From assembly GCF_002441935.1 (NCBI RefSeq), contig NZ_CP023668.1, positions 744,001 through 808,000 of the forward strand: DNA of 64,000 nt, written 5' to 3'. A model generated the notes under the pieces. It was not told where the DNA came from, did no database searches, and worked only from the letters and a program-made list of their open reading frames with translations. Made by a program: the position numbers and the translations under genes. This stretch comes from Mesoplasma lactucae ATCC 49193 (GTDB lineage Bacteria; Bacillota_I; Bacilli_A; Mycoplasmatales; Mycoplasmataceae). Below, piece after piece: positions 1 through 64,000 of the stretch. Numbering within the stretch: position 1 is the stretch's first letter; every line of letters begins with the position of its first letter.

Positions 1-207
1 AATGAATTAATTAAATCTTTAAATAAACAAGGAACAACAATTTTCTTAAGTTCACACATCTTCCAAGATGTAGCTCAACTATGTAATCGTGTTGGTTTCT
101 TACGCGATGGAAAACTAATTAAAGAAGAAACTATTAAAGATAGAAATATTGAAGCGTTACAAAAAGAATTCTTATCACTTTACAAAACAAAGGATGCTAA
201 GGATTAG
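1..207 (+). CDS. ABC transporter ATP-binding protein, C-terminal end (partial)
   Basis: This is the last 68 codons of an ATPase subunit whose start lies outside the window. The visible part has the H-loop segment FLSSH followed by a region typical of ABC ATPases (QLCNRVGFLRDGKL), so the Walker A, signature and Walker B motifs must lie upstream. The stop codon is two bases before the ATG of the permease gene, which fits a co-transcribed ATPase/permease exporter pair. The substrate cannot be told from this fragment. The family call is secure; subfamily and function are not. Confidence 0.85.
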   Translation, partial: NELIKSLNKQGTTIFLSSHIFQDVAQLCNRVGFLRDGKLIKEETIKDRNIEALQKEFLSLYKTKDAKD

Positions 208-209
208 TT

Positions 210-2279
210 ATGAAACAAACAAATACAAATATTAAAGAAAGAGAATTTGATAAGAAGTTTTCACCTTCAAAATCATTTTGAAAAGTAGTCAAATTTGAAC
301 TAACAAATAGTTGAAAATTTACCTTATTCTTCGGATTGATTTGATTAATGGTGTTGATACTATTCGTGCCATTAATGATCAATGTAAAACCAACAATTAA
401 TGGTTATCCGGGATTCAAAGTTTCAGATTATGCACCGTCAATTTCTGGTGTTAACTTTGAAGCAGACAATGGAGCAAACACTATTGGTTTAGGAACTATG
501 GCTAGTTTTTGAATATATAGTGGTGTGGCTGTTGCTTATTTCTCTATTTACTCAGTTATTTTAATTAATAAATCAATAAATTCACAAATGAATAACGGAC
601 AAATCAATATGTGAATGTCTATGCCCTTAACTCGTAGAGAAATTATGAATGGTAAAGTTGCTACAATCATTTTTAACCAATTAATTGTTTGATTTCCAGT
701 GTTTGTAGTTACTTTAATCATGGGTGCTTGTGTGCATCATACTAGTTCTGAAATGGGTAATTTATTCTTCTATGGAATTGAATACATTATCTTTATGATT
801 GCTTTAACAACAATCTTTACAATGGTTTATATTGCTTTAGTAAACCATACTGTTATAGCTAATGTTTTAGCTTCAATATTTATTGTTTATGTTTTGGTGA
901 CTTGAGTTTTATCAATGTTATACACAGACATGAATATGCAAAACTTAGCATTTGCTAAGTATATTTCTCCTTCTAATTTAATCCTAAATGTCTTAGCTAT
1001 TGAAAATGGAGACAATCCAATTTATAGCAATGGTGTTGGTGGAAAAGGGGTTGACTTTCCAAAAGAAGGAGCAACAAAACCTTGAGAAAAAGTTACTGTC
1101 GGAGTCTATGCTTATAAATCTTATAGTGTTGGGTTAGCTGTATTTTTCCCAATCTTAGGAATTGCAGTTTCTATTCTATGTTTCTGAGGAACAACTGAAG
1201 TTTTTGTAAAAAGAAGTTCAGGTAACACTCGCAAAGAAAGAAAAATGAATAACTCTTCTAAAGATGATAGTGAGTCAATTGAAACAGGTTATGTAGCTCC
1301 AAATTCCAAAGATCTTTCAGTTAAATTTCACAAGAAAAATGAATTTGGAAAAGTAATTCGATATGAACTTTTAAATTATTGAAAATATATTCTATTCTTC
1401 GGAATAGCTTGATTATTAGTTACAGCAATTCTTGTTCCTGTAATGAGTGGTTTTGGACCAGAAGAATTTGGACCATTTAAAAAAGCTGATTACATGCCAA
1501 GTATTGCAAATATCTCTTTAGCTATAAGTAAAAAGGGAGAAAATATTGGAAATTCTAGTGAAGTCGTGAACGGTATCGGTGATGTTATGACATGAATCTT
1601 TTTCGTGGGACCGGCAGCAGTGTTTTTCTCAGCCTTTGCCATTGTTTTAATTAACAAAAGTATAAATACTCAAGTAAAAAATGGTGAAATGACCACTTGA
1701 TTATCTATGCCTTTAACTCGTAGAAAAATTATGTCAGGTAAAATAGCAACAATCTTAATTAGTCAATTAATTGTCTTTGTTCCATCATTCATAATAATTT
1801 TAATTATTGGTGGAGTTTCACACCATACAAGCGAAGAATTCTGAAATCTATTCTTATATGGGATACAATTTATATTATTTATATTTGCTTTATCAATGTT
1901 GTATTCTTTAATCTCTATTGCGCTTGTTGAAAAAACAACTATCGCTATTATGACTAATTCAATCATTGCGACATATATTCTAGTCGTTTATATAATGACA
2001 ATGATTTATCAACAAGGAAACGTTCAATCATTAAAATTTGCTCAATACATAACTCCTATGTCATTTGTAATTAACACATTACAATACAATGAAGATGGGC
2101 AAAAAACATTAATGGCTAAACTTAGTGAAAATGGGTGACATCTTACAGAATACAAATTAGAACATGTATCTTATAGTGTTCCATTAGTAATTGCTTTCCC
2201 AATTCTAGATTTAGCTTTAACAGCTGGGTTTGCAATCGGAACTATAGAAATCTTTAATAAAAAAGATCTAAGTATCTAA
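210..2279 (+). CDS. ABC transporter permease with internal duplication
   Basis: A 689-residue integral membrane protein, read with TGA as Trp. It consists of two homologous halves, roughly residues 25-330 and 385-689. Each half begins with a short cytoplasmic stretch and a first membrane helix (TLFFGLIWLMVLILF; ILFFGIAWLLVTAIL). Each then carries a matching block containing LINKSIN, SMPLTRR and GK.AT, followed by several more helices. This is the topology of two ABC-2-type permease domains fused in one chain, so a homodimer of the upstream ATPase could serve a single polypeptide. The start follows the ATPase stop by two bases. The substrate is unknown; peptide, drug or lipid export are possible by analogy only. 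Confidence 0.85.
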
Positions 2280-2289
2280 TAAAATTTAT

Positions 2290-2338
2290 AATAAAAAAAT
2301 ATGACTACAAGTTAATTCTTGTAGTCATATTTTTATTT
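2290..2338. terminator. bidirectional terminator between the permease gene and azoR
   Basis: A perfect inverted repeat (arm TATGACTACAAG at 2300-2311, loop 2312-2317, matching arm 2318-2329) is flanked by A-run and T-run. It can therefore terminate transcription from both converging genes. Confidence 0.9.
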
Positions 2339-2339
2339 A

Positions 2340-2936
2340 TTAAAATTCTGTTGCAGCTAATTTAATTTCTGGATCAAATTCATCAATTACTTCTTGTGGT
2401 TTCATTTTATTAAATGGTGCTGATTTTGTTCCTGACACTAGAATAGGGGTAGTTACTTTTGCACCAACAAAATCAAATGTTCCTCTTAAGTACTCTGTGT
2501 GGTTTCCTCATAGGTATCATCCATAAGGTGCTCCTTGGGTTGTTAAGATTTGAACTTTAAGATTTGGTAATAATCCTTTAGCTTCACCTTTTACACTATA
2601 TTTATATGAAAAAGTTTCATTTGCTAATAAGATATGATCTAAATAATTCTTTAACATTGCTGGAATATTAAAGTTATGCATTGGTGAAACAACAATTAAT
2701 TTATCAGTGTTTCTTAACTGATTAATTGCACCCATTGCATCTTTTCCTCAATAATCTTTTTGATTATCAACATTTAAAGTTTGTTGTGCGATTGGGAATG
2801 TATTTAAATCAATTTCTTCAATCTCATCATTTGGATGAGCTTCTTTATAATATTTTAAAAATCGATTCTTTAATTCTAAAGAATAAGAATTTTCTTCACT
2901 TGAAATTGTAGCTGTTAAGACTAAGACTTTACTCAT
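2340..2936 (-). CDS. azoR: FMN-dependent NADH-azoreductase
   Basis: A 198-residue flavodoxin-fold oxidoreductase of the AzoR/AcpD family, which reduces quinones and azo compounds with NAD(P)H and bound FMN. The N terminus (MSKVLVLTATISSEENSYS) forms the flavin phosphate-binding strand and loop. The family segment SPMHNFNIPAMLKNYLDHI sits near residues 85-103, and TTQGAPYG near 135-142 is the second FMN contact. Length is normal for the family. The gene is monocistronic, with a strong AAGGAGGG ribosome site and an extended -10 promoter upstream. It converges on the ABC permease gene through a shared terminator. The physiological substrate is unknown; a role in detoxification is an inference from the family. 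Confidence 0.9.
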
Positions 2937-2961
2937 GAATAATCCCTCCTTATTTGTTGTA

Positions 2962-2970
2962 ATTATAGCA
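2962..2970 (-). promoter_or_regulatory. extended -10 promoter of azoR
   Basis: On the minus strand the sequence reads TGCTATAAT, a perfect extended -10 element about 25 bases before the start codon. No convincing -35 box is seen. Confidence 0.6.
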
Positions 2971-3063
2971 CTTTAAAGGTATGTAGATTTTCGTTAAGAA
3001 CAATGACTAAGGAAAGCAAAATAACATTTCACTATTCTTATAAAGATTAATATAAGTTTCCGT

Positions 3064-3069
3064 TATAAT
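3064..3069 (+). promoter_or_regulatory. -10 box for the purA riboswitch transcript
   Basis: A perfect TATAAT lies about 30 bases upstream of the first helix of the riboswitch. No clear -35 hexamer is visible. The intervening region 2937-3060 shows no gene. Confidence 0.5.
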
Positions 3070-3099
3070 AAAGGTAGATAAAAATTAATAATCTTTAAG

Positions 3100-3167
3100 A
3101 AAACTTATATAATCCAACATATCGGGTTGGAGTCTCTACCTAGCACCAATGCTAGATTATGAGTTTT
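3100..3167 (+). promoter_or_regulatory. purine riboswitch aptamer, adenine type (variant loops)
   Basis: The three-way junction of the purine riboswitch family can be laid out in full. P1 is AAAACUUA (3100-3107) with UGAGUUUU (3160-3167), the J1/2 core is UAUAAUC, and P2 is CCAAC/GUUGG. J2/3 reads AGUCUCUACC, P3 is CUAGCA/UGCUAG, and J3/1 is AUUAUG. The specificity base equivalent to position 74 is U (3157), which in this family pairs with adenine. Loop L3 is only four bases (CCAA) instead of the usual seven, and L2 is AUAUCGG, but L2 still ends in GG and L3 begins with CC, so the loop-loop contact may survive. It lies in the leader of purA, the committed step to AMP. Ligand identity is inferred from the U. 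Confidence 0.85.
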
Positions 3168-3177
3168 ACAAAAACAC

Positions 3178-3258
3178 ATTAACACTTATGTAGAGTGCAT
3201 TTTTTAGGTTTTCTTATGAAACTTAGTAATGCATTTTACTTTGGGTGTTAATTTTTTT
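3178..3258 (+). terminator. riboswitch expression platform: long intrinsic terminator
   Basis: A three-tier hairpin: outer arms 3178-3185 (ATTAACAC) and 3245-3252, middle arms 3194-3201 and 3228-3235, inner arms 3206-3211 and 3219-3224. It is followed by a T-run to 3258 just before the purA ribosome site. The inner strand GAAACUUA (3218-3225) can instead pair with the P1 3' strand UGAGUUUU (3160-3167), giving an antiterminator. Ligand-stabilised P1 would then favour termination, an OFF switch. The pairing is visible; the switching logic is inference. Confidence 0.65.
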
Positions 3259-3277
3259 AGTTTTAAAGGAGTTTTTT

Positions 3278-4582
3278 ATGCTAAATAGTAGAGATTATAA
3301 GACTCTTGTTGTGGTTGGTTCACAATGAGGTGATGAAGGAAAAGGGAAAATTACTGACTTTTACGCGCAAGATGCAGACTTAGTTGTTCGTTTTGCTGGT
3401 GGAGATAATGCTGGTCACGTAATTTGAAATGAAGGTAAAAAATATAAAGTAACAATTGTACCTTCAGGAATCTTAAACCCCAAAGTTATGAACGTAATTG
3501 GAAACGGTTGTGTTGTTAACTTAAATAAATTAAATGATGAAATGGCTATCTTAAACAAAGCTGGAGTTGATACAAAAAACCTATTTGTATCAGATAGAGC
3601 TCACGTTATTTTTAAATACAATGAAGTAATTGATGAATTACAAGAAGAACAAAGACAAAATAGAAAAATCGGAACTACAAAAAGAGGAATTGGTCCAACT
3701 TATGCTGATAAAGCATCACGTTGTGGAATCAGAATCTGTGATTTTGCAGAACCTAATTTCAAAGACTTATTAGAAGAACAAGTTGAATACCACAATAAAT
3801 TAATTACAGATATTTATGGTGGACAACCATTAGACTTCAACACCATCTATGAAGATGCATTAAAACAATATGCAAACATTAAAGATAGAATTGTTGATTC
3901 TGGAAGCTATGTAAACCAAGCAATTAGAGATAATAAATTCGTTTTATTTGAAGGAGCACAAGGAGTTCTTTTAGATATCGATCATGGAACTTATCCATTT
4001 GTAACAAGTTCAAATACAACTGCAAACAACGTAAGTATTGGAACAGGAATCCACAACAAACTAATTAATAAAGTTGTTGGGGTTGCTAAAGCTTATGATA
4101 CTCGTGTTGGAACTGGTGGATTCCCAACAGAATTACTAGATGCAACTGGAGATAGAATTCGTGAACGTGGTCACGAATATGGATCAAATACTGGACGTCC
4201 TCGTCGTATTGGATGATTTGATGCTGTAGCCATGAATTATTCAATTAGAACTGGTGGATTAGATGCTTTATTCATTACTTTATTAGATGTTCTTGATACA
4301 GAAGAAACTGTAAAAATTTGTACAGGTTACAAATACAATGGAAAAGTTATTGATACTATTCCAGCATCAAATACTGAATATGAAAAATGTGAACCAGTTT
4401 ATGAAGAACTACCTGGATGACAAGAAGATATTACTAAGGTGACTTCATTTGACCAATTACCTAAAAATGCTCAAAACTACATTAACAGAATTGCTGAATT
4501 ATGTGATGTAGCAATCCAAGGTTTCTCAGTTGGACCAGACCGTCATCAAACAGTAACTATGTTAGATAAATTTGAAGGTTAA
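3278..4582 (+). CDS. purA: adenylosuccinate synthetase
   Basis: A 434-residue cytoplasmic enzyme that condenses IMP with aspartate using GTP, the first committed step to AMP. The N-terminal P-loop GSQWGDEGKGK (about residues 15-25) and FAGGDNAGH further on are diagnostic. [15 protein letters not shown] supplies the conserved IMP-binding loop, and TGRPRRIGW lies in the C-terminal half. Length is normal. The ATG is preceded by AAAGGAG at 3265-3271. The gene sits under an adenine-type riboswitch and a conditional terminator, and purB follows after two bases, so both steps from IMP to AMP are probably controlled together. Confidence 0.98.
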
Positions 4583-4584
4583 TT

Positions 4585-5877
4585 ATGATTGATAGATACG
4601 AAGTAAAAGAAATCGCTGATATCTGAGATGATGACAATAAATTAAAGATCTGAACTTTAATTGAAGAGTTAGTTGTTGAAGGTTGATCAAAAATTGGGGT
4701 AGTTCCTCAAAGCGATGTTGATGCAATTAAAAAGAACATTAAAATCGATAGACCAAGAATGTTAGAAATTGAAAAAGAAACTAAACACGATGTTGTAGCC
4801 TTTACAAGAATGTTAAGCGAATCATTAGGTGATGAACGTAAATGAATCCATTTAGGAATCACTTCAACTGATATTGTTGATACTGCTCAAAACTACATGG
4901 TTAAACAATCTTCAAAATATGTTTTAGAAGATATTAAAAAACTTGAAGAAGAATTAGATTCATTATCAAAAAAATATAAAGACACTTTAATCATGGGTAG
5001 AACTCACGGGATGTATGGAGAACCAACATCTTTAGGATTAAAATTCCTGCTATGATTAGAAGAAGTTAAAAGACAAGAAAAAAGACTACGTGCAGCCTTT
5101 GATGATGTATGTGTAACTAAAATTTCTGGGTCTATGGGTAACTATGCAAACTTAGAAATTTCTGTAGAAGAATACGTAGCTGGAAAATTAGGAATGAAAC
5201 GTGATAATCTATCTACACAAGTTTCTCAAAGAGATCGTTTAGCATCACTTTATCTAGCTATGGCTAACCTTTCTACAACTTTTGAAAAGGTTGCTACAGA
5301 AATTCGCTTGCTACAACGTAGTGAAGTTAAAGAAATCATGGAAGGTTTTAGTAAAAACCAAAAAGGTTCTTCTTCTATGCCGCATAAAAAGAATCCTATT
5401 AGTTCAGAAAACATTACTGGTTTATCAAGAATGTTAAGAGCTTATATTATTCCTGGTTTAGAAAATAACGTGCTATGACACGAAAGAGATATTTCTCATT
5501 CATCAAACGAAAGAATCATTTTACCTGACTCATTAAACTTAGTATGTTACATAGCAAGAAGATTAACAAATGTTTTAGAAAATATCGTTGTTAATGAAGA
5601 TGCAATGTTAGAACACATTAATAGTTCAAACAATATTTTCTATTCTCAACCATTAATGACATTTATTATCATGAACACAAATCACTCACGTGAAGAAGTT
5701 TATGACTTTGTTCAAAAATGTACTATGGAAGCTATGAAAGACAACAAAGACTTCAAACAAGTATTAATTGATAATGATGTTTATAAATATATTTCAAAAG
5801 AAGATTTCGATAAATTATTTAATCCAAACTACTTCTTGAGAAATGTTGATGAAATGTATAAAAAAGTAAATAATTAA
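4585..5877 (+). CDS. purB: adenylosuccinate lyase
   Basis: A 430-residue member of the fumarase/aspartase superfamily. It splits adenylosuccinate to AMP and fumarate, and in organisms with de novo synthesis also SAICAR. Visible signatures are LGITSTDIVDT near residue 90, MGRTHG near 137-142 with the conserved catalytic His, and the superfamily signature GSSSMPHKKNP near residue 265-275 in the flexible catalytic loop. It starts two bases after the purA stop and is almost certainly in the same riboswitch-controlled transcript. No other purine biosynthesis gene is present in the window, so a salvage role (IMP to AMP) is the likely use. Confidence 0.98.
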
Positions 5878-5883
5878 TCGTTA

Positions 5884-5912
5884 AGCAACCTTGAAAAAGG
5901 TTGTTTTTCTTT
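5884..5912 (+). terminator. terminator after purB
   Basis: The stem CAACCTT (5886-5892) pairs with AAGGTTG (5897-5903) and is followed directly by a T-run, seven bases after the purB stop. Confidence 0.85.
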
Positions 5913-5943
5913 GTAAATAACCAATTAGAAAATCACAAAGAAG

Positions 5944-5949
5944 TATAAT
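5944..5949 (+). promoter_or_regulatory. -10 box for the 5979 gene
   Basis: A perfect TATAAT stands 30 bases before the next start codon and just after the purB terminator. No good -35 hexamer is visible. Confidence 0.45.
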
Positions 5950-5978
5950 TAACTTAACAAAGAAACGAGGTATTTTTT

Positions 5979-6287
5979 ATGAATAAAAAATGAACCAAAG
6001 AAGAGTTAGACAACATCTGAGAAGCTTATGTTGGTAACGGAGATTACATGGCAGAAATTGATAGTCAATTTAGACTAGATTTAGGAAAATGACATTTCGC
6101 TACTGAAGCTCCATGTTCTTGATGTGGAGAAGCAATGCTAAAAAGCGCTTATGGAACTACAACTTCAGAACAAGAAGAACCTTGTGCTTGAGATGTTGAT
6201 TACTATAATAATGATAAAGAAGATGACGAACTACCAAATCTTCAACCAATGCATCCTTGATGTATTAAAGAAAAAGAAAATAATTAA
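5979..6287 (+). CDS. small Cys-containing protein of unknown function
   Basis: A 102-residue soluble, acidic protein. I do not recognise the family. Notable features are a CxxC pair (APCSWCGEAM, about residues 46-49) and further cysteines in EPCAWDVD and HPWCIKEK. These could form a small zinc site, but the spacing does not match a named ribbon. Six TGA-encoded tryptophans are present, confirming the code. The start has GAGG eight bases upstream. The stop overlaps the start of the DUF488 gene by one base (TAATG), so the two are translationally coupled. Confidence 0.7.
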
Positions 6288-6655
6288 TGATTAACCCAAA
6301 CAACGTTAAATTAAAAAGAGCCTATGAACCAGCTGATAGTAGTGATGGTTTACGATTTTTAGTCGATAGATTATGACCCAGAGGGATTAGCAAAGAACGT
6401 GCTGATTTAACTGGTGGTTGATTAAAAGATATTGCGCCAAGTACTGAACTTAGAAAATGATTTAATCATCAACCAGATAGATGAGATCAATTCCAAGTTA
6501 AATACAAAGAAGAATTAAAAGGTAGTTTAGAACAACAAGCTTTAAATCAATTAAAAGAAGCTGCAGAAAAACAAGTTATTACTTTAGTTTATGGAGCTAA
6601 AGATGAAACTGAAAATGAAGCTGTAGTCATAAGAAATGTATTAATAGAAAAGTAG
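6287..6655 (+). CDS. DUF488 (YeaO-like) family protein
   Basis: A 122-residue soluble protein of the DUF488/YeaO family. The family hallmark is an early LVDRLWPRGISKE segment (about residues 25-38) followed by a WLKDIAPS...RKWFNH block and a C-terminal VITLVYGAKDE strand; all are present in order. Members are often misnamed uroporphyrin-III methyltransferases. The true function is not established, although a nucleic-acid or redox-linked role has been suggested. Length is usual for the family. It is coupled to the preceding small gene by a one-base overlap. The upstream partner gives no functional clue. Confidence 0.85.
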
Positions 6656-6668
6656 AGAATTAATTAAT

Positions 6669-7334
6669 ATGATTGCTAATTCAGCAGCTGGATTGATATT
6701 TTTTATTTCTGGAGATTTAGTCTATAATTTAGCACTTTTAGATGATATTAAAACTAAAAAAAGTGATGCCAAAGCTAAGGCTCGATTTCAAGATGCAATT
6801 GATGTGCCGATAGATTCACATGAGGAACTAATTTTAAATAGTATAAAATATGGCTTCAATATAATTAGTTCAGAAAAGCATGAATATCTTGATTGAGAAT
6901 TTATCAAGTTCCTCAATTCTATAGTTGAAAGAGACGTTGTGAATTTATCAGAAGATAATGGAAGATATTTTATAGCAGTTAAATGAGGGAAGAACGACAT
7001 TTCTCCTTTAGAAGAAAAAGAAGTTAAAACTAAAATAGATAATCTAAATAAAATTAAAGACCCAAAAATAAGAGCTATAGAATTCCTTTTATATTCATTA
7101 ACATCTAAACTTTTTGGAGAAGGCAATAAAAGGATGTCTTTCTTAGTGACCAACTCAGTTTTAATTTCTAATAATATCGGAATTTTAAGTGTACAAAAAA
7201 AGAATATTAAAAAATTTAATACAGCTTTAAAAAAATATTCTAATGATAAGAACGAAATTAATAAAAACAAACTTTGAGAAATCTTGGATAGAAGCATTAT
7301 CACCGCAGAGCATTCTGATTATTATGTGTACTAG
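6669..7334 (+). CDS. Fic/Doc-like protein with degenerate catalytic motif
   Basis: A 221-residue protein. Residues about 140-165 (RAIEFLLYSLTSKLFGEGNK followed by RM) align with the Fic/Doc core HxFx(D/E)GNxR. The phosphate-binding GEGNKR is kept, but the position of the catalytic histidine two residues before the Phe is lysine. Fic proteins transfer AMP or phosphate to target hydroxyls. Without the histidine this copy may be inactive or have a changed chemistry. No antitoxin gene is adjacent, and I see no clear inhibitory (S/T)xxxE(G/N) helix. The ribosome site before the ATG is weak. The gene is AT-richer than its neighbours, possibly acquired. The family call rests on one motif. Confidence 0.6.
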
Positions 7335-7428
7335 ATATAGTCAATTTTTAGCAAATAAAACCGCCTAATTTCTTTATTGGCTATTTTTGGTAAAATTATA
7401 ACGTTTATATAAATAGGAGTGAAATAAA

Positions 7429-8934
7429 ATGGGCAAAAAATACAGATTAAGATATGCACCAAGTCCTACAGGATATCTACATATCGGTAATACAAGAACT
7501 GCATTAATGGATTATTTATTTGCAAAACACTATGACGGAGATTTTATTGTAAGAATCGAAGACACAGATATAGCAAGAAATGTTGACGATGCAATTGAAT
7601 CACAATTCAGTAACTTAATGTGATTAGGAATTATTCCAGATGAATCAATCGTTGAAGAACAATCACCAATTACAAAAGAACAATATAAAGAATTAAGTGA
7701 TAAATATGGGCACTATCAACAATCAATGAAATTTGATCGTTATGTAGAATTAGCAGAAAAACTTATACACGAGAGAAAAGCTTATAAATGTTTCTGTACT
7801 ACAGATGAATTAGAAAAAGATCGTGAAGAACAAGAAGCTAAAGGAAATCCTTCTCCACAATACAATTTAAAATGTTTTAAATTATCAAAAGAAGAAGTAA
7901 AAGCTAAAGAGGAAGCTGGAGTTCCTTATTCAATTAGATTCCATGTTCCAGAAAACAAAGAATACATTATTAACGATTTAGTTCGTGGTGAAGTTAAATT
8001 TGAATCTGAAAACATCGGAGACTTTGTAATTGTTAAACAAAACGGAATTGCAACTTACAACTTTGCTGTTGTTGTTGATGATCATGATATGGAAATCACA
8101 ACTGTGGTTCGTGGAGAAGAACATATTTCTAATACCCCACGTCAATTAATGATTTATGATGCTTTTGGATGAAGTTATCCAGAGTTTGCTCACCTTTCAT
8201 TAATTGTTGATGAAACACATAAAAAACTTTCAAAACGTAGTGGTAATGCTTTATTCTTCATTGAACAATACCGTAACCAAGGATATTTACCACAAGCAGT
8301 ATTTAACTACATTGCTTTATTAGGATGATCACCTGTTGGTGAACAAGAAATTCTTTCAAAAGAAGAATTAATTGCTCAATTTGATGAAAAACGTTTCAGC
8401 AAATCTCCATCTACTTTTGACATGGTAAAAATGAAATGAATTAATTCACAATACATGAAATCAATTTCAGAAACTGAATATTTAACTTTCATTAAACCAT
8501 TTATTGATAATTCAAGATTCAATCTTGAAAACGTTGATGAAAATTGATTAAACCAAGTTCTATTATTATTTAAAAAAGAAATTGAATTTGGATTACAAAT
8601 CAACGATCACTTAGACTTATTCTTCAATGACATTAAGGTTAGTGAAGATGCTTTAAACCAATTAAAAGAAATTGGTGATTATGATAATTTAATTAACATC
8701 TTTGAAAACAACTTAACAAACATCACTGATTGAACTGTTGATAACATTCAACAAGTGATTAAAACTTCTGGTAAAGAAGCTGATAAAAAAGGAAAAGCTA
8801 TGTTTATGCCAATCCGTATCTTTGCTACTAAATCAGAACATGGACCTAGTTTAGCTGAAGTAATTTACTTACTAGGAAAAGAAAAAGTATTAAACAATAT
8901 TAAAGAAGTTAAAGGAACAATCAATGCAAAATAA
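7429..8934 (+). CDS. gltX: glutamyl-tRNA synthetase
   Basis: A 501-residue class I aminoacyl-tRNA synthetase, cytoplasmic. The ATP-binding HIGH motif is in [14 protein letters not shown] (about residues 12-25). The second signature is HKKLSKRSG (about 264-272), a KLSKR variant of KMSKS. The C-terminal anticodon-binding part continues to residue 501. The catalytic domain contains [18 protein letters not shown] near 118-135, typical of bacterial GluRS. In Gram-positive relatives the enzyme also charges tRNA-Gln with Glu for later amidation; whether that applies here cannot be decided from this window. The last 11 bases overlap the start of the HD-domain gene, giving coupled translation. Confidence 0.97.
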
Positions 8935-10141
8935 AGAAATCAAAACTATTAGAGATGCGGTTCATGGAGATATTAAATTCTCAGACCCAATCTTCTTTGA
9001 ATTAATTAACACACAAGAATTCCAAAGGCTGAGAAGAATTGCTCAACTTGGAGGAGCACAATTTGCTTATCCAAGTGCAACGCACACCAGATTCACTCAC
9101 TCAATCGGGGTTTACTATGTCTTAAATCAATTTTTAGAAAATCCCTCAATTGCTAATGCTTTATCTGATGAAGATAAAACTTTAGTTTTAATGGCTGGAT
9201 TATTACATGATATTGGTCATGGGCCTTTTTCTCACAGTTTTGAAAGAATCACAAACGGACATCATGAAGAATATTCTCAAGCAATCATTACTAATGAAAA
9301 TGGAAACATTGCTAAGATTATTAAAGCTCATGGCTATAATCCAAGTGATGTTGCCAACATCATTAAAGGAACTTATAAAAACCCAATTGTAAATCTTTTA
9401 GTTAGTTCGCAACTTGATGCTGATAGATTAGATTATTTACAACGTGATTCTTATTTTGCTGGAGTTGACTATACATCTTTAGACACTCCTTGGTTAATTA
9501 ATAACGCAAAGATTATTGATAATAAAATTGTTTTTAACAAAAAAGCAATTTATGCTGTTGAATCATATCTTCTTGGACGTTATCACATGTTTAGACAAGT
9601 TTATAATCATAAGATTTCATTAGCTTTTGATGCTATGATTCAAGTTTGATTTAAACGTTTAAAAGACTTATACAATAACAACTTTAATTTTAAAAGTGAA
9701 CGTTTAAAATATTTCTTCTCAGACATCTTAGAAGGAAAAGATTTACCATTAGATAAATATCTTCAATTAGATGACTTTACAATGGATGATCTTTTTAAAC
9801 AATCACAATTAGAAGATGACAAAATCTTAAATGATTTAGCAACAAAAATTTTAAATAGAAATTTCTTTGATGTTTATTTAATGGAAAACATTAATTTAGA
9901 AAAAGAAAAAGAAAATCTAGTTAAAAAAGGTTTAGATCCTAATTATTACTTATTAGAAGATAAACCAAAAAAACCTTATGTTTATCAAAACGGAATGGTT
10001 GATGGTAAAGATGAAAAGATTTATTTCTTTGACTCAAAAGACAACAAAATCCTTTCTTTATCTGACCTTTCAGAATTAGCTGAAGCCTTTGAAAATATTA
10101 ATAAAGAAAAAACAAGAGAAATTGTTTTTATTTCAAAATAA
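8924..10141 (+). CDS. HD-domain phosphohydrolase (dGTPase-like)
   Basis: A 405-residue soluble protein. It opens with a conserved IRDAVHGDIKFSDPIF block, then QEFQRLRRIAQLGGAQ and the H...HD metal site: TRFTHSIGV near residues 60-68 and LLHDIGHGPFSHSFE near 92-106, then SSQLDADRLDYLQRDS near 164-179. This is the SAMHD1/YwfO type of HD phosphohydrolase, known for dNTP triphosphohydrolase activity. Length and motif order agree with YwfO-like proteins. Its start lies inside the end of gltX. The physiological nucleotide is not predictable, but dNTP pool control is a reasonable inference. Confidence 0.9.
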
Positions 10142-10190
10142 TTAGTGTAATATAAGTAAATGATTTTATATATTAAAAGGAGCTAAAAGA

Positions 10191-10595
10191 ATGGCAAAAT
10201 TATCAAATGTAGAAGTTGCTTACCAATTTTTACAAGATAAACCTAATGGAGCAGATTTTAATACTGTTTGAAATGAAGTTGCTTCAAACATTCATGCTGA
10301 CAATGACGATAAATCAAAATTAATTGCTGATTTATACGCCGACATGGTGTTAGACAACCGTTTCGCTTTAACTAGCGATGGTAAATGAGCTTTAAAAAGT
10401 TCACAAAGTCTTGACGACTTAAAGAAAAAATATGACTTTGTTGAATCATTCGACTTCAACACTGATTTTGACGACATCGAAGATGACGCTAAAAGTGATG
10501 AAGACGAAGACGAAACTGAAGATGAGGAAGACGACGAAGACGAAAGCACAATGTTCGTTTCAGATGAAGACTCATACGACGACGAGGATAATTAA
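10191..10595 (+). CDS. rpoE: DNA-directed RNA polymerase delta subunit
   Basis: A 134-residue protein with the two-part layout of firmicute delta. The folded N-terminal domain (MAKLSNVEVAYQFLQDKPNG to about residue 85, HARE-HTH type) is followed by an unstructured tail of mostly Asp and Glu. Delta binds core RNA polymerase, reduces non-specific nucleic acid binding and speeds recycling. A clear AAAGGAG site precedes the ATG. The order rpoE-pyrG is the same as in Bacillus, which supports the call. A hairpin terminator lies between the two genes here, so pyrG may be partly uncoupled or attenuated. Confidence 0.93.
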
Positions 10596-10633
10596 AAGTA
10601 GTTGTTAGATTAATTTTTAACGACTTCTTTTTT
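10595..10633 (+). terminator. hairpin between rpoE and pyrG
   Basis: AGTTGTTA (10600-10607) pairs with TAACGACT (10618-10625, one G-U pair), extended outward past one mismatch. It is followed by CTTTTTT. It could act as a terminator or an attenuator of pyrG. Confidence 0.65.
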
Positions 10634-10663
10634 ATTTTAAGGATTTAAAAGGAGATTAAATTT

Positions 10664-12289
<1,626 letters not shown>

Positions 12290-12299
12290 TATATATTAA

Positions 12300-12331
12300 A
12301 GAGAATTCACAATTAGTGAATTCTTTTTTTA
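12300..12331 (+). terminator. terminator after pyrG
   Basis: A perfect stem AGAATTCAC (12302-12310) with GTGAATTCT (12316-12324), loop AATTA, followed by T6 or more. Confidence 0.92.
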
Positions 12332-12378
12332 ATTTTTCAAGTTTTTTAACTAGTCGCTTCCTTTAAAAAGAGGGGTGG

Positions 12379-12390
12379 ATTGTATACAAT
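12379..12390. promoter_or_regulatory. palindromic operator, GntR/FCD type, upstream of the citrate island
   Basis: ATTGTATACAAT is a perfect 12-base palindrome. The core TTGTATACAA matches the general GT...AC dyad of FadR/FCD-type GntR regulators. It overlaps a possible -10 box (TACAAT, 12385-12390), as expected for a repressor site. A GntR/FCD domain is encoded downstream in the same island, and a near copy lies before citD. Binding is inferred from the motif and context. Confidence 0.6.
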
Positions 12391-12438
12391 ATTAAAGTTA
12401 TATTAGATTATGCAAATAGACTGGAGCACCAAACTAGG

Positions 12439-13827
12439 ATGGAAATGCTACTAACACCTGAAGATCTTGAACGCCAGACCGATCAAGTTAATGAAGGTAA
12501 GAAAAAAGTAGAGAAAGTTGAAAAGAAGATGGCTTCTTGACAACAATCCCAAGTTGACGATTTACAAAGACAATACGACAAAGCTGTAAAAAAAGTTGAA
12601 TATGCTCGTGACAAGAAAAAAGACAAAGTCGAACTTTCAAAAGCACGTAAACGTTCAAAAGAATCTTTAGCTGATGTTGATAAATACCAAGATAAAATCT
12701 TGAAAGTCAAAATCGATAACGAAAAAAGAATTCTTGATAAAGCTAAATACGAACATAAAGTTCAAATCGCTGATATTAAGAAAGCTGAAAAAACAAAATT
12801 AGATGAATTTAAAAATGCTCATGATAAAAAAGTAACAAGCATCAAAAATACAAAAGATGAAGCAACTGTTATTAATTTAATTGAACAAAAATTCGCTGAA
12901 GAAAACAAAAAAATTGAAACTCAAAAAAAAGTTAGATTAATTAATGCTGATAACTATCATGAACAACAATTAGCAAACGCTAAAAAAGTTAAATGTCATA
13001 AAACAAAATTAGCACAAAAAGAAAATCTTTCAGAAGTTGAGATGACTAAACGCTTAGGGGAAATTAAAACTAATTACTCTAAAAAAATTGCTCAAATTGA
13101 AGAAGACACTACTGCTCGTATCAGTAGAGCTGAACAAGAAGCTACTGAAAAACATGCAAGTGTTGAAAACAGAAAAGCAGATGCAATTCAAAAAGCAAAA
13201 TCACGTTCTTATGGTGATTGCAAAGATTGTTTAGTAAACACAAACAGTGAGTATCAAACAAAAGTTGACAACATAAAAGCAAAAAGTGCGCATAAAACTG
13301 AAAAAGCTGATGCTACTTTAGCAAAAGCTCAAAGCAAATATGATGAAAACGTTTCAAAAATTGAAGCTAAACATCAAGAAAGTGCCAAAAAAGCACATGA
13401 TAAATTTGCTGCTAAAAAACCTTTAAGTGCTGATAAATTAAAAGCTTTAAAACATAAAAATGACGTAATCATTGCTGGATTAACTTCTTATCAAAAAGAT
13501 AGAGTTGCTGAATATGATCACGAAATTGATTTATTAACACAAAACCTTAACCAAGGGGTTATTGATATCAATGATGGAGCAAAATCAAACATTTCTCAAG
13601 CTGAGAAAACTAATGTTGATGCTGTTTCTAGAAAATATGATAAAAAGAACTTCAAATTAAACTTCAAAAAAGAAGCTCGTAAATTAATTTCTGAAGATGA
13701 ATGAAATCATAAACAACATCATAAACTTGTTAGAAATCTTTACGATGAATCAAATAAAAACTATACACCAACATCAGTTATCTTTGCTGATTTCTTTGTT
13801 AATCAAAAAGATCATGCCGAAGATTAA
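12439..13827 (+). CDS. long coiled-coil protein of unknown function in the citrate operon
   Basis: A 462-residue, Lys/Glu/Ala-rich protein, almost entirely predicted coiled coil by eye from its dense charged heptad-like repeats. No membrane segment or signal peptide is seen. A single CKDC pair occurs near residue 260. The C terminus (after about residue 415) is less repetitive and richer in His and aromatics. The open frame extends to 12376, but those codons overlap the operator. ATG 12439 (GGAG 12 bases upstream) or 12445 is therefore the likelier start. It lies first in the citrate island and its stop is in the same frame as citS. I do not recognise the family. A scaffold for the lyase complex is possible but only a guess. 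Confidence 0.7.
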
Positions 13828-13905
13828 TGATTAAACACTCAAACTAAATTTGCTCGTTGTAGTGAATGAGGAATTAAAGAGTGATTAAACGTTAAAATTT
13901 GAAAA

Positions 13906-15192
13906 ATGCCTATGTACATTTACATCGTATTATTAGGTATTGCTATCGCTGTTATTGCTACAGGATATGCACAAATGAACATGTTATACCCAATGTTTAT
14001 TCTATTTACCATTGCGATTATTGGGGGAGAAATCTTCTCAAGAATTCCAATCTGAAATAAATATTTAGGTGGAGCTGTTATGGGATGTATGTTTATTGGT
14101 GCATTCCTTGTGTTCTTTAACGCAATTCCAAAAGATTGAATGGTTTATGACTCAATCAAAACTTGATTTAACGGACAAGGATTCTTAGACTTCTATATTT
14201 CTGTTATCTTAATCTGTTCTGTTTTAGTCGTACCAAGAAAAATCTTGATGAAAGCCTTAGGAGGATTCATTATTATTCTTGCTATCGGTTCTGTAGCTGG
14301 TGCTGGATTAGGAATCTTAGGAGGATTAATCGTTGGGGTTGATGCTAAATCAACAATTATTAACTATACTTTACCTATTCTTGGGGGAGGTAACGGAGCT
14401 GGAACTGTTCCAATGTCTCAAGTTATTTCTCAAAACTATGGAGATAAAGTTGGAGGAGATTGATACTCAGGAGCAGTTGCTATTACAGTTATTGCCAACA
14501 TCTTCTCAATTCTATTTGCTGCTATCTTAGCAGGTGTAGGAAAATCTAAACCTGAACTTTCTGGTGGAGGAAACTTAACAAAAAGTAACATCCACGTAAT
14601 TGAAGATAAAAAACCTTTAAACGATAGAAACATTGCAGCTTCTCTTGTTTTAACTTTAGGAATTTATGTTTTATCAACAATTATTTCAAACCAAATCTTA
14701 ACAAAAGACGTTATTAAAATTAACTTACCAAACTACGTTTGAATGATCGTAATTTGTTTATTATTAAACGTTGCAGATATCTTACCAAGTGATATGAAAC
14801 AAGGAATGGCAAAAATCCAAACTTTCATCTCTAAACAAACTACTTGATTAGTTATGTTAGCAATCGGTATTACAAGTATCGACTTATCTGCCTTTGTTAA
14901 AGCTTTAACAGGACAAACAATCTTTATTACATTATTAACTGTAATGGGATGTGTATTTGTGCCAATGTTATTAGCTAAAGCATTCCAATTCTACCCAATT
15001 GAAGCTGGAATCACCGCTGGATGCTGTATGACTGCACAAGGGGGAGCTGGAGTAATCGCAGTTCTTGGTGCTTCAAACAGAACCGAATTAATGCCTTACG
15101 GACAAATTTCTACTCGTATCGGAGGAGCTGTAGTCTTGATCGTTGCATCAGTCTTATTTGCTTCTTGAAACCCATCAATGTATATGATGTAG
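13906..15192 (+). CDS. citS: citrate transporter, 2-hydroxycarboxylate transporter (2HCT) family
   Basis: A membrane protein of about 428 residues matching the CitS/CitP/MleP family, which imports citrate with Na+ or H+ or exchanges it for products. The two family GGxG re-entrant loops are visible: LPILGGGNGAGTVPMSQ in the first half and MTAQGGAGVIAVL in the second. QISTRIGG near the C terminus holds the conserved substrate-binding Arg. The start is uncertain. The in-frame coding homology (IKEWLNVKIWKMPMYIY) begins upstream of the first in-frame ATG at 13906, with no standard start codon in that stretch. An ATG at 13827, overlapping the previous stop, would lead into it only after removal of one base near 13845. 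Function is secure; the 5' end may be frameshifted. Confidence 0.85.
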
Positions 15193-15221
15193 GTTGAAGA
15201 TAGACAATTTGTAAAAGACTA

Positions 15222-15246
15222 AAAAGACATTGAAAAATGTTTTAAA
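15222..15246 (+). terminator. weak hairpin between citS and citD
   Basis: ACATT and AATGT pair around a GAAA loop, followed by TTTT. It is short, so it may only attenuate. Confidence 0.35.
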
Positions 15247-15250
15247 ATTA

Positions 15251-15260
15251 AAGTATACAA
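15251..15260. promoter_or_regulatory. near-palindromic operator copy before citD
   Basis: AAGTATACAA shares the right half (ATACAA) and the GTATAC core with the palindrome at 12379-12390. It lies just upstream of the citD ribosome site. It may be a second binding site for the island's GntR-type regulator. A possible promoter (TTGAAA at 15230, TATACA at 15254, 18-base spacer) overlaps it, but would leave almost no leader. Confidence 0.45.
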
Positions 15261-15276
15261 AGTGAGGAAAATACTA

Positions 15277-15549
15277 ATGAAAATTACAAAAAAAGCTATG
15301 GCTGGTAGTGTTGAATCAGGAGATATCCTGGTTACTTTAGAACCATCAACCACTGATAAGCTAGATATTGTTTTAACTTCTACTTTTGATAAGCAATACC
15401 ATAAAAATATTTTAGATGTAGCTGAACAACAATTAGCTGCTTTAAATATTACTTCTGGAAAAGTAATCTTAAATGATCAAGGTGCATTACCTGGTGCTAT
15501 TCGCGCTAGAATAATCACTGCTGTTGATAGAATGGGAGATGCTCAATAA
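15277..15549 (+). CDS. citD: citrate lyase gamma subunit (acyl carrier protein)
   Basis: A 90-residue small acidic subunit that carries the 2'-(5''-phosphoribosyl)-3'-dephospho-CoA prosthetic group. The N terminus KKAMAGSVESGDILVTLEP contains the conserved Ser-rich attachment region (AGSVESGD). The second half has the family pattern GALPGAIRARI. The ATG at 15277 is chosen over GTG at 15262 because GTGAGGAAA at 15262-15270 is the ribosome site. The gene ends in a one-base overlap with citE. CitX should transfer the prosthetic group here, and CitC should acetylate it. Confidence 0.95.
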   Translation: MKITKKAMAGSVESGDILVTLEPSTTDKLDIVLTSTFDKQYHKNILDVAEQQLAALNITSGKVILNDQGALPGAIRARIITAVDRMGDAQ

Positions 15550-16463
15550 TGAACGGTTGAAAAAGAACTACACCACGTAAAAGTATGTTATTCGTTCCTG
15601 CGAATAAACCTGCTAACTTCCGCGATTTACCAATCTACAAACCAGACACTGTAATGTTTGACTTAGAAGATGCTATTTCATTCTCAGAAAAAGATGCTAC
15701 TCGTATCTTATTAAGAGAAATGTTAAAAGAAATCGACTATAACGATTATGGAATCGAAGTTTGTGTTCGTATTAACGGAATTGATACTCCATGATATGAA
15801 CAAGATATTGCCGCTGTAATTGAAGGTGGAGTTGACATGATTCGTTTACCAAAAACTGAATCTGCTGATGACGTTTTAAAAACAGTTGCTTTATTAGAAA
15901 AATACGAAAAACAATTTAATAAAGGTAAAACTTTAATTGCTGCTGCAATTGAATCTGCACAAGGTGTTTTAAAAGCAGAAGAAATCGTTGCTGCTTCAGA
16001 CCGTGTTCAAGTTTTAGCATTAGGAGGAGCCGACTATCTAGTCGATCTTCATGGTTCTAAAATTCCACCACACCGTACAGAATTACTATACGGACGTCAA
16101 CATTTAATTCACGTAGCTCGTGCTGCTAAAATTGATGTTTTCGATGTTATTTATGGAAACACTGCTGATGAAGAAGGATTCAAAGAAGATGTTAAATACT
16201 CATTTGCTTTAGGATTCTCAGGAAAATCATGTATTCACCCTAACCAAGTTCGTTTAATTAACGATGTTATTAGACCAACTGCTGATGAAGTTGAATATGC
16301 AGTTGCTATGGTAAATGCCTTCAACGATTCTGTTAAAAAAGGATTAGGAGTATTCTTATTCCGTGGAACAATGGTTGATAAACCAATCGTTGAAAAACAA
16401 CAAGAAGTTGTTGCTTTAGCAAAAGAATTTAATATGTTAAAAGGGGATGAAATCAATGAATAG
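15549..16463 (+). CDS. citE: citrate lyase beta subunit (citryl-ACP lyase)
   Basis: A 304-residue TIM-barrel enzyme of the HpcH/HpaI aldolase superfamily that cleaves citryl-ACP to acetyl-ACP and oxaloacetate with Mg2+. Visible conserved segments are MLFVPANKP, MFDLEDAISFSEKD near residues 35-50 and CVRINGIDTPW near 71-81. IRLPKTES is near 98-105, AAIESAQGV near 138-146 with a metal-binding Glu, and ALGGADYLVDLHG and SGKSCIHPNQV follow. Start ATG overlaps the citD stop. Length is usual. It is operonic with citD and citF as in bacterial citrate lyase clusters. Confidence 0.96.
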
Positions 16464-18042
16464 TAAATACGTAAATTCAAAAAGAATGAACCAAGATATT
16501 CTTGATAAAATCAAAGGAATTGACTACCCACTAGTAGCCTTTAACCCTGATCAAGAACACATTAGTACAGTTACTACTGCTAAAAAAGAATTAGCTCACT
16601 ATGGAGTACGTCGTACTAAAGTTTTAGCTGATTTAAAAACAGCTATTAAAGAAACTGGATTAGCTGATGGAATGACTATTTCTTTCCACCACCACTTGCG
16701 TGGAGGAGATATGGTTGTAGCTCAAGTTATGACTGCTATTAAAGAAATGGGAATTAAAGATTTAACCATTGCAGCCTCATCATTAACAGGAGCACACGAC
16801 TTCTTAGTTGATTACATGAAAGATGGAACTGTTACAGGTATCCAAACTTCAGGTTTAAGAGACAAAATGGGAGAATACATTTCAGGTGGAAACTTAGCTA
16901 AACCTGTAATCATCCGTTCACACGGGGGACGTCCTCGTGCTATTGAATCAGGAGATTTAAAAATCGATGTTGCTTTCTTAGCAGCTTCATCTTCTGATGA
17001 AATGGGAAATGCCAATGGTTCTTTAGGTAAAGCACCATTTGGAAGTATTGGTTATGCATTAACTGATGCTCAATTTGCAAGAAAAACAGTTGTTATTACT
17101 GATACACTTGTACCTTTCCCAAACCCTGAAATTGCATTATCACAATCATATGTTGATTATGTTGTTGAAGTTGAATCAATCGGAGACCCTAGCAAAATTG
17201 CTGGAGGAGCTATTCGTTTAACCGCTTCACCAAAAGAAGAAATTATTGCCCAAAACATTGCTGGAGTAATTACTTCTTTACCTCAATTCAAAGAAGGATT
17301 CTCAATGCAAATGGGAACTGGAGGAGCTTCACTTTCAGCTATTACACCAATCCGTCAAGCCATGATTACTCGTGGAATTAAAGCTGGTTGATGTTTAGGT
17401 GGAATTACTTCTCACCAAGTTGACTTATTAAAAGAAGGATTAGTGTCAGAATTATTTGACGTTCAATCATTCGATGCTGGTGCTGGATTATCAGTTCATG
17501 AAAACCCATTACACCACCACGTAATCTCAGCTTCACAATATGCTAACGGACAAAACGATTCACCATTTGTTAACAAATTAGATTTCGTTATCCTATCAGC
17601 ATTAGAAGTTGATGTTAACTTCAACGTTAACGTTATTACTGGTTCTGATGGAGTTATCCGTGGAGCTAGTGGAGGACACTCAGATACTGCAGCTGGAGCT
17701 GAAGTATCAATCGTAGCTGTACCAACTATTCGTGGTAGATTATCATCAATCGTTGATGAAGTTCAAACTATCATCACACCAGGGAACACTGTTGATATTG
17801 TTGTTACTGACTATGGAATTGCAATCAATCCATTACGTCAAGATTTAATCGACATTTTATCAAAAACAAGCTTACCAATTAAAACTTTAGAAGAAATGAA
17901 AGCATTCGCTGAAGGTATTGTTGGAAAAGCTGACGCAATCAAATATGATTACTCACACCCTGTAGCTTTAGTTGAATATCGCGACGGATCAATTAATGAC
18001 ATCATCTATAAAGCAATAAAAGATGATGATGAAGAAGCATAA
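16456..18042 (+). CDS. citF: citrate lyase alpha subunit (citrate:acetyl-ACP transferase)
   Basis: A 528-residue CoA-transferase-like subunit that swaps acetyl for citryl on the carrier protein. Characteristic stretches are SFHHHLRGGD near residue 75-84, SHGGRPRAIESGD near 155-167, SSSDEMGNANG and MQMGTGGASLS. Near the C terminus a GASGGHSDTAAGAE block is typical of CitF. ATG 16456 is preferred over 16447 because AAAAGGGG at 16438-16445 then has normal spacing. It overlaps the end of citE by 8 bases, and its own end overlaps the fusion gene by 20 bases, so the whole block is translationally coupled. Confidence 0.96.
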
Positions 18043-19198
18043 TTTAACCAAATCACAAAAAGAAACTACAAGAAATGCAATCTTAGATTCACGTGAGCTG
18101 AGATCACTTATATTAGACGACCAAATTAATACGAATAATTTAGTTGTAACCATGAGTTTAAATATTCCAGGTTATATCAAAGCAACTAAAGAAACTTCGG
18201 AATTCTTAAAAAAATTCTATTTTAATTTTTTAGGAGAATTAGGAAGTAAATATAATGTTTTAAATACTTTCTGTTTAGAAGACTTTGCTGGAGAAATTTA
18301 TTTTATGATATTAGAATATTCTGATGCTTATAAAATAAAGAAACTATGTTTAGCTTATGAAGAAAAATATGGAACTCAAACCAAACTTTTAGACATCGAT
18401 GTATATGAAACATTGACTCATAAAATCTCACGCACTGACGTTGGACCACATAGTCCGCGTCAGTGTTTCTTGTGTAATAACGAAGCTAAAGTTTGTGCTA
18501 ATAGACAAACTCATAGCATCGAAGAATTAGATGCATTTATTGATGAACAAATTTCTAAACCAATACCATTTAAACTTTCTTTTGCTTATATTTATGATGA
18601 CTTAGCATCAAAAATGCATTCTGGGGTTTTTCAAAGCGGTGAAAAACTTTTAGAAGATAACTTAGCAAAAGAATATGGAGTTTCAAGAACTTTAATTAGA
18701 ACTGTAATTACTGAACTTAACTCTTTAGGAATGGTTGAAGTTAGAAAAAATGTTGGTGCGACTGTTGTTACTTTAAATAAAAAAAGTATTCTAGAAGCAT
18801 CACAAACAAGAATGGCTATCGAACAAATGATTTATAGAAATATCTATGAACATTTAACTGATAGTAAAAGAACAATCTTAAGAAGATTAAAAGAAATCAT
18901 GTTAAAAGTTGATCTTGATAATACTGATGATATGTTGAGAATAAATAAATTATTTAACACAATCATGCGTTCTTTATCAAACAACGAATTCATGAAAGGT
19001 ATTTTTAAAAGGGTTAATGACGTTTTTAACTTAACTAACCCTAAACGATATCAAAAAGGGAATTTAAGAAAGGAATCATTTTCTGAACATATTGAATTAA
19101 TTGATTCATTACTAAATGATGATGTTGAAGAAATGGAAGTTTTATTAAACCGCCATTTATTAAATGCTCAAGAAAATGCGGTGAAAGCTTATGAATAA
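18023..19198 (+). CDS. fusion of CitX (prosthetic-group transferase) and GntR/FCD-type regulator
   Basis: A 391-residue two-part protein. Residues about 1-175 match CitX, which attaches the phosphoribosyl-dephospho-CoA group to CitD: LLDIDVYETLTHKISRTD near 123-140 and PRQCFLCNNEAKVCANRQTH near 146-165, with its Cys pair. Residues about 190-255 form a GntR-type winged helix (DLASKMHSGVFQSGEKL, then LAKEYGVSRTLIRTVITEL). Residues about 265-391 resemble a FadR/FCD effector domain, with two C-terminal His positions kept (SEHIELIDSL, NRHLLNAQEN) and others altered. It sits between citF and citC with overlaps on both sides. GntR/FCD proteins (CitO/CitI type) control citrate genes elsewhere, but as separate proteins. 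Sensing by the CitX part is speculation. Confidence 0.88.
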   Translation: MMMKKHNLTKSQKETTRNAILDSRELRSLILDDQINTNNLVVTMSLNIPGYIKATKETSEFLKKFYFNFLGELGSKYNVLNTFCLEDFAGEIYFMILEYSDAYKIKKLCLAYEEKYGTQTKLLDIDVYETLTHKISRTDVGPHSPRQCFLCNNEAKVCANRQTHSIEELDAFIDEQISKPIPFKLSFAYIYDDLASKMHSGVFQSGEKLLEDNLAKEYGVSRTLIRTVITELNSLGMVEVRKNVGATVVTLNKKSILEASQTRMAIEQMIYRNIYEHLTDSKRTILRRLKEIMLKVDLDNTDDMLRINKLFNTIMRSLSNNEFMKGIFKRVNDVFNLTNPKRYQKGNLRKESFSEHIELIDSLLNDDVEEMEVLLNRHLLNAQENAVKAYE

Positions 19199-20234
19199 TG
19201 ATTATTATTTAGATGTTGTTGATATTAACAACAAAAAGGCTATGCAAGAAGTTAGTGACTTTTTAAAAAAATTCGACTTAGAATTAGACTTTATTGATTA
19301 TTGTATAACCTTAAGAAATGTTCAAACAAACGAAATCATGGCTACATGTTCAACCCAATTTAACTTAATTAAGTGTATTGCTGTTTGTTCTAAATTCGGT
19401 GGGCTAGGTTTATCAAATGTGATGGTTACTCACATGTTAGAAAGAATTTCTAACGAAGGTTATGATGAAGCATTCATCATTACTAAAGAAAAAAACCGTG
19501 ACACATTTATGAAAATGGGGTTTGGAATGATTTATGAAAACGACACAATTGCGTTTTTAACTAATCGTCCTGATCGTGTAACTGATTATGAAAACTATTT
19601 AAAATCAGTTAACATTCCTGGAAACAACGGGGTTATTGTTATGAACGCAAATCCCTTTACTTATGGTCACCAATATTTAATTGAACAAGCTTCAAAACAA
19701 GTTGACACTTTATATGTTGTTCCTGTTTTAGAAAACATGAGTTTCTTTACTTATGATGAAAGAAAAGAAATGATTACTAAAGGATCAGAACAATTTAAAA
19801 ACGTTAAAGTTTTAAATGGTTGTCCTTATATTATTTCTAAATCAGTTTTCCCAAGTTATTTCTTGAAATCTGATGATGAAGTTATCAAACAGCAAACAAA
19901 TTTAGATGCCAACATCTTTGTTAAATTATTTAAAGAACCACTTGATGTTAAAAAACGTTTTGTGGGAACTGAACCATATTCAAAAACTACTGAAATGTAT
20001 AACGAAGCCTTAGCAACTGTTATGAATGCTAATGGGATTGAATTAGTAGTAATTGATAGAAAAGATTTTGATGGAAAACCAATCTCAGCTTCAACAGCGA
20101 GATTAGACATCTTAAATCACAACGAAAAAGAACTTGAAGAAATTGTTCCAAAAACAACTCTTCAAGTTCTAAATAGCATAGATCTTGATACAAGATTAAA
20201 AACGGACAAAACAAAAATCTTTAAAGACAATTAA
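19191..20234 (+). CDS. citC: [citrate (pro-3S)-lyase] ligase
   Basis: A 347-residue enzyme that activates citrate lyase by acetylating the CitD prosthetic group with acetate and ATP. An N-terminal GNAT-like part (GGLGLSNVMVTHMLERIS, KMGFGMIYEND) is followed by a nucleotidyltransferase domain with the class I HxGH-type motif: NANPFTYGHQYLIEQAS near 150-166. FVGTEPYSKTTEMYN and KPISASTAR (an SxSTxxR-like ATP motif) come later. It overlaps the fusion gene by eight bases and is the last gene of the plus-strand citrate operon, ending in convergence with citG. Confidence 0.95.
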   Translation: MNNDYYLDVVDINNKKAMQEVSDFLKKFDLELDFIDYCITLRNVQTNEIMATCSTQFNLIKCIAVCSKFGGLGLSNVMVTHMLERISNEGYDEAFIITKEKNRDTFMKMGFGMIYENDTIAFLTNRPDRVTDYENYLKSVNIPGNNGVIVMNANPFTYGHQYLIEQASKQVDTLYVVPVLENMSFFTYDERKEMITKGSEQFKNVKVLNGCPYIISKSVFPSYFLKSDDEVIKQQTNLDANIFVKLFKEPLDVKKRFVGTEPYSKTTEMYNEALATVMNANGIELVVIDRKDFDGKPISASTARLDILNHNEKELEEIVPKTTLQVLNSIDLDTRLKTDKTKIFKDN

Positions 20235-21028
20235 AAGTCTGAAAAGATTAATGTATCAACTAAAACAAGTAAATCAGCACAACCACCTGGTGAAATATTA
20301 TTATTAATTGCTCAAGTGTTTAATTCATAAACTTCTTGTTCGCAACTACGATAATCTTTTTTCATAAAAGTTAATAGCTTTGCAAATTTAGCTTCAACAT
20401 CCATATATTCTTTTAAACCAATCTTATTAATTAAGGTTGTATCTTGAATATGGATTAAAAGATAAATTAAGATAATGAAGTTATTTTCATTTTCTTTTAA
20501 GTGTTGTGGTTCTATAAATTGTTTATAAAAGTCATAGGCTTTAAAAACAATATCATAACCACTTAAAGCAGTTTGCCTAGCACCTGAAATCTTGTTTTGT
20601 TTATAGAGTTTCAAACCAATGCTGTTTGCAGGATTGTTTGCTAACTCATTTAATAAAGGTTTGCAAAATTCTTTAATTTCAGGAATTATTTCACTTTTCT
20701 TCTTATTCTTTAATAAAGAGTAGTAAAAGATTCCTAAACAAAAGATTAAACCTTTATGAGTATTAATATTATTGGTAGCTTTAAACATTTCTTGTTCATA
20801 GCGATAACCAATTTTTCTAAGATCATCAAATGAATGGATTTCATCTAGATTATTAGTGATATCTGTTAAGTATTTTGGAAAGATTTCATAACTCTTTTCA
20901 AAATCTTTAATTGACATATCGCTATGTGAACCACTATTTTGTTTGCTGACTAGACCTAAACTTGGATAACTGTCCATTTCACTTTTAACAGCTTTTAAAG
21001 CTGATTTATAATAGATAGACTTATTCAT
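20231..21028 (-). CDS. citG: triphosphoribosyl-dephospho-CoA synthase
   Basis: A 265-residue enzyme that joins dephospho-CoA and ATP to make the prosthetic-group precursor used by CitX. Family motifs seen are GLVSKQNSGSHSDMS near residues 24-38, NTHKGLIFCLGIF near 92-104 and SGARQTALSGYDIV near 147-160. PGGCADLLVL stands at the C terminus. ATG at 21028 is preferred over the upstream ATG at 21040 because AGAGGTG then has normal spacing. It is on the opposite strand to the rest of the island. It overlaps citC tail-to-tail by four bases and shares a 77-base divergent intergenic region with the aldolase gene. Confidence 0.93.
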
Positions 21029-21040
21029 TAAAACATTCAC

Positions 21041-21072
21041 CTCTTAATTCGTATTATAGAGCATATTAAGAG
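21041..21072. promoter_or_regulatory. inverted repeat in the citG/aldolase divergent region
   Basis: CTCTTAAT (21041-21048) and ATTAAGAG (21065-21072) form an eight-base inverted repeat separated by 16 bases. It may be a binding site or a leader hairpin. It does not match the TTGTATACAA operator. Confidence 0.3.
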
Positions 21073-21105
21073 CGTAAAATGAAATTAACAAGGAGAAACA
21101 TAATT

Positions 21106-21741
21106 ATGACAAATATTGAAAAACACTTTAACGAATTTAAAAAACACAGACTTTCAACAATCGTAAGAACAAATGATTACGATCATGCAATGAAAATCAT
21201 TGAAGGATCAATTGCAGGAGGAATTAACTTTATTGAATTAACTTTAACAATTCCTAATGTTTTTGAATTAATCAAAGAAGCTAGAAAACGTTTCCCAGAT
21301 GCAAATATTGGAGCTGGAACAGTTTTAACAATTGATGATGCTAAGAAATCAATCGCTGCTGGAGCAACTTACTTAGTTGATCCTGTTTGTGATGTTGAAT
21401 TATTAAAATGATGTAATGAACAAGATGTTCTTTTAATTGCATCAGGAGCAACTCCAACTGAAATGTATAACTTACAAATGGGTGGAGCTAAAATTATTAA
21501 ATTCTTCCCAGCTATGATTGGTGGACCTGAAATGGTAAAACTTATTTTAAATCCATTCCCACAATTTAACTTATTAGCAACAGCTGGACCTAACCAATCA
21601 AACATGGATGAATACTTCAAAGCTGGAGTATTAGGATGTGGAATCACTGCTGATTTAGGTGGAGCACCAGTTGGTACTTCATTAGAAGAAATCACTGAAA
21701 TTGCTAAAAAATATGTAGCAATTACTGCAAAATACTTATAA
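21106..21741 (+). CDS. KDPG/KHG aldolase family protein, candidate oxaloacetate decarboxylase
   Basis: A 211-residue class I aldolase of the Eda family. The Schiff-base Lys is in IIKFFPA (residue 132), the catalytic Glu in FIELTL (44), and the GAGTV strand at 69-73. Three features differ from true KDPG aldolase: the Arg five residues into the ELTL segment is Thr (48), the phosphate loop TGG is ATAGP, and the GGS loop is CGIT. The protein therefore probably does not handle KDPG. Eda enzymes are known to decarboxylate oxaloacetate. This gene sits between citG and alsS, where the oxaloacetate-to-pyruvate step is otherwise missing. That role is inference. AAGGAG precedes ATG 21106. Confidence 0.8.
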
Positions 21742-21769
21742 TAATAAATTTATAAAAGGAGATTAGACT

Positions 21770-23461
21770 ATGGCAAAAAAAACAGGTGCCCAATTAGTTA
21801 TTGAAACATTAATTAATTATGGTGTTGATCATGTTTTCACAGTACCCGGCGCTAAAATCGATAAAATCTTAGATGCTTTTAACGATTATGATAATGCACC
21901 AAAACTTGTGGTAACAAGACATGAACAAAACGCTACTTTTATTGCTCAAGGAATGGGAAAACTTTCAGAAAAACCTGGTGTTGTTTTAGCAACATCTGGA
22001 CCTGGGGTTTCTAACCTTGCAACTGGATTAGTTACTGCAACAGCAGAAAATGACCCAGTTTTAGCAATTGGGGGACAAGTTAATCGTAAAGACGAATTAA
22101 AACGTACCCACCAATCAATGAATAATGCAGCGTTGATGGAACCAATTACAAAATATTCTGTTGAAGTTGAATCAGCAAACGCTGTTTCTGAAGCAATTTC
22201 AAACGCAATGCGAATTGCAAACCAATCAAGAAAGGGAGCAACATTCCTTTCAATTCCAAACGATGTTCAAGGAGATATTGCTGATGTTGATCCATTAACA
22301 CCAGTTCCTCATGATACTTTGGGACATGCTGATACTGGTAAAATTGCAGCTTTAGCTGAAGAAATTAAAAATGCTAAAATGCCTGTAATTATGCTTGGAA
22401 TGAGAGCTCCTGAATATCGTGCGGTTAAAGAAATCCGTGCTTTCTTAGAAAAAACAAACATTCCTGTTGTTCAAACCTTCCAAGCAGCTGGAGTTATTTC
22501 AAGAGAATTAGAACCCAAATTATTCTTCGGACGTGTTGGTTTATTTAAAAACCAACCAGGAGATAGATTATTAGATGCTTCTGATCTAGTTATTACTATT
22601 GGATTTGATCCAATTGAATATGATACTGAAATTTGAAATGCTAACCGTGACAAAAAAATCTTCCATATTGACGAAACAATTGCTGAAATCGACAATCATT
22701 ACCGTCCACATTCAGAATTAATCGGCGATATTGCCAGAACTGTGAGAAAATTAGCAGAGCTATCAGAGCCAAGACAAATTGGAGCTGATGCTGAAAAAAT
22801 TATTGGACTTTATAAAGAAGAATTAAATAAACAACGCACTCAATATACTGAAGATAGTAATTTAGTACACCCATTACACTTTATTGACACTTTAAGAGGA
22901 TTGTTAGACGATGCAAACTTCCCTGTTGTTGATGACCAAACTGTAATGTCAGTTGATATTGGTTCTTCTTATATCTGAATGGCTCGTAATATGAAAGTTT
23001 ACGAACCTAAGAAACTATTATTTACCAACGGGATGCAAACTTTAGGAGTTGCTTTTCCATGAGCAATGGCCGCAAGTATTTTAAACCCAGGTAAAAAACA
23101 AATCTCAATTTCAGGAGATGGAGGATTTATGTTCTCATCACAAGAAATTGATACAGCTATCCGTGAAGGATTAAACATTACTCATTTCGTTTGAGATGAC
23201 CACGCTTATAACATGGTCGAATTCCAAGAAGAAATGAAATATGGTCGTTCAACTGCAATCGAATTAGGAAAAATCGACTTTGCAAAATATGCTGAATCAT
23301 TTGGGGCGAAAGGATTCACTGTTGAAAAACCAGAACAATTAGATGAAATCATGAAAGAAGCTTTAAGCTACAAAGGAGTTGCCGTTGTGCATATCCCAAT
23401 TGATTATCGCGAAAACATCGATTTAGCTAAAAAAATGATTGATCCAACAGGAAGCAATTAG
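21770..23461 (+). CDS. alsS: acetolactate synthase, catabolic
   Basis: A 563-residue thiamine-diphosphate enzyme that condenses two pyruvates to acetolactate and CO2. The N-terminal PYR domain carries the ThDP-activating Glu in TRHEQNA near residue 49. TSGPGVSNLATG near 82-93 is diagnostic for the superfamily, and the C-terminal PP domain has GDGGFMF near 449-455 followed by the Mg2+-binding region ending in WDDHAYNMVE. No regulatory subunit gene accompanies it, as expected for the catabolic AlsS/BudB type. AAAAGGAG precedes the ATG. It follows the aldolase after 28 bases and precedes alsD after 20, so pyruvate from citrate is probably drained to acetoin. Confidence 0.95.
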
Positions 23462-23481
23462 TAGAAAAGAAGGAAAAATTT

Positions 23482-24183
23482 ATGGCGATTAAATTAACTT
23501 CTTATAGCAGTATTGCATCACTTTCATCAGGTGACTGAGATGGATACTTCTCATATAAAGAGATAAAAAAAACCGGTAACACCGGGGTTGGAACTTTTGA
23601 TCAAGGAAATGGGGAAATGATTGCCATTGATGGTAATTATTACCAATTATTAAGTGATGGAAGTGTCAATGCTGTTCATGACGACTGGACAGCACCATAT
23701 GCAGTTAATGTTAACTTCACACCTGAATTCGCTATTGAAATGGGTGAAGTTAGCCAAACTGAATATCTTAATAAAATGCTTGGTGAAATTGCAAAACATG
23801 GAAAACAATATATGTATGCAATTCGCATTACAGGAGAATGAAGTGAAATTACTTCAAGAACTGTTAGCACCATTCCAAAACCATATCCAACCATAAAAGA
23901 AATAAATAATATTCAACGTGTGAGAACCTTTGATAACATTAAAGGAAATATCGTTGGATTTTATACACCACCATACCTAAACACAGTAAGTGTTGATGGT
24001 TTCCATCAACACTTCATCAATGACACAAGAGATTGTGGTGGACATATCTTGGATTTCAAAGCTAAAAAAATGAAAATTGAATTTACGCGAGTAAATGATA
24101 TTGAATTAAAAATTAATAATCATGATTTAAATTATCATGATAGTTTACAAGCTGAAATCGAAGCTGCTGAAAAAGCAAAATAA
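23482..24183 (+). CDS. alsD: alpha-acetolactate decarboxylase
   Basis: A 233-residue zinc enzyme converting acetolactate to acetoin and CO2. The metal-binding segment GFHQHFINDTRDCGGHILDF (about residues 173-192) holds the three conserved histidines. QGNGEMIAIDGNYYQL near 36-51 and VGFYTPPYLN near 157-166 are also typical. No signal peptide is present, so it is cytoplasmic. It contains one of the few TGG tryptophan codons in the window. It ends the island, followed by a strong terminator. With alsS it forms the usual pH-neutral pyruvate overflow branch of citrate fermenters. Confidence 0.94.
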
Positions 24184-24206
24184 TATCGATAAGTATTTTT
24201 ATAAAA

Positions 24207-24242
24207 CATAACTAAGTCTGCAAAAAGACTTAGTTTTTTTGT
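24207..24242 (+). terminator. terminator after alsD
   Basis: A perfect ten-base stem, AACTAAGTCT (24210-24219) and AGACTTAGTT (24226-24235), with a T-run. It marks the end of the citrate-acetoin island. Confidence 0.92.
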
Positions 24243-24277
24243 TATATACTTTTTTTAGAGAATAAAGGAGCTTTTAT

Positions 24278-25120
24278 ATGGCACAAAACCAAGAACCAAT
24301 TGTTATTGTTAATAATGTTCATAAATCATATCCTAAAAAAGAAGTTTTAAAAGGGTTAAACTTAACTGTTAACCGTGGAGATAAAATTGCTGTTTTAGGA
24401 GCAAATGGTGCTGGAAAATCAACTTTGGTTGATATGATAGCTTTAACTTCAAAACCAACTAGTGGTGATATTCAAATTAATATTCCTGGTAGTGAAACTG
24501 AAGTTAAAAAAGAAATTGGAATTCAATTTCAACAAGGAGAATGACCAGCCGGAATTACTCCAAAAATTATGCTTAACTTTTATAAACAAGTCTTTCCAAG
24601 ATTTACCGATGAAAGAGAAAAAGAATTAATTAAAGTTTTTGGAATTGAAGAATTCTATAAGCAACAAATTAAAAATTTATCTGGTGGACAAAAACAACGT
24701 TTTAATGCGATGATTTCTGATTTAAATAATCCGCAATTATTAATCTTAGATGAGTTAACAACTGGATTAGATATGAAATTACAATTCCAAATTATTAATT
24801 ATTTTATTGCGACTGTTGAAAAAGAACATCAATCATTGATTATTGTTTCTCATAGACCTGATGAAGTTGAGGCTTTATGTAACCGTGCAATTATTATTCA
24901 TGATGGAATTGTTTGATTTGATGATACAGTTGAAAACATTGATAAAAATTATGGAGGAGTTAAGCAATTGATGCAAAAGTACTTTGATGGTGATTTAAAA
25001 GCAGATCCAAAAGCAAATGCTCCAATCAAAGACTTTAACCCAAAACAAGGAACAAATAACGAAGGAGAACAAAGCAATGAAAAACACAAAAAAAGAAGCT
25101 GATTCAAAAAACACAAATAA
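24278..25120 (+). CDS. ABC transporter ATP-binding protein
   Basis: A 280-residue ATPase with a full motif set: Walker A GANGAGKST near residues 46-54, Q-loop IQFQQGEW, signature LSGGQKQR near 130-137, Walker B LLILDELTTGLD near 153-164 and the H-loop SHRPDEVE. The DEL in place of DEP is tolerated in this group. A charged tail (about 245-280, rich in Lys and Asn) follows the domain. It overlaps the next permease gene by 44 bases and is its obvious partner. Likely an ABC-2-type exporter; the substrate is not predictable. Confidence 0.93.
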
Positions 25121-25928
25121 GAATTATGGCTATGTTAAAAATCGCTTCGAACAAAAATGCCGTGATTTTAATTCAACCTTTGTTTTAATTGCTAAATCTT
25201 GAATTAAAGATCCAAGTGGAATTATTTCTTTATTTGTAATTCCAACCTTCTATTTTGTAATCTTTTACTTCTTATTAAGAAATAAATATTCACAATCATT
25301 AATTGGGTATTTAATGTTGCCTCCATTAACAGTGATTACAACTTTAGGAACTGGATTAATTAATTGAAAAAATTCTGTTTTCTTAAAAAGAATTGATACA
25401 ACAGGAATTAGTAAAACAACCTTTTTATTATCCTTATGAACCTTTAACTTATTGGTTGGTTTATTAGGAGTATGTGTACAAATTATTGTTGGATTAATTA
25501 TTGCTCAAGGTGATGCAGTTGACCAATATAATTCAATGAATTGAGGTTGATTTATCTTAGGAACAATCTTTATTTCCTTAATGTCTATTGGATTAGCAAC
25601 CTTAATTGCTGGAATCTTTTCTTCACAAAGTATGGTTCAAGGAGTAACAATGATTATTTACTTCTTATCATTATTCTTATCTGGAATTATGATTCCTTAT
25701 ACTACTATTGGTAGTGTTAAAGCATTAAGAATTATTTCTTATTTCACACCTTATATGTATGGAAATGCTGTTACTTCAAAAAGTATTGAATCGGCATGAC
25801 AAATGTTTGACGGACCAACTTATCAAGTGTTTACTGAAATCTGACAACCATGTGTTGCTAGTGCTGGAATTATCGTAGCCTTATTTGCAATCACAACCAT
25901 GACTTTTAAATGAAGTTCTAATGATTAA
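25077..25928 (+). CDS. ABC-2 type transporter permease
   Basis: A 283-residue membrane protein with a charged N terminus of about 35 residues, then about six hydrophobic helices starting with SGIISLFVIPTFYFVIFYFLL (written here in part; about residues 48-68). Conserved ABC-2 features are LMLPPLTVITTLGTGLINWK with FLKRIDTTGIS following, and a late segment FLSGIMIPYTTIG. The start ATG lies within the ATPase gene with GAAGGAG upstream. Together the two genes form one exporter. Nothing nearby hints at its substrate. Confidence 0.88.
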
Positions 25929-25937
25929 TAACAATAA

Positions 25938-25968
25938 GAAAACTAGCTTTTTAAAGCTAGTTTTTTAC
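25938..25968 (+). terminator. terminator after the ABC exporter genes
   Basis: AACTAGCTTT (25941-25950) pairs perfectly with AAAGCTAGTT (25953-25962), followed by a T-run. Confidence 0.9.
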
Positions 25969-26024
25969 ATTAGACAAATTGTTTAATTTCTCTTAGATTA
26001 GTTTATTTATCATAGCAAGATTAG

Positions 26025-26030
26025 TATAAT
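26025..26030 (+). promoter_or_regulatory. -10 box of fba
   Basis: A perfect TATAAT occurs 33 bases before the fba start, after the preceding terminator. The -35 is not clear. Confidence 0.55.
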
Positions 26031-26062
26031 AAAAGTGAACGAAAGAAAGAGGAAAATTTATT

Positions 26063-26968
26063 ATGCCAAAATTATACAGCAATAGATTAGTAAACGCTCA
26101 CAACATGGTTCATGATGCATTTGAAAACCACTACGCAATTGGTCACTTCAACATCAACAACCTAGAATGAACTAAAGCAGTTTTAGAAACTGCACAAAAA
26201 ACAAATACCCCAATTATTGTAGCTACTTCAGAAGGAGCTATTAAATATATGGGTGGTATTCAAGTAGTAGTAGCAATGGTTGATGCTTTAATGGAAACAT
26301 TAAACATCACTGTACCAGTTGCATTACACTTAGACCACGGTCAATCAGTAGAAATGGCTAAAGCATGTATCGACGCTGGTTACTCATCAGTAATGTTCGA
26401 TGGATCACACTTACCATTCGAAGAAAACATTGAAAAAACTAAAGAAGTTGTTGCTTATGCAAAACCTCATGAAGTTTCAGTTGAAGCTGAAATTGGTTCA
26501 ATCGGTGGAGAAGAAGACGGAGTTATCGGTGAAGGTGAATTAGGAGATCCAGCACAAGCTAAAACTATGGTTGCTACTGGAATTGATTTCTTAGCAGCTG
26601 GAATCGGAAACATTCATGGTCCTTACCCATCATGATGAAAATCATTAAACTTCGATCAATTAGCAAAAATTGAAGACGCAGTTCACTTCCCATTAGTAAT
26701 GCACGGTGGATCAGGAGTTCCTCAAGATCAAGTTGAAAAAGCTATCTCAATGGGAGTTGCTAAAGTAAACATCAACACTGAATTACAATTAGCATTCGAA
26801 AAAGCTACTCGTGAATACGTAATGGCTGGTAAATCACAAGATATGAAAGCTAAAGGATTTGACCCACGTAAATTATTAAAACCTGGTTATGACGCAATTT
26901 GTGCAGAAATGACTAACTTAATTACTTGAATGGGATCAAAAGGAAAAGCTGACCAAATTCAAAAATAA
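26063..26968 (+). CDS. fba: class II fructose-bisphosphate aldolase
   Basis: A 301-residue zinc-dependent glycolytic aldolase. The zinc and catalytic segment HLDHGQS is near residues 92-98. VEAEIGSIGGEEDGV near 147-161, GNIHGPYP near 188-195, HGGSGVP near 214-220 and VNINTE near 238-243 follow in the order of class IIB enzymes. Length is typical. AGAGGAAAA precedes the ATG. It is a separate transcript between two terminators and adjacent to rpmE, an order also found in other Mollicutes and firmicutes. It is the glycolytic enzyme and unrelated to the Eda-type aldolase at 21106. Confidence 0.97.
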
Positions 26969-27005
26969 TTTGTTCAAATTTTCATAAACATTCGAATATA
27001 ATATA

Positions 27006-27052
27006 AAAACAAATCGCTTCTAACAATCCGTTATTAGCGTTTGTTTTTTCTT
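27006..27052 (+). terminator. terminator after fba
   Basis: A long stem with ACAAA/TTTGT outer arms, CGCT/AGCG middle arms and a TAAC/GTTA inner helix, followed by T6. Confidence 0.85.
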
Positions 27053-27108
27053 TGCTAATTTTTCATTTTCTCATAGAAAAAAATTCAACGAAATAAGGGT
27101 TTTAGTTG

Positions 27109-27114
27109 TATAAT
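27109..27114 (+). promoter_or_regulatory. -10 box of rpmE
   Basis: TATAAT precedes the rpmE start by 82 bases, leaving a leader of roughly 75 bases in which I see no strong structure. Confidence 0.45.
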
Positions 27115-27196
27115 AAAGTCTGGTATTTAAAATATTTAATTAACAAGAGAGTATTTTATATCTAGAATGAAAACATAGTCAAAGGAGACAAGATCT

Positions 27197-27487
27197 ATGC
27201 CAAAAAAAGATATACATCCACAATACTTTGATGATGCTAAATTCGTATGTACAACTTGTGCAAACGAATTTACATGTGGAACTACTAGAGGAGAAGAAGT
27301 GAGAGTTGATATTTGTTCAAACTGTCACCCATTCTACACAGGAAACCAAAAATTCGCAAACAATCAAGGTCGTGTTGAACAATTCAAAAACAAATTTGCT
27401 AAACGTGATGCTACAAATGCAGCAGCTAAAGCAGATTCAGAAGCAAAAAAAGCTACAAACGCTAAAAAAGAAAAAGCTTCAAAATAA
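27197..27487 (+). CDS. rpmE: 50S ribosomal protein L31
   Basis: A 96-residue protein. The first 65 residues are L31: KKDIHPQYFDDAKFVCTTCA with the CxxC zinc pair near residues 18-21, and ICSNCHPFYTGNQKF with a second pair near 37-40. It is therefore the zinc-binding (C+) form. Residues beyond 70 form an Ala/Lys-rich tail that is longer than in most bacteria and may extend over the 30S/50S bridge or be unstructured. AAAGGAG precedes the ATG. It follows fba and ends at its own terminator. Confidence 0.95.
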   Translation: MPKKDIHPQYFDDAKFVCTTCANEFTCGTTRGEEVRVDICSNCHPFYTGNQKFANNQGRVEQFKNKFAKRDATNAAAKADSEAKKATNAKKEKASK

Positions 27488-27489
27488 TA

Positions 27490-27523
27490 AAAATGAGAAC
27501 CTTTGTGGTTCTTTTTTTTTCGC
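27490..27523 (+). terminator. terminator after rpmE
   Basis: AGAACC and GGTTCT pair around a short loop, followed by T8. Confidence 0.88.
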
Positions 27524-27618
27524 CAAAAAATCTAATTGACCCTTGGTGAAACTTTTTAATATCATTAGTTGATATTATTAAGTTATATAAAAAATAAACC
27601 TTAAAGGAGGTTAGGAAT

Positions 27619-29514
27619 TTGAGTTACAAAATTACAAAAGCAAGATTCCTTAACCAAAAAATTAAAATTAATGACTTTAACTTTGATAGCGAAAATAATG
27701 CTATTAACCAAGTCTTATTACAAAACCAAGCTGACAAAAAAACAATTACTAGAATTTTAAAAGGAAAAGAACAAATTCAAGATGGCCGTTTCTTAGTTGA
27801 TGGTCTTGATTTAGTGAACCCAAAATTTGTTAAGAAAACTTCTTCATTTATCTATACTGATACTTATATTGAACGTTTTATTCCTTCAAAAATGATTTTG
27901 GTGCTTTCATCATTATTTAATCCAAACTTCTTTAGAAATGCTCGTATTAATTACTTAAGAACTAAATATGATTATTTAGCTTTTAATTCTTCAAAAGAAA
28001 ACATTACTGAATTTCACTTAAAACAAGCTATGGATAAATCAATTTCAGAATTTATTCAATCAGAAACAAGAGCTGAAGAAAAAACTTTAACTGAATGACA
28101 AGAACAAATGAGTAAATTTAATATTAACCAATCAAATAAGATTTTTGGAAACCATAACTCTGTTTTAAAAGTTGTTGCTCGTTCTTATTACAAAGAATTA
28201 GCTAAGTTACAAGCATATAATTTAACTTTAACTTTCTATCAAGCTTTATGAGATGATGTTTATAAATTTAACTCTTTAAGAAACTCATGCACTTGTGAAT
28301 ACAACGCTAAAAAATCTTCTAATAAAGAAGTTAGAAAAATGAAACATCAGTTAAATTACAACCAAACTAAGTATGTTGTAAAAAAACAACTAAAGTATAT
28401 TTCAATTCGTATTACTGAACATAGAACTTTAATTTATCGCCAAAAATTATTAGTTAAACAATTAAAAAAACAATTTAACTTAGAGTTAAAGAAGTTTTAT
28501 ACTCTTCAAGAACTTACAAAAGATCAACAATCTGTTTTTAACAAACAATTAAATAACTGAAGAAAATTAAATCAAGATACAACTGATATCTTTGTTAAAA
28601 ACCAACAACATTACTTTTTCAAAACTCTACAAAAGAACGCTCAGTACATTGCAAAAGTTCTAGTTGTACAAATTCACCATTATCATGAAAAAGTTCTTTC
28701 TAAAGCCTTAAAATACTCAACTAAGGGTGAATACAAGATTAAGAAAAAGAATTATAAAAATAAAATTGTTGGAGTTGTGAAACAAGCAATTGAATATAAC
28801 AAAGAACAAATGGAAAAATACGGAATTAACTTGGATTGATTCTTGAAGTCTACTTTCAAACTTTCATCATTAAACATTTTGTTTGTTAAAATCCTTAGAA
28901 GTATTAACTTAAATCGTGAAAATATTTTCTTCATGGACTTTGTGCACTTACTATCTGCAAATGACTTTGATAAATTTATTGAAACTTTAAATAATATTAA
29001 AAAAGATAACCCGAGATTCTGTTTTACAATTCTAGATTCACATGCTAATAAGTTCCCATATTTAGATCAAAAAATTTATTCTGAATATGAAGAACATTTT
29101 AACAGTGTAAAACTTGTTGATTTAATTAATCAATATCCAAAAGAATACAGAACTGAATTATTTGGAACTAAAAACTTATTTAGATATCAATATAAAAATA
29201 ATCATTTAAAAATTTATAACAAAAAAGAACCTTATCACCAAGAAGGTTTACCAGAAAAAGGGTATGCTTTTATTAACCCATTTGAAATGAAATATGAACC
29301 AACAAGTTCTAAAACAGCACAAGACAAAATCGCTGTAATTACAGATATTAAAAAAGCACCTTACTACAATGATCCAAATATGTATTATTGTCGTAATCAA
29401 AAGGGATATAAATTCTTTTTCTATGATAATGACCATTTAGATTTAAAAAATGTTGGTCGTGGTATTATCACTTTTGATTTAGATTCTATTTCTGAATTCA
29501 TTGAAACAAGATAA
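27619..29514 (+). CDS. degenerate ABC-type ATPase-like protein with large helical insertion
   Basis: A 631-residue soluble protein. The start is TTG 27619, placed by AAAGGAGG nine bases upstream. Residues about 30-62 look like the P-loop region of an ABC ATPase (VLLQNQADKKTITRILKG, then GRFLVDGLDL), but the glycines of Walker A are lost while KT remains. Residues about 430-480 resemble a Walker B to H-loop stretch (ENIFFMDFVHLLSANDFDKF, then FCFTILDSH). Between them is a Lys-rich helical region of roughly 250 residues, and after them a C-terminal domain I do not recognise. It seems to be a non-hydrolysing ABC-fold protein. It has no permease next to it. The relationship is inferred from pattern only. 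Confidence 0.6.
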
Positions 29515-29540
29515 AAGACTAAAAAGCGGGAGAAAATATT

Positions 29541-30491
29541 ATGAAAGAATTGAAAAAAACTGAAATTGATAAAGAACTAAATGAAATGATTGAGAAGTTT
29601 CATACTATTATCATTGCAAAACACGTAGTACCTGACTGAGATGCTCAAGGTAGTGCAATTGGTTTAGCAAATATTATTGCTGATAATTATAAAGATAAAG
29701 AGGTTATTGTTGTTGGAACAAGATTAGATAATGATAATTCTTTTTCTGATAAAAATTTAACTGATGAACAAATCAAAGAAGCATTAGTAATTGTTGTTGA
29801 TACAGCAAACATTCCAAGAATTGATTTTCCAAAATGACAAGAAGCTAAATGTGTTTTTAAAATTGACCACCATTTAATTGTTGATCAATATGGTGACTAT
29901 AACATGGTTGTAGAATCTGCTATAGCTTGTGCTCAAGTAGTTACCCTATGAGCTAAAAAAATGAAATTAGCTATCTCAAAAGTTGCTGCTATGAACTTAT
30001 ACAAAGGAATTGTGACCGATAGTGGCAGATTCTTATTTGATCAAACTGATGATGAAACATTTATTGCTGCTTCAACTTTAATGGATGCTGGAGTTGATTT
30101 AAATCAAATCCAAAAAGACTTATATCTAAGTGATTTAAATGTTCAAAAATGAAGAATGCATGCTTTTAGTGAAATGCAATTAACACCAGATGGAGTTGGC
30201 TATATTATTGCTAAAAAAGCTGACTACGAAGCTTATAAAGTTCCTGAAACTAGAGCTGTAGCGTGTCTATCAACTTTATCTGGAATTAAAGAAATTAAAA
30301 TTTGATTTACAGTCATTGAGTACACAGATTTCATTGGAGTAGAACTACGAAGTAGGGACTATGCAATTAATTCTATAGCCAGAGATTTTAACGGTGGAGG
30401 ACATAAACTTGCTAGTGGATGTAAACTACAATCATTTGAGGAAGTTCCAAAATTAGTTAAAGCATGTCAAGACTTAATTAAACAAGGTTAA
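29541..30491 (+). CDS. nrnA: DHH/DHHA1 phosphoesterase, NrnA-type (copy 1)
   Basis: A 316-residue enzyme of the NrnA family, which degrades short oligonucleotides (nanoRNA) and dephosphorylates pAp. The DHH domain shows IIIAKHVVPDWDAQGSAIGL near residues 23-42 with metal-binding His and Asp, VVDTAN near 98-103 and FKIDHHLIVDQYG near 116-128. DHHA1 ends with FNGGGHKLASGCKL near 285-298. Length is normal. The GGGAG ribosome site is good. A second copy follows after 21 bases. The function is assigned from the family; substrate preference of each copy is unknown. Confidence 0.92.
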
Positions 30492-30512
30492 GAATAAGGG
30501 AGATTTAAAATA

Positions 30513-31457
30513 ATGAAAAATGAACATCATTTAGACAATAAATTAAATAATTTAATTAAAAAATATAATACTATTATTATTGCAAAGCATACCAATCCAG
30601 ATTGGGATGCTCAAGGTAGCGCCATTGGTTTAGCAAACATTATTCAAGACAATTACAAAAATAAAACTGTTTATGTAGTTGGTGAACGCTTGAATGATGA
30701 TGAATCATTTTCAGATGATTTACTAACTAATGAAGCTGCCAGAAAAGCATTATTAATTACCGTTGATACTGCTAATGTTGAAAGAGTTGATTATGATCAA
30801 TTTTCAACTTGTAAAGAAGTATTTAAAATCGATCACCATCTTGTTGTTGATGAGTATGGTACCTATAATATGGTCGATGAATCTGCCATTGCTTGCGCTC
30901 AAGTAGTTACACTTTGAGCCGCAAGAATGGGTTTAGAAATTTCTAAAACTGCTGCAATGAATCTCTACAAAGGAATTGTGACAGATAGCGGAAGGTTTCT
31001 ATTTGATAAAACTGATGCTGACACTTTTGATGCAGCAGCAATTTTATTAGAAGCTGGTGTTGATTTAAACCAGGTTCAAAAAGAACTTTATCTTTCAGAT
31101 TTAAAAATGAAAGAATGACAAGCAAAAGCTTTCAATACTGTTGAAATTACAGAATCTGGAATTGCTCACATCGTTGCTAAGAAAAAAGATTATGAAGAAT
31201 TTAATTTAGATTATCCACAAGTTAAAAGTGCTTTAGGAACAATGAGTGGAATTAAACAAATTCCCATTTGATTTACAGTTATTGAATGAGATAACGAATG
31301 AAAAGTTTCTTTAAGAAGTCGTGAATACGATGTTAATAAAGTTGCAAAAATGTTCAATGGTGGAGGACATAAATTAGCTAGTGGAGCTAAATTAACTACA
31401 TTAGATGAAATTCCTAAACTAATTGAAAGTTTAGAAAAATTATTAGGTGAAAAATAA
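30513..31457 (+). CDS. nrnA: DHH/DHHA1 phosphoesterase, NrnA-type (copy 2)
   Basis: A 314-residue tandem paralogue of the preceding gene, with the same motif series: IIIAKHTNPDWDAQGSAIGL, VDTANVERVD, FKIDHHLVVDEYG, GIVTDSGRFLFDKTD and FNGGGHKLASGAKL. The two copies are strongly similar throughout, including the block AAMNLYKGIVTDSGRFLFD, so this is a tandem duplication. It encodes the Trp in PDWDA with TGG where copy 1 uses TGA. One copy may act on nanoRNA and the other on pAp or c-di-AMP breakdown product pApA; which is which cannot be told. Confidence 0.92.
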
Positions 31458-31484
31458 AATATAAAAAATAAGGGATTAAACAAT

Positions 31485-32099
31485 ATGACAAATACAATAA
31501 AAAATACACAATCTCAACCAAAAATGGGTTGAATTGAATTAATTACTGGATGTATGTTCGCAGGTAAAACTGAAGAATTCATCAGAAGATTAAGAAAACA
31601 CTATTATGGAAAAAGAAATGTTTTAGCATTTAAACCATCAATCGATGATCGTTATGATGCTGAAAACATTGCAACTCACTCAGGTGATGTTTTTCCATCA
31701 TTTCCAGTAAAAGACTCTAAACAAATTAGAGAAATTTACAAAAGAGAATTAGAAAAACAAGGACACATTGATGTTGTTGGAATTGATGAAGTTCAATTCT
31801 TAGATACTGATGTTGTTCAACTAATTAACGATTTAGCTGATGAAGGCGTAATTGTTATCGTAACTGGATTAGATAAAGACTTTAAATTAGGTCCTTTCCA
31901 AAACGTTGATAAATTATTATATCAAGCTGAATATGTTGATAAATTACATGCTGTTTGTTCAATTTGTGGTGCTAATGCTAACCGTTCACAAAGAATGGTA
32001 AATGGTCAACCAGCTAAGAAAACTGATCCAATTATTCTAGTTTCAGGTAAAGAAAGTTATGAAGCAAGATGTCGCTTTTGCTATATTCCTGCTAAGTAG
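31485..32099 (+). CDS. tdk: thymidine kinase
   Basis: A 204-residue type II thymidine kinase phosphorylating thymidine and deoxyuridine. The P-loop is GCMFAGKTEE near residues 22-31, the Walker-B-like strand VVGIDEVQF near 97-105 holds the catalytic Glu, and two zinc pairs follow: CSICGANANRSQRM near 159-172 and CRFCY near the C terminus. Length is typical. It precedes prfA-prmC, the same tdk-prfA-prmC order found in Bacillus relatives. It supports nucleoside salvage, expected in an organism with little de novo synthesis. Confidence 0.96.
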
Positions 32100-32145
32100 G
32101 TAAAATATATTAGTTAATTATCAAGAAGAAGAGAAGAGGGAATAT

Positions 32146-33240
32146 ATGAACCCAAAAACATATGAAGCCTTAACAGTTATGGAAAACAGATTAAATCAAA
32201 TTGATGAAGATTTAATGAAGCCAGAAACTTTAAGTAATGTTAAAAAATTAACTGATTTAAATAAAGAACGTTCAGATTTAGATTCTAAAGTTTCTAAGTT
32301 TTTAGAATACAAACAAAACGAAGAAACAATTCAGGATTCTAAAAAAATGCTAACTAGTGAAAAAGATCCTGATATGGTTGAATTCTTAAAAGCTGAACTT
32401 GAAGAAGCTCAAAGTAAAAAACAAACTTTAGTAGATCAATTACAAGCCTTATTAATTCCAAAGGACCCAAACGATGATAAAAATACCATCGTTGAAATCC
32501 GTGGAGCTGCTGGAGGAGATGAAGCAAATATTTTTGCTGGTGATTTATTCAGAATGTATTCACGTTATGCCGAAGATAACAATTTAAAAATTGAGATCTT
32601 AGAAGCAATGCCTGGAGATGCTGGAGGATACTCACAAATTTCTTTCATGGTTAAAGGTGATGGAGCTTATTCAAAATTAAAATATGAATCTGGGGCTCAC
32701 CGTGTACAACGTGTGCCAAAAACAGAATCAAAAGGAAGAATCCAAACTTCAACAGCAACTGTTGCTGTTCTTCCTGAAATTTCAGAAGTTGAAATTGATA
32801 TTAAACCAGCTGATTTAAGAATTGATACTTATCGTGCTTCTGGAGCTGGTGGACAACACGTTAATACTACTGACTCTGCTGTTCGTATTACTCATATTCC
32901 AACAGGAATTGTAGCTTCATCACAAGATGGTCGTTCACAATTCCAAAATAAAGATATCGCTATGGCTCGTTTACGTGCTGAAGTTTATGAAGCAGAACAA
33001 GAAAAACAAAATGCCGAAGTTCATGCAGCTAGAAAACTAGCCGTTGGAACTGGTGCTAGATCTGAAAAAATCAGAACTTATAACTACCCTCAAAACCGTG
33101 TTACAGATCATAGAATTGGTTTAACTATTAATAAGTTAGACCAAATTATGGATGGACACTTTGATGAAATCGTTAATGCCTTACAACAAGAAGACGAAAG
33201 AGAAAAAGTTCAAGAACATTTAGAAAATGAAAACAATTAG
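32146..33240 (+). CDS. prfA: peptide chain release factor 1
   Basis: A 364-residue factor that recognises UAA and UAG. The catalytic loop GAGGQHVN is near residues 228-235, and the stop-recognition tripeptide is in [14 protein letters not shown] near 184-198 (P-x-T type). In organisms that read UGA as Trp, prfB is usually absent and prfA is the only release factor, in line with the TGA-rich genes here. The ATG is preceded by GAAGAGGG. It overlaps prmC by 14 bases, so the factor and its modifying enzyme are co-translated. Confidence 0.97.
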
Positions 33241-34090
33241 AGATTATTTTCAATTTGTTAATCAGAACTTTGAAAACCGTTTAACTAAATCTGATGTTTA
33301 TGAACTATTAGAACAAACTTTAAAAAGAAGTTATGCTGATATTGTTTTAAACATGGATGATAAATTAAAGGCTGAAGAAATTCAAAAGCTAGATGATGCA
33401 ATTAGTTTATTAAAAACTGATTATCCTTTAGCTTATATTACAAAAAGACAATATTTTTATAAAAACTATTTTTATGTTAATTCAGATGTTCTAATTCCTA
33501 GAACCGAAACTGAATTAATGGTTGAAAATAGTTTTAACTTTATCCAAGAAAATTATTTAGATAAAGACCTTGTTTGTTATGACATCTGTACTGGTTCTGG
33601 AGTAGTTGGGCTATCTTTAAAAAATCTTGATAATCAAATTGATTTATATTTAAGTGATATTTCTTCAAAAGCATTATTAGTAGCAAAAGAAAATTCCGTT
33701 TTATTACATGAAGATAATGTTAAATTTATTCAAGGAGATTTTCTTAACCCATTTTTAAAAGACCAAAAAATCCCAAGAGCCAATTTAATTACTATTAACC
33801 CACCATACATTGATATCAACGATCCTTTCGTCGAAGAAAGTGTCAGAAAATATGAACCTCATTTAGCTTTATTTGCTGATGATAATGGTTTGATCTTCTA
33901 TGAAAAAGTTGCTAAAAACTATGAAAAATTAGTTAACTTAAAAGAAAAATGAATGATTATGATGGAATTTGGTTGAAAACAAAAAGAACAAATCGAAGCT
34001 ATCTTCAAACAAAACATTAAAGAAAATATTAAAATAGATTTTATAAAAGACAATTCTAATAATTGAAGATTTGTAAAAATTCATAATTAG
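33227..34090 (+). CDS. prmC: release factor glutamine methyltransferase
   Basis: A 287-residue SAM-dependent methylase that methylates the Gln of the GGQ loop in release factor 1. The N-terminal helical domain precedes the catalytic domain with [13 protein letters not shown] near residues 122-134 (SAM motif I) and [11 protein letters not shown] near 189-199, the NPPY substrate motif. RTETE near 91-95 is also typical. It starts inside prfA. Family and partner agree, so the assignment is firm. The C-terminal 25 residues are very AT-rich but intact. Confidence 0.95.
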
Positions 34091-34103
34091 AAAGAGGTAA
34101 TTA

Positions 34104-35546
34104 ATGTCAACTCGCGATAGGTTTAAACAAAGATTTAACTTTGAATTTAGAAATAAAGACAAAGAAATTCAAGCACGTAACTATAGTATTTTTTGAGCTG
34201 CAATTAAAAACATTATTATTTTGATTTTAATTATGACTCCAATCTTTGTTTATACGTACATTCTTTATCACAATATCAATTCAATAAGATACGTTGAATA
34301 CCGTTATGATGGAAAACCTATTTGAGATTACTTAACTTTACCTAATGGAAATCAATTTAAATCACTTCTTTGAAGTGGTTATGCTTTCTTCTTTATAGAT
34401 ATTATTGCCTTATTCTTTTTAAAATCTTTTGTAACTGGTAAAAATACCAGATTACAAAAGTTCTTCTTTATCTATAGCGTAGCTTTAATCGGGTTTATTT
34501 CAATCTTTTTATTTGCGCTATCACAATATCAATATTCGCGTTTTCATGACTTTTATGTCTATGAAGCTTTGACTATGAATGATTCAAAGTTCGAATTTGT
34601 TCAAGACCTAAACGAGTTCTACGCATCTAATTATCTAGATCAAAAAAGTTTCTATAACTGAGAATCAACTGTTGTTGTTTGATGAGTTATGATTGGTCAA
34701 CTAATTGTAATTTTTGCTTGTGCGATTATGTTACAAAATGCAATCTTTGGAAAAACTATTGATTCAGATGTTGACTATAAAGCAAAAATTACTAATGAAG
34801 ATTCACTACCAATTGGAAATAAACTAGCAAGAAGTTTTGCTAAGATTTTTAGAAACACTGATAAGAATATTGCTGCATTTGTTTTAATTGCAACTTTAAT
34901 AATTATTATTCCTAACTTAGTTTACTCAATTTTATCTACAACAAGAGGGACTAATTTAACTGCTTTAATTACTTGATCATATAAAATGCCAAGATATTTA
35001 GCTGATTTAAAAGATGGAACAAGCGTTGTTGCTATTGATGAATTAGCCTCATTGTATTATGGACATTTATTCTTAATTGCTTCATTACCATTAATCTCAA
35101 TGGGATTAACCATTGCTTCATTGTTCTTCTTCTTTGCGATTCTAGTTCGTGGTGAAAGTATTTCAAATAAGATTTTTATCTTTGAAATTAGTACTTTATT
35201 TGTTGAAGTATTATTAATGATAACTTTCATGTTAGTTTCAAAAATCTATATGTCTAGACTTGAAGATTATTGAAATTATAAGTTAGCTTCCGGAACAAGA
35301 GCGTTTGAATTCTTTGAAGACTTAAAGAAAATATTAAATAATAATGAACGAAAAGATGATGTCTTTACTAGTTTAACTAACAGTTTTAAAACTGGAAAAA
35401 TGATGAATAAAGATGGATTTAATATTGAATGATTTAACCGCTATGGAATCATAGCTGAAGGAATTATTTCATACGCCTTCTTGTTTGGAACTTATTCAAT
35501 TTCTGGCTATGACATTTACAAACTTACAAGAAGCGAACAAAATTAA
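34104..35546 (+). CDS. polytopic membrane protein of unknown function
   Basis: A 480-residue integral membrane protein. By eye there are about eight hydrophobic segments, the first near residues 33-55 (NIIILILIMTPIFVYTYIL) and others near 92-110, 122-142, 195-215, 255-275, 325-350, 365-390 and 450-465. A cytoplasmic-like basic N terminus (STRDRFKQRFNFEFRNKDKE) precedes the first. A soluble stretch rich in aromatics lies near 143-193. No transporter signature is recognised. It starts 13 bases after prmC with AAAGAGG and precedes the Sua5 gene, so it is probably co-transcribed with translation genes, but no functional inference follows. Confidence 0.8.
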
Positions 35547-35564
35547 GATAAAGGGGTGTTGATT

Positions 35565-36089
35565 ATGACAAATGATAAACAATTAAACGCTGAAAGAATT
35601 TGACAAGCTCAAGCTGAATTAAAAAATGATCAAATCATTATCTTACCAACTGATACTATTTATGGTTTGAGCGCTAGAGTTCATGGTGATAATGAAGAAA
35701 GAATTAACGAATTAAAAAATGCTGATATTTGAAAACCATTAATCATTCTAGTTTCTAATTTAGATATGGCTAAAAATATGGTCGAAGGTAGTGAGGATGA
35801 TTTTAAAAAATTAGAATCAGCTGAACCAACAACTGTTATTTTTAAAGAAAAAAATGGTCCTGATACTTTAGCAATTCGCTTAGTTAAAAGAGATGATTTA
35901 ATAAAAATCATCGATCAAATTGGACCAATCTATTCAACTTCAGTTAACACTCATGGCGAAGAACCAATTACTGATGTTGATAAATTAGAAAATTGAAATC
36001 GTAAAGTTGAATTATTTTCTGTTGGTGAACTACCAATTAGAAAACCTTCAAAAATCTATAACTCAATTAAGAAAGAATATATCCGCTAA
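35565..36089 (+). CDS. Sua5/YciO/YrdC-type threonylcarbamoyl-AMP synthase (short form)
   Basis: A 174-residue protein of the YrdC fold. These proteins make threonylcarbamoyl-AMP for the t6A modification of ANN-decoding tRNAs. The signature IILPTDTIYGLSARV is near residues 25-39, IWKPLIILVSN near 55-65, and the nucleotide-binding SVNTHGEEPITD near 126-137. It is shorter than Sua5 and ends without the Sua5 C-terminal domain, like TsaC. Its strongest context is the adjoining prfA-prmC genes. It overlaps the next gene by one base (TAATG). Confidence 0.9.
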
Positions 36090-36778
36090 TGGCTAAGGCT
36101 AAGTTACACGATATAACTGATTTTATTTATTATGACTATAAGAATTTTTCTTACAAATTAATTGGTGAGTTTGAAGACTTACCTTATTATTTACAAGAAT
36201 TATTACAAGGAAAAATTAAAAATGATAAAACTATCGATATGCCAAGTATCGATGTTTTATTGCAAAAGGTTTATCCCTTTATTGATTCACCTTCAAAAGA
36301 AGTTATAAATAAAATCATTGAGAGAAATCGTAGGGTGAGAGAACTTGTTAAAGCCTCAATTGATAATAAAAAGTCTGAAAAACTAGAATTCGATCAGGGT
36401 TTAGAAAAAGATCGTTTTGTAATTCAGTTAGCAAAAGAATTTGTTTTTGATTTAAATAAAGCAATTTATAAATATGAGTTAACTGATTTTTATGCTTATA
36501 AAACTTTTATTAATGCTGATATTAATCATCCGTTCATTGGAACAATTGATGTTCTTGCAAGAAACAAAGATAATGAATGATTCTTATTCTTATTAAAAAC
36601 AAGTCGTACAAATTACACAGAAAAGTATTTTGCAGAAAGTTTTTTACAAAAAACTTTATTTGAAAATAATACAAAATTCAAAATAAAAGAGGCGTTTATT
36701 TTAAATCCAAGACAAGACAGATATCTGCTTGAAGTTAAAGAAATTTCAACTGGAGAAAAGTTTGAATTGTTGAACTAA
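36089..36778 (+). CDS. hypothetical protein, possible PD-(D/E)XK-like fold
   Basis: A 229-residue soluble protein I do not recognise. The segment FIGTIDVLARNKDNEWFLFL followed by LKTS (about residues 147-170) resembles a PD-(D/E)XK nuclease core, with the Asp in IDVL and a Lys in LKTS. The usual D/E before x-K is replaced by Leu, and the motif alone is weak. Upstream the protein is helical and charged. Start and Sua5 stop overlap by one base, so translation is coupled. A terminator follows. Nuclease activity is a suggestion, not a claim. Confidence 0.6.
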
Positions 36779-36787
36779 AAAAATATT

Positions 36788-36820
36788 TTTAAAAGACCTA
36801 TCTTAAATGGGTCTTTTTTC
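36788..36820 (+). terminator. terminator after the 36089 gene
   Basis: AAAAGACC (36791-36798) pairs with GGTCTTTT (36810-36817), with T-run. Confidence 0.85.
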
Positions 36821-36821
36821 A

Positions 36822-36901
36822 TATAATAAGTGTTAACAACTTAACAAAAGTCGTTAACAAGAAATTATAAATATTATTAGAACAAGAAATAACACTTATT
36901 A
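36822..36901 (+). promoter_or_regulatory. promoter region with inverted repeat before the GNAT gene
   Basis: TATAAT at 36822-36827 is a likely -10. Overlapping it begins TAATAAGTGTTA (36824-36835), which is repeated inverted as TAACACTTATTA (36890-36901). Two GTTAAC palindromes (36833, 36853) lie between. The 225-base gap 36779-37003 holds no gene. The repeat may be an operator pair or a leader structure. Confidence 0.35.
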
Positions 36902-37003
36902 ATTTTCTAAAAATGAGACTGTTAGAAAAGAAAATAGTTGAGTTTTGAAATTATTAAGTTAAAATTGTTTAAGTAAAAACTAAATAGAAGGAAGTGCCAA
37001 TAG

Positions 37004-37921
37004 GTGAATTATGAATTAATCGGGGACTTTAAGAGTATTAGACATCACTACTTAGAGTTCTTAAATTTAATCAAAAAAGGAAATGACAAAATGTCATTTG
37101 AAAAATGAATGGTACATAGCAAGTGGGATGATAACTATGTTCCTTTCGCACTGATTGATGAAGGTGGAACAATGCAAGCTGCCATCGGTGTCCACAGAAC
37201 AATCATGATTGTGGAAAAGAAAAAGTTAAACGCCGTTCAACTTGGAAAGGTCTATACAAGAGATGATTGCAGCCAAATGATGCAAGATTATTTGGAAAAT
37301 GAATTACTATCTAGAATTATTTCTAAATATGAACATATTGCTGATGTAATTTATTCATTTGGAAATGATACAGATCCTAAATTTATGAAGGATTATGGAT
37401 TTGAAGAAGTTCCAGATTGCAGTTGTTCAATGAATTGAAGTCCAATTCAAAATGGTACAAACTCAGTTGTTAAGAGAGTCAACTTAGATAAACCAAGTGA
37501 ATTTGCTTCATTAGTAGCAGAAATTAAACACTCATCAAGAATGTCAAACGTTATGAACACTAGCGGAGACGCCTTAGTAAAAGCATTTAATATCATGAAA
37601 TATTATCCGAGAAACGTATTTCATGTTCCATTGATGGATACAACAATCGTATCAATGGTTGAGGGCAAAACCTTTTACTTAGCAGCAGTCTTCTCTAAGA
37701 ATGAATGTGACTTAAAACGTTTATTAGAGCTTGTTGTACCTAATAATGTTGATCGCATTGAGTTTGGATTTATTCCCATGAGTTCAAACTACAAGCTAGA
37801 AAAGAAAAAAGTTTCTAAAGTAAACGGATTAGAAATTCCAACACCTCTATATGTGAAAACAATTTCAGTTGGAATGACTTTAGATAACATTAAACTATCA
37901 ATGTTAGCTTCACAAAAATAA
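37004..37921 (+). CDS. GNAT-family-like N-acetyltransferase
   Basis: A 305-residue protein, start GTG 37004 with AGAAGGAAG upstream (the ATG at 37011 is out of frame). The first 140 residues have the feel of a GNAT domain: AAIGVHRTIMIVEKKKLNAV, then LGKVYTRDDC, and FMKDYGFEEVPDC near residues 125-137, a segment typical of acetyltransferase ends. The second half (residues 150-305) may be a related domain, as in Eis-like double-GNAT proteins. It contains one TGG codon (HSKWDD). The acceptor substrate is unknown. It is a single-gene unit flanked by terminators. The family assignment is moderate. Confidence 0.6.
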
Positions 37922-37934
37922 CAATCTAATGTTT

Positions 37935-37972
37935 TAAAATACACCTTTTTTAAACTCGGTGTATTTTTTTTG
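37935..37972 (+). terminator. terminator after the GNAT-like gene
   Basis: AATACACC (37938-37945) pairs with GGTGTATT (37958-37965), followed by T6 or more. Confidence 0.9.
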
Positions 37973-38011
37973 TTGCAAAATGATAGAATTAAATGCAAGG
38001 AGGGGATTGTT

Positions 38012-39115
38012 GTGCTCACCCCACAAGATGTAATGTCTTACCTCCACGAAATACGTAATGATGACGAATTAAAAATCGTTACTCAAGGTTTAGAAGAACC
38101 AGCGTTTGTTATCTTTTCTGACTGATACAAACAACCATATTCTCCTAAACAAGGCCGTACTCTACAAATATCAATTTCTTATTGACCCGATGCTTTATTG
38201 TTAGATTTATGAAACCCAGAAACTACTCATAACTCTAAAGGAATCATCGTTGGGATTGAAAGAGTTGATGCTATTTTGCATTTACAATCTTTTGAAAAGA
38301 ACTTAAGAAGATATGGAATTCCATTAAAAACTTTTGTAATTGAACAAGAAGATGCTCAATTCTTTAGTAAACAAAACAGACCAGCCAAAGAAGTTGATCC
38401 TGAACGTTTATTAGAACTTGAAGAAAAACGCAAGGCCATTGAAGAGCGAAACAAACGTTTCGATCATGAAATTAGTGGAAACCAAGACAAATATGATTTA
38501 GTCTTTAGTTATTTAGCCTATATGGCATCACTCTTTTTACAAAAAGTGGTTTTTACTAACCCTAAACTAGAACAAAAATTTAAGAATATTGAAGATATCA
38601 ACATTCAAAAATATATTTTTGAAAACTTGATGTGAATCTTTTTAAACGATAAATCATCAATTGCTAAAACCTTGAACATTGATTTATCAAGTAACAAGGT
38701 AAAATATATTTATGATGAATACTTATTTAGTTATACGCAAAATTATTTTGAAAATAACTATAAAATAGTATTTGATAAAAATCTACCAAACTTTAACGAA
38801 CAAAGACGATTGATGTTGATGCTACATCGTTATAGCGAATATTTTGATGACGAAATTTTAAAACAAGGACTAGCTCCAGATTTAGAAGAATTCTTCACAG
38901 GAATTGATGATTATATCAAAGCTATAAATGATAGTGATGAGAAATTTAACGTCGAAAACGACGCAAAACTTGTCCCAACTGCTAAAGCAATTGAAAGAAC
39001 CGCTACTAAAGATGTCGTTGCTAACTTACAATACTTTATCAAAGGATTTGCTTTCCAAGCTTCAGATATTCTTTCAGCCTATAACTTAAGCGTTAAACAC
39101 AGTAAGAAAAAGTAG
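38012..39115 (+). CDS. conserved-looking hypothetical protein (367 aa)
   Basis: A 367-residue soluble protein of unrecognised family. GTG 38012 is the start because AAGGAGGGG stands six bases upstream and no ATG is near. The first 100 residues are mixed alpha/beta with many aromatic residues (FVIFSDWYKQPYSPKQG, then ISYWPDALLLDLW). Residues about 125-155 form a charged helix (LLELEEKRKAIEERNKRF). The rest is helical with no membrane segment. It precedes a second unknown gene and cardiolipin synthase. The 38-base gap and similar expression signals suggest one transcript. No function can be given. Confidence 0.75.
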
Positions 39116-39153
39116 ATTTTTTCTAATTTTTAATATTGGAGAATTAACGAAAA

Positions 39154-39858
39154 GTGAAAGACAAAAAACCTAAGAAACTAAAAGTAGTTTCAAAGATTAA
39201 TAAGAGATTAAAAAAACAACGTGTTGAACGTCGTGTGACAGAAATTATTAAAATTGCTGATAAAAAAAATATCTTTTTAGAAATCTTTAAAACATTATTA
39301 GATGACAAAGACTTAGATTGAAGAGAGTATCAAGAACTATTTGCAGTAATTAAATTATTACAAGTCAAAATGTACTTAAAACTTTTTGAAATTGATGAAC
39401 CAGAAGTTGTCGATTTAATTAAAACCACCCTAGATAAATATAAAAAAATAACTAAACAAATAAGCAAAAATACTAATTGAGAAGCTATGATAGCTGATGA
39501 ACATTTTTTAAAAGGTCAAGATTTATACCTTTTTAAAAATGATGACACTTATCATATGATAGCTTCTATTTTTGCTATGCCTTTTAAAATATTTGAACAT
39601 GATCAATACTACTATGATTTAGGATATTTCCTATCAATGTACATTACTTTAGAAGTCTTTGTAAATAAATATAATATTCCAAAAAATTATGAAATTTACT
39701 TAGCTAAATTAGATGTTCAATTAAGAATGATTAGAACATTTTCAAATATCGCCCCAAAGACTTTTAACATTTCAATTAAAGCTTTAAATAAATGATTTGA
39801 TAAAGTTGAAAAGAAAGAAGAAATCTTCAAAACTAAGAAAAAAGGAGAACAAAAATAA
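39154..39858 (+). CDS. hypothetical basic protein (234 aa)
   Basis: A 234-residue protein starting at GTG 39154 (GGAG upstream, 11 bases away). The first 35 residues are very basic (MKDKKPKKLKVVSKINKRLK and onward), the rest helical with aromatic clusters and no clear membrane segment. The C terminus is again Lys-rich. It overlaps the cardiolipin synthase gene by one base (TAATG), so the two proteins are made together. A membrane-surface or nucleic-acid contact through the basic end is possible but unproven. I do not recognise the family. Confidence 0.7.
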
Positions 39859-41396
39859 TGAAAAAGAATCTAGCTACATTCCTATCTTTAATCTTTATGT
39901 TCTCAGCAATTATTGCTGGGATTGTTTGTTTAGCAATTTTTGCTTCAACTAAATGACTTTACTTATTATTAGGATTATTCTTAGCATCATTAATAACTTC
40001 AATTATTATTAGTTTTCAAGATAGAAGATTAGATGTTAAAATTCGTTGAATTGCTTTTATTATGTTAGTTCCTGTCATTGGACTATTCTCATATATCTTT
40101 TTTGGAAGACCATATAAATACTCAGTTGATGATAAATATAAATATCTAAACTTTAAAAAATATAACAAAAAAGAACGTACTTTATTAGTCGATAGAGCAG
40201 AAGAAGAATTAGAAAAAAATGCTTCAAACATGAAAAGAGCTTTCATGATTTCAGCAAATGAACAAGGGGATTTACCATATATTAATTCTCACGCTGATTT
40301 ACAATTTAATGCTAGTGAAGCTTGAATCAACATCTTAAGAGATATTGATGCAGCACAAGAATACATCTTAATTGATTATTATATTGTTGAAGAAAACGAA
40401 GTTTATAAAAACTTAGCAAATCTTTTAATGAAAAAAGCAAAACAAGGAGTAAAGATTTATTTCTTATTTGACTTTATAGGTTCTTATGGAAAATTTACTT
40501 ATCTTGAGCAATTAAGATTATCAAAAACTGGGATAAGATTAGCAGCTTATCAAAAACTACCTTTACCTTTATTAAGTTGAAAAGCTAACTATAGAACTCA
40601 TAGAAAAGATATTTCGATTGATGGAAAAGTTGGTTATATTGGTGGTTCAAATATTTCAGATGAATACACTAACCGTTTTGCAAAATTCGGATTTTGACAT
40701 GATGAACAAGTGCGTATTACTGGAGCTGCTGTACAAGGAATTGAAAAGATTTTCAATTCTGATTGAATCTATACAACAGGTGATGACTTAACTTTAGAAA
40801 TTCCACACCTTGGTGAAATCTACGTTTCTGATAAAGATAAAAATTCAAATGATATTATTCAACTTCCAGCCTGCGGACCTAATCATGCAAACTCATCTCA
40901 TCTAGATATCTTGCTACAGATTATAGCTTCAGCTAAAAAAAGAATCTGATTATCAACACCATACTTTGTTCCGCCAACTGAACTTATAGCTACAATTGCT
41001 GCAGCTGCCCGTGCTGGAATTGATGTGAGATTGGTCTTACCTGGAATGACTGATAAACCATTCTTATTAGATGTTTCTAAAAAGCATACCGACCTTTTAT
41101 TTGATTCAGGAGTTAAAATTTATTCAACAAGTAATATTTTCAACCATACTAAAGCTTATTTAGTTGATGATGATATTTCTTTTATCGGATCAACTAATTT
41201 AGATTACCGTGCTTTATTTTCAGATCAACAAACTATGGGATTGATTTATAGTAAAGACTTTAATCATCAACTAGAAGAACGCTTTAAATGAGACTTTAAA
41301 GTTTCAAATCTTTATAGTAAAAAGCCTTCAAAAGAACATAATTTCCTAGTTCGTGGGTTAATTCTATTAATTAATTGAGCAAGTCCGTTATTATAA
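39858..41396 (+). CDS. cls: cardiolipin synthase (phospholipase D family)
   Basis: A 512-residue membrane enzyme joining two phosphatidylglycerols to cardiolipin. Two N-terminal helices (about residues 5-30 and 62-85) precede two HKD catalytic motifs: HRKDISIDGKVGYIGGSN near residues 250-267 and HTKAYLVDDDISFIGSTN near 428-445. LSTPYFVPPTELI near 364-376 is also characteristic. Length is standard. The ATG overlaps the stop of the basic hypothetical gene. Mollicutes depend on such enzymes for membrane composition. A hairpin terminator follows. Confidence 0.96.
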
Positions 41397-41410
41397 TAGT
41401 AAGGAAACAT

Positions 41411-41456
41411 TTTAAAACAGTTGGGGATTGTTATAAAAGTTAATAACTGTTTTTAA
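41411..41456 (+). terminator. terminator after cls
   Basis: AAAACAGTT (41414-41422) pairs with AACTGTTTT (41445-41453). An inner GTTAT/ATAAC helix is possible. A T-run overlaps the 3' arm. Confidence 0.7.
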
Positions 41457-41479
41457 AAGAAGGGAAGCTTATAAAATAT

Positions 41480-42436
41480 ATGAAAAATGATAACCAAGTT
41501 CTAAAAGAGTTATACGCTAACGGTTGAAAACCAAAACGTAAAAACACTTTTGTCTTTGAAAAATTAATGCCAACTATCGCTCCAATGATGAGTAGTGATG
41601 AAAAAGCATTAACAGCCTTATGAGGACATGAATTAAATCATGAAGGCGAAAGAACAGCTACAATTGACTTAATTGTTGTAACTAATAAACAAATTATTTC
41701 CTCAAAACAAAATCCAGAATGAACTGATCAAACACCAAAAACAATGGCTAAACCATTAACTGATGTTCATAAGGTTTTAATTCAAGATTCACCATCACAT
41801 GATTCTAAAAAACGTGTTGATGTAATTTTAATTATGGATGATGCTACTTGAAGTGTTGATGTTGAAGATGATTTAACAGCTCACTTTGAACAACAAGTAA
41901 ACCAATTATTCTCTCAACACTTAGTTGATGATGAAACTTTTACAACTACTGCAAAACCGGAAACTATTAACTTTAGTAAAAAGCCAAAACCAGTTAAAAA
42001 AACTGATAAGGCTAAAGAAAAAATTAAAAAATTAATGCCTAAAAAAGGATTTTTCCATAATTTAAAAGCATTAAATATTGTGACTTTAGTTTTAGCTGTT
42101 GGGTTATTAGTAACTTCTTCAATTTACACAGGATCATTTGATCCAAGCAAAACAACTTATATTACTGATGGAGTATTCCATATTATCTTCGGGTTATTAG
42201 GAATGTGTGTCATGGTTGTTGTATGTATGAACTTATGAGATAACGACCGTTTCTCAACTGAGTTATACATTGGATTATTAAAATTATTAATATTCTTAAT
42301 TTCATTTGCCTTCGGATTTGTAATTGTAACTAATGCAAATAGTGGTGGAGCAATTAGTGCAATTAACATCGTCTTAGCTACATTATTAATTTTTGATTCA
42401 GGTTATGAAATAGTAAAACAAAACTTAGATAAATAG
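41480..42436 (+). CDS. hypothetical protein with soluble N terminus and four membrane helices
   Basis: A 318-residue protein. Residues 1-150 are soluble and look like a compact alpha/beta domain (TATIDLIVVTNKQIISSKQN; KKRVDVILIMDDATWSVDVE). Residues about 155-190 form a basic linker (KKPKPVKKTDKAKEKIKKLM). Four hydrophobic helices follow near 197-215, 228-248, 258-280 and 287-305. No known family is recognised; the N-terminal part slightly recalls PH-like domains of membrane proteins. It follows cls after 83 bases and a terminator. The stop codon lies inside its own terminator stem. Confidence 0.75.
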
Positions 42437-42462
42437 TTGGTAAAAACCAACTATTTTTTATT
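42434..42462 (+). terminator. terminator overlapping the stop of the 41480 gene
   Basis: TAGTTGGT (42434-42441, including the stop codon) pairs with ACCAACTA (42446-42453), followed by T6. Confidence 0.88.
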
Positions 42463-42586
42463 TCTGTAAAGAAACTTTAATTTAAAGTCTTGGTAATTCT
42501 TAAGATTAATACATTCTTTTGTTTTTATTTTTTATTGAAGTAAAATAGATTAATAAAAGGAAAATAGGTTAAATCAAAGTTAAATA

Positions 42587-43303
42587 ATGGAATTAAACTA
42601 CGGACAAATTTTTAGAAAAGAACTTAATCAAATCTACAAAGAAATGAAAAGAAGTAAAGATTATCCTTACAATCTTGATGAATTGAAATTCTTGAAAACT
42701 TATGCTGATTTAACAAACTATTATGAATTAGAATTGTTTGATCAAATTCTTAATAGAGTTAATAATAGTTTAAATGCTGATTATTCAATTTATGCTAATG
42801 AAACTCATTACTTCTTTAATGATTCTTATTTGAATTATCAAGGAACATACCAAGTATTATTAAAACTTCAACACCAGTTAAAAAGACCAGTGATTGATTA
42901 TTCAGTTGAAGATCAAACAATCTTAAGTTTGTTAATTACTAAACAAGTTGATGATTCAATTGGTTATTTAAATTACAAATATAAAGAACTCTTTTTACAA
43001 TTAAAAAACTATAAATTAATCAGAATGATTCAAGATGAATTTAAAGAAGTTTTAACAGAGAAACATTCATTTGCTGAGTTAATTACTTTGATGTGTGAAT
43101 TTAACATTGAAACATCAAAGTTTTATGAAGAAATAAAAACAAAAACTAATAATGATAAAAGATTAAGTAATTTTTTATATGATTTAAAAAAGACTTTTTA
43201 TCTTTTTAAACCATTTTTATCAATTTATTTTAAATTGAGTATAATAAATCATTGTGATGATGATATTATTGTGAAATATTCATCAAGTTATATTACGAAA
43301 TAA
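42587..43303 (+). CDS. hypothetical protein (238 aa)
   Basis: A 238-residue soluble, helix-rich protein rich in Tyr, Phe, Lys and Asn, with no recognised motif and no membrane segment. There is no strong ribosome site near the ATG (AAAGGAAAATAGG is about 25 bases away), so the start is less certain than for other genes. It is followed by a 328-residue unknown gene after 10 bases and then a 175-residue one overlapping by 23, forming a three-gene set directly upstream of the str operon. The function is unknown. Confidence 0.65.
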   Translation: MELNYGQIFRKELNQIYKEMKRSKDYPYNLDELKFLKTYADLTNYYELELFDQILNRVNNSLNADYSIYANETHYFFNDSYLNYQGTYQVLLKLQHQLKRPVIDYSVEDQTILSLLITKQVDDSIGYLNYKYKELFLQLKNYKLIRMIQDEFKEVLTEKHSFAELITLMCEFNIETSKFYEEIKTKTNNDKRLSNFLYDLKKTFYLFKPFLSIYFKLSIINHCDDDIIVKYSSSYITK

Positions 43304-43313
43304 GGGAAAAATT

Positions 43314-44300
43314 ATGAAGACAACAACAAATCAAAAGAGCGACTTTACTCGTTCATGTAGTTACTGTATTAATCTTGTTTTAAAGAAAAGACATTTACAA
43401 AACAAAAGAAAAACTAATAAAGCTTTAGAAGATAACTTAAACTGTTATAAAAACTTTATTATCCAATCTTTTAATAACTTAGATATTAAAAATATCTCTT
43501 TAAAACACTATCTTTCTTTATTACCAGATGAAGTATTAGAAAACGAAGATCGTTTAATTAATGCTTTATGAGATTTAAACGAAGGAAAATATATCTTTTT
43601 AAGAAAAGACTTATTTAGATATGTTTTAACTAATAATGATAAAAACTGAAACGAACTTCCTTGTGGAAACGTTAAAGAAGATTATTCTGAATTATTAAAA
43701 CAAGATAATTCATTAAAGATTAATCGTGAAATTAATGAAATTGATGATCCTCGTGACCAATTAAGATTCGATGAAAAAGAAGCTGAATTTGAAGAACTAA
43801 AACCAAGTCAAGCTCAAGAAATCGAACAAATGAGAATTGTGCAAAATATTATGTTAGGACTTTTTGTTAAAGCTTATCTTAAAAAAGAAAAAGATAATTT
43901 ATCAAAATGTCAAAGAAAAAACCTTGAAGAAATTAGAAGTTTTAACCGTTGAGTCTTAAAACAAAAACAAAAACAATTTGAAGCCTTAGCAAAAGAAACT
44001 GATCATGAAGAAATTGTTTCTAAATATTTTGATGAAGCAATTCGTGATGATATCAAACAAGCAATTTTTGATCCAGAACATTACAGTGCTAATATCAACT
44101 ACTTTGATAAAGAATTAAATAAACGTATTGAAAAAATTGCAGCACAAACTATGGATGATGAAGCTTGAAACAAATTGAAAAAATCTGTGTTTGAACATTA
44201 TGATGGAATCTTTTCAGTCTTTAAAAAACCTTTAGACTGTAATACAAAAGTAATTATTAAAGAAGGAGCAGATAGTGATGATTCAAGAATCATGCATTAA
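43314..44300 (+). CDS. hypothetical protein (328 aa)
   Basis: A 328-residue soluble, highly charged helical protein of unrecognised family. An N-terminal SCSYCINLVLKKRHLQNKRK segment (about residues 14-33) has a CxxC and a basic stretch. Residues 180-260 are likely coiled coil (SKCQRKNLEEIRSFNRWVLK and around). Several TGA tryptophans confirm the frame. The start has AAGGGAAAAA upstream. The 3' end overlaps the next gene by 23 bases. Because it shares a transcript with no characterised gene, no role can be proposed. Confidence 0.7.
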
Positions 44301-44805
44301 TTGAGGACAATACGGATGTAAATACTTTAACGTTCGTGATTGAAAATGAGCTGATGGGTCAACTATCTATCTTGTAAAAGAAAAAGACAACGACGAAGCT
44401 CATACTACAAGAGAATTTACAGACGTTTATTATTATCTTTGTGAAGATGATTACAACGCGATTATTAAAGATGCACCAGACTTCTTTTCTGATGTTGAAA
44501 AAATCGTTTATCATGATGGGATGAATTTAGATGAAAATCCTAAATTCAAATCAACTTCAGATCGTTATGTAAAATTAAGAGAAGAAAAAAAGGTTATTGA
44601 TGAAAACTTAAAAACCTTAAGATTCAATGTTGATGATTTAAAAAAACAATTAGAATATCTTCAAAATATTTCTGATGAAGATTTTAACCGTATGTATCGT
44701 GAATTCAATGAAGAACCAATGCATCAAAGAACCTTAAAAGCACCAGAAATCAGTAAAAATAAAAGAATTGAACTACTAGAAACTTTGATTGAAAAAATCA
44801 GTTAA
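44278..44805 (+). CDS. hypothetical protein (175 aa)
   Basis: A 175-residue acidic protein. ATG 44278 is used because AAGGAG at 44262-44267 is ten bases away. The N-terminal half (CINWGQYGCKYFNVRDWKWA, then GSTIYLVKEKDNDEAHTT) looks like a small beta-rich domain with six aromatic residues. The second half is a charged coiled coil (RYVKLREEKKVIDENLKTL, then DDLKKQLEYLQNIS). It starts inside the 328-residue gene and ends 31 bases before the rpsL promoter. I do not recognise the family. Confidence 0.7.
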
Positions 44806-44835
44806 ATAGTTCTTTTCTTTTTTAATTTTTTTCGG

Positions 44836-44841
44836 TATAAT
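44836..44841 (+). promoter_or_regulatory. -10 box of the str operon (rpsL)
   Basis: A perfect TATAAT stands 50 bases before rpsL. It is immediately preceded by TTTTTTTCGG, a run that also precedes the tuf promoter and the first giant permease gene. Confidence 0.6.
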
Positions 44842-44848
44842 TTTGTTT

Positions 44849-44867
44849 GTGTGAGTTCGATACACAC
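44849..44867 (+). promoter_or_regulatory. hairpin at the 5' end of the rpsL transcript
   Basis: GTGTG (44849-44853) and CACAC (44863-44867) close a nine-base loop right at the expected transcription start. It may protect or regulate the leader. Confidence 0.4.
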
Positions 44868-44891
44868 GGCAATGTGAAAGGGGGAAATACA

Positions 44892-45302
44892 ATGCCAACA
44901 ATTAACCAATTAGTAAAACACAACCGTCAAAAGAAAACTTGAAAAACTAAAGCACCTGCTTTAAACAGAGGAGTTAATACTCTAAAGAAAAAAGTTACTC
45001 ATGAACCATCACCACAAAAACGTGGAGTATGTACTCGTGTTGCTACTATGACACCTAAAAAACCCAACTCTGCGTTACGTAAATACGCACGTGTTAGATT
45101 AACAAACGGTATGGAAGTTAATGCTTACATTCCAGGAGAAGGACATAACCTACAAGAACACTCAGTTGTTTTAATTCGTGGGGGAAGAGTTAAAGACTTA
45201 CCTGGGGTACGTTACCACGTTATTCGTGGAGCATTAGATACTCAAGCTGTAAATGGAAGAAAACAATCACGTTCTAAATATGGAGCAAAACGCCCTAAAT
45301 AG
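44892..45302 (+). CDS. rpsL: 30S ribosomal protein S12
   Basis: A 136-residue decoding-centre protein. The conserved loop [20 protein letters not shown] is near residues 54-73 and [19 protein letters not shown] near 98-116. The lysines whose change gives streptomycin resistance in other bacteria (the second K of PKKPNS, and the K of RVKDL) are both the sensitive, wild-type residues. GTGAAAGGGGG precedes the ATG. It heads the rpsL-rpsG-fusA group, followed by a 120-base intercistronic region with a hairpin. Confidence 0.98.
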
Positions 45303-45340
45303 TACTAGTAGATTAGATTCTAAAATTATCAAATAAATGA

Positions 45341-45367
45341 CTATTGTCGTGGAAAGACCACAAATAG
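45341..45367 (+). promoter_or_regulatory. hairpin between rpsL and rpsG
   Basis: CTATT/AATAG outer arms and a GTGG/CCAC inner helix with an internal loop form a hairpin, not followed by a T-run. In E. coli the S12-S7 spacer is the S7 feedback site, so an analogous role is possible. Confidence 0.4.
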
Positions 45368-45422
45368 ATCTTTTAATAAATCAAATAATTATTTAAAGAA
45401 AGAAAAAAGGAGGGAAATTTAA

Positions 45423-45890
<468 letters not shown>

Positions 45891-45964
45891 TCATCAACGA
45901 TTTTGTCATATCTATAAACGATTTAGTGGATATGAACTATTAAAAATAAATGGAGGATACAAAT

Positions 45965-48034
45965 ATGGCAAGAGAATACGCTTTAAAAGATTACCGTAAC
46001 TTCGGAATCATGGCGCACATCGATGCTGGTAAAACTACTACAACTGAACGTATCTTATTCCACACAGGAAAAATTCATAAAATTGGAGAAACTCATGAAG
46101 GGGCTTCTCAAATGGACTGAATGGCTCAAGAACAAGAACGTGGTATTACTATTACCTCAGCTGCAACTACTGCATTCTGAAAAGGCCACCGTTTCAACAT
46201 CATTGATACACCAGGTCACGTTGACTTCACAGTTGAAGTTGAACGTTCACTACGTGTTTTAGATGGTGCTGTAGCTGTTCTGGATGGACAATCAGGAGTA
46301 GAACCTCAAACAGAAACTGTTTGAAGACAAGCAACAACTTATAAAGTTCCACGTATTGTTTTTGTAAACAAAATGGACAAAACTGGAGCAGATTTTGATT
46401 ACTCAGTTAAATCAATTGGAGATCGTTTAGGAGCACATGCAGTTGCTATTCAATTACCAATTGGAGCTGAAGATGATTTCTCAGGAATCATTGACTTAGT
46501 TGAAATGAAAGCTTACCACTATGATGGTGAAGCTGATGAAACAGCAGTTGAAATTGAAATCCCTGCAGACTTAAAAGACAAAGCTGAATTAATGCGTCAA
46601 GAATTAGTCGAAAACGCAGTTGAATATGATGAAGAATTAATGATGAAATTCTTAGATGGTGAAGAAATTACTATCCCTGAATTAAAATCAGCAATCCGTA
46701 AAGGAGTTATTTCAGCAAACTTCTTCCCAGTATTAGCTGGATCAGCATTCAAAAACAAAGGTGTTAAATTATTATTAGACGCTGTTACTGATTATTTACC
46801 ATCACCTTTAGACGTTCCTGCAATTAAAGGAACATTACCAGATGGAACTGAAGCTACAAGACCTGCTAGTGATGACGAACCATTCGCTGCGTTAGCATTC
46901 AAGGTTATGACAGACCCATTCGTTGGTAAATTAACTTTCTTCCGTGTGTATTCAGGTACATTAGAAAAAGGAAGTTACGTATTAAACGCAACTAAAGACA
47001 ATAAAGAACGTGTTGGACGTATTTTACAAATGCACGCCAACCACCGTACTGAAATTGATGAAGTTTATGCTGGAGATATCGCAGCAGCTGTTGGGTTAAA
47101 AAACACAACAACTGGAGATTCATTAACTGATGAAGCAAACCCAATCATTCTTGAATCAATGGAATTCCCAGAACCAGTTATTCAATTAGCTTTAGAACCA
47201 AAAACTAAAGCTGACCAAGAAAAAATGGGATTAGCTTTATCTAAATTAGCTGAAGAAGATCCTACTTTCAGAACTTATACTGATGAAGAAACTGGACAAA
47301 CAATTATCGCAGGAATGGGAGAATTACACTTAGACATCATTGTTGACCGTATGAAACGTGAATTCAAAGTTGAAACTAATGTTGGTGCTCCTCAAGTTTC
47401 ATACCGTGAAACTATTAAAAACCCTGCAAAAGCTGAAGGTAAATATGTTAAACAATCTGGAGGATGTGGATCATATGGTCACGTTGTGATTGAATTCGAA
47501 CCAAACCCTGACAAAGGATTTGAATGAGTTGACAAAATTACTGGAGGACGTGTTTCTAAAGAATACATCAACGCTGCACGTGTTGGTTTAGAAAACGCTT
47601 TACAAAACGGAATTATCGCTGGATACCCAATGATTGATGTTAAAGCAACAATCGTTGATGGATCTATGCATGATGTCGACTCAAACGAAATGGCATATAA
47701 AATTGCTGCTTCAATGGCTTTAAAAGAAGCATGTAAAAAAATGAACCCTGTTCTATTAGAACCAATCATGAATGTTGAAGTAACAATTCCTGATGAATAC
47801 TACGGAGATGTAATGGGAAACATTTCATCTAAACGTGGATTAATCGAAGGTTCAGAACAAAGAGGAAACGCACAAACTGTTAAAGCAAAAGTTCCTCTAA
47901 CAGAAATGTTCGGGTACGCAACTGAATTACGTTCATTTACACAAGGACGTGGAAACTACACAATGTTATTCTCACATTATCAAGAAGCTCCAAAATCAGT
48001 TGCTGAAGAAATTATTAAGAAAAACACTAAATAG
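45965..48034 (+). CDS. fusA: elongation factor G
   Basis: A 689-residue translocase GTPase. G1 is [14 protein letters not shown] near residues 18-31, G2 [11 protein letters not shown] near 59-69, G3 DTPGHVDF near 81-88, G4 [10 protein letters not shown] near 135-144. Domain IV and V segments include [18 protein letters not shown] near 497-514 and [18 protein letters not shown] near 442-459. Length is as usual. AATGGAGG stands before the ATG. It completes the rpsL-rpsG-fusA operon, and tuf follows after a structured 165-base leader with its own promoter. Confidence 0.98.
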
Positions 48035-48071
48035 TTATCATTAAAAATAACTAGTTGTTTTTCGGATAATT

Positions 48072-48077
48072 TATAAT
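48072..48077 (+). promoter_or_regulatory. -10 box of tuf
   Basis: TATAAT follows TTTTTCGGATAATT about 125 bases before tuf, giving the gene its own promoter in addition to read-through from fusA. Confidence 0.5.
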
Positions 48078-48100
48078 AAAATAGAGATAATTATAAAAAA

Positions 48101-48170
48101 CCTGCTCGCCCCAGAAGGGGCGGTAGAGACTTACAACAAGTAAGAAAGATATTAAGAGAAAATTCTCTTA
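48101..48170 (+). promoter_or_regulatory. structured leader of tuf (three consecutive hairpins)
   Basis: First, an unusually GC-rich hairpin CGCCCC-AGAA-GGGGCG (48107-48122), extended by CTGC/GTAG. Second, CTTAC-AACAA-GTAAG just after it. Third, TAAGAGAA/TTCTCTTA (about 48153-48170). None is followed by a T-run, so they are not ordinary terminators. A role in mRNA stability or translational control is inferred. Confidence 0.5.
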
Positions 48171-48199
48171 GCTATCGTTTAAGGAAAGGAAATATAAAT

Positions 48200-49387
48200 A
48201 TGGCAAAAGAAGCATTCGACCGTAGTTTACCTCACGTTAACATTGGTACTATTGGACACGTTGACCACGGTAAAACTACTTTAACTGCTGCTATTACTAA
48301 AGTTTTAGCTGCAGATGGTGGTGCAGAATTTAAAGATTACGCAAACATCGATAATGCACCAGAAGAAAGAGAACGTGGAATTACAATTAATACTTCACAC
48401 GTTGAATACAAAACTAAAAACAGACACTACGCACACGTTGACTGTCCAGGACACGCCGACTACGTTAAAAACATGATTACAGGGGCTGCTCAAATGGATG
48501 GAGCTATCTTAGTTGTAGCTGCAACTGATGGACCAATGCCTCAAACTCGTGAACACATCTTATTATCACGTCAAGTTGGAGTACCTCGTATCGTTGTATT
48601 CTTAAACAAATGTGATATGGTTGACGATGATGAATTAGTTGACTTAGTTGAAATGGAAGTTCGTGACTTATTAACAGAATACGACTTCGATGGAGATAAC
48701 GCACCAGTTATCCGTGGATCAGCTTTAGGAGCTTTAAACGGAGAAGACAAATGAGTGGACGCTATCCACCAATTAATGGACGCTGTAGATGAATACATCC
48801 CAACTCCAGAAAGAGATAACGCTAAACCATTCTTAATGCCAATTGAAGACGTTTTCACAATCACAGGTCGTGGAACTGTTGCAACTGGAAGAATTGAACG
48901 TGGACAAGTTAAAGTTAACGAAGAAGTTGAAATCGTTGGATTAACAGAAGCACCTAAAAAAACAGTTGTTACTGGATTAGAAATGTTCAGAAAATTATTA
49001 GATTACGCTGAAGCAGGAGATAACGTTGGAGCATTACTACGTGGTGTTGACCGTACTCAAATTGAACGTGGACAAGTTTTAGCAAAACCTGGAACTATTC
49101 ACCCACATACAAAATTAAAAGCATCAGTTTATGCATTAACTCAAGAAGAAGGTGGACGTCACAAACCATTCTTTAACAAATACCGTCCTCAATTCTACTT
49201 CCGTACTACTGACGTAACTGGAGAAGTTGAACTACCACAAGGAACAGACATGGTTATGCCTGGAGACAACGTGGAAATGGAAATCGAATTAATCAAACCT
49301 GTTGCTGTTGAACAAGGAACTAAATTCTCAATCCGTGAAGGTGGAAGAACTATTGGTGCCGGAACAGTTATTGAAGTTGAAAAATAG
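48200..49387 (+). CDS. tuf: elongation factor Tu
   Basis: A 395-residue GTPase delivering aminoacyl-tRNA. G1 is GHVDHGKTT near residues 19-27, G2 RGITINTSH near 59-67, G3 [20 protein letters not shown] near 81-100, G4 NKCDMVDD near 136-143, and G5 RGSALGAL near 173-180. Domains II and III follow at normal length. Codon use is highly biased and regular, as expected for a very highly expressed gene. AAGGAAAGG precedes the ATG. The leader carries strong hairpins. Confidence 0.99.
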
Positions 49388-49433
49388 TATTTATTACTAA
49401 TATTTGATTTTAAAGACTTAAAAACACAATATA

Positions 49434-49468
49434 AGAAAACAACTACTTTACGTAGTTGTTTTTTTTCG
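49434..49468 (+). terminator. terminator after tuf
   Basis: AAACAACTAC (49437-49446) pairs with GTAGTTGTTT (49452-49461), followed by T-run. Confidence 0.92.
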
Positions 49469-49517
49469 GTTAAAATAGGAAGTAAGAAACTTATTAGTTT
49501 ATTTATTTGGAGGTATT

Positions 49518-52500
49518 ATGCGATTTAGACTTATTTTTAAACAATCAATTCGCGATTTTAAGTCTAAAGCATTGCTATATACCGCCTTTTTTCTTTTCAC
49601 TTTTGTAATTCTTTCTTTAATTTTAGGGATGTTCTCATTTAACTTTGCCTTTCAAAGTAACGTTAATGCTTCTTTTAGTGCAAGTAAGGCTGTTAATTCC
49701 TATGAAGCTAGATTTAAATATGTTGACAAAGAAGCGCAAAATGAAGCTGATAAATATAGTCCTTCACAACGTTTCGTTGTAGATAGTGAAGGTATTTTAC
49801 AAAAATACGCTGAAGACTTATTAATGAACAATGAAGGTAATGTAACTTTATTTAATGGAGATCAATACAAACTATCTAAATTTGAACAAAGTGATATTGA
49901 TAGATTAAATAATAATAAAATTTCAGCTGGAGACCCCAACTTTTATTTCAATGTAATGGGAAACACTGGTGATGATTCATTATATATGTCAAACGTAATT
50001 GACTTAGGAACCAGAACCACTACTAATCTAAGTAACATAAGAAGTGAAAACAAAGATATTGGTTCAGGAGAAAATAAAAAGAAATCTTATGATTTAAAAG
50101 ATGCTTCTGGACTTAAGGAATCTGATTTAAACCTGGCTGCTTTGATGAAACTATATTGTCTTTTAGCTTCTCCAAGTATTGAAGAAAACCACAAAGGTTA
50201 TTTATATAAACAAAACTTTTTAGTTAAATACTATACTGAAAAAATCTTACCTGAAATTAATTATTCAGAAGATGATTATGGATTTTTAAACTGAGGAATT
50301 GATGAACGAGTTTATTCTGATGCAACCAAAGAATATGCACATATGGAATTTGGTGTTATGCCTTCTCGTACTAATTACACTAAAGAAGAAACTGATTTAA
50401 ATCCAGAACAAAACAATCAGTTCTATGACAATGGAATGAATGGATTACACATTGTTAAAGAATTAGATAAATCTGAAATCGGGAAAGAATATTTAGACAA
50501 TTTAAATTATGGTTATCTTTCACCATCATTTATGGTTGCAAATAAAATTAAAATTGGAGATATTATTCCTTTAACTTTTAAAGGAGTAACTTTAGCGCCA
50601 ATGAAAATTGTTGGTGCAGCAATTACACAAATGGGATTCTTTGACCGTTCTACACATTCATATCTATATGTCGATCCTTACTATTTAGTTAAGAATTTTG
50701 GATATTCTGGTTCTAATAGAATTAATTTCCATGTTCCTGGAGTTGGTTTAAATTATCAAGATGCTAACAAATGAATGAAAGAAAATGTGTTAAAAGGAAT
50801 AAATACTAGTACTCTTTTAAATGGTAAAGATATTGATGTTTTTCAACCGTTATTCAATTCTAAATACACAGAAATTGTGCCAATTAAATTAATGTACAGT
50901 ATTTTAGCTTATGGAATTGGAGTTTTTGCTTTAATTCTATTATTCGTTGTTTTCTTCTTTATTGCAAATGAAGGAATTAAGCTACAAAAACAAACCCTTT
51001 GATTCTTAAAAGCAATCGGAGAAAAACCAATTGTTCTTGCTTTAATGACTACAATTAATATCATGGTTCCATATACTCTGGCAGCTATCTTTGCTATCTT
51101 TGGATCCGTCATTGTTGGGAATATCATGAAATCAGCCATAGGTTCTACTTATGCTTTCTATATTCCTGGTTGAAACTTTGGTTGATTAACATTTGCTGCT
51201 TGAGCAATTGCTCTGGTTATTTCATTATTTGTATTCCTTGGAATTGATGCCATTATTTTAAATGGGGACGCTTTAACAATGGAAGGGCAAAGAAAAGTTG
51301 GTTGAGTTACTCAACTTTATATGAAGACAGCTCATATTTACAGCTGAATGCCTTCACAAGTTCAAATTGGAATATCCTTTATTGTTCAGAATATCTTTAA
51401 AAATATCATTACAGCTATTCTATTATTACTATCGTTTGCAATTGTATTATTTGCAATTGAATTTAACTCTGCTTCTAAAACATCAGCTCAATCTTATGAA
51501 AAATTAAATAAACCATATAAATCGTTAATGTTAAATAAAATAAATACAAATGACACAATTACATTAAATCAAGGATTCTTTAACAATTATGGAGTTCCTA
51601 TTAAAGGAAGAGAAACAGTTGTTGATGACGAAGGAGATTCTCCAAAAGACCAACCAAAACTACCAACAATTAACGAATTATTAGCAGCTGATTTTGCTAT
51701 GTCTTCAAACTATGACACTATTGTTGTTAACTCAACTAAATTGAGTGAAATCTCTGATGAACTTGCAAATAGAAAAAATGGAATGAAACCTATCAAAGAA
51801 GCTACTGGAAAACCTGACAGTTTCCATGGGTTATTATTCAATCAACTTCTTGATATTGGAAAAAGATTTTATGAACTAAGTCAAGTTTATCCAAACGTTA
51901 ATGAACTTGATGGAATGACTAAAGCAGGATTCTATGATACTTTAACTAACCCAATGACAGACCATTTCATGGATTATACTTTAGTAAAAAGTATTCTAAC
52001 TGAAGATACCCCTTATTCTTGATCTTCAAAAATGGTTGGTTTAAATGAAGAAGAACAAAAAACTATCGTTAATGGAATTGAAAAAGGTAGTGATTATTTA
52101 GCAAAAATCATTGTTAAATTCCACTTTAATGATTGAAGCGAAGAAGACTGACAAAAAACTATTAACGGAAACGCTGCTAGATGATTAAAGACTTTAAATG
52201 AAGATAACATTAAATCTTTTGCAGACATTATTACTAATGTTCGTGAAGCTGCTATCCAAGTTAAAAATAACATTTCATCATTTGATAACAACATTAACCT
52301 TTACTTTAATAAAGCAGTTGTTACAAATGAAGAATTAAGTTCTTCTGTTTTTGCTAACAAATGATATCGTGAAGGAACTGAAATTAATGGATTTGGATTA
52401 GATGCAGAATCTTTAGATTCATATAACCCTTTATTAAAATTAAATAAAACATTATTAACTCCTGATAAACGCTTTAATCAAGCAACTGATTATAAAGATA

Positions 52501-53813
52501 TGAAGGTATCAACATCAATTAAAAACGGAGATAAAGTTAACATTAGAGATGTTGATACAAGAGTTCATTATATTAACGCGAATGTTTCAGGACTTTACGC
52601 TCAACGTCATAAAGTTTCAAGAGGAGATATTATTAAATTAACAAACGGAACTTTTGCTTTATCAAATTCTCGTTTACCAGTCGTCTATGTTAAAGTTAAT
52701 GACATTATCGAACAATCCTCTGCTTATAATGAAGTCTTCTTTGAAAAGAATGACTTATTAAATTATCTTTCAGCTTCAATTGAAAATGGATGAAATGGCA
52801 ATGGATTAGATCCTAGTTCAACACCAGTTTTAAATAACAAAACTGAAACTCCTATTTCAATAGAACAAAGATTATTAAATATTAATACTCCAGAATATCG
52901 TTTATTAAACGGTGATATGACTTATGTTGATGAAACATCAAAAGCTAAAGTTAAAAAAGTAGTTTCAAGAAAAAGCTCTGATAAAGTTTCAAGTGCTTAT
53001 AGTTGAAACTATTCTCCCATTCCTGGTGATCCAATTGATCCTAAATCATGCGAATATACTCCTGGGTTAATTCAAAAACTAGCAGGGTATTCACCAGATG
53101 ATACCAAAATTAGTGGTGATTCAATTCAACAAGAAGTTAAACCAGAAGACAATTACATTCCCGATAATAAATACTTCTTAAATAACTCAACTTATGGTTT
53201 AAGTGAAGTTCCATTTACACTTCAAAACTTAACTTTAAATGCCAAAACTGGAGTTGGTTATTCAATGTTTGATTATCTAGGTTTACCAACATTTAATTAT
53301 GCTAATACAAGTTATTCAAATTCTAATGGAGGATTTGACACTAATTCTTATGTATCTGGTATTTATTTATACAATGTTATTACCAACCAGTTAATGGCTG
53401 CAGTTTATCCCATTACAGTTACAATTAATCGCTTTATTGTTATCTTATTAACAATTACAGCCATGGTTGCTTTAATCTTAATTACTTTAATTATTTTAGA
53501 AAATAGAAATACAATTCTTCTATTTAAAGCAATGGGTTACAAGAAACGAGAAATTAATATTTACTTAACTGGTGGATATATTATTGCTGCCATCTTTGCT
53601 TTAATCTTTGGAGCATTAGTTTCCTATTTTATCTTAAAAGTTGCTGCAAAAATGATCTTACAACAAGTCCAACTTTCAGTTTACTTTGTTTGATCATGAC
53701 AATTTATTGTCACTGGATTATCAATGACTGCTGTCTTTATAATTCTGGTTCTATCAACAGTTACTTTATATACAAACCGTTTGAAACCACGTGATGCTTT
53801 CAACGCTTTATAA
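49518..53813 (+). CDS. giant FtsX-type permease (1431 aa), copy 1
   Basis: A 1431-residue membrane protein with two FtsX/MacB-like permease units. The first helix (about residues 15-45, LLYTAFFLFTFVILSLILG) is followed by a large non-cytoplasmic domain (about 50-455). The first FtsX helices (about 458-580) carry LWFLKAIGEKP. A second starter helix near 612-650 (IGISFIVQNIFKNIITAIL) precedes another large domain (650-1290). The final FtsX helices (about 1298-1425) contain ILENRNTILLFKAMGYKKRE, ending in LKPRDAFNAL. No ATPase gene adjoins. Such proteins in Mollicutes may export lipoproteins or lipids, but this is not known. AGTTTATTTATTTGGAGG precedes the ATG. Confidence 0.85.
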
Positions 53814-53821
53814 AACCTAAA

Positions 53822-53851
53822 TTAAAGTATCTCGATATGAGATACTTTTTC
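53822..53851 (+). terminator. terminator between permease genes 1 and 2
   Basis: AAAGTATCTC (53824-53833) pairs with GAGATACTTT (53839-53848), followed by T-run. The permease genes are therefore separate transcription units. Confidence 0.9.
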
Positions 53852-53911
53852 TTATCTCACTTTTTAGGGTTTAAAAAGATATAAAATAAAATAAAAAAAG
53901 GAGTTAATGGT

Positions 53912-56900
53912 TTGAGATTTCACTTAATTTTTAAACAAGCAATTAAAGATTTTAAATCTAAAGCGATGCTATATATTTCGTTTGCTCTTTTTACTTTTAT
54001 AGTTCTCTCAATTGTTTTAGGATTATTTGCTTTTAACTATGCTTATAGTGGAAGTATTAATGCTATTTTTAAAGACATTGCTCAACCTAACTTTTTTCCA
54101 AGTCGTTTTAATTTTGTGAGAAAAGACACAAAAGAAGATAGTGGTTGAGACTATAGTAATAAGTATGTCATTGATGAAAATAATGTCCTTTTAAACTATA
54201 GCTATAGTCTTTTAACAGATGAATATTTAAAACTACCAAAATCTGAATTACAACCAACAACAATGGTTCAAGAATTTGAATCTTTACAAAAATATGAATT
54301 ACCAAAATGAAGTTCTGATGATGTTAAAAGATTAGATGATAGCTTTGAAAGAATGAATCAAAATTTTTCTTCTTCATTTAGTTCATTTTTTAATTTCCTT
54401 GGTCATGCTAGTGGGGGTGTCACAAGTGAAAATTTAGATTGAATGAATCAAATGGCTGGACATGGTCATGATAACAATTGACTGTATACCACAAAAGATG
54501 ATGTGAGAGTCATGAAATCACCATCCATTGACGGCACTAATTGAACTGATGGAGAATTAAATACTGCAGCTTTTGCAAAGGTTGCTAAAATATTAGCTTC
54601 CCCAAGTATTCATCCACAATTTGAAAGATATTTATATTACAAAAACTTTTTGTCTAAATATTGAACTGAAGAATGTCAAAAGCAGACTAATGTTTGAGGT
54701 TCAATTCCTTATGGAATCGGTGCAAAGATGCATGCGGATAATATTAATCCGAAAGCAACTTTTGATATTGGAGCTATGCCAACTCAAGAATGAATGATTC
54801 GTCCAGGCGATGAAAAGAAATTTTCAAATCAAAGTACTCCAAACGAAATGGTTAAAATTAACATTATTGACCAACTACCAAAAGAAGAAATTGGTGAAGA
54901 TGTCTTAAACAATTATAATTATGGTTATGTTGCTCCTTCGTTTTTTAAATATAATAAATTAAAACTTGGGGATTATCTTGAAGGAACTTATAGTAATCAT
55001 CATGTTAAAGTGAAAATCATTGGAACTGCGACTTCTCGTGGAGGTTATTGAAATAATAAATACAATACAATTATTTGAACTCCAGAAGCTTATATGAGAA
55101 GTCCGGCTATCCAATGATGAGGACCTGGCTGAATTGATGTTGACTATAAGCAAGCTGGGAAAAACTTCGATAAATCAAACGCTTTAGGTAGAGAAGATTT
55201 TTTTAAAGATATCGACACAACAAAATTATTAGGTGGTTATCCTGTTGATGTCTTCCCATATTTCAGTAAAGAAACAGATTGATCTGAAAAAGGGCAACAA
55301 AATAAAGAAATCATTTCTTTAATTTGTAACGCTTTAAGTATTATTGCTTTGATTTTATTCTTTGCTGTTTTCTTCTATATTGCTAAAGAAAGTATTGTTT
55401 TACAAAAACAAACGCTTTGATTCTTAAAAGCAATGGGAGAAAAAACTTCGACTTTAGCTTTAATGGTAACAATTAATATTATGGTTCCATTTTTAATTGG
55501 AGCTATATTAGCAATCTTTGGTTCTGTTGGGGTTTCTAACATGATGAGAGCTCCAATTGAATATAATTATTGTTTCTACATTTCATCATTTAACTTTACT
55601 TGATGATCATTAGCAATTTTAGGAGTAGTAATTGGTCTTTCAATCTTAATCTTTATGATTATGAATATTTGTATTTTAAATAGTTCAGCTTTAACCTTAC
55701 ACGGTCAAAGCAAGATTGGATGATTTACAAAACTATATATTAAATCTAAATGACTATACTCATGATGAAGTTCTCCTGCAAGAATAGGTTTATCCTTTGT
55801 TGTACAAAACATTGGTAAGAACGTCATTACCTTTATTTTACTAGCCTTATCTTTTACAGCAACTCTGTTTGGAGTTGAATTTAACAACACAACTCATTAT
55901 GCAGCAAGTACTTTTGAAAGAGAAAATGCTCCTTATAAAACTGTTACATATAATGAAATGAATATTAATGATAACGTTTATTGAAATAAAGATTATTTTA
56001 AAAAGTTTCCATCACCAAATAATAAAACTGGAAATAGTGTTAATGATGCTTTAACAGATGATTTAAAAACATCAAAACCATATGATACTTTAGTTTTAGA
56101 TAATGTTAAGGATAAAAATATTAAAAAAGAATTAGCTAATCAAGGTTTAACCAAAATTACTAATGCTAATGAATTTAAAACCTTATGAAAACAACAACTT
56201 GTTGAAGTTAATAAAGTTATTGGGGATGTTTGAACTAAGAATCCAAACTTATTAAATAATGGTTTAACAAAAGAAACTTTTACTAACTTATTAAATGAAA
56301 AACTTAATATGGACAATTATTATTTAGAAGATAATTTTGTTAAACAAGTTTTAACAACTAATACTTCTGATTATTGAGCTAATCAAATTGTTGGTTTAAA
56401 TGATAGCGAACAAGAAACAATGGCTCAATTCTTAAAAGATAATTCAATGATGATTTCTAAACTACTTGCTCAATTACTAAACAAACCAAGTGCCCAAACA
56501 ATAATTTATAGCTTATTAAAAGTTGGTGCTAATGGCATTGTTAAAGATTTAAATAAGCAAATGATTGATGGTTTAACTAAAACAATCAATCAAGCTAGAA
56601 ATCAAACTGGTGAAATTAAAAAGAATATTAAGCAGTTTAATTACAAAATGAATATCTTCTTTAATAAAGCAATTGTTTCTAATAGCAAAACAGAAACTAG
56701 TGTTTTTGCTGGAAACTGAAGTTATCTTGGCAAACAAATTAATGCGATTGGTTTATCTGAAAAACAAATGAATTCTTATACTCAATTGCTAAAACAAAAT
56801 GAAGATATCTTAACTAATAAAGATTTAAAATATGACAAGAATAAGAAAATTAATTTTTCAAATCAAGAACCAAGCGTGTCTTATTTAAATGTTAATGTTT

Positions 56901-57952
56901 CTCAAAAATTTGGTAAAACTTATCGTTTAAAAGAAGGAGATATGTTTGTACCACAAATCAATTCATTTGTCAGACCAAACCACATCCCATCAGAACCAGT
57001 TGAACTTTATTTAAAAATAAATAAAGTCATTGAAGATTCTGAAGTTTATAGTGAAATTTATTTTGATAAACAAGACTTCTTACAATTTACTTCTGATAGT
57101 GTTGCTAACGGTTGAAGAAGTAATGGTTATAGATCTTCACAATATGGAACTGATGCAACTAATGAACAAAAAGAAATGAACTATAATTCACCTTTATATC
57201 GTTTATTAAATGGTGATAAGGTTTATCAAGATAATGATGGTTTAACCAGAGTTGTTAAAAGAGATTCAAATGGTTTATTTGTTCAAGATGGAACGTATAA
57301 ACCAGGATTAATTCAACAACTTGAAGATAATCCTTATGTTTTAAATAACTCTGTTTATTCTAAAAATAAGGTTCCATTTAACCTTTCAAACTTTAGTATG
57401 AATGCTAAAACCGGAATAGGTTATTCATTGTTTGATTATATTAACCTACCATTCTTTAACTATGGAAGTACAAATCAATCAAACCGTTTTAAAAACAGTA
57501 CTTATATTTATCAAAAGATAACTGAACTTGGATTACAAAGTGCAAAACAAATTACAACAACAGTTAATTATTTAATTGTTCTATTATTACTAGTAACCTT
57601 TACAGTTTCTTTAATCTTAATTACTTTAATTATTTTAGAAAATAGAAATACAATTCTATTATTTAAAGCAATGGGATATCGTAAATGAGAAGTTAACTTT
57701 TACTTAACTTCTGGCTATATTGTAGCTGCAATTTTTGCTTGAGTTATTGGTTCAATCCTTTCATTTTTAGTCTTGAAACTTGGAGCTAAATTATGATTAG
57801 AAGCTACTAAATTAGAAGTAACCTTTATTTGATCATGACAATTCATCGTTATTGGTTTAGGAATGTTAATTGGTTTTATTTTCCTAGTTTTATTAACAAC
57901 TTCTTTATATACAAATAAATTAAAACCAAAAGATGCATTCTCTAGTTTATAA
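53912..57952 (+). CDS. giant FtsX-type permease (1346 aa), copy 2
   Basis: A 1346-residue paralogue of the preceding protein. Start is TTG 53912 with AAAAGGAG eight bases before it; the ATG at 53907 is out of frame and ends after six codons. Both share the opening MRFxLIFKQ.I.DFKSKA. The layout is the same: helix near 15-45, large domain to about 460, FtsX unit with LWFLKAMGEKT, second starter helix near 622-660 (IGLSFVVQNIGKNVITFIL), second large domain, and a final FtsX unit from about 1212 with ILENRNTILLFKAMGYRK. It ends LKPKDAFSSL. Extracytoplasmic parts diverge far more than membrane parts. Its own terminator follows. Confidence 0.85.
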
Positions 57953-57958
57953 AAACCC

Positions 57959-57990
57959 TTAAAACTACTAATAGCTTAGTAGTTTTTTCT
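57959..57990 (+). terminator. terminator between permease genes 2 and 3
   Basis: AAAACTACTA (57961-57970) pairs with TAGTAGTTTT (57977-57986), with T-run. Confidence 0.9.
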
Positions 57991-58100
57991 TTATTCTAAT
58001 AACCAATTGTTATAAAACGTGTGAGATAATTCATTTAAATATAATCTTTTAAAAAAATAGTTTATTAAAACACAACAATAATGGAGCAGGATCAGGATAA

Positions 58101-61100
58101 ATGAGTTTTAAATTACTAGTTAAACAAGCTTTTAAAAACATTTCTAATAAATTTCGACTATATATTTCCTTAGTCCTTTTTTTAATCGTTTCTTTTTCTA
58201 TTGTTAATGGCTTAACAACCTTTATGGCTAAGTTTGGAGTCAATATGTTAGATATTGTTAATAAATATAACCAAACAAATTCTCAATATTCTGCTTTTGC
58301 TTTTTTAGATAAAGACAGTGAAGATAATCCAGAATATTTATATAAATTAAGTGATTCTGGACAAGAAGAATTTGAAAATTATCTTGCTATGGGAATTAAT
58401 GAAATGAATTCTAGCTATAGTGTTGATGATGCTAAAAAATTCTTAATCGATAATAAAGTAATTCAAAAACTTGGTGAAAACCAAGGTGATGTTTCTTTAT
58501 TAAATACTTTTGAACCTTACTATAAAGAATTAAATGATTGATCTAGATATTATTCACATAACCTTTTATTACAATTCTTATCAGAAAAATATTTCCCAGA
58601 AAATATCAAAGGTTTTGAATCAGGATTTTTGGGAACTGAAATGATGACTGCAAATGACTATGATAATCCAGGGATTCAAGTTTCACTTGGTGTAAGTGAA
58701 CAATTCGATGAATCTTTACCAAATCCTTTTAGAAAAGAAACTAATACTAAACGTTTTAATAACTTATATCATTTCAAGCAAAATGATATTTCTAAAAAGA
58801 AAGATATTAATAAATCATTACCGCAATTTTATGTAACATCAAACTATTTCCGTTTGGCTAAAAAACATATTGGGGATGAAATGGAAATTAATATCAACTC
58901 TAAAATTATTAAAGGCCAAATTGCTGGAGCTGCTACTAGTAATACGTCTGCAATTATGGCAAACGGAATAGTTGATGTTTATGTTCCGCAAACCGTTTTT
59001 TCAGATATTGTTGGTAGTCAATATATTAGTGATTTAACACTTAGTGCTTGAGTTCCAATTGAAGGTTCAACTGGAGTTTATAACAATCTTAATGAGTTAA
59101 TAACTGCTTCAAATATTTTAAATAAGACTTTATTAGGGGAACAAAAATATGCGCTTGATAATGATGTTAAACAACCTTTATTCTTAAGAACAAGTGGAAA
59201 TGGTCAGAACGGATTAGCAATTCAAAATCCAATTCGTGCGATTGATCAATCTACTTTTCCTTTTGCAAAATATCACACTCCATTAAAGATTTATAAATCA
59301 ACAACTATTTTTATTGATATTGCTTTATTAGTATTAACTTTATTAGTAGCTGTCTTTATTATTCAAGAAGCAATTTCTTCTGAAAAGAAAACTCTTTGAT
59401 TCTTAAAAGCAATGGGAGAAAACAATGCAATTCTTTCATTAGTGAATGCTTTTTCAGTTTTTGTTCCATTACTTGTAGCACTTGGTGCATCTGTAGCTGG
59501 AACGATGTTAATGATGTGGTTCTTAGAAGAAGCATTATTATCCCAATATGCTTTTACAATTAATTGATATCAATTAACGTGAGTAACTTTTGGAATTTTA
59601 ATTTTATTCTTAGTTGGAACTCTATTTGTTTTCTTTTTAATTAACTTTGCGATAGTTTCTGGAAAAGGATTAAGTCTACAAAGTTCTGGAAATGAAATGT
59701 CTAAGTTCCAAATTTTCTTAGCAAAAGTTACTGACCCTTTAACAAAACATGCTTCACCACAATTTAGAATAGGGTTTGCTTTTGTTCGCCAGAACTTTGC
59801 AAAAAACGTTGTAACCTTTATTTTATTCACGATTCTATTTACCGTAACCTTGTTTGGGGTTCAATTTAACCACTCAATTTCAATGCAAAAAGATAGTTAT
59901 GCAAAATGAATGGGAAGTTATCAATCTACCTCAACTATGTATCCTAAAAACGTCTTAAACATTGATAAGACAAGTACAAGCTATGAAACGATTGATGCTA
60001 ATAAGTTTAAATCTAATCAAGATGAAGAAAAGAAACAAATTAATGATGAACATTCTAATGAATCAGTCTATGACTATGACTTGTTCTATTACTTTGTTGA
60101 CACAATTATTGGGACAAATACTATTAAAGGAAGAACTAATCTCGACAATGATGGTTTCTTAATTGACCCAGTAACACATGAAGTTGTTAGTGTTCCAAAA
60201 ACAAGACAAGAAATCCTAGCTATAGCCGGTAAGGTTGCTGTTTCTTTAGCTGGAAAATGATCTGAAGAAGATATTGTAAAATTCAATCAAGAAGTTATTG
60301 CTACAAATGGAATTATCAAACCTGTTAATTTAGACTTGATTCACAAAATCCATAATCAAAAATTAACAAGTGCTAACTTAGCACAATGATATTTCCGTGA
60401 ACTTCATAATTTAAAAAACTGACAAATTTATGGAACTTATTTTTCAAGTTTATTTGAAAGAATTGATAAATCAGGGGAAGGAAATCTTCAAGCTTTATTT
60501 GATAATGCTGAAAAATACATTAATGAATTAAAGAAAAAAGATCCAAACAATGACTTTATTACTATTGCTTCAACAATCTTTAATTTATATCAAGCTCAAC
60601 ACCAAACTTTTGGAATTAAATATCCATCTCTTTCACTTTACTTTGGAAACATTGTCATTAATCCAAAAGAACAAATTAGTGCTTTACAAATTAATGGATT
60701 AGCTGATAGTGGCAAGATTTCAATGTATGGAGTTGATAAGAAATTTAATCAACAACCTTTTACTAATCCAATTAGTAATTTAGGTGAACATTTCTATTCA
60801 GATAAAATTGATGGTTTAGAATATCAAGTTCTTGATGCTTCTGTTTCTTCTTTAGCAAAAAACCAAATGCAAATTAAGACAGGCGATGTCATTAAGATTG
60901 ATTTATCAACCTTTGGATTAAAAGGAAACTTCGGATTCAAGATTAAAGAATATGTTGATGATGATAGTGTTCTTAATGAAGGATTCTTCAATAAACAAGC
61001 TTTATATGACTTATTAACAGAATCTAAAAACCAAACAAACAAACTCTTTATTGATAAGAACTTAGATAATACAATTTATTCAAAAAGTGATATTCCATAC

Positions 61101-61643
61101 TTTGTTCAAAACATTAATATTCCTCATAGAATAAATGATGGTGGATATGTTGATGATTATCTTTATAAAGCAGATTCATATAACTTTGAACAAAAAACTG
61201 TTGCTTTAGTTAGTGCTGTTTTTGCAAGAACTGTTAATGAATACAAAACCTTAGTAACAAGATTAATTTGATTATTAATTATTCTTTGCTTAGCTTTATC
61301 ATTAATTATTATTACGTTAATCTTGTTTGAAAATAAAAAGACAATTCTTTTATTTAAAGCAATGGGATATCGTAAAAGAGATATTATTTGATATCTAATT
61401 TCTGGATATCTAATTGCAGCAATTATGGCTTTCTTAATTTCAATTGGATTAAGTGCTTTATTAATTCACCAATTAGCACCAGCAGCAGAAGAAAATATTT
61501 TCTTACAATTACATTTCTCTTCTTACTGGTTGTTCTACTTAATTGGTATTTTTGAAACCTTATTCTTTATGGCTATGGTAATTATTTCTGTTGTAACTTA
61601 CACAAGATTCTTAAAACCAAAAGATGCCTTTGCTACGCTTTAA
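58101..61643 (+). CDS. giant FtsX-type permease (1180 aa), copy 3
   Basis: A 1180-residue third paralogue, shorter and more divergent. It opens MSFKLLVKQAFKNISNKFRL with a helix near residues 17-35, then an extracytoplasmic domain to about 395. An FtsX unit follows (about 396-520, LWFLKAMGENN), and a second starter helix near 553-590 (FRIGFAFVRQNFAKNVVTFI). A second outer domain precedes the final FtsX unit from about 1047 (LFENKKTILLFKAMGYRKRD), ending LKPKDAFATL. The conserved LKP(K/R)DAF end and KAMGY motif identify the family. No ATPase is adjacent; a shared ATPase elsewhere is needed or the proteins work without one. Confidence 0.85.
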
Positions 61644-61692
61644 AAAAGAATGAATCAACAAGTTTGAAACTTGCTAGATTCATTCTTTTTTC
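61644..61692 (+). terminator. terminator after permease 3
   Basis: AAAAGAATGAATC pairs with GATTCATTCTTTT, with an inner CAAGTTT/AAACTTG helix, and ends in T6. Confidence 0.9.
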
Positions 61693-61705
61693 ATGAGATT
61701 ATTGG

Positions 61706-61714
61706 TGCTATAAT
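61706..61714 (+). promoter_or_regulatory. extended -10 promoter of the aminopeptidase gene
   Basis: TGCTATAAT, a perfect extended -10, starts 40 bases before the ATG. It has the same form as the azoR promoter. Confidence 0.6.
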
Positions 61715-61745
61715 CTAAAACAAAAAGAAAAGGGGAAATTTAAAA

Positions 61746-63119
61746 ATGATTAAATTAAACTCAAAAGATAAAAACGATTTTAAAGTTGTTTTTGCTTCAA
61801 ACGACTTAGTTGAAACAAACAACTTTTTAAAAGATACTAAAGGAAATATTTTCTTAAGTACAAAAGACAATACCATTTATGTAAAATTAAATAGTAAAAC
61901 TGATGATAAAAGAAGAGAATTCATTAAAGCTTTTACTAGTTTAGTAAAACAAAACATTAGTAATGTTGATATTGAATTTGATACTTTTGTGAAAGGATAT
62001 GCTGATGTTGATTTCACAGAAGAATTAATGTTCAACGCTTTAGTTGAAACATTAAGTTATGTTTCACATCAACCATTTACTTTTAAAAAAGAAGAAGTTA
62101 AACCAACTGATTTTGAATACAACATTGTTACAAGTAATAAAAAATTAGATGATGAATTCATAAAAGAAGTTATTAAAACTGACTTTACAAACTATGCTAG
62201 AGATCTTCAAGATACTCCACCAAACATTGCAACAAGTGAATGAATTGCAAAAACAATTGAACAAGATGCTAAAAACTTTAAAAATGTTAAATTAAAAGTT
62301 TTAGGAATTCATGAAGCAGAAAAACTAGGAATGGGATTATTCTTAGCTGTTAATGCTGGTTCTGAAATTGAACCAAAAGTAGTTGTTGCTGAATATAATG
62401 GCGCACCTGAAAAACAAAAAACTGTTTTAGTTGGAAAAGGAATTACTTTCGATTCTGGAGGATATAACTTAAAACCTTCATCAGCAATGGTTGGAATGAA
62501 ATTCGATATGAGTGGGGCTGCAATTATGCTTTCAACTGTTTTTGCTCTTGCAAAAGCAAATGCCAAAGTTAATGTTGCTGCTGTTGGAATGTTTACTGAT
62601 AACAGAATTGGTGGACATGCAACTTTAACTGAATCAGTTGTTAAATCAATGAACGGATTAACTGTGCAAATTGATAACACTGATGCAGAAGGAAGATTAG
62701 TTTTAGCTGATGGTATGACTTATGCTGTTAGAGAATTACAAGCTGACAGAATTATTGAAGCTTCAACTTTAACTGGAGCTATGGTTGTTGCTTTAGGACA
62801 CTTAGCAACTGGTGGATTTACTAAATCAGAAGAACTTTGAAAAGAAATGGATGCTGCTCAAGCATACACTGGTGAAAGAGTTTGAAGAATGCCAATCTAC
62901 AATGAACACCTAGAATTAATGCAAGCAACTCCAATTGCCGATTTAACTAATACTGGAAGTAGAGCAGCTGGTGCTGGATCATCAACTGCAGCAGCTTTCT
63001 TAAATGAATTTGCTGAAGGAAAACCATTCATGCACTTAGATATCGCTGGAACTGCTGATAATGGTGAACGTGGAACTGGTGTTATGGTTAAAACACTATT
63101 TGAAATGCTAAATAAATAA
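61746..63119 (+). CDS. pepA: leucyl aminopeptidase (M17 family)
   Basis: A 457-residue two-metal cytosolic aminopeptidase that frees N-terminal residues from peptides. The catalytic domain has VGKGITFDSGGYNLKPSSAM near residues 228-247 with metal Lys and Asp, and the signature NTDAEGRLVLAD near 315-326 with its Glu, Asp and Arg. ASTLTGAMVVALG and GAGSSTAAAFLNEF follow. The N-terminal domain (1-150) is divergent, as is common. Length is slightly short of the 480-500 usual in other bacteria. AAAGGGGAAA precedes the ATG. Peptide breakdown feeds amino acids to an auxotroph. Confidence 0.95.
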
Positions 63120-63126
63120 TAATTAT

Positions 63127-63160
63127 TGAATGAACTTGTAACTTACAAGTTCATTTTTTA
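63127..63160 (+). terminator. terminator after the aminopeptidase gene
   Basis: AATGAACTTGTA (63129-63140) pairs perfectly with TACAAGTTCATT (63144-63155), with T-run. Confidence 0.92.
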
Positions 63161-63259
63161 TTTAAGTTAAAAAGTATGATACTTCAATCGCTTTCATAAT
63201 TAATAACATTTAATATTGTTTATAATTTATAATTTATTTTATAAAAGGGATTGATAAAA

Positions 63260-64000
63260 ATGTTTGAAATTGAGAATAGAAGATACACTGGTAATAAACA
63301 AAAATTAATGCCAAAAATATCTGAAATTATTAAAGACAATTGTGAAGGTGAAATCTTTTGTGACATATTTGCAGGAACTGGAGCAGTATCGAACTACCTT
63401 AAAAATGATTTTAAGAAAATTATTGTTAACGATTTTTTGTTTTCTAATAATATAGTTTTTGAAGGCTTTTGAGGAAAAGGAAATTACAATTTAGAAAAAC
63501 TTAAAAAATATGAAGAAAAATTTAATATTATTAATTCTAATGATTTGGAAGAAAATTATTTTTCTAAAAATTTCGGTAATAAGTATTTTGAATATAATGA
63601 TAGCAAAAAAATAGGTTATATTAGACAACTTATAGAAAACGAATACAATTCCAAAAAAATTAATTTAAGAGAGCGAAGTATATTAATTGCTTCGTTATTA
63701 TATTCAGCAGATAAAGTTTCTAACACTGTTGGACATTATGAAGCATATCTTAAAAAAAATTCTAAAAAATTGAAATCTAGATTTCAATTCAATTTAATAA
63801 ATGCTGAAATTAATAATAAAAAATTTGAAATTTATCAAGAAGATAGTAACGAACTAATTAGAAAAATTAAGTGTGATATTTTATTTGTTGATCCCCCTTA
63901 TAACTCAAGACAATATTCTAGGTTCTATCATGTTTTAGAAACTCTTACTAAATGAGATTTTCCCGATTTGCATGGTGTAGCCATGAAACCTGAACCAGAA
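63260..64000 (+). CDS. N6-adenine DNA methyltransferase, truncated by the window end
   Basis: 247 codons of a D12-class adenine methylase. RRYTGNKQKLMPKISEI at residues 8-24 is the SAM-contact motif X, FCDIFAGTGAVSNYL near 35-49 is motif I, and FVDPPYNSRQYSRFYHVLET near 211-230 holds the catalytic DPPY. The protein continues past the window. ATG 63260 is preferred over TTG 63251, because AAAAGGGA ends directly at the TTG and so fits only the later start. The gene and its flanks are AT-richer than the neighbouring housekeeping genes, as often seen for restriction-modification systems. A partner nuclease could lie just beyond the edge. The target sequence cannot be told. Confidence 0.88.

What the first reader, a model, noticed from the sequence alone, without database searches (positions are those of the whole stretch)
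3100..3258. Adenine-type riboswitch with shortened L3, probably an OFF switch, on purA-purB
The conserved purine-aptamer core is complete with U at the specificity position, but L3 has four bases instead of seven and L2 is changed, keeping only GG and CC for the loop contact. A U48-to-C-like change is also present in J2/3. The P1 3' strand can pair with GAAACUUA inside the terminator, so ligand would promote termination. Well-known adenine riboswitches (pbuE, add) turn genes on, so an OFF switch controlling AMP synthesis would be a different logic.
Basis: partly seen in the sequence, partly recalled or inferred. Interest (0 to 1): 0.72.

Follow-up and report, generated by a model that had tools for sequence, protein, structure and literature searches.

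The report
Adenine OFF riboswitch on purA-purB
In a wall-less bacterium (a Mesoplasma relative), an adenine-sensing RNA switch in front of the two genes that make AMP from IMP is built so that adenine should shut those genes off, the reverse of the well-studied adenine switches, using a folding trick already shown for a sister switch in Mesoplasma florum.

Summary
Window 3085-3179 is a purine riboswitch (Rfam RF00167, 54.6 bits) with U at the specificity position (3157), C at position 48 (3134) and a four-base L3, followed by a strong terminator (3178-3252, 0 of 200 shuffles as stable) and purA-purB. The same subtype lies before purA in five more genomes of two other genera and before a purine permease in 14 leaders. 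P2 and P3 covary, so it is a real, maintained RNA. Instead the P1 5' strand (3096-3107) pairs with a switching strand in the terminator apex (3205-3216), favoured for transcripts ending about 3213-3232; the terminator wins from about 3236. The M. florum 2'-deoxyguanosine OFF riboswitch works this way, and my method reproduces its published window. Aptamer and terminator do not overlap in any of 20 leaders, so adenine cannot block the terminator as in pbuE. The short-loop aptamer subtype was already reported from M. florum (Kim 2007, from memory); apparently new are the purA target and the adenine-OFF pairing. Adenine binding and termination are untested.

The parts
3064..3069 (+). TATAAT -10 box; transcript predicted to start near 3076
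   Evidence: sequence reading; no good -35 box; start not measured
3085..3179 (+). purine riboswitch aptamer, adenine type
   Evidence: RF00167 54.6 bits; P2/P3 covariation over 14 distinct relatives
3096..3107 (+). strand P (overlaps the P1 5' strand); pairs with A strand (ligand) or T strand (no ligand)
   Evidence: 12-bp complement to 3205-3216; ungapped complementarity reached in 1 of 400 shuffles
3100..3108 (+). P1 5' strand
3113..3131 (+). P2 (6 bp) with L2 AUAUCGG 3119-3125
3132..3139 (+). J2/3 GUCUCUAC with C48 at 3134 and U51 at 3137
3140..3155 (+). P3 (6 bp) with L3 CCAA 3146-3149
3157..3157 (+). U74-equivalent, the adenine specificity base
   Evidence: RF00167 alignment; invariant in the 20 adenine-type leaders by selection
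3159..3167 (+). strand A (P1 3' strand)
3178..3252 (+). intrinsic terminator hairpin, followed by U7 (3252-3258)
   Evidence: -29.8 kcal/mol, z -8.2
3184..3195 (+). ACUUAUGUAGAG in the terminator 5' arm; in the predicted ON fold it pairs with strand A (3159-3164) and J2/3 (3134-3139)
   Evidence: MFE of truncated transcripts; seen in this species only
3205..3216 (+). strand T (switching strand) UAGGUUUUCUUA in the terminator apex
   Evidence: pairing probability 0.96-0.98 for transcripts ending 3216-3228; 0 of 300 shuffled leaders match its advantage
3278..4582 (+). purA, adenylosuccinate synthase
   Evidence: TIGR00184 508 bits, cut-off 396
4585..5877 (+). purB, adenylosuccinate lyase, starting 2 bases after purA
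   Evidence: TIGR00928 463 bits, cut-off 326

Best explanation
A transcriptional adenine riboswitch with OFF logic controls purA-purB. Shown by sequence and comparison: an adenine-type (U74) purine aptamer, an intrinsic terminator that does not overlap it, and a switching strand T in the terminator apex complementary to the P1 5' strand. Inferred: when adenine is scarce, T captures strand P as soon as it is transcribed (transcript end about 3213-3232), P1 opens and the terminator 5' arm is held away, so polymerase reads through and AMP is made from IMP. When adenine is plentiful it binds within the roughly 50 bases after P1 is complete, holds P1 closed (P-A), T stays free for the terminator, and transcription stops before purA. 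Control is kinetic, because once the whole terminator is out it is the most stable fold either way. The logic fits salvage: the genome encodes adenine phosphoribosyltransferase, so adenine makes IMP-to-AMP conversion unnecessary.
For: RF00167 54.6 bits. Three-way junction supported by changes on both sides of pairs in P2 and P3, 95% of cells paired, falling to 36-49% when strands are slid. Same subtype before purA in six genomes of three genera and before a PF00860-type permease in 14 leaders. Terminator lies entirely 3' of P1 in all 20. All six purA leaders and 19 of 20 adenine-type leaders have a transcript length at which a P-to-downstream fold without P1 is the MFE. In the window it is 7.6-7.8 kcal/mol better than the aptamer fold, 0 of 300 shuffles reach that, and it holds at 25-37 C. 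The exact complement of the P hexamer lies downstream in all 20 leaders, expected in about 11% of shuffles each, range 2-45%. The same calculation on the M. florum 2'-dG leader gives an ON window of 109-137 nt and a terminator by 141, matching the published 113-137 and 139-144 (PMC5838219). Adenine phosphoribosyltransferase is present.
Against: No measurement of binding or termination. Folding energies ignore tertiary contacts and pseudoknots, and the ungapped P-T score in single leaders is often only modestly better than shuffles (7-20% in several permease leaders and 14% in G020 purA). P hardly varies among adenine-type leaders, so P-T covariation there is almost nil (two G-C to A-U changes). 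In genus g9 T lies in the apical part of the hairpin, so it is not certain that P-T pairing excludes the terminator. The sister species in the same genus has an eroded leader.
Confidence: 0.83

Rival explanations
1. OFF switch, but the antiterminator is the P1 3' strand (3160-3167) paired with GAAACUUA (3218-3225).
For: 8 contiguous pairs exist.
Against: About 8-21 kcal/mol worse than the best fold, probability 0.000 at every length. The partner is paired with T in the terminator and is transcribed after T.
Confidence: 0.04
2. ON switch like pbuE: adenine disrupts the terminator.
For: The characterised adenine riboswitches pbuE and add are ON switches (PMC11251524; PMC2258182).
Against: P1 ends at 3167 and the terminator starts at 3178; no overlap in any of 20 leaders. 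The aptamer-containing fold is the one that contains the terminator.
Confidence: 0.04
3. The aptamer senses another ligand (2'-deoxyadenosine, guanine or another purine) rather than adenine.
For: Core changes in a Mesoplasma relative created 2'-deoxyguanosine specificity (PMC9295807, citing Kim 2007).
Against: U22, U47, U51, A52 and U74 are all kept. Only C48 changes, a change also common in guanine-type relatives. Targets are AMP synthesis and a purine permease.
Confidence: 0.07
4. A decaying relic without function, as in the sister species G001.
For: G001's purA leader has lost J1/2, P2 and J2/3.
Against: The window copy has all core bases and all helices, and its P2/P3 pairs change together relative to other genera.
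Confidence: 0.02

Closest known systems
M. florum short-loop purine riboswitch variants (Kim, Roth and Breaker 2007; abstract recalled, paper not held)
   Same: shortened hairpin loop, altered core, adenine-type members in Mesoplasma; G021 (793,224 bp, the size I recall for M. florum L1) has a closely similar adenine-type aptamer before a permease
   Different: here the target is purA-purB; G021's purA has no such leader
M. florum 2'-deoxyguanosine (2'-dG-I) riboswitch (PMC5838219, PMC12268651)
   Same: P-A-T-H architecture: P1 5' strand pairs with strand T as antiterminator, ligand gives OFF; closely similar folding windows by the same calculation
   Different: adenine-type core (U74, U51) instead of the 2'-dG core; T lies in the apex of a longer terminator, and an extra A-strand/J2/3 pairing is predicted
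pbuE and add adenine riboswitches
   Same: U74 three-way-junction aptamer
   Different: those are ON switches; 7-nt L3 and U48; terminator or start-site sequences compete with the aptamer (structural details from memory)
xpt-pbuX guanine riboswitch
   Same: transcriptional OFF logic
   Different: C74, senses guanine; a different switching strand (from memory)

Membership tests
Purine riboswitch (RF00167) | covariance-model score above gathering threshold | tested here: met
   54.6 vs 37 bits
Purine riboswitch (RF00167) | P1-P2-P3 junction with covarying helices | tested here: met
   P2 and P3 covary, P1 itself has only one-sided changes
Purine riboswitch (RF00167) | L2-L3 GG-CC contact | tested here: met
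   both pairs possible in 13 of 14 distinct relatives; the contact itself is not shown
Adenine riboswitch | U at position 74 with U22, U47, U51 kept | tested here: met
Adenine riboswitch | selective binding of adenine | not testable with these tools
   needs in-line probing or ITC
Adenine riboswitch, pbuE-type ON platform | terminator sequence overlaps the aptamer so that ligand disrupts it | tested here: not met
   terminator starts 11 nt after P1 ends; no overlap in 20 of 20
2'-dG-I riboswitch | C74 and altered J2/3 core | tested here: not met
   U74 and GUCUCUACC here, against GACUA and GACCCCGCC in the 2'-dG leader
P-A-T-H OFF platform of the 2'-dG-I riboswitch | P1 5' strand/T strand antiterminator favoured in intermediate transcripts, terminator favoured at full length | tested here: met
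   with the 2'-dG leader as positive control

The most novel reading that the evidence does not exclude
All adenine riboswitches of this Mollicute family are OFF switches for purine uptake and AMP synthesis. In the purA leaders, antitermination works by strand capture of the terminator's apical part rather than of a basal stem arm. The aptamer cassette is copied or homogenised between permease and purA within each genome, sometimes with a switch of ligand (G020).
Probability: 0.4. Interest if true: 0.6.

Novelty: new variant of a known kind. Interest (0 to 1): 0.42.

Why it matters
It pairs an adenine-specific aptamer with the OFF platform of a sister switch, which suggests that ligand specificity and genetic logic are exchanged independently in this family. 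It also gives a gene-control explanation for AMP synthesis in near-minimal bacteria that live by purine salvage. Six natural purA versions, and a nearly identical pair with U74 and C74 in one genome, are ready-made test material.

Tried and rejected
A scan of genome contigs with the single PurA protein gave only two distant loci, so named organisms were not obtained. An attempt to forbid P1 by hard constraints also blocked P-T and was discarded. A first run of the 2'-dG control used the wrong P1 register and was redone. In one search the aptamer cores of G023 purA and G020 permease were mis-cut by a regular expression, so those identities were recounted by eye. No ON-type adenine control was found in the 392 genomes of the phylum sampled, and the 30 riboswitch loci read outside this family are not U74. 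Kim 2007 is not held, so I could not check whether its authors discussed OFF logic for the adenine-type variant. No paper found by search pairs an adenine riboswitch with purA.

Full report
What is there. The window belongs to an 837,471-base Mollicute genome (TGA read as Trp). The size recalls Mesoplasma lactucae, which is from memory and unverified. Between a divergent azoreductase gene (2340-2936, minus strand) and purA (3278-4582) lies a 340-base leader. Rfam finds one riboswitch in the whole window, RF00167 at 3085-3179 with 54.6 bits. The bases that decide ligand choice are intact: U22 3110, U47 3133, U51 3137, A52 3138 and U74 3157. The genome has two more purine riboswitches: an adenine type with nearly the same core before a PF00860 permease (L001), and a C74 type before a lipoprotein gene that resembles nucleoside-binding BMP lipoproteins (L003, my reading of the sequence).

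Relatives. In the GTDB-style family most genomes have a purine riboswitch match. I read 132 aptamers. Twenty are adenine-type (U74): six before purA (G000, G009, G016, G023, G029, G020; three genera) and fourteen before a purine permease. All 20 carry C48, so C48 and the short L3 mark the subtype, not this copy. P2 and P3 show changes on both sides of pairs; 95.3% of cells pair, against 36-49% when strands are slid. Outside this family the strict U74 pattern had no convincing match in the rest of the 392-genome sample (matches there lack the P3 stem, my reading).

Switching. The terminator 3178-3252 is exceptional (z -8.2) and does not touch the aptamer, so adenine cannot abolish it by closing P1. 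Folding growing transcripts, the aptamer is favoured up to about 3208; from about 3213 to 3232 a fold in which 3096-3107 pairs with 3205-3216 is favoured (probability 0.96-0.98 at 3216-3228); from 3236 the aptamer plus terminator wins. The middle fold is up to 7.8 kcal/mol better than the aptamer fold. Shuffling the region between P1 and the terminator 3' arm never reproduced this in 300 trials, and the result holds at 25 and 30 C. In the same fold the P1 3' strand and J2/3 pair with ACUUAUGUAGAG of the terminator 5' arm, a second lock seen only in this species.

Is that conserved? In all 20 adenine-type leaders the exact complement of the six P bases (GAAAAC; AAAAAC or AAAGAC in two) occurs downstream; shuffles contain it in 2-45% (mean about 11%) of cases each. 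It lies in the 5' arm or apex of the terminator in 19; in G010 the exact match is in the 3' arm, with a weaker one in the apex. In the wider set of non-adenine leaders 38 of 110 have P-to-downstream complementarity reached by at most 1 of 100 shuffles, with quite different sequences, so the platform looks general in these Mollicutes. Many of these leaders are close relatives, so they are not 38 independent cases. All six purA leaders show an intermediate ON window; one permease leader of 14 (G000) does not. In several permease leaders the strongest predicted partner lies after the terminator, so the purA leaders are the cleaner evidence.

Known precedent. The M. florum 2'-dG riboswitch has four segments P, A, T, H; T pairs with P as antiterminator between 113 and 137 nt, the terminator is most stable by 139-144 nt, and ligand slows the switch so that the gene is turned off (PMC5838219; PMC12268651). 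Running my calculation on that published leader gave 109-137 and 141, so the method recovers a proven case. The window's switch is therefore read as the same platform with an adenine aptamer. Characterised adenine riboswitches are ON (PMC11251524; PMC2258182).

Biology. PurA and PurB turn IMP into AMP. The genome encodes adenine phosphoribosyltransferase (TIGR01090, 200 bits). Repressing purA-purB when adenine is plentiful is the economical choice, and repressing an importer under adenine would follow the same rule. This logic is inference.

Evolution. Aptamers of purA and permease within one genome are more alike (G000 64/67, G029 67/67; G023 67/68 recounted by eye) than purA aptamers of G000 compared with other genera (55-57 of 67-68). 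That suggests copying or gene conversion of the cassette. In G020 the purA copy is U74 and the permease copy reads GCCUAUGAG (C74) with 64/68 identity (recounted by eye), a natural ligand switch between paralogs.

Limits. No binding, transcription or expression data exist here. Apex-capture antitermination in genus g9 cannot be judged by nested folding. Whether Kim 2007 already discussed OFF logic for an adenine-type M. florum variant could not be checked.

Noticed in passing
L036 (G001, same genus), about 1350-1480: The purA leader of the sister species is an eroded form of the same riboswitch: J1/2, P2, J2/3 and P3 damaged, GAUUAUGAGUU and GUUUUC kept; no Rfam hit.
   Followed up: partly
G020: L015/L048 (purA) and L072 (permease): Two nearly identical aptamers in one genome differ at the specificity bases: U74 before purA, C74 (GCCUAUGAG) before the permease.
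   Followed up: partly
purA and permease leaders of G000, G009, G016, G023, G029: Aptamer copies look homogenised within genomes while their terminators differ, suggesting gene conversion or repeated cassette copying.
   Followed up: partly
38 of 110 non-adenine Mollicute purine riboswitch leaders: Long complementarity between the region at or upstream of P1 and a downstream strand (for example UGUAAUUAAUAG with CUGUUAAUUACA): the 5'-strand antiterminator looks like the common platform of purine riboswitches in these Mollicutes.
   Followed up: partly
L003 (G000:C1:611083-611177, minus strand): Guanine-type (C74) purine riboswitch before a lipoprotein gene resembling a nucleoside-binding BMP lipoprotein in the same genome.
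   Followed up: no
L016 (G010 permease leader): The sequence upstream of P1 (UAACUAAA...AAAGAC) is complementary to the 3' arm of the terminator, a different way to the same OFF logic.
   Followed up: no
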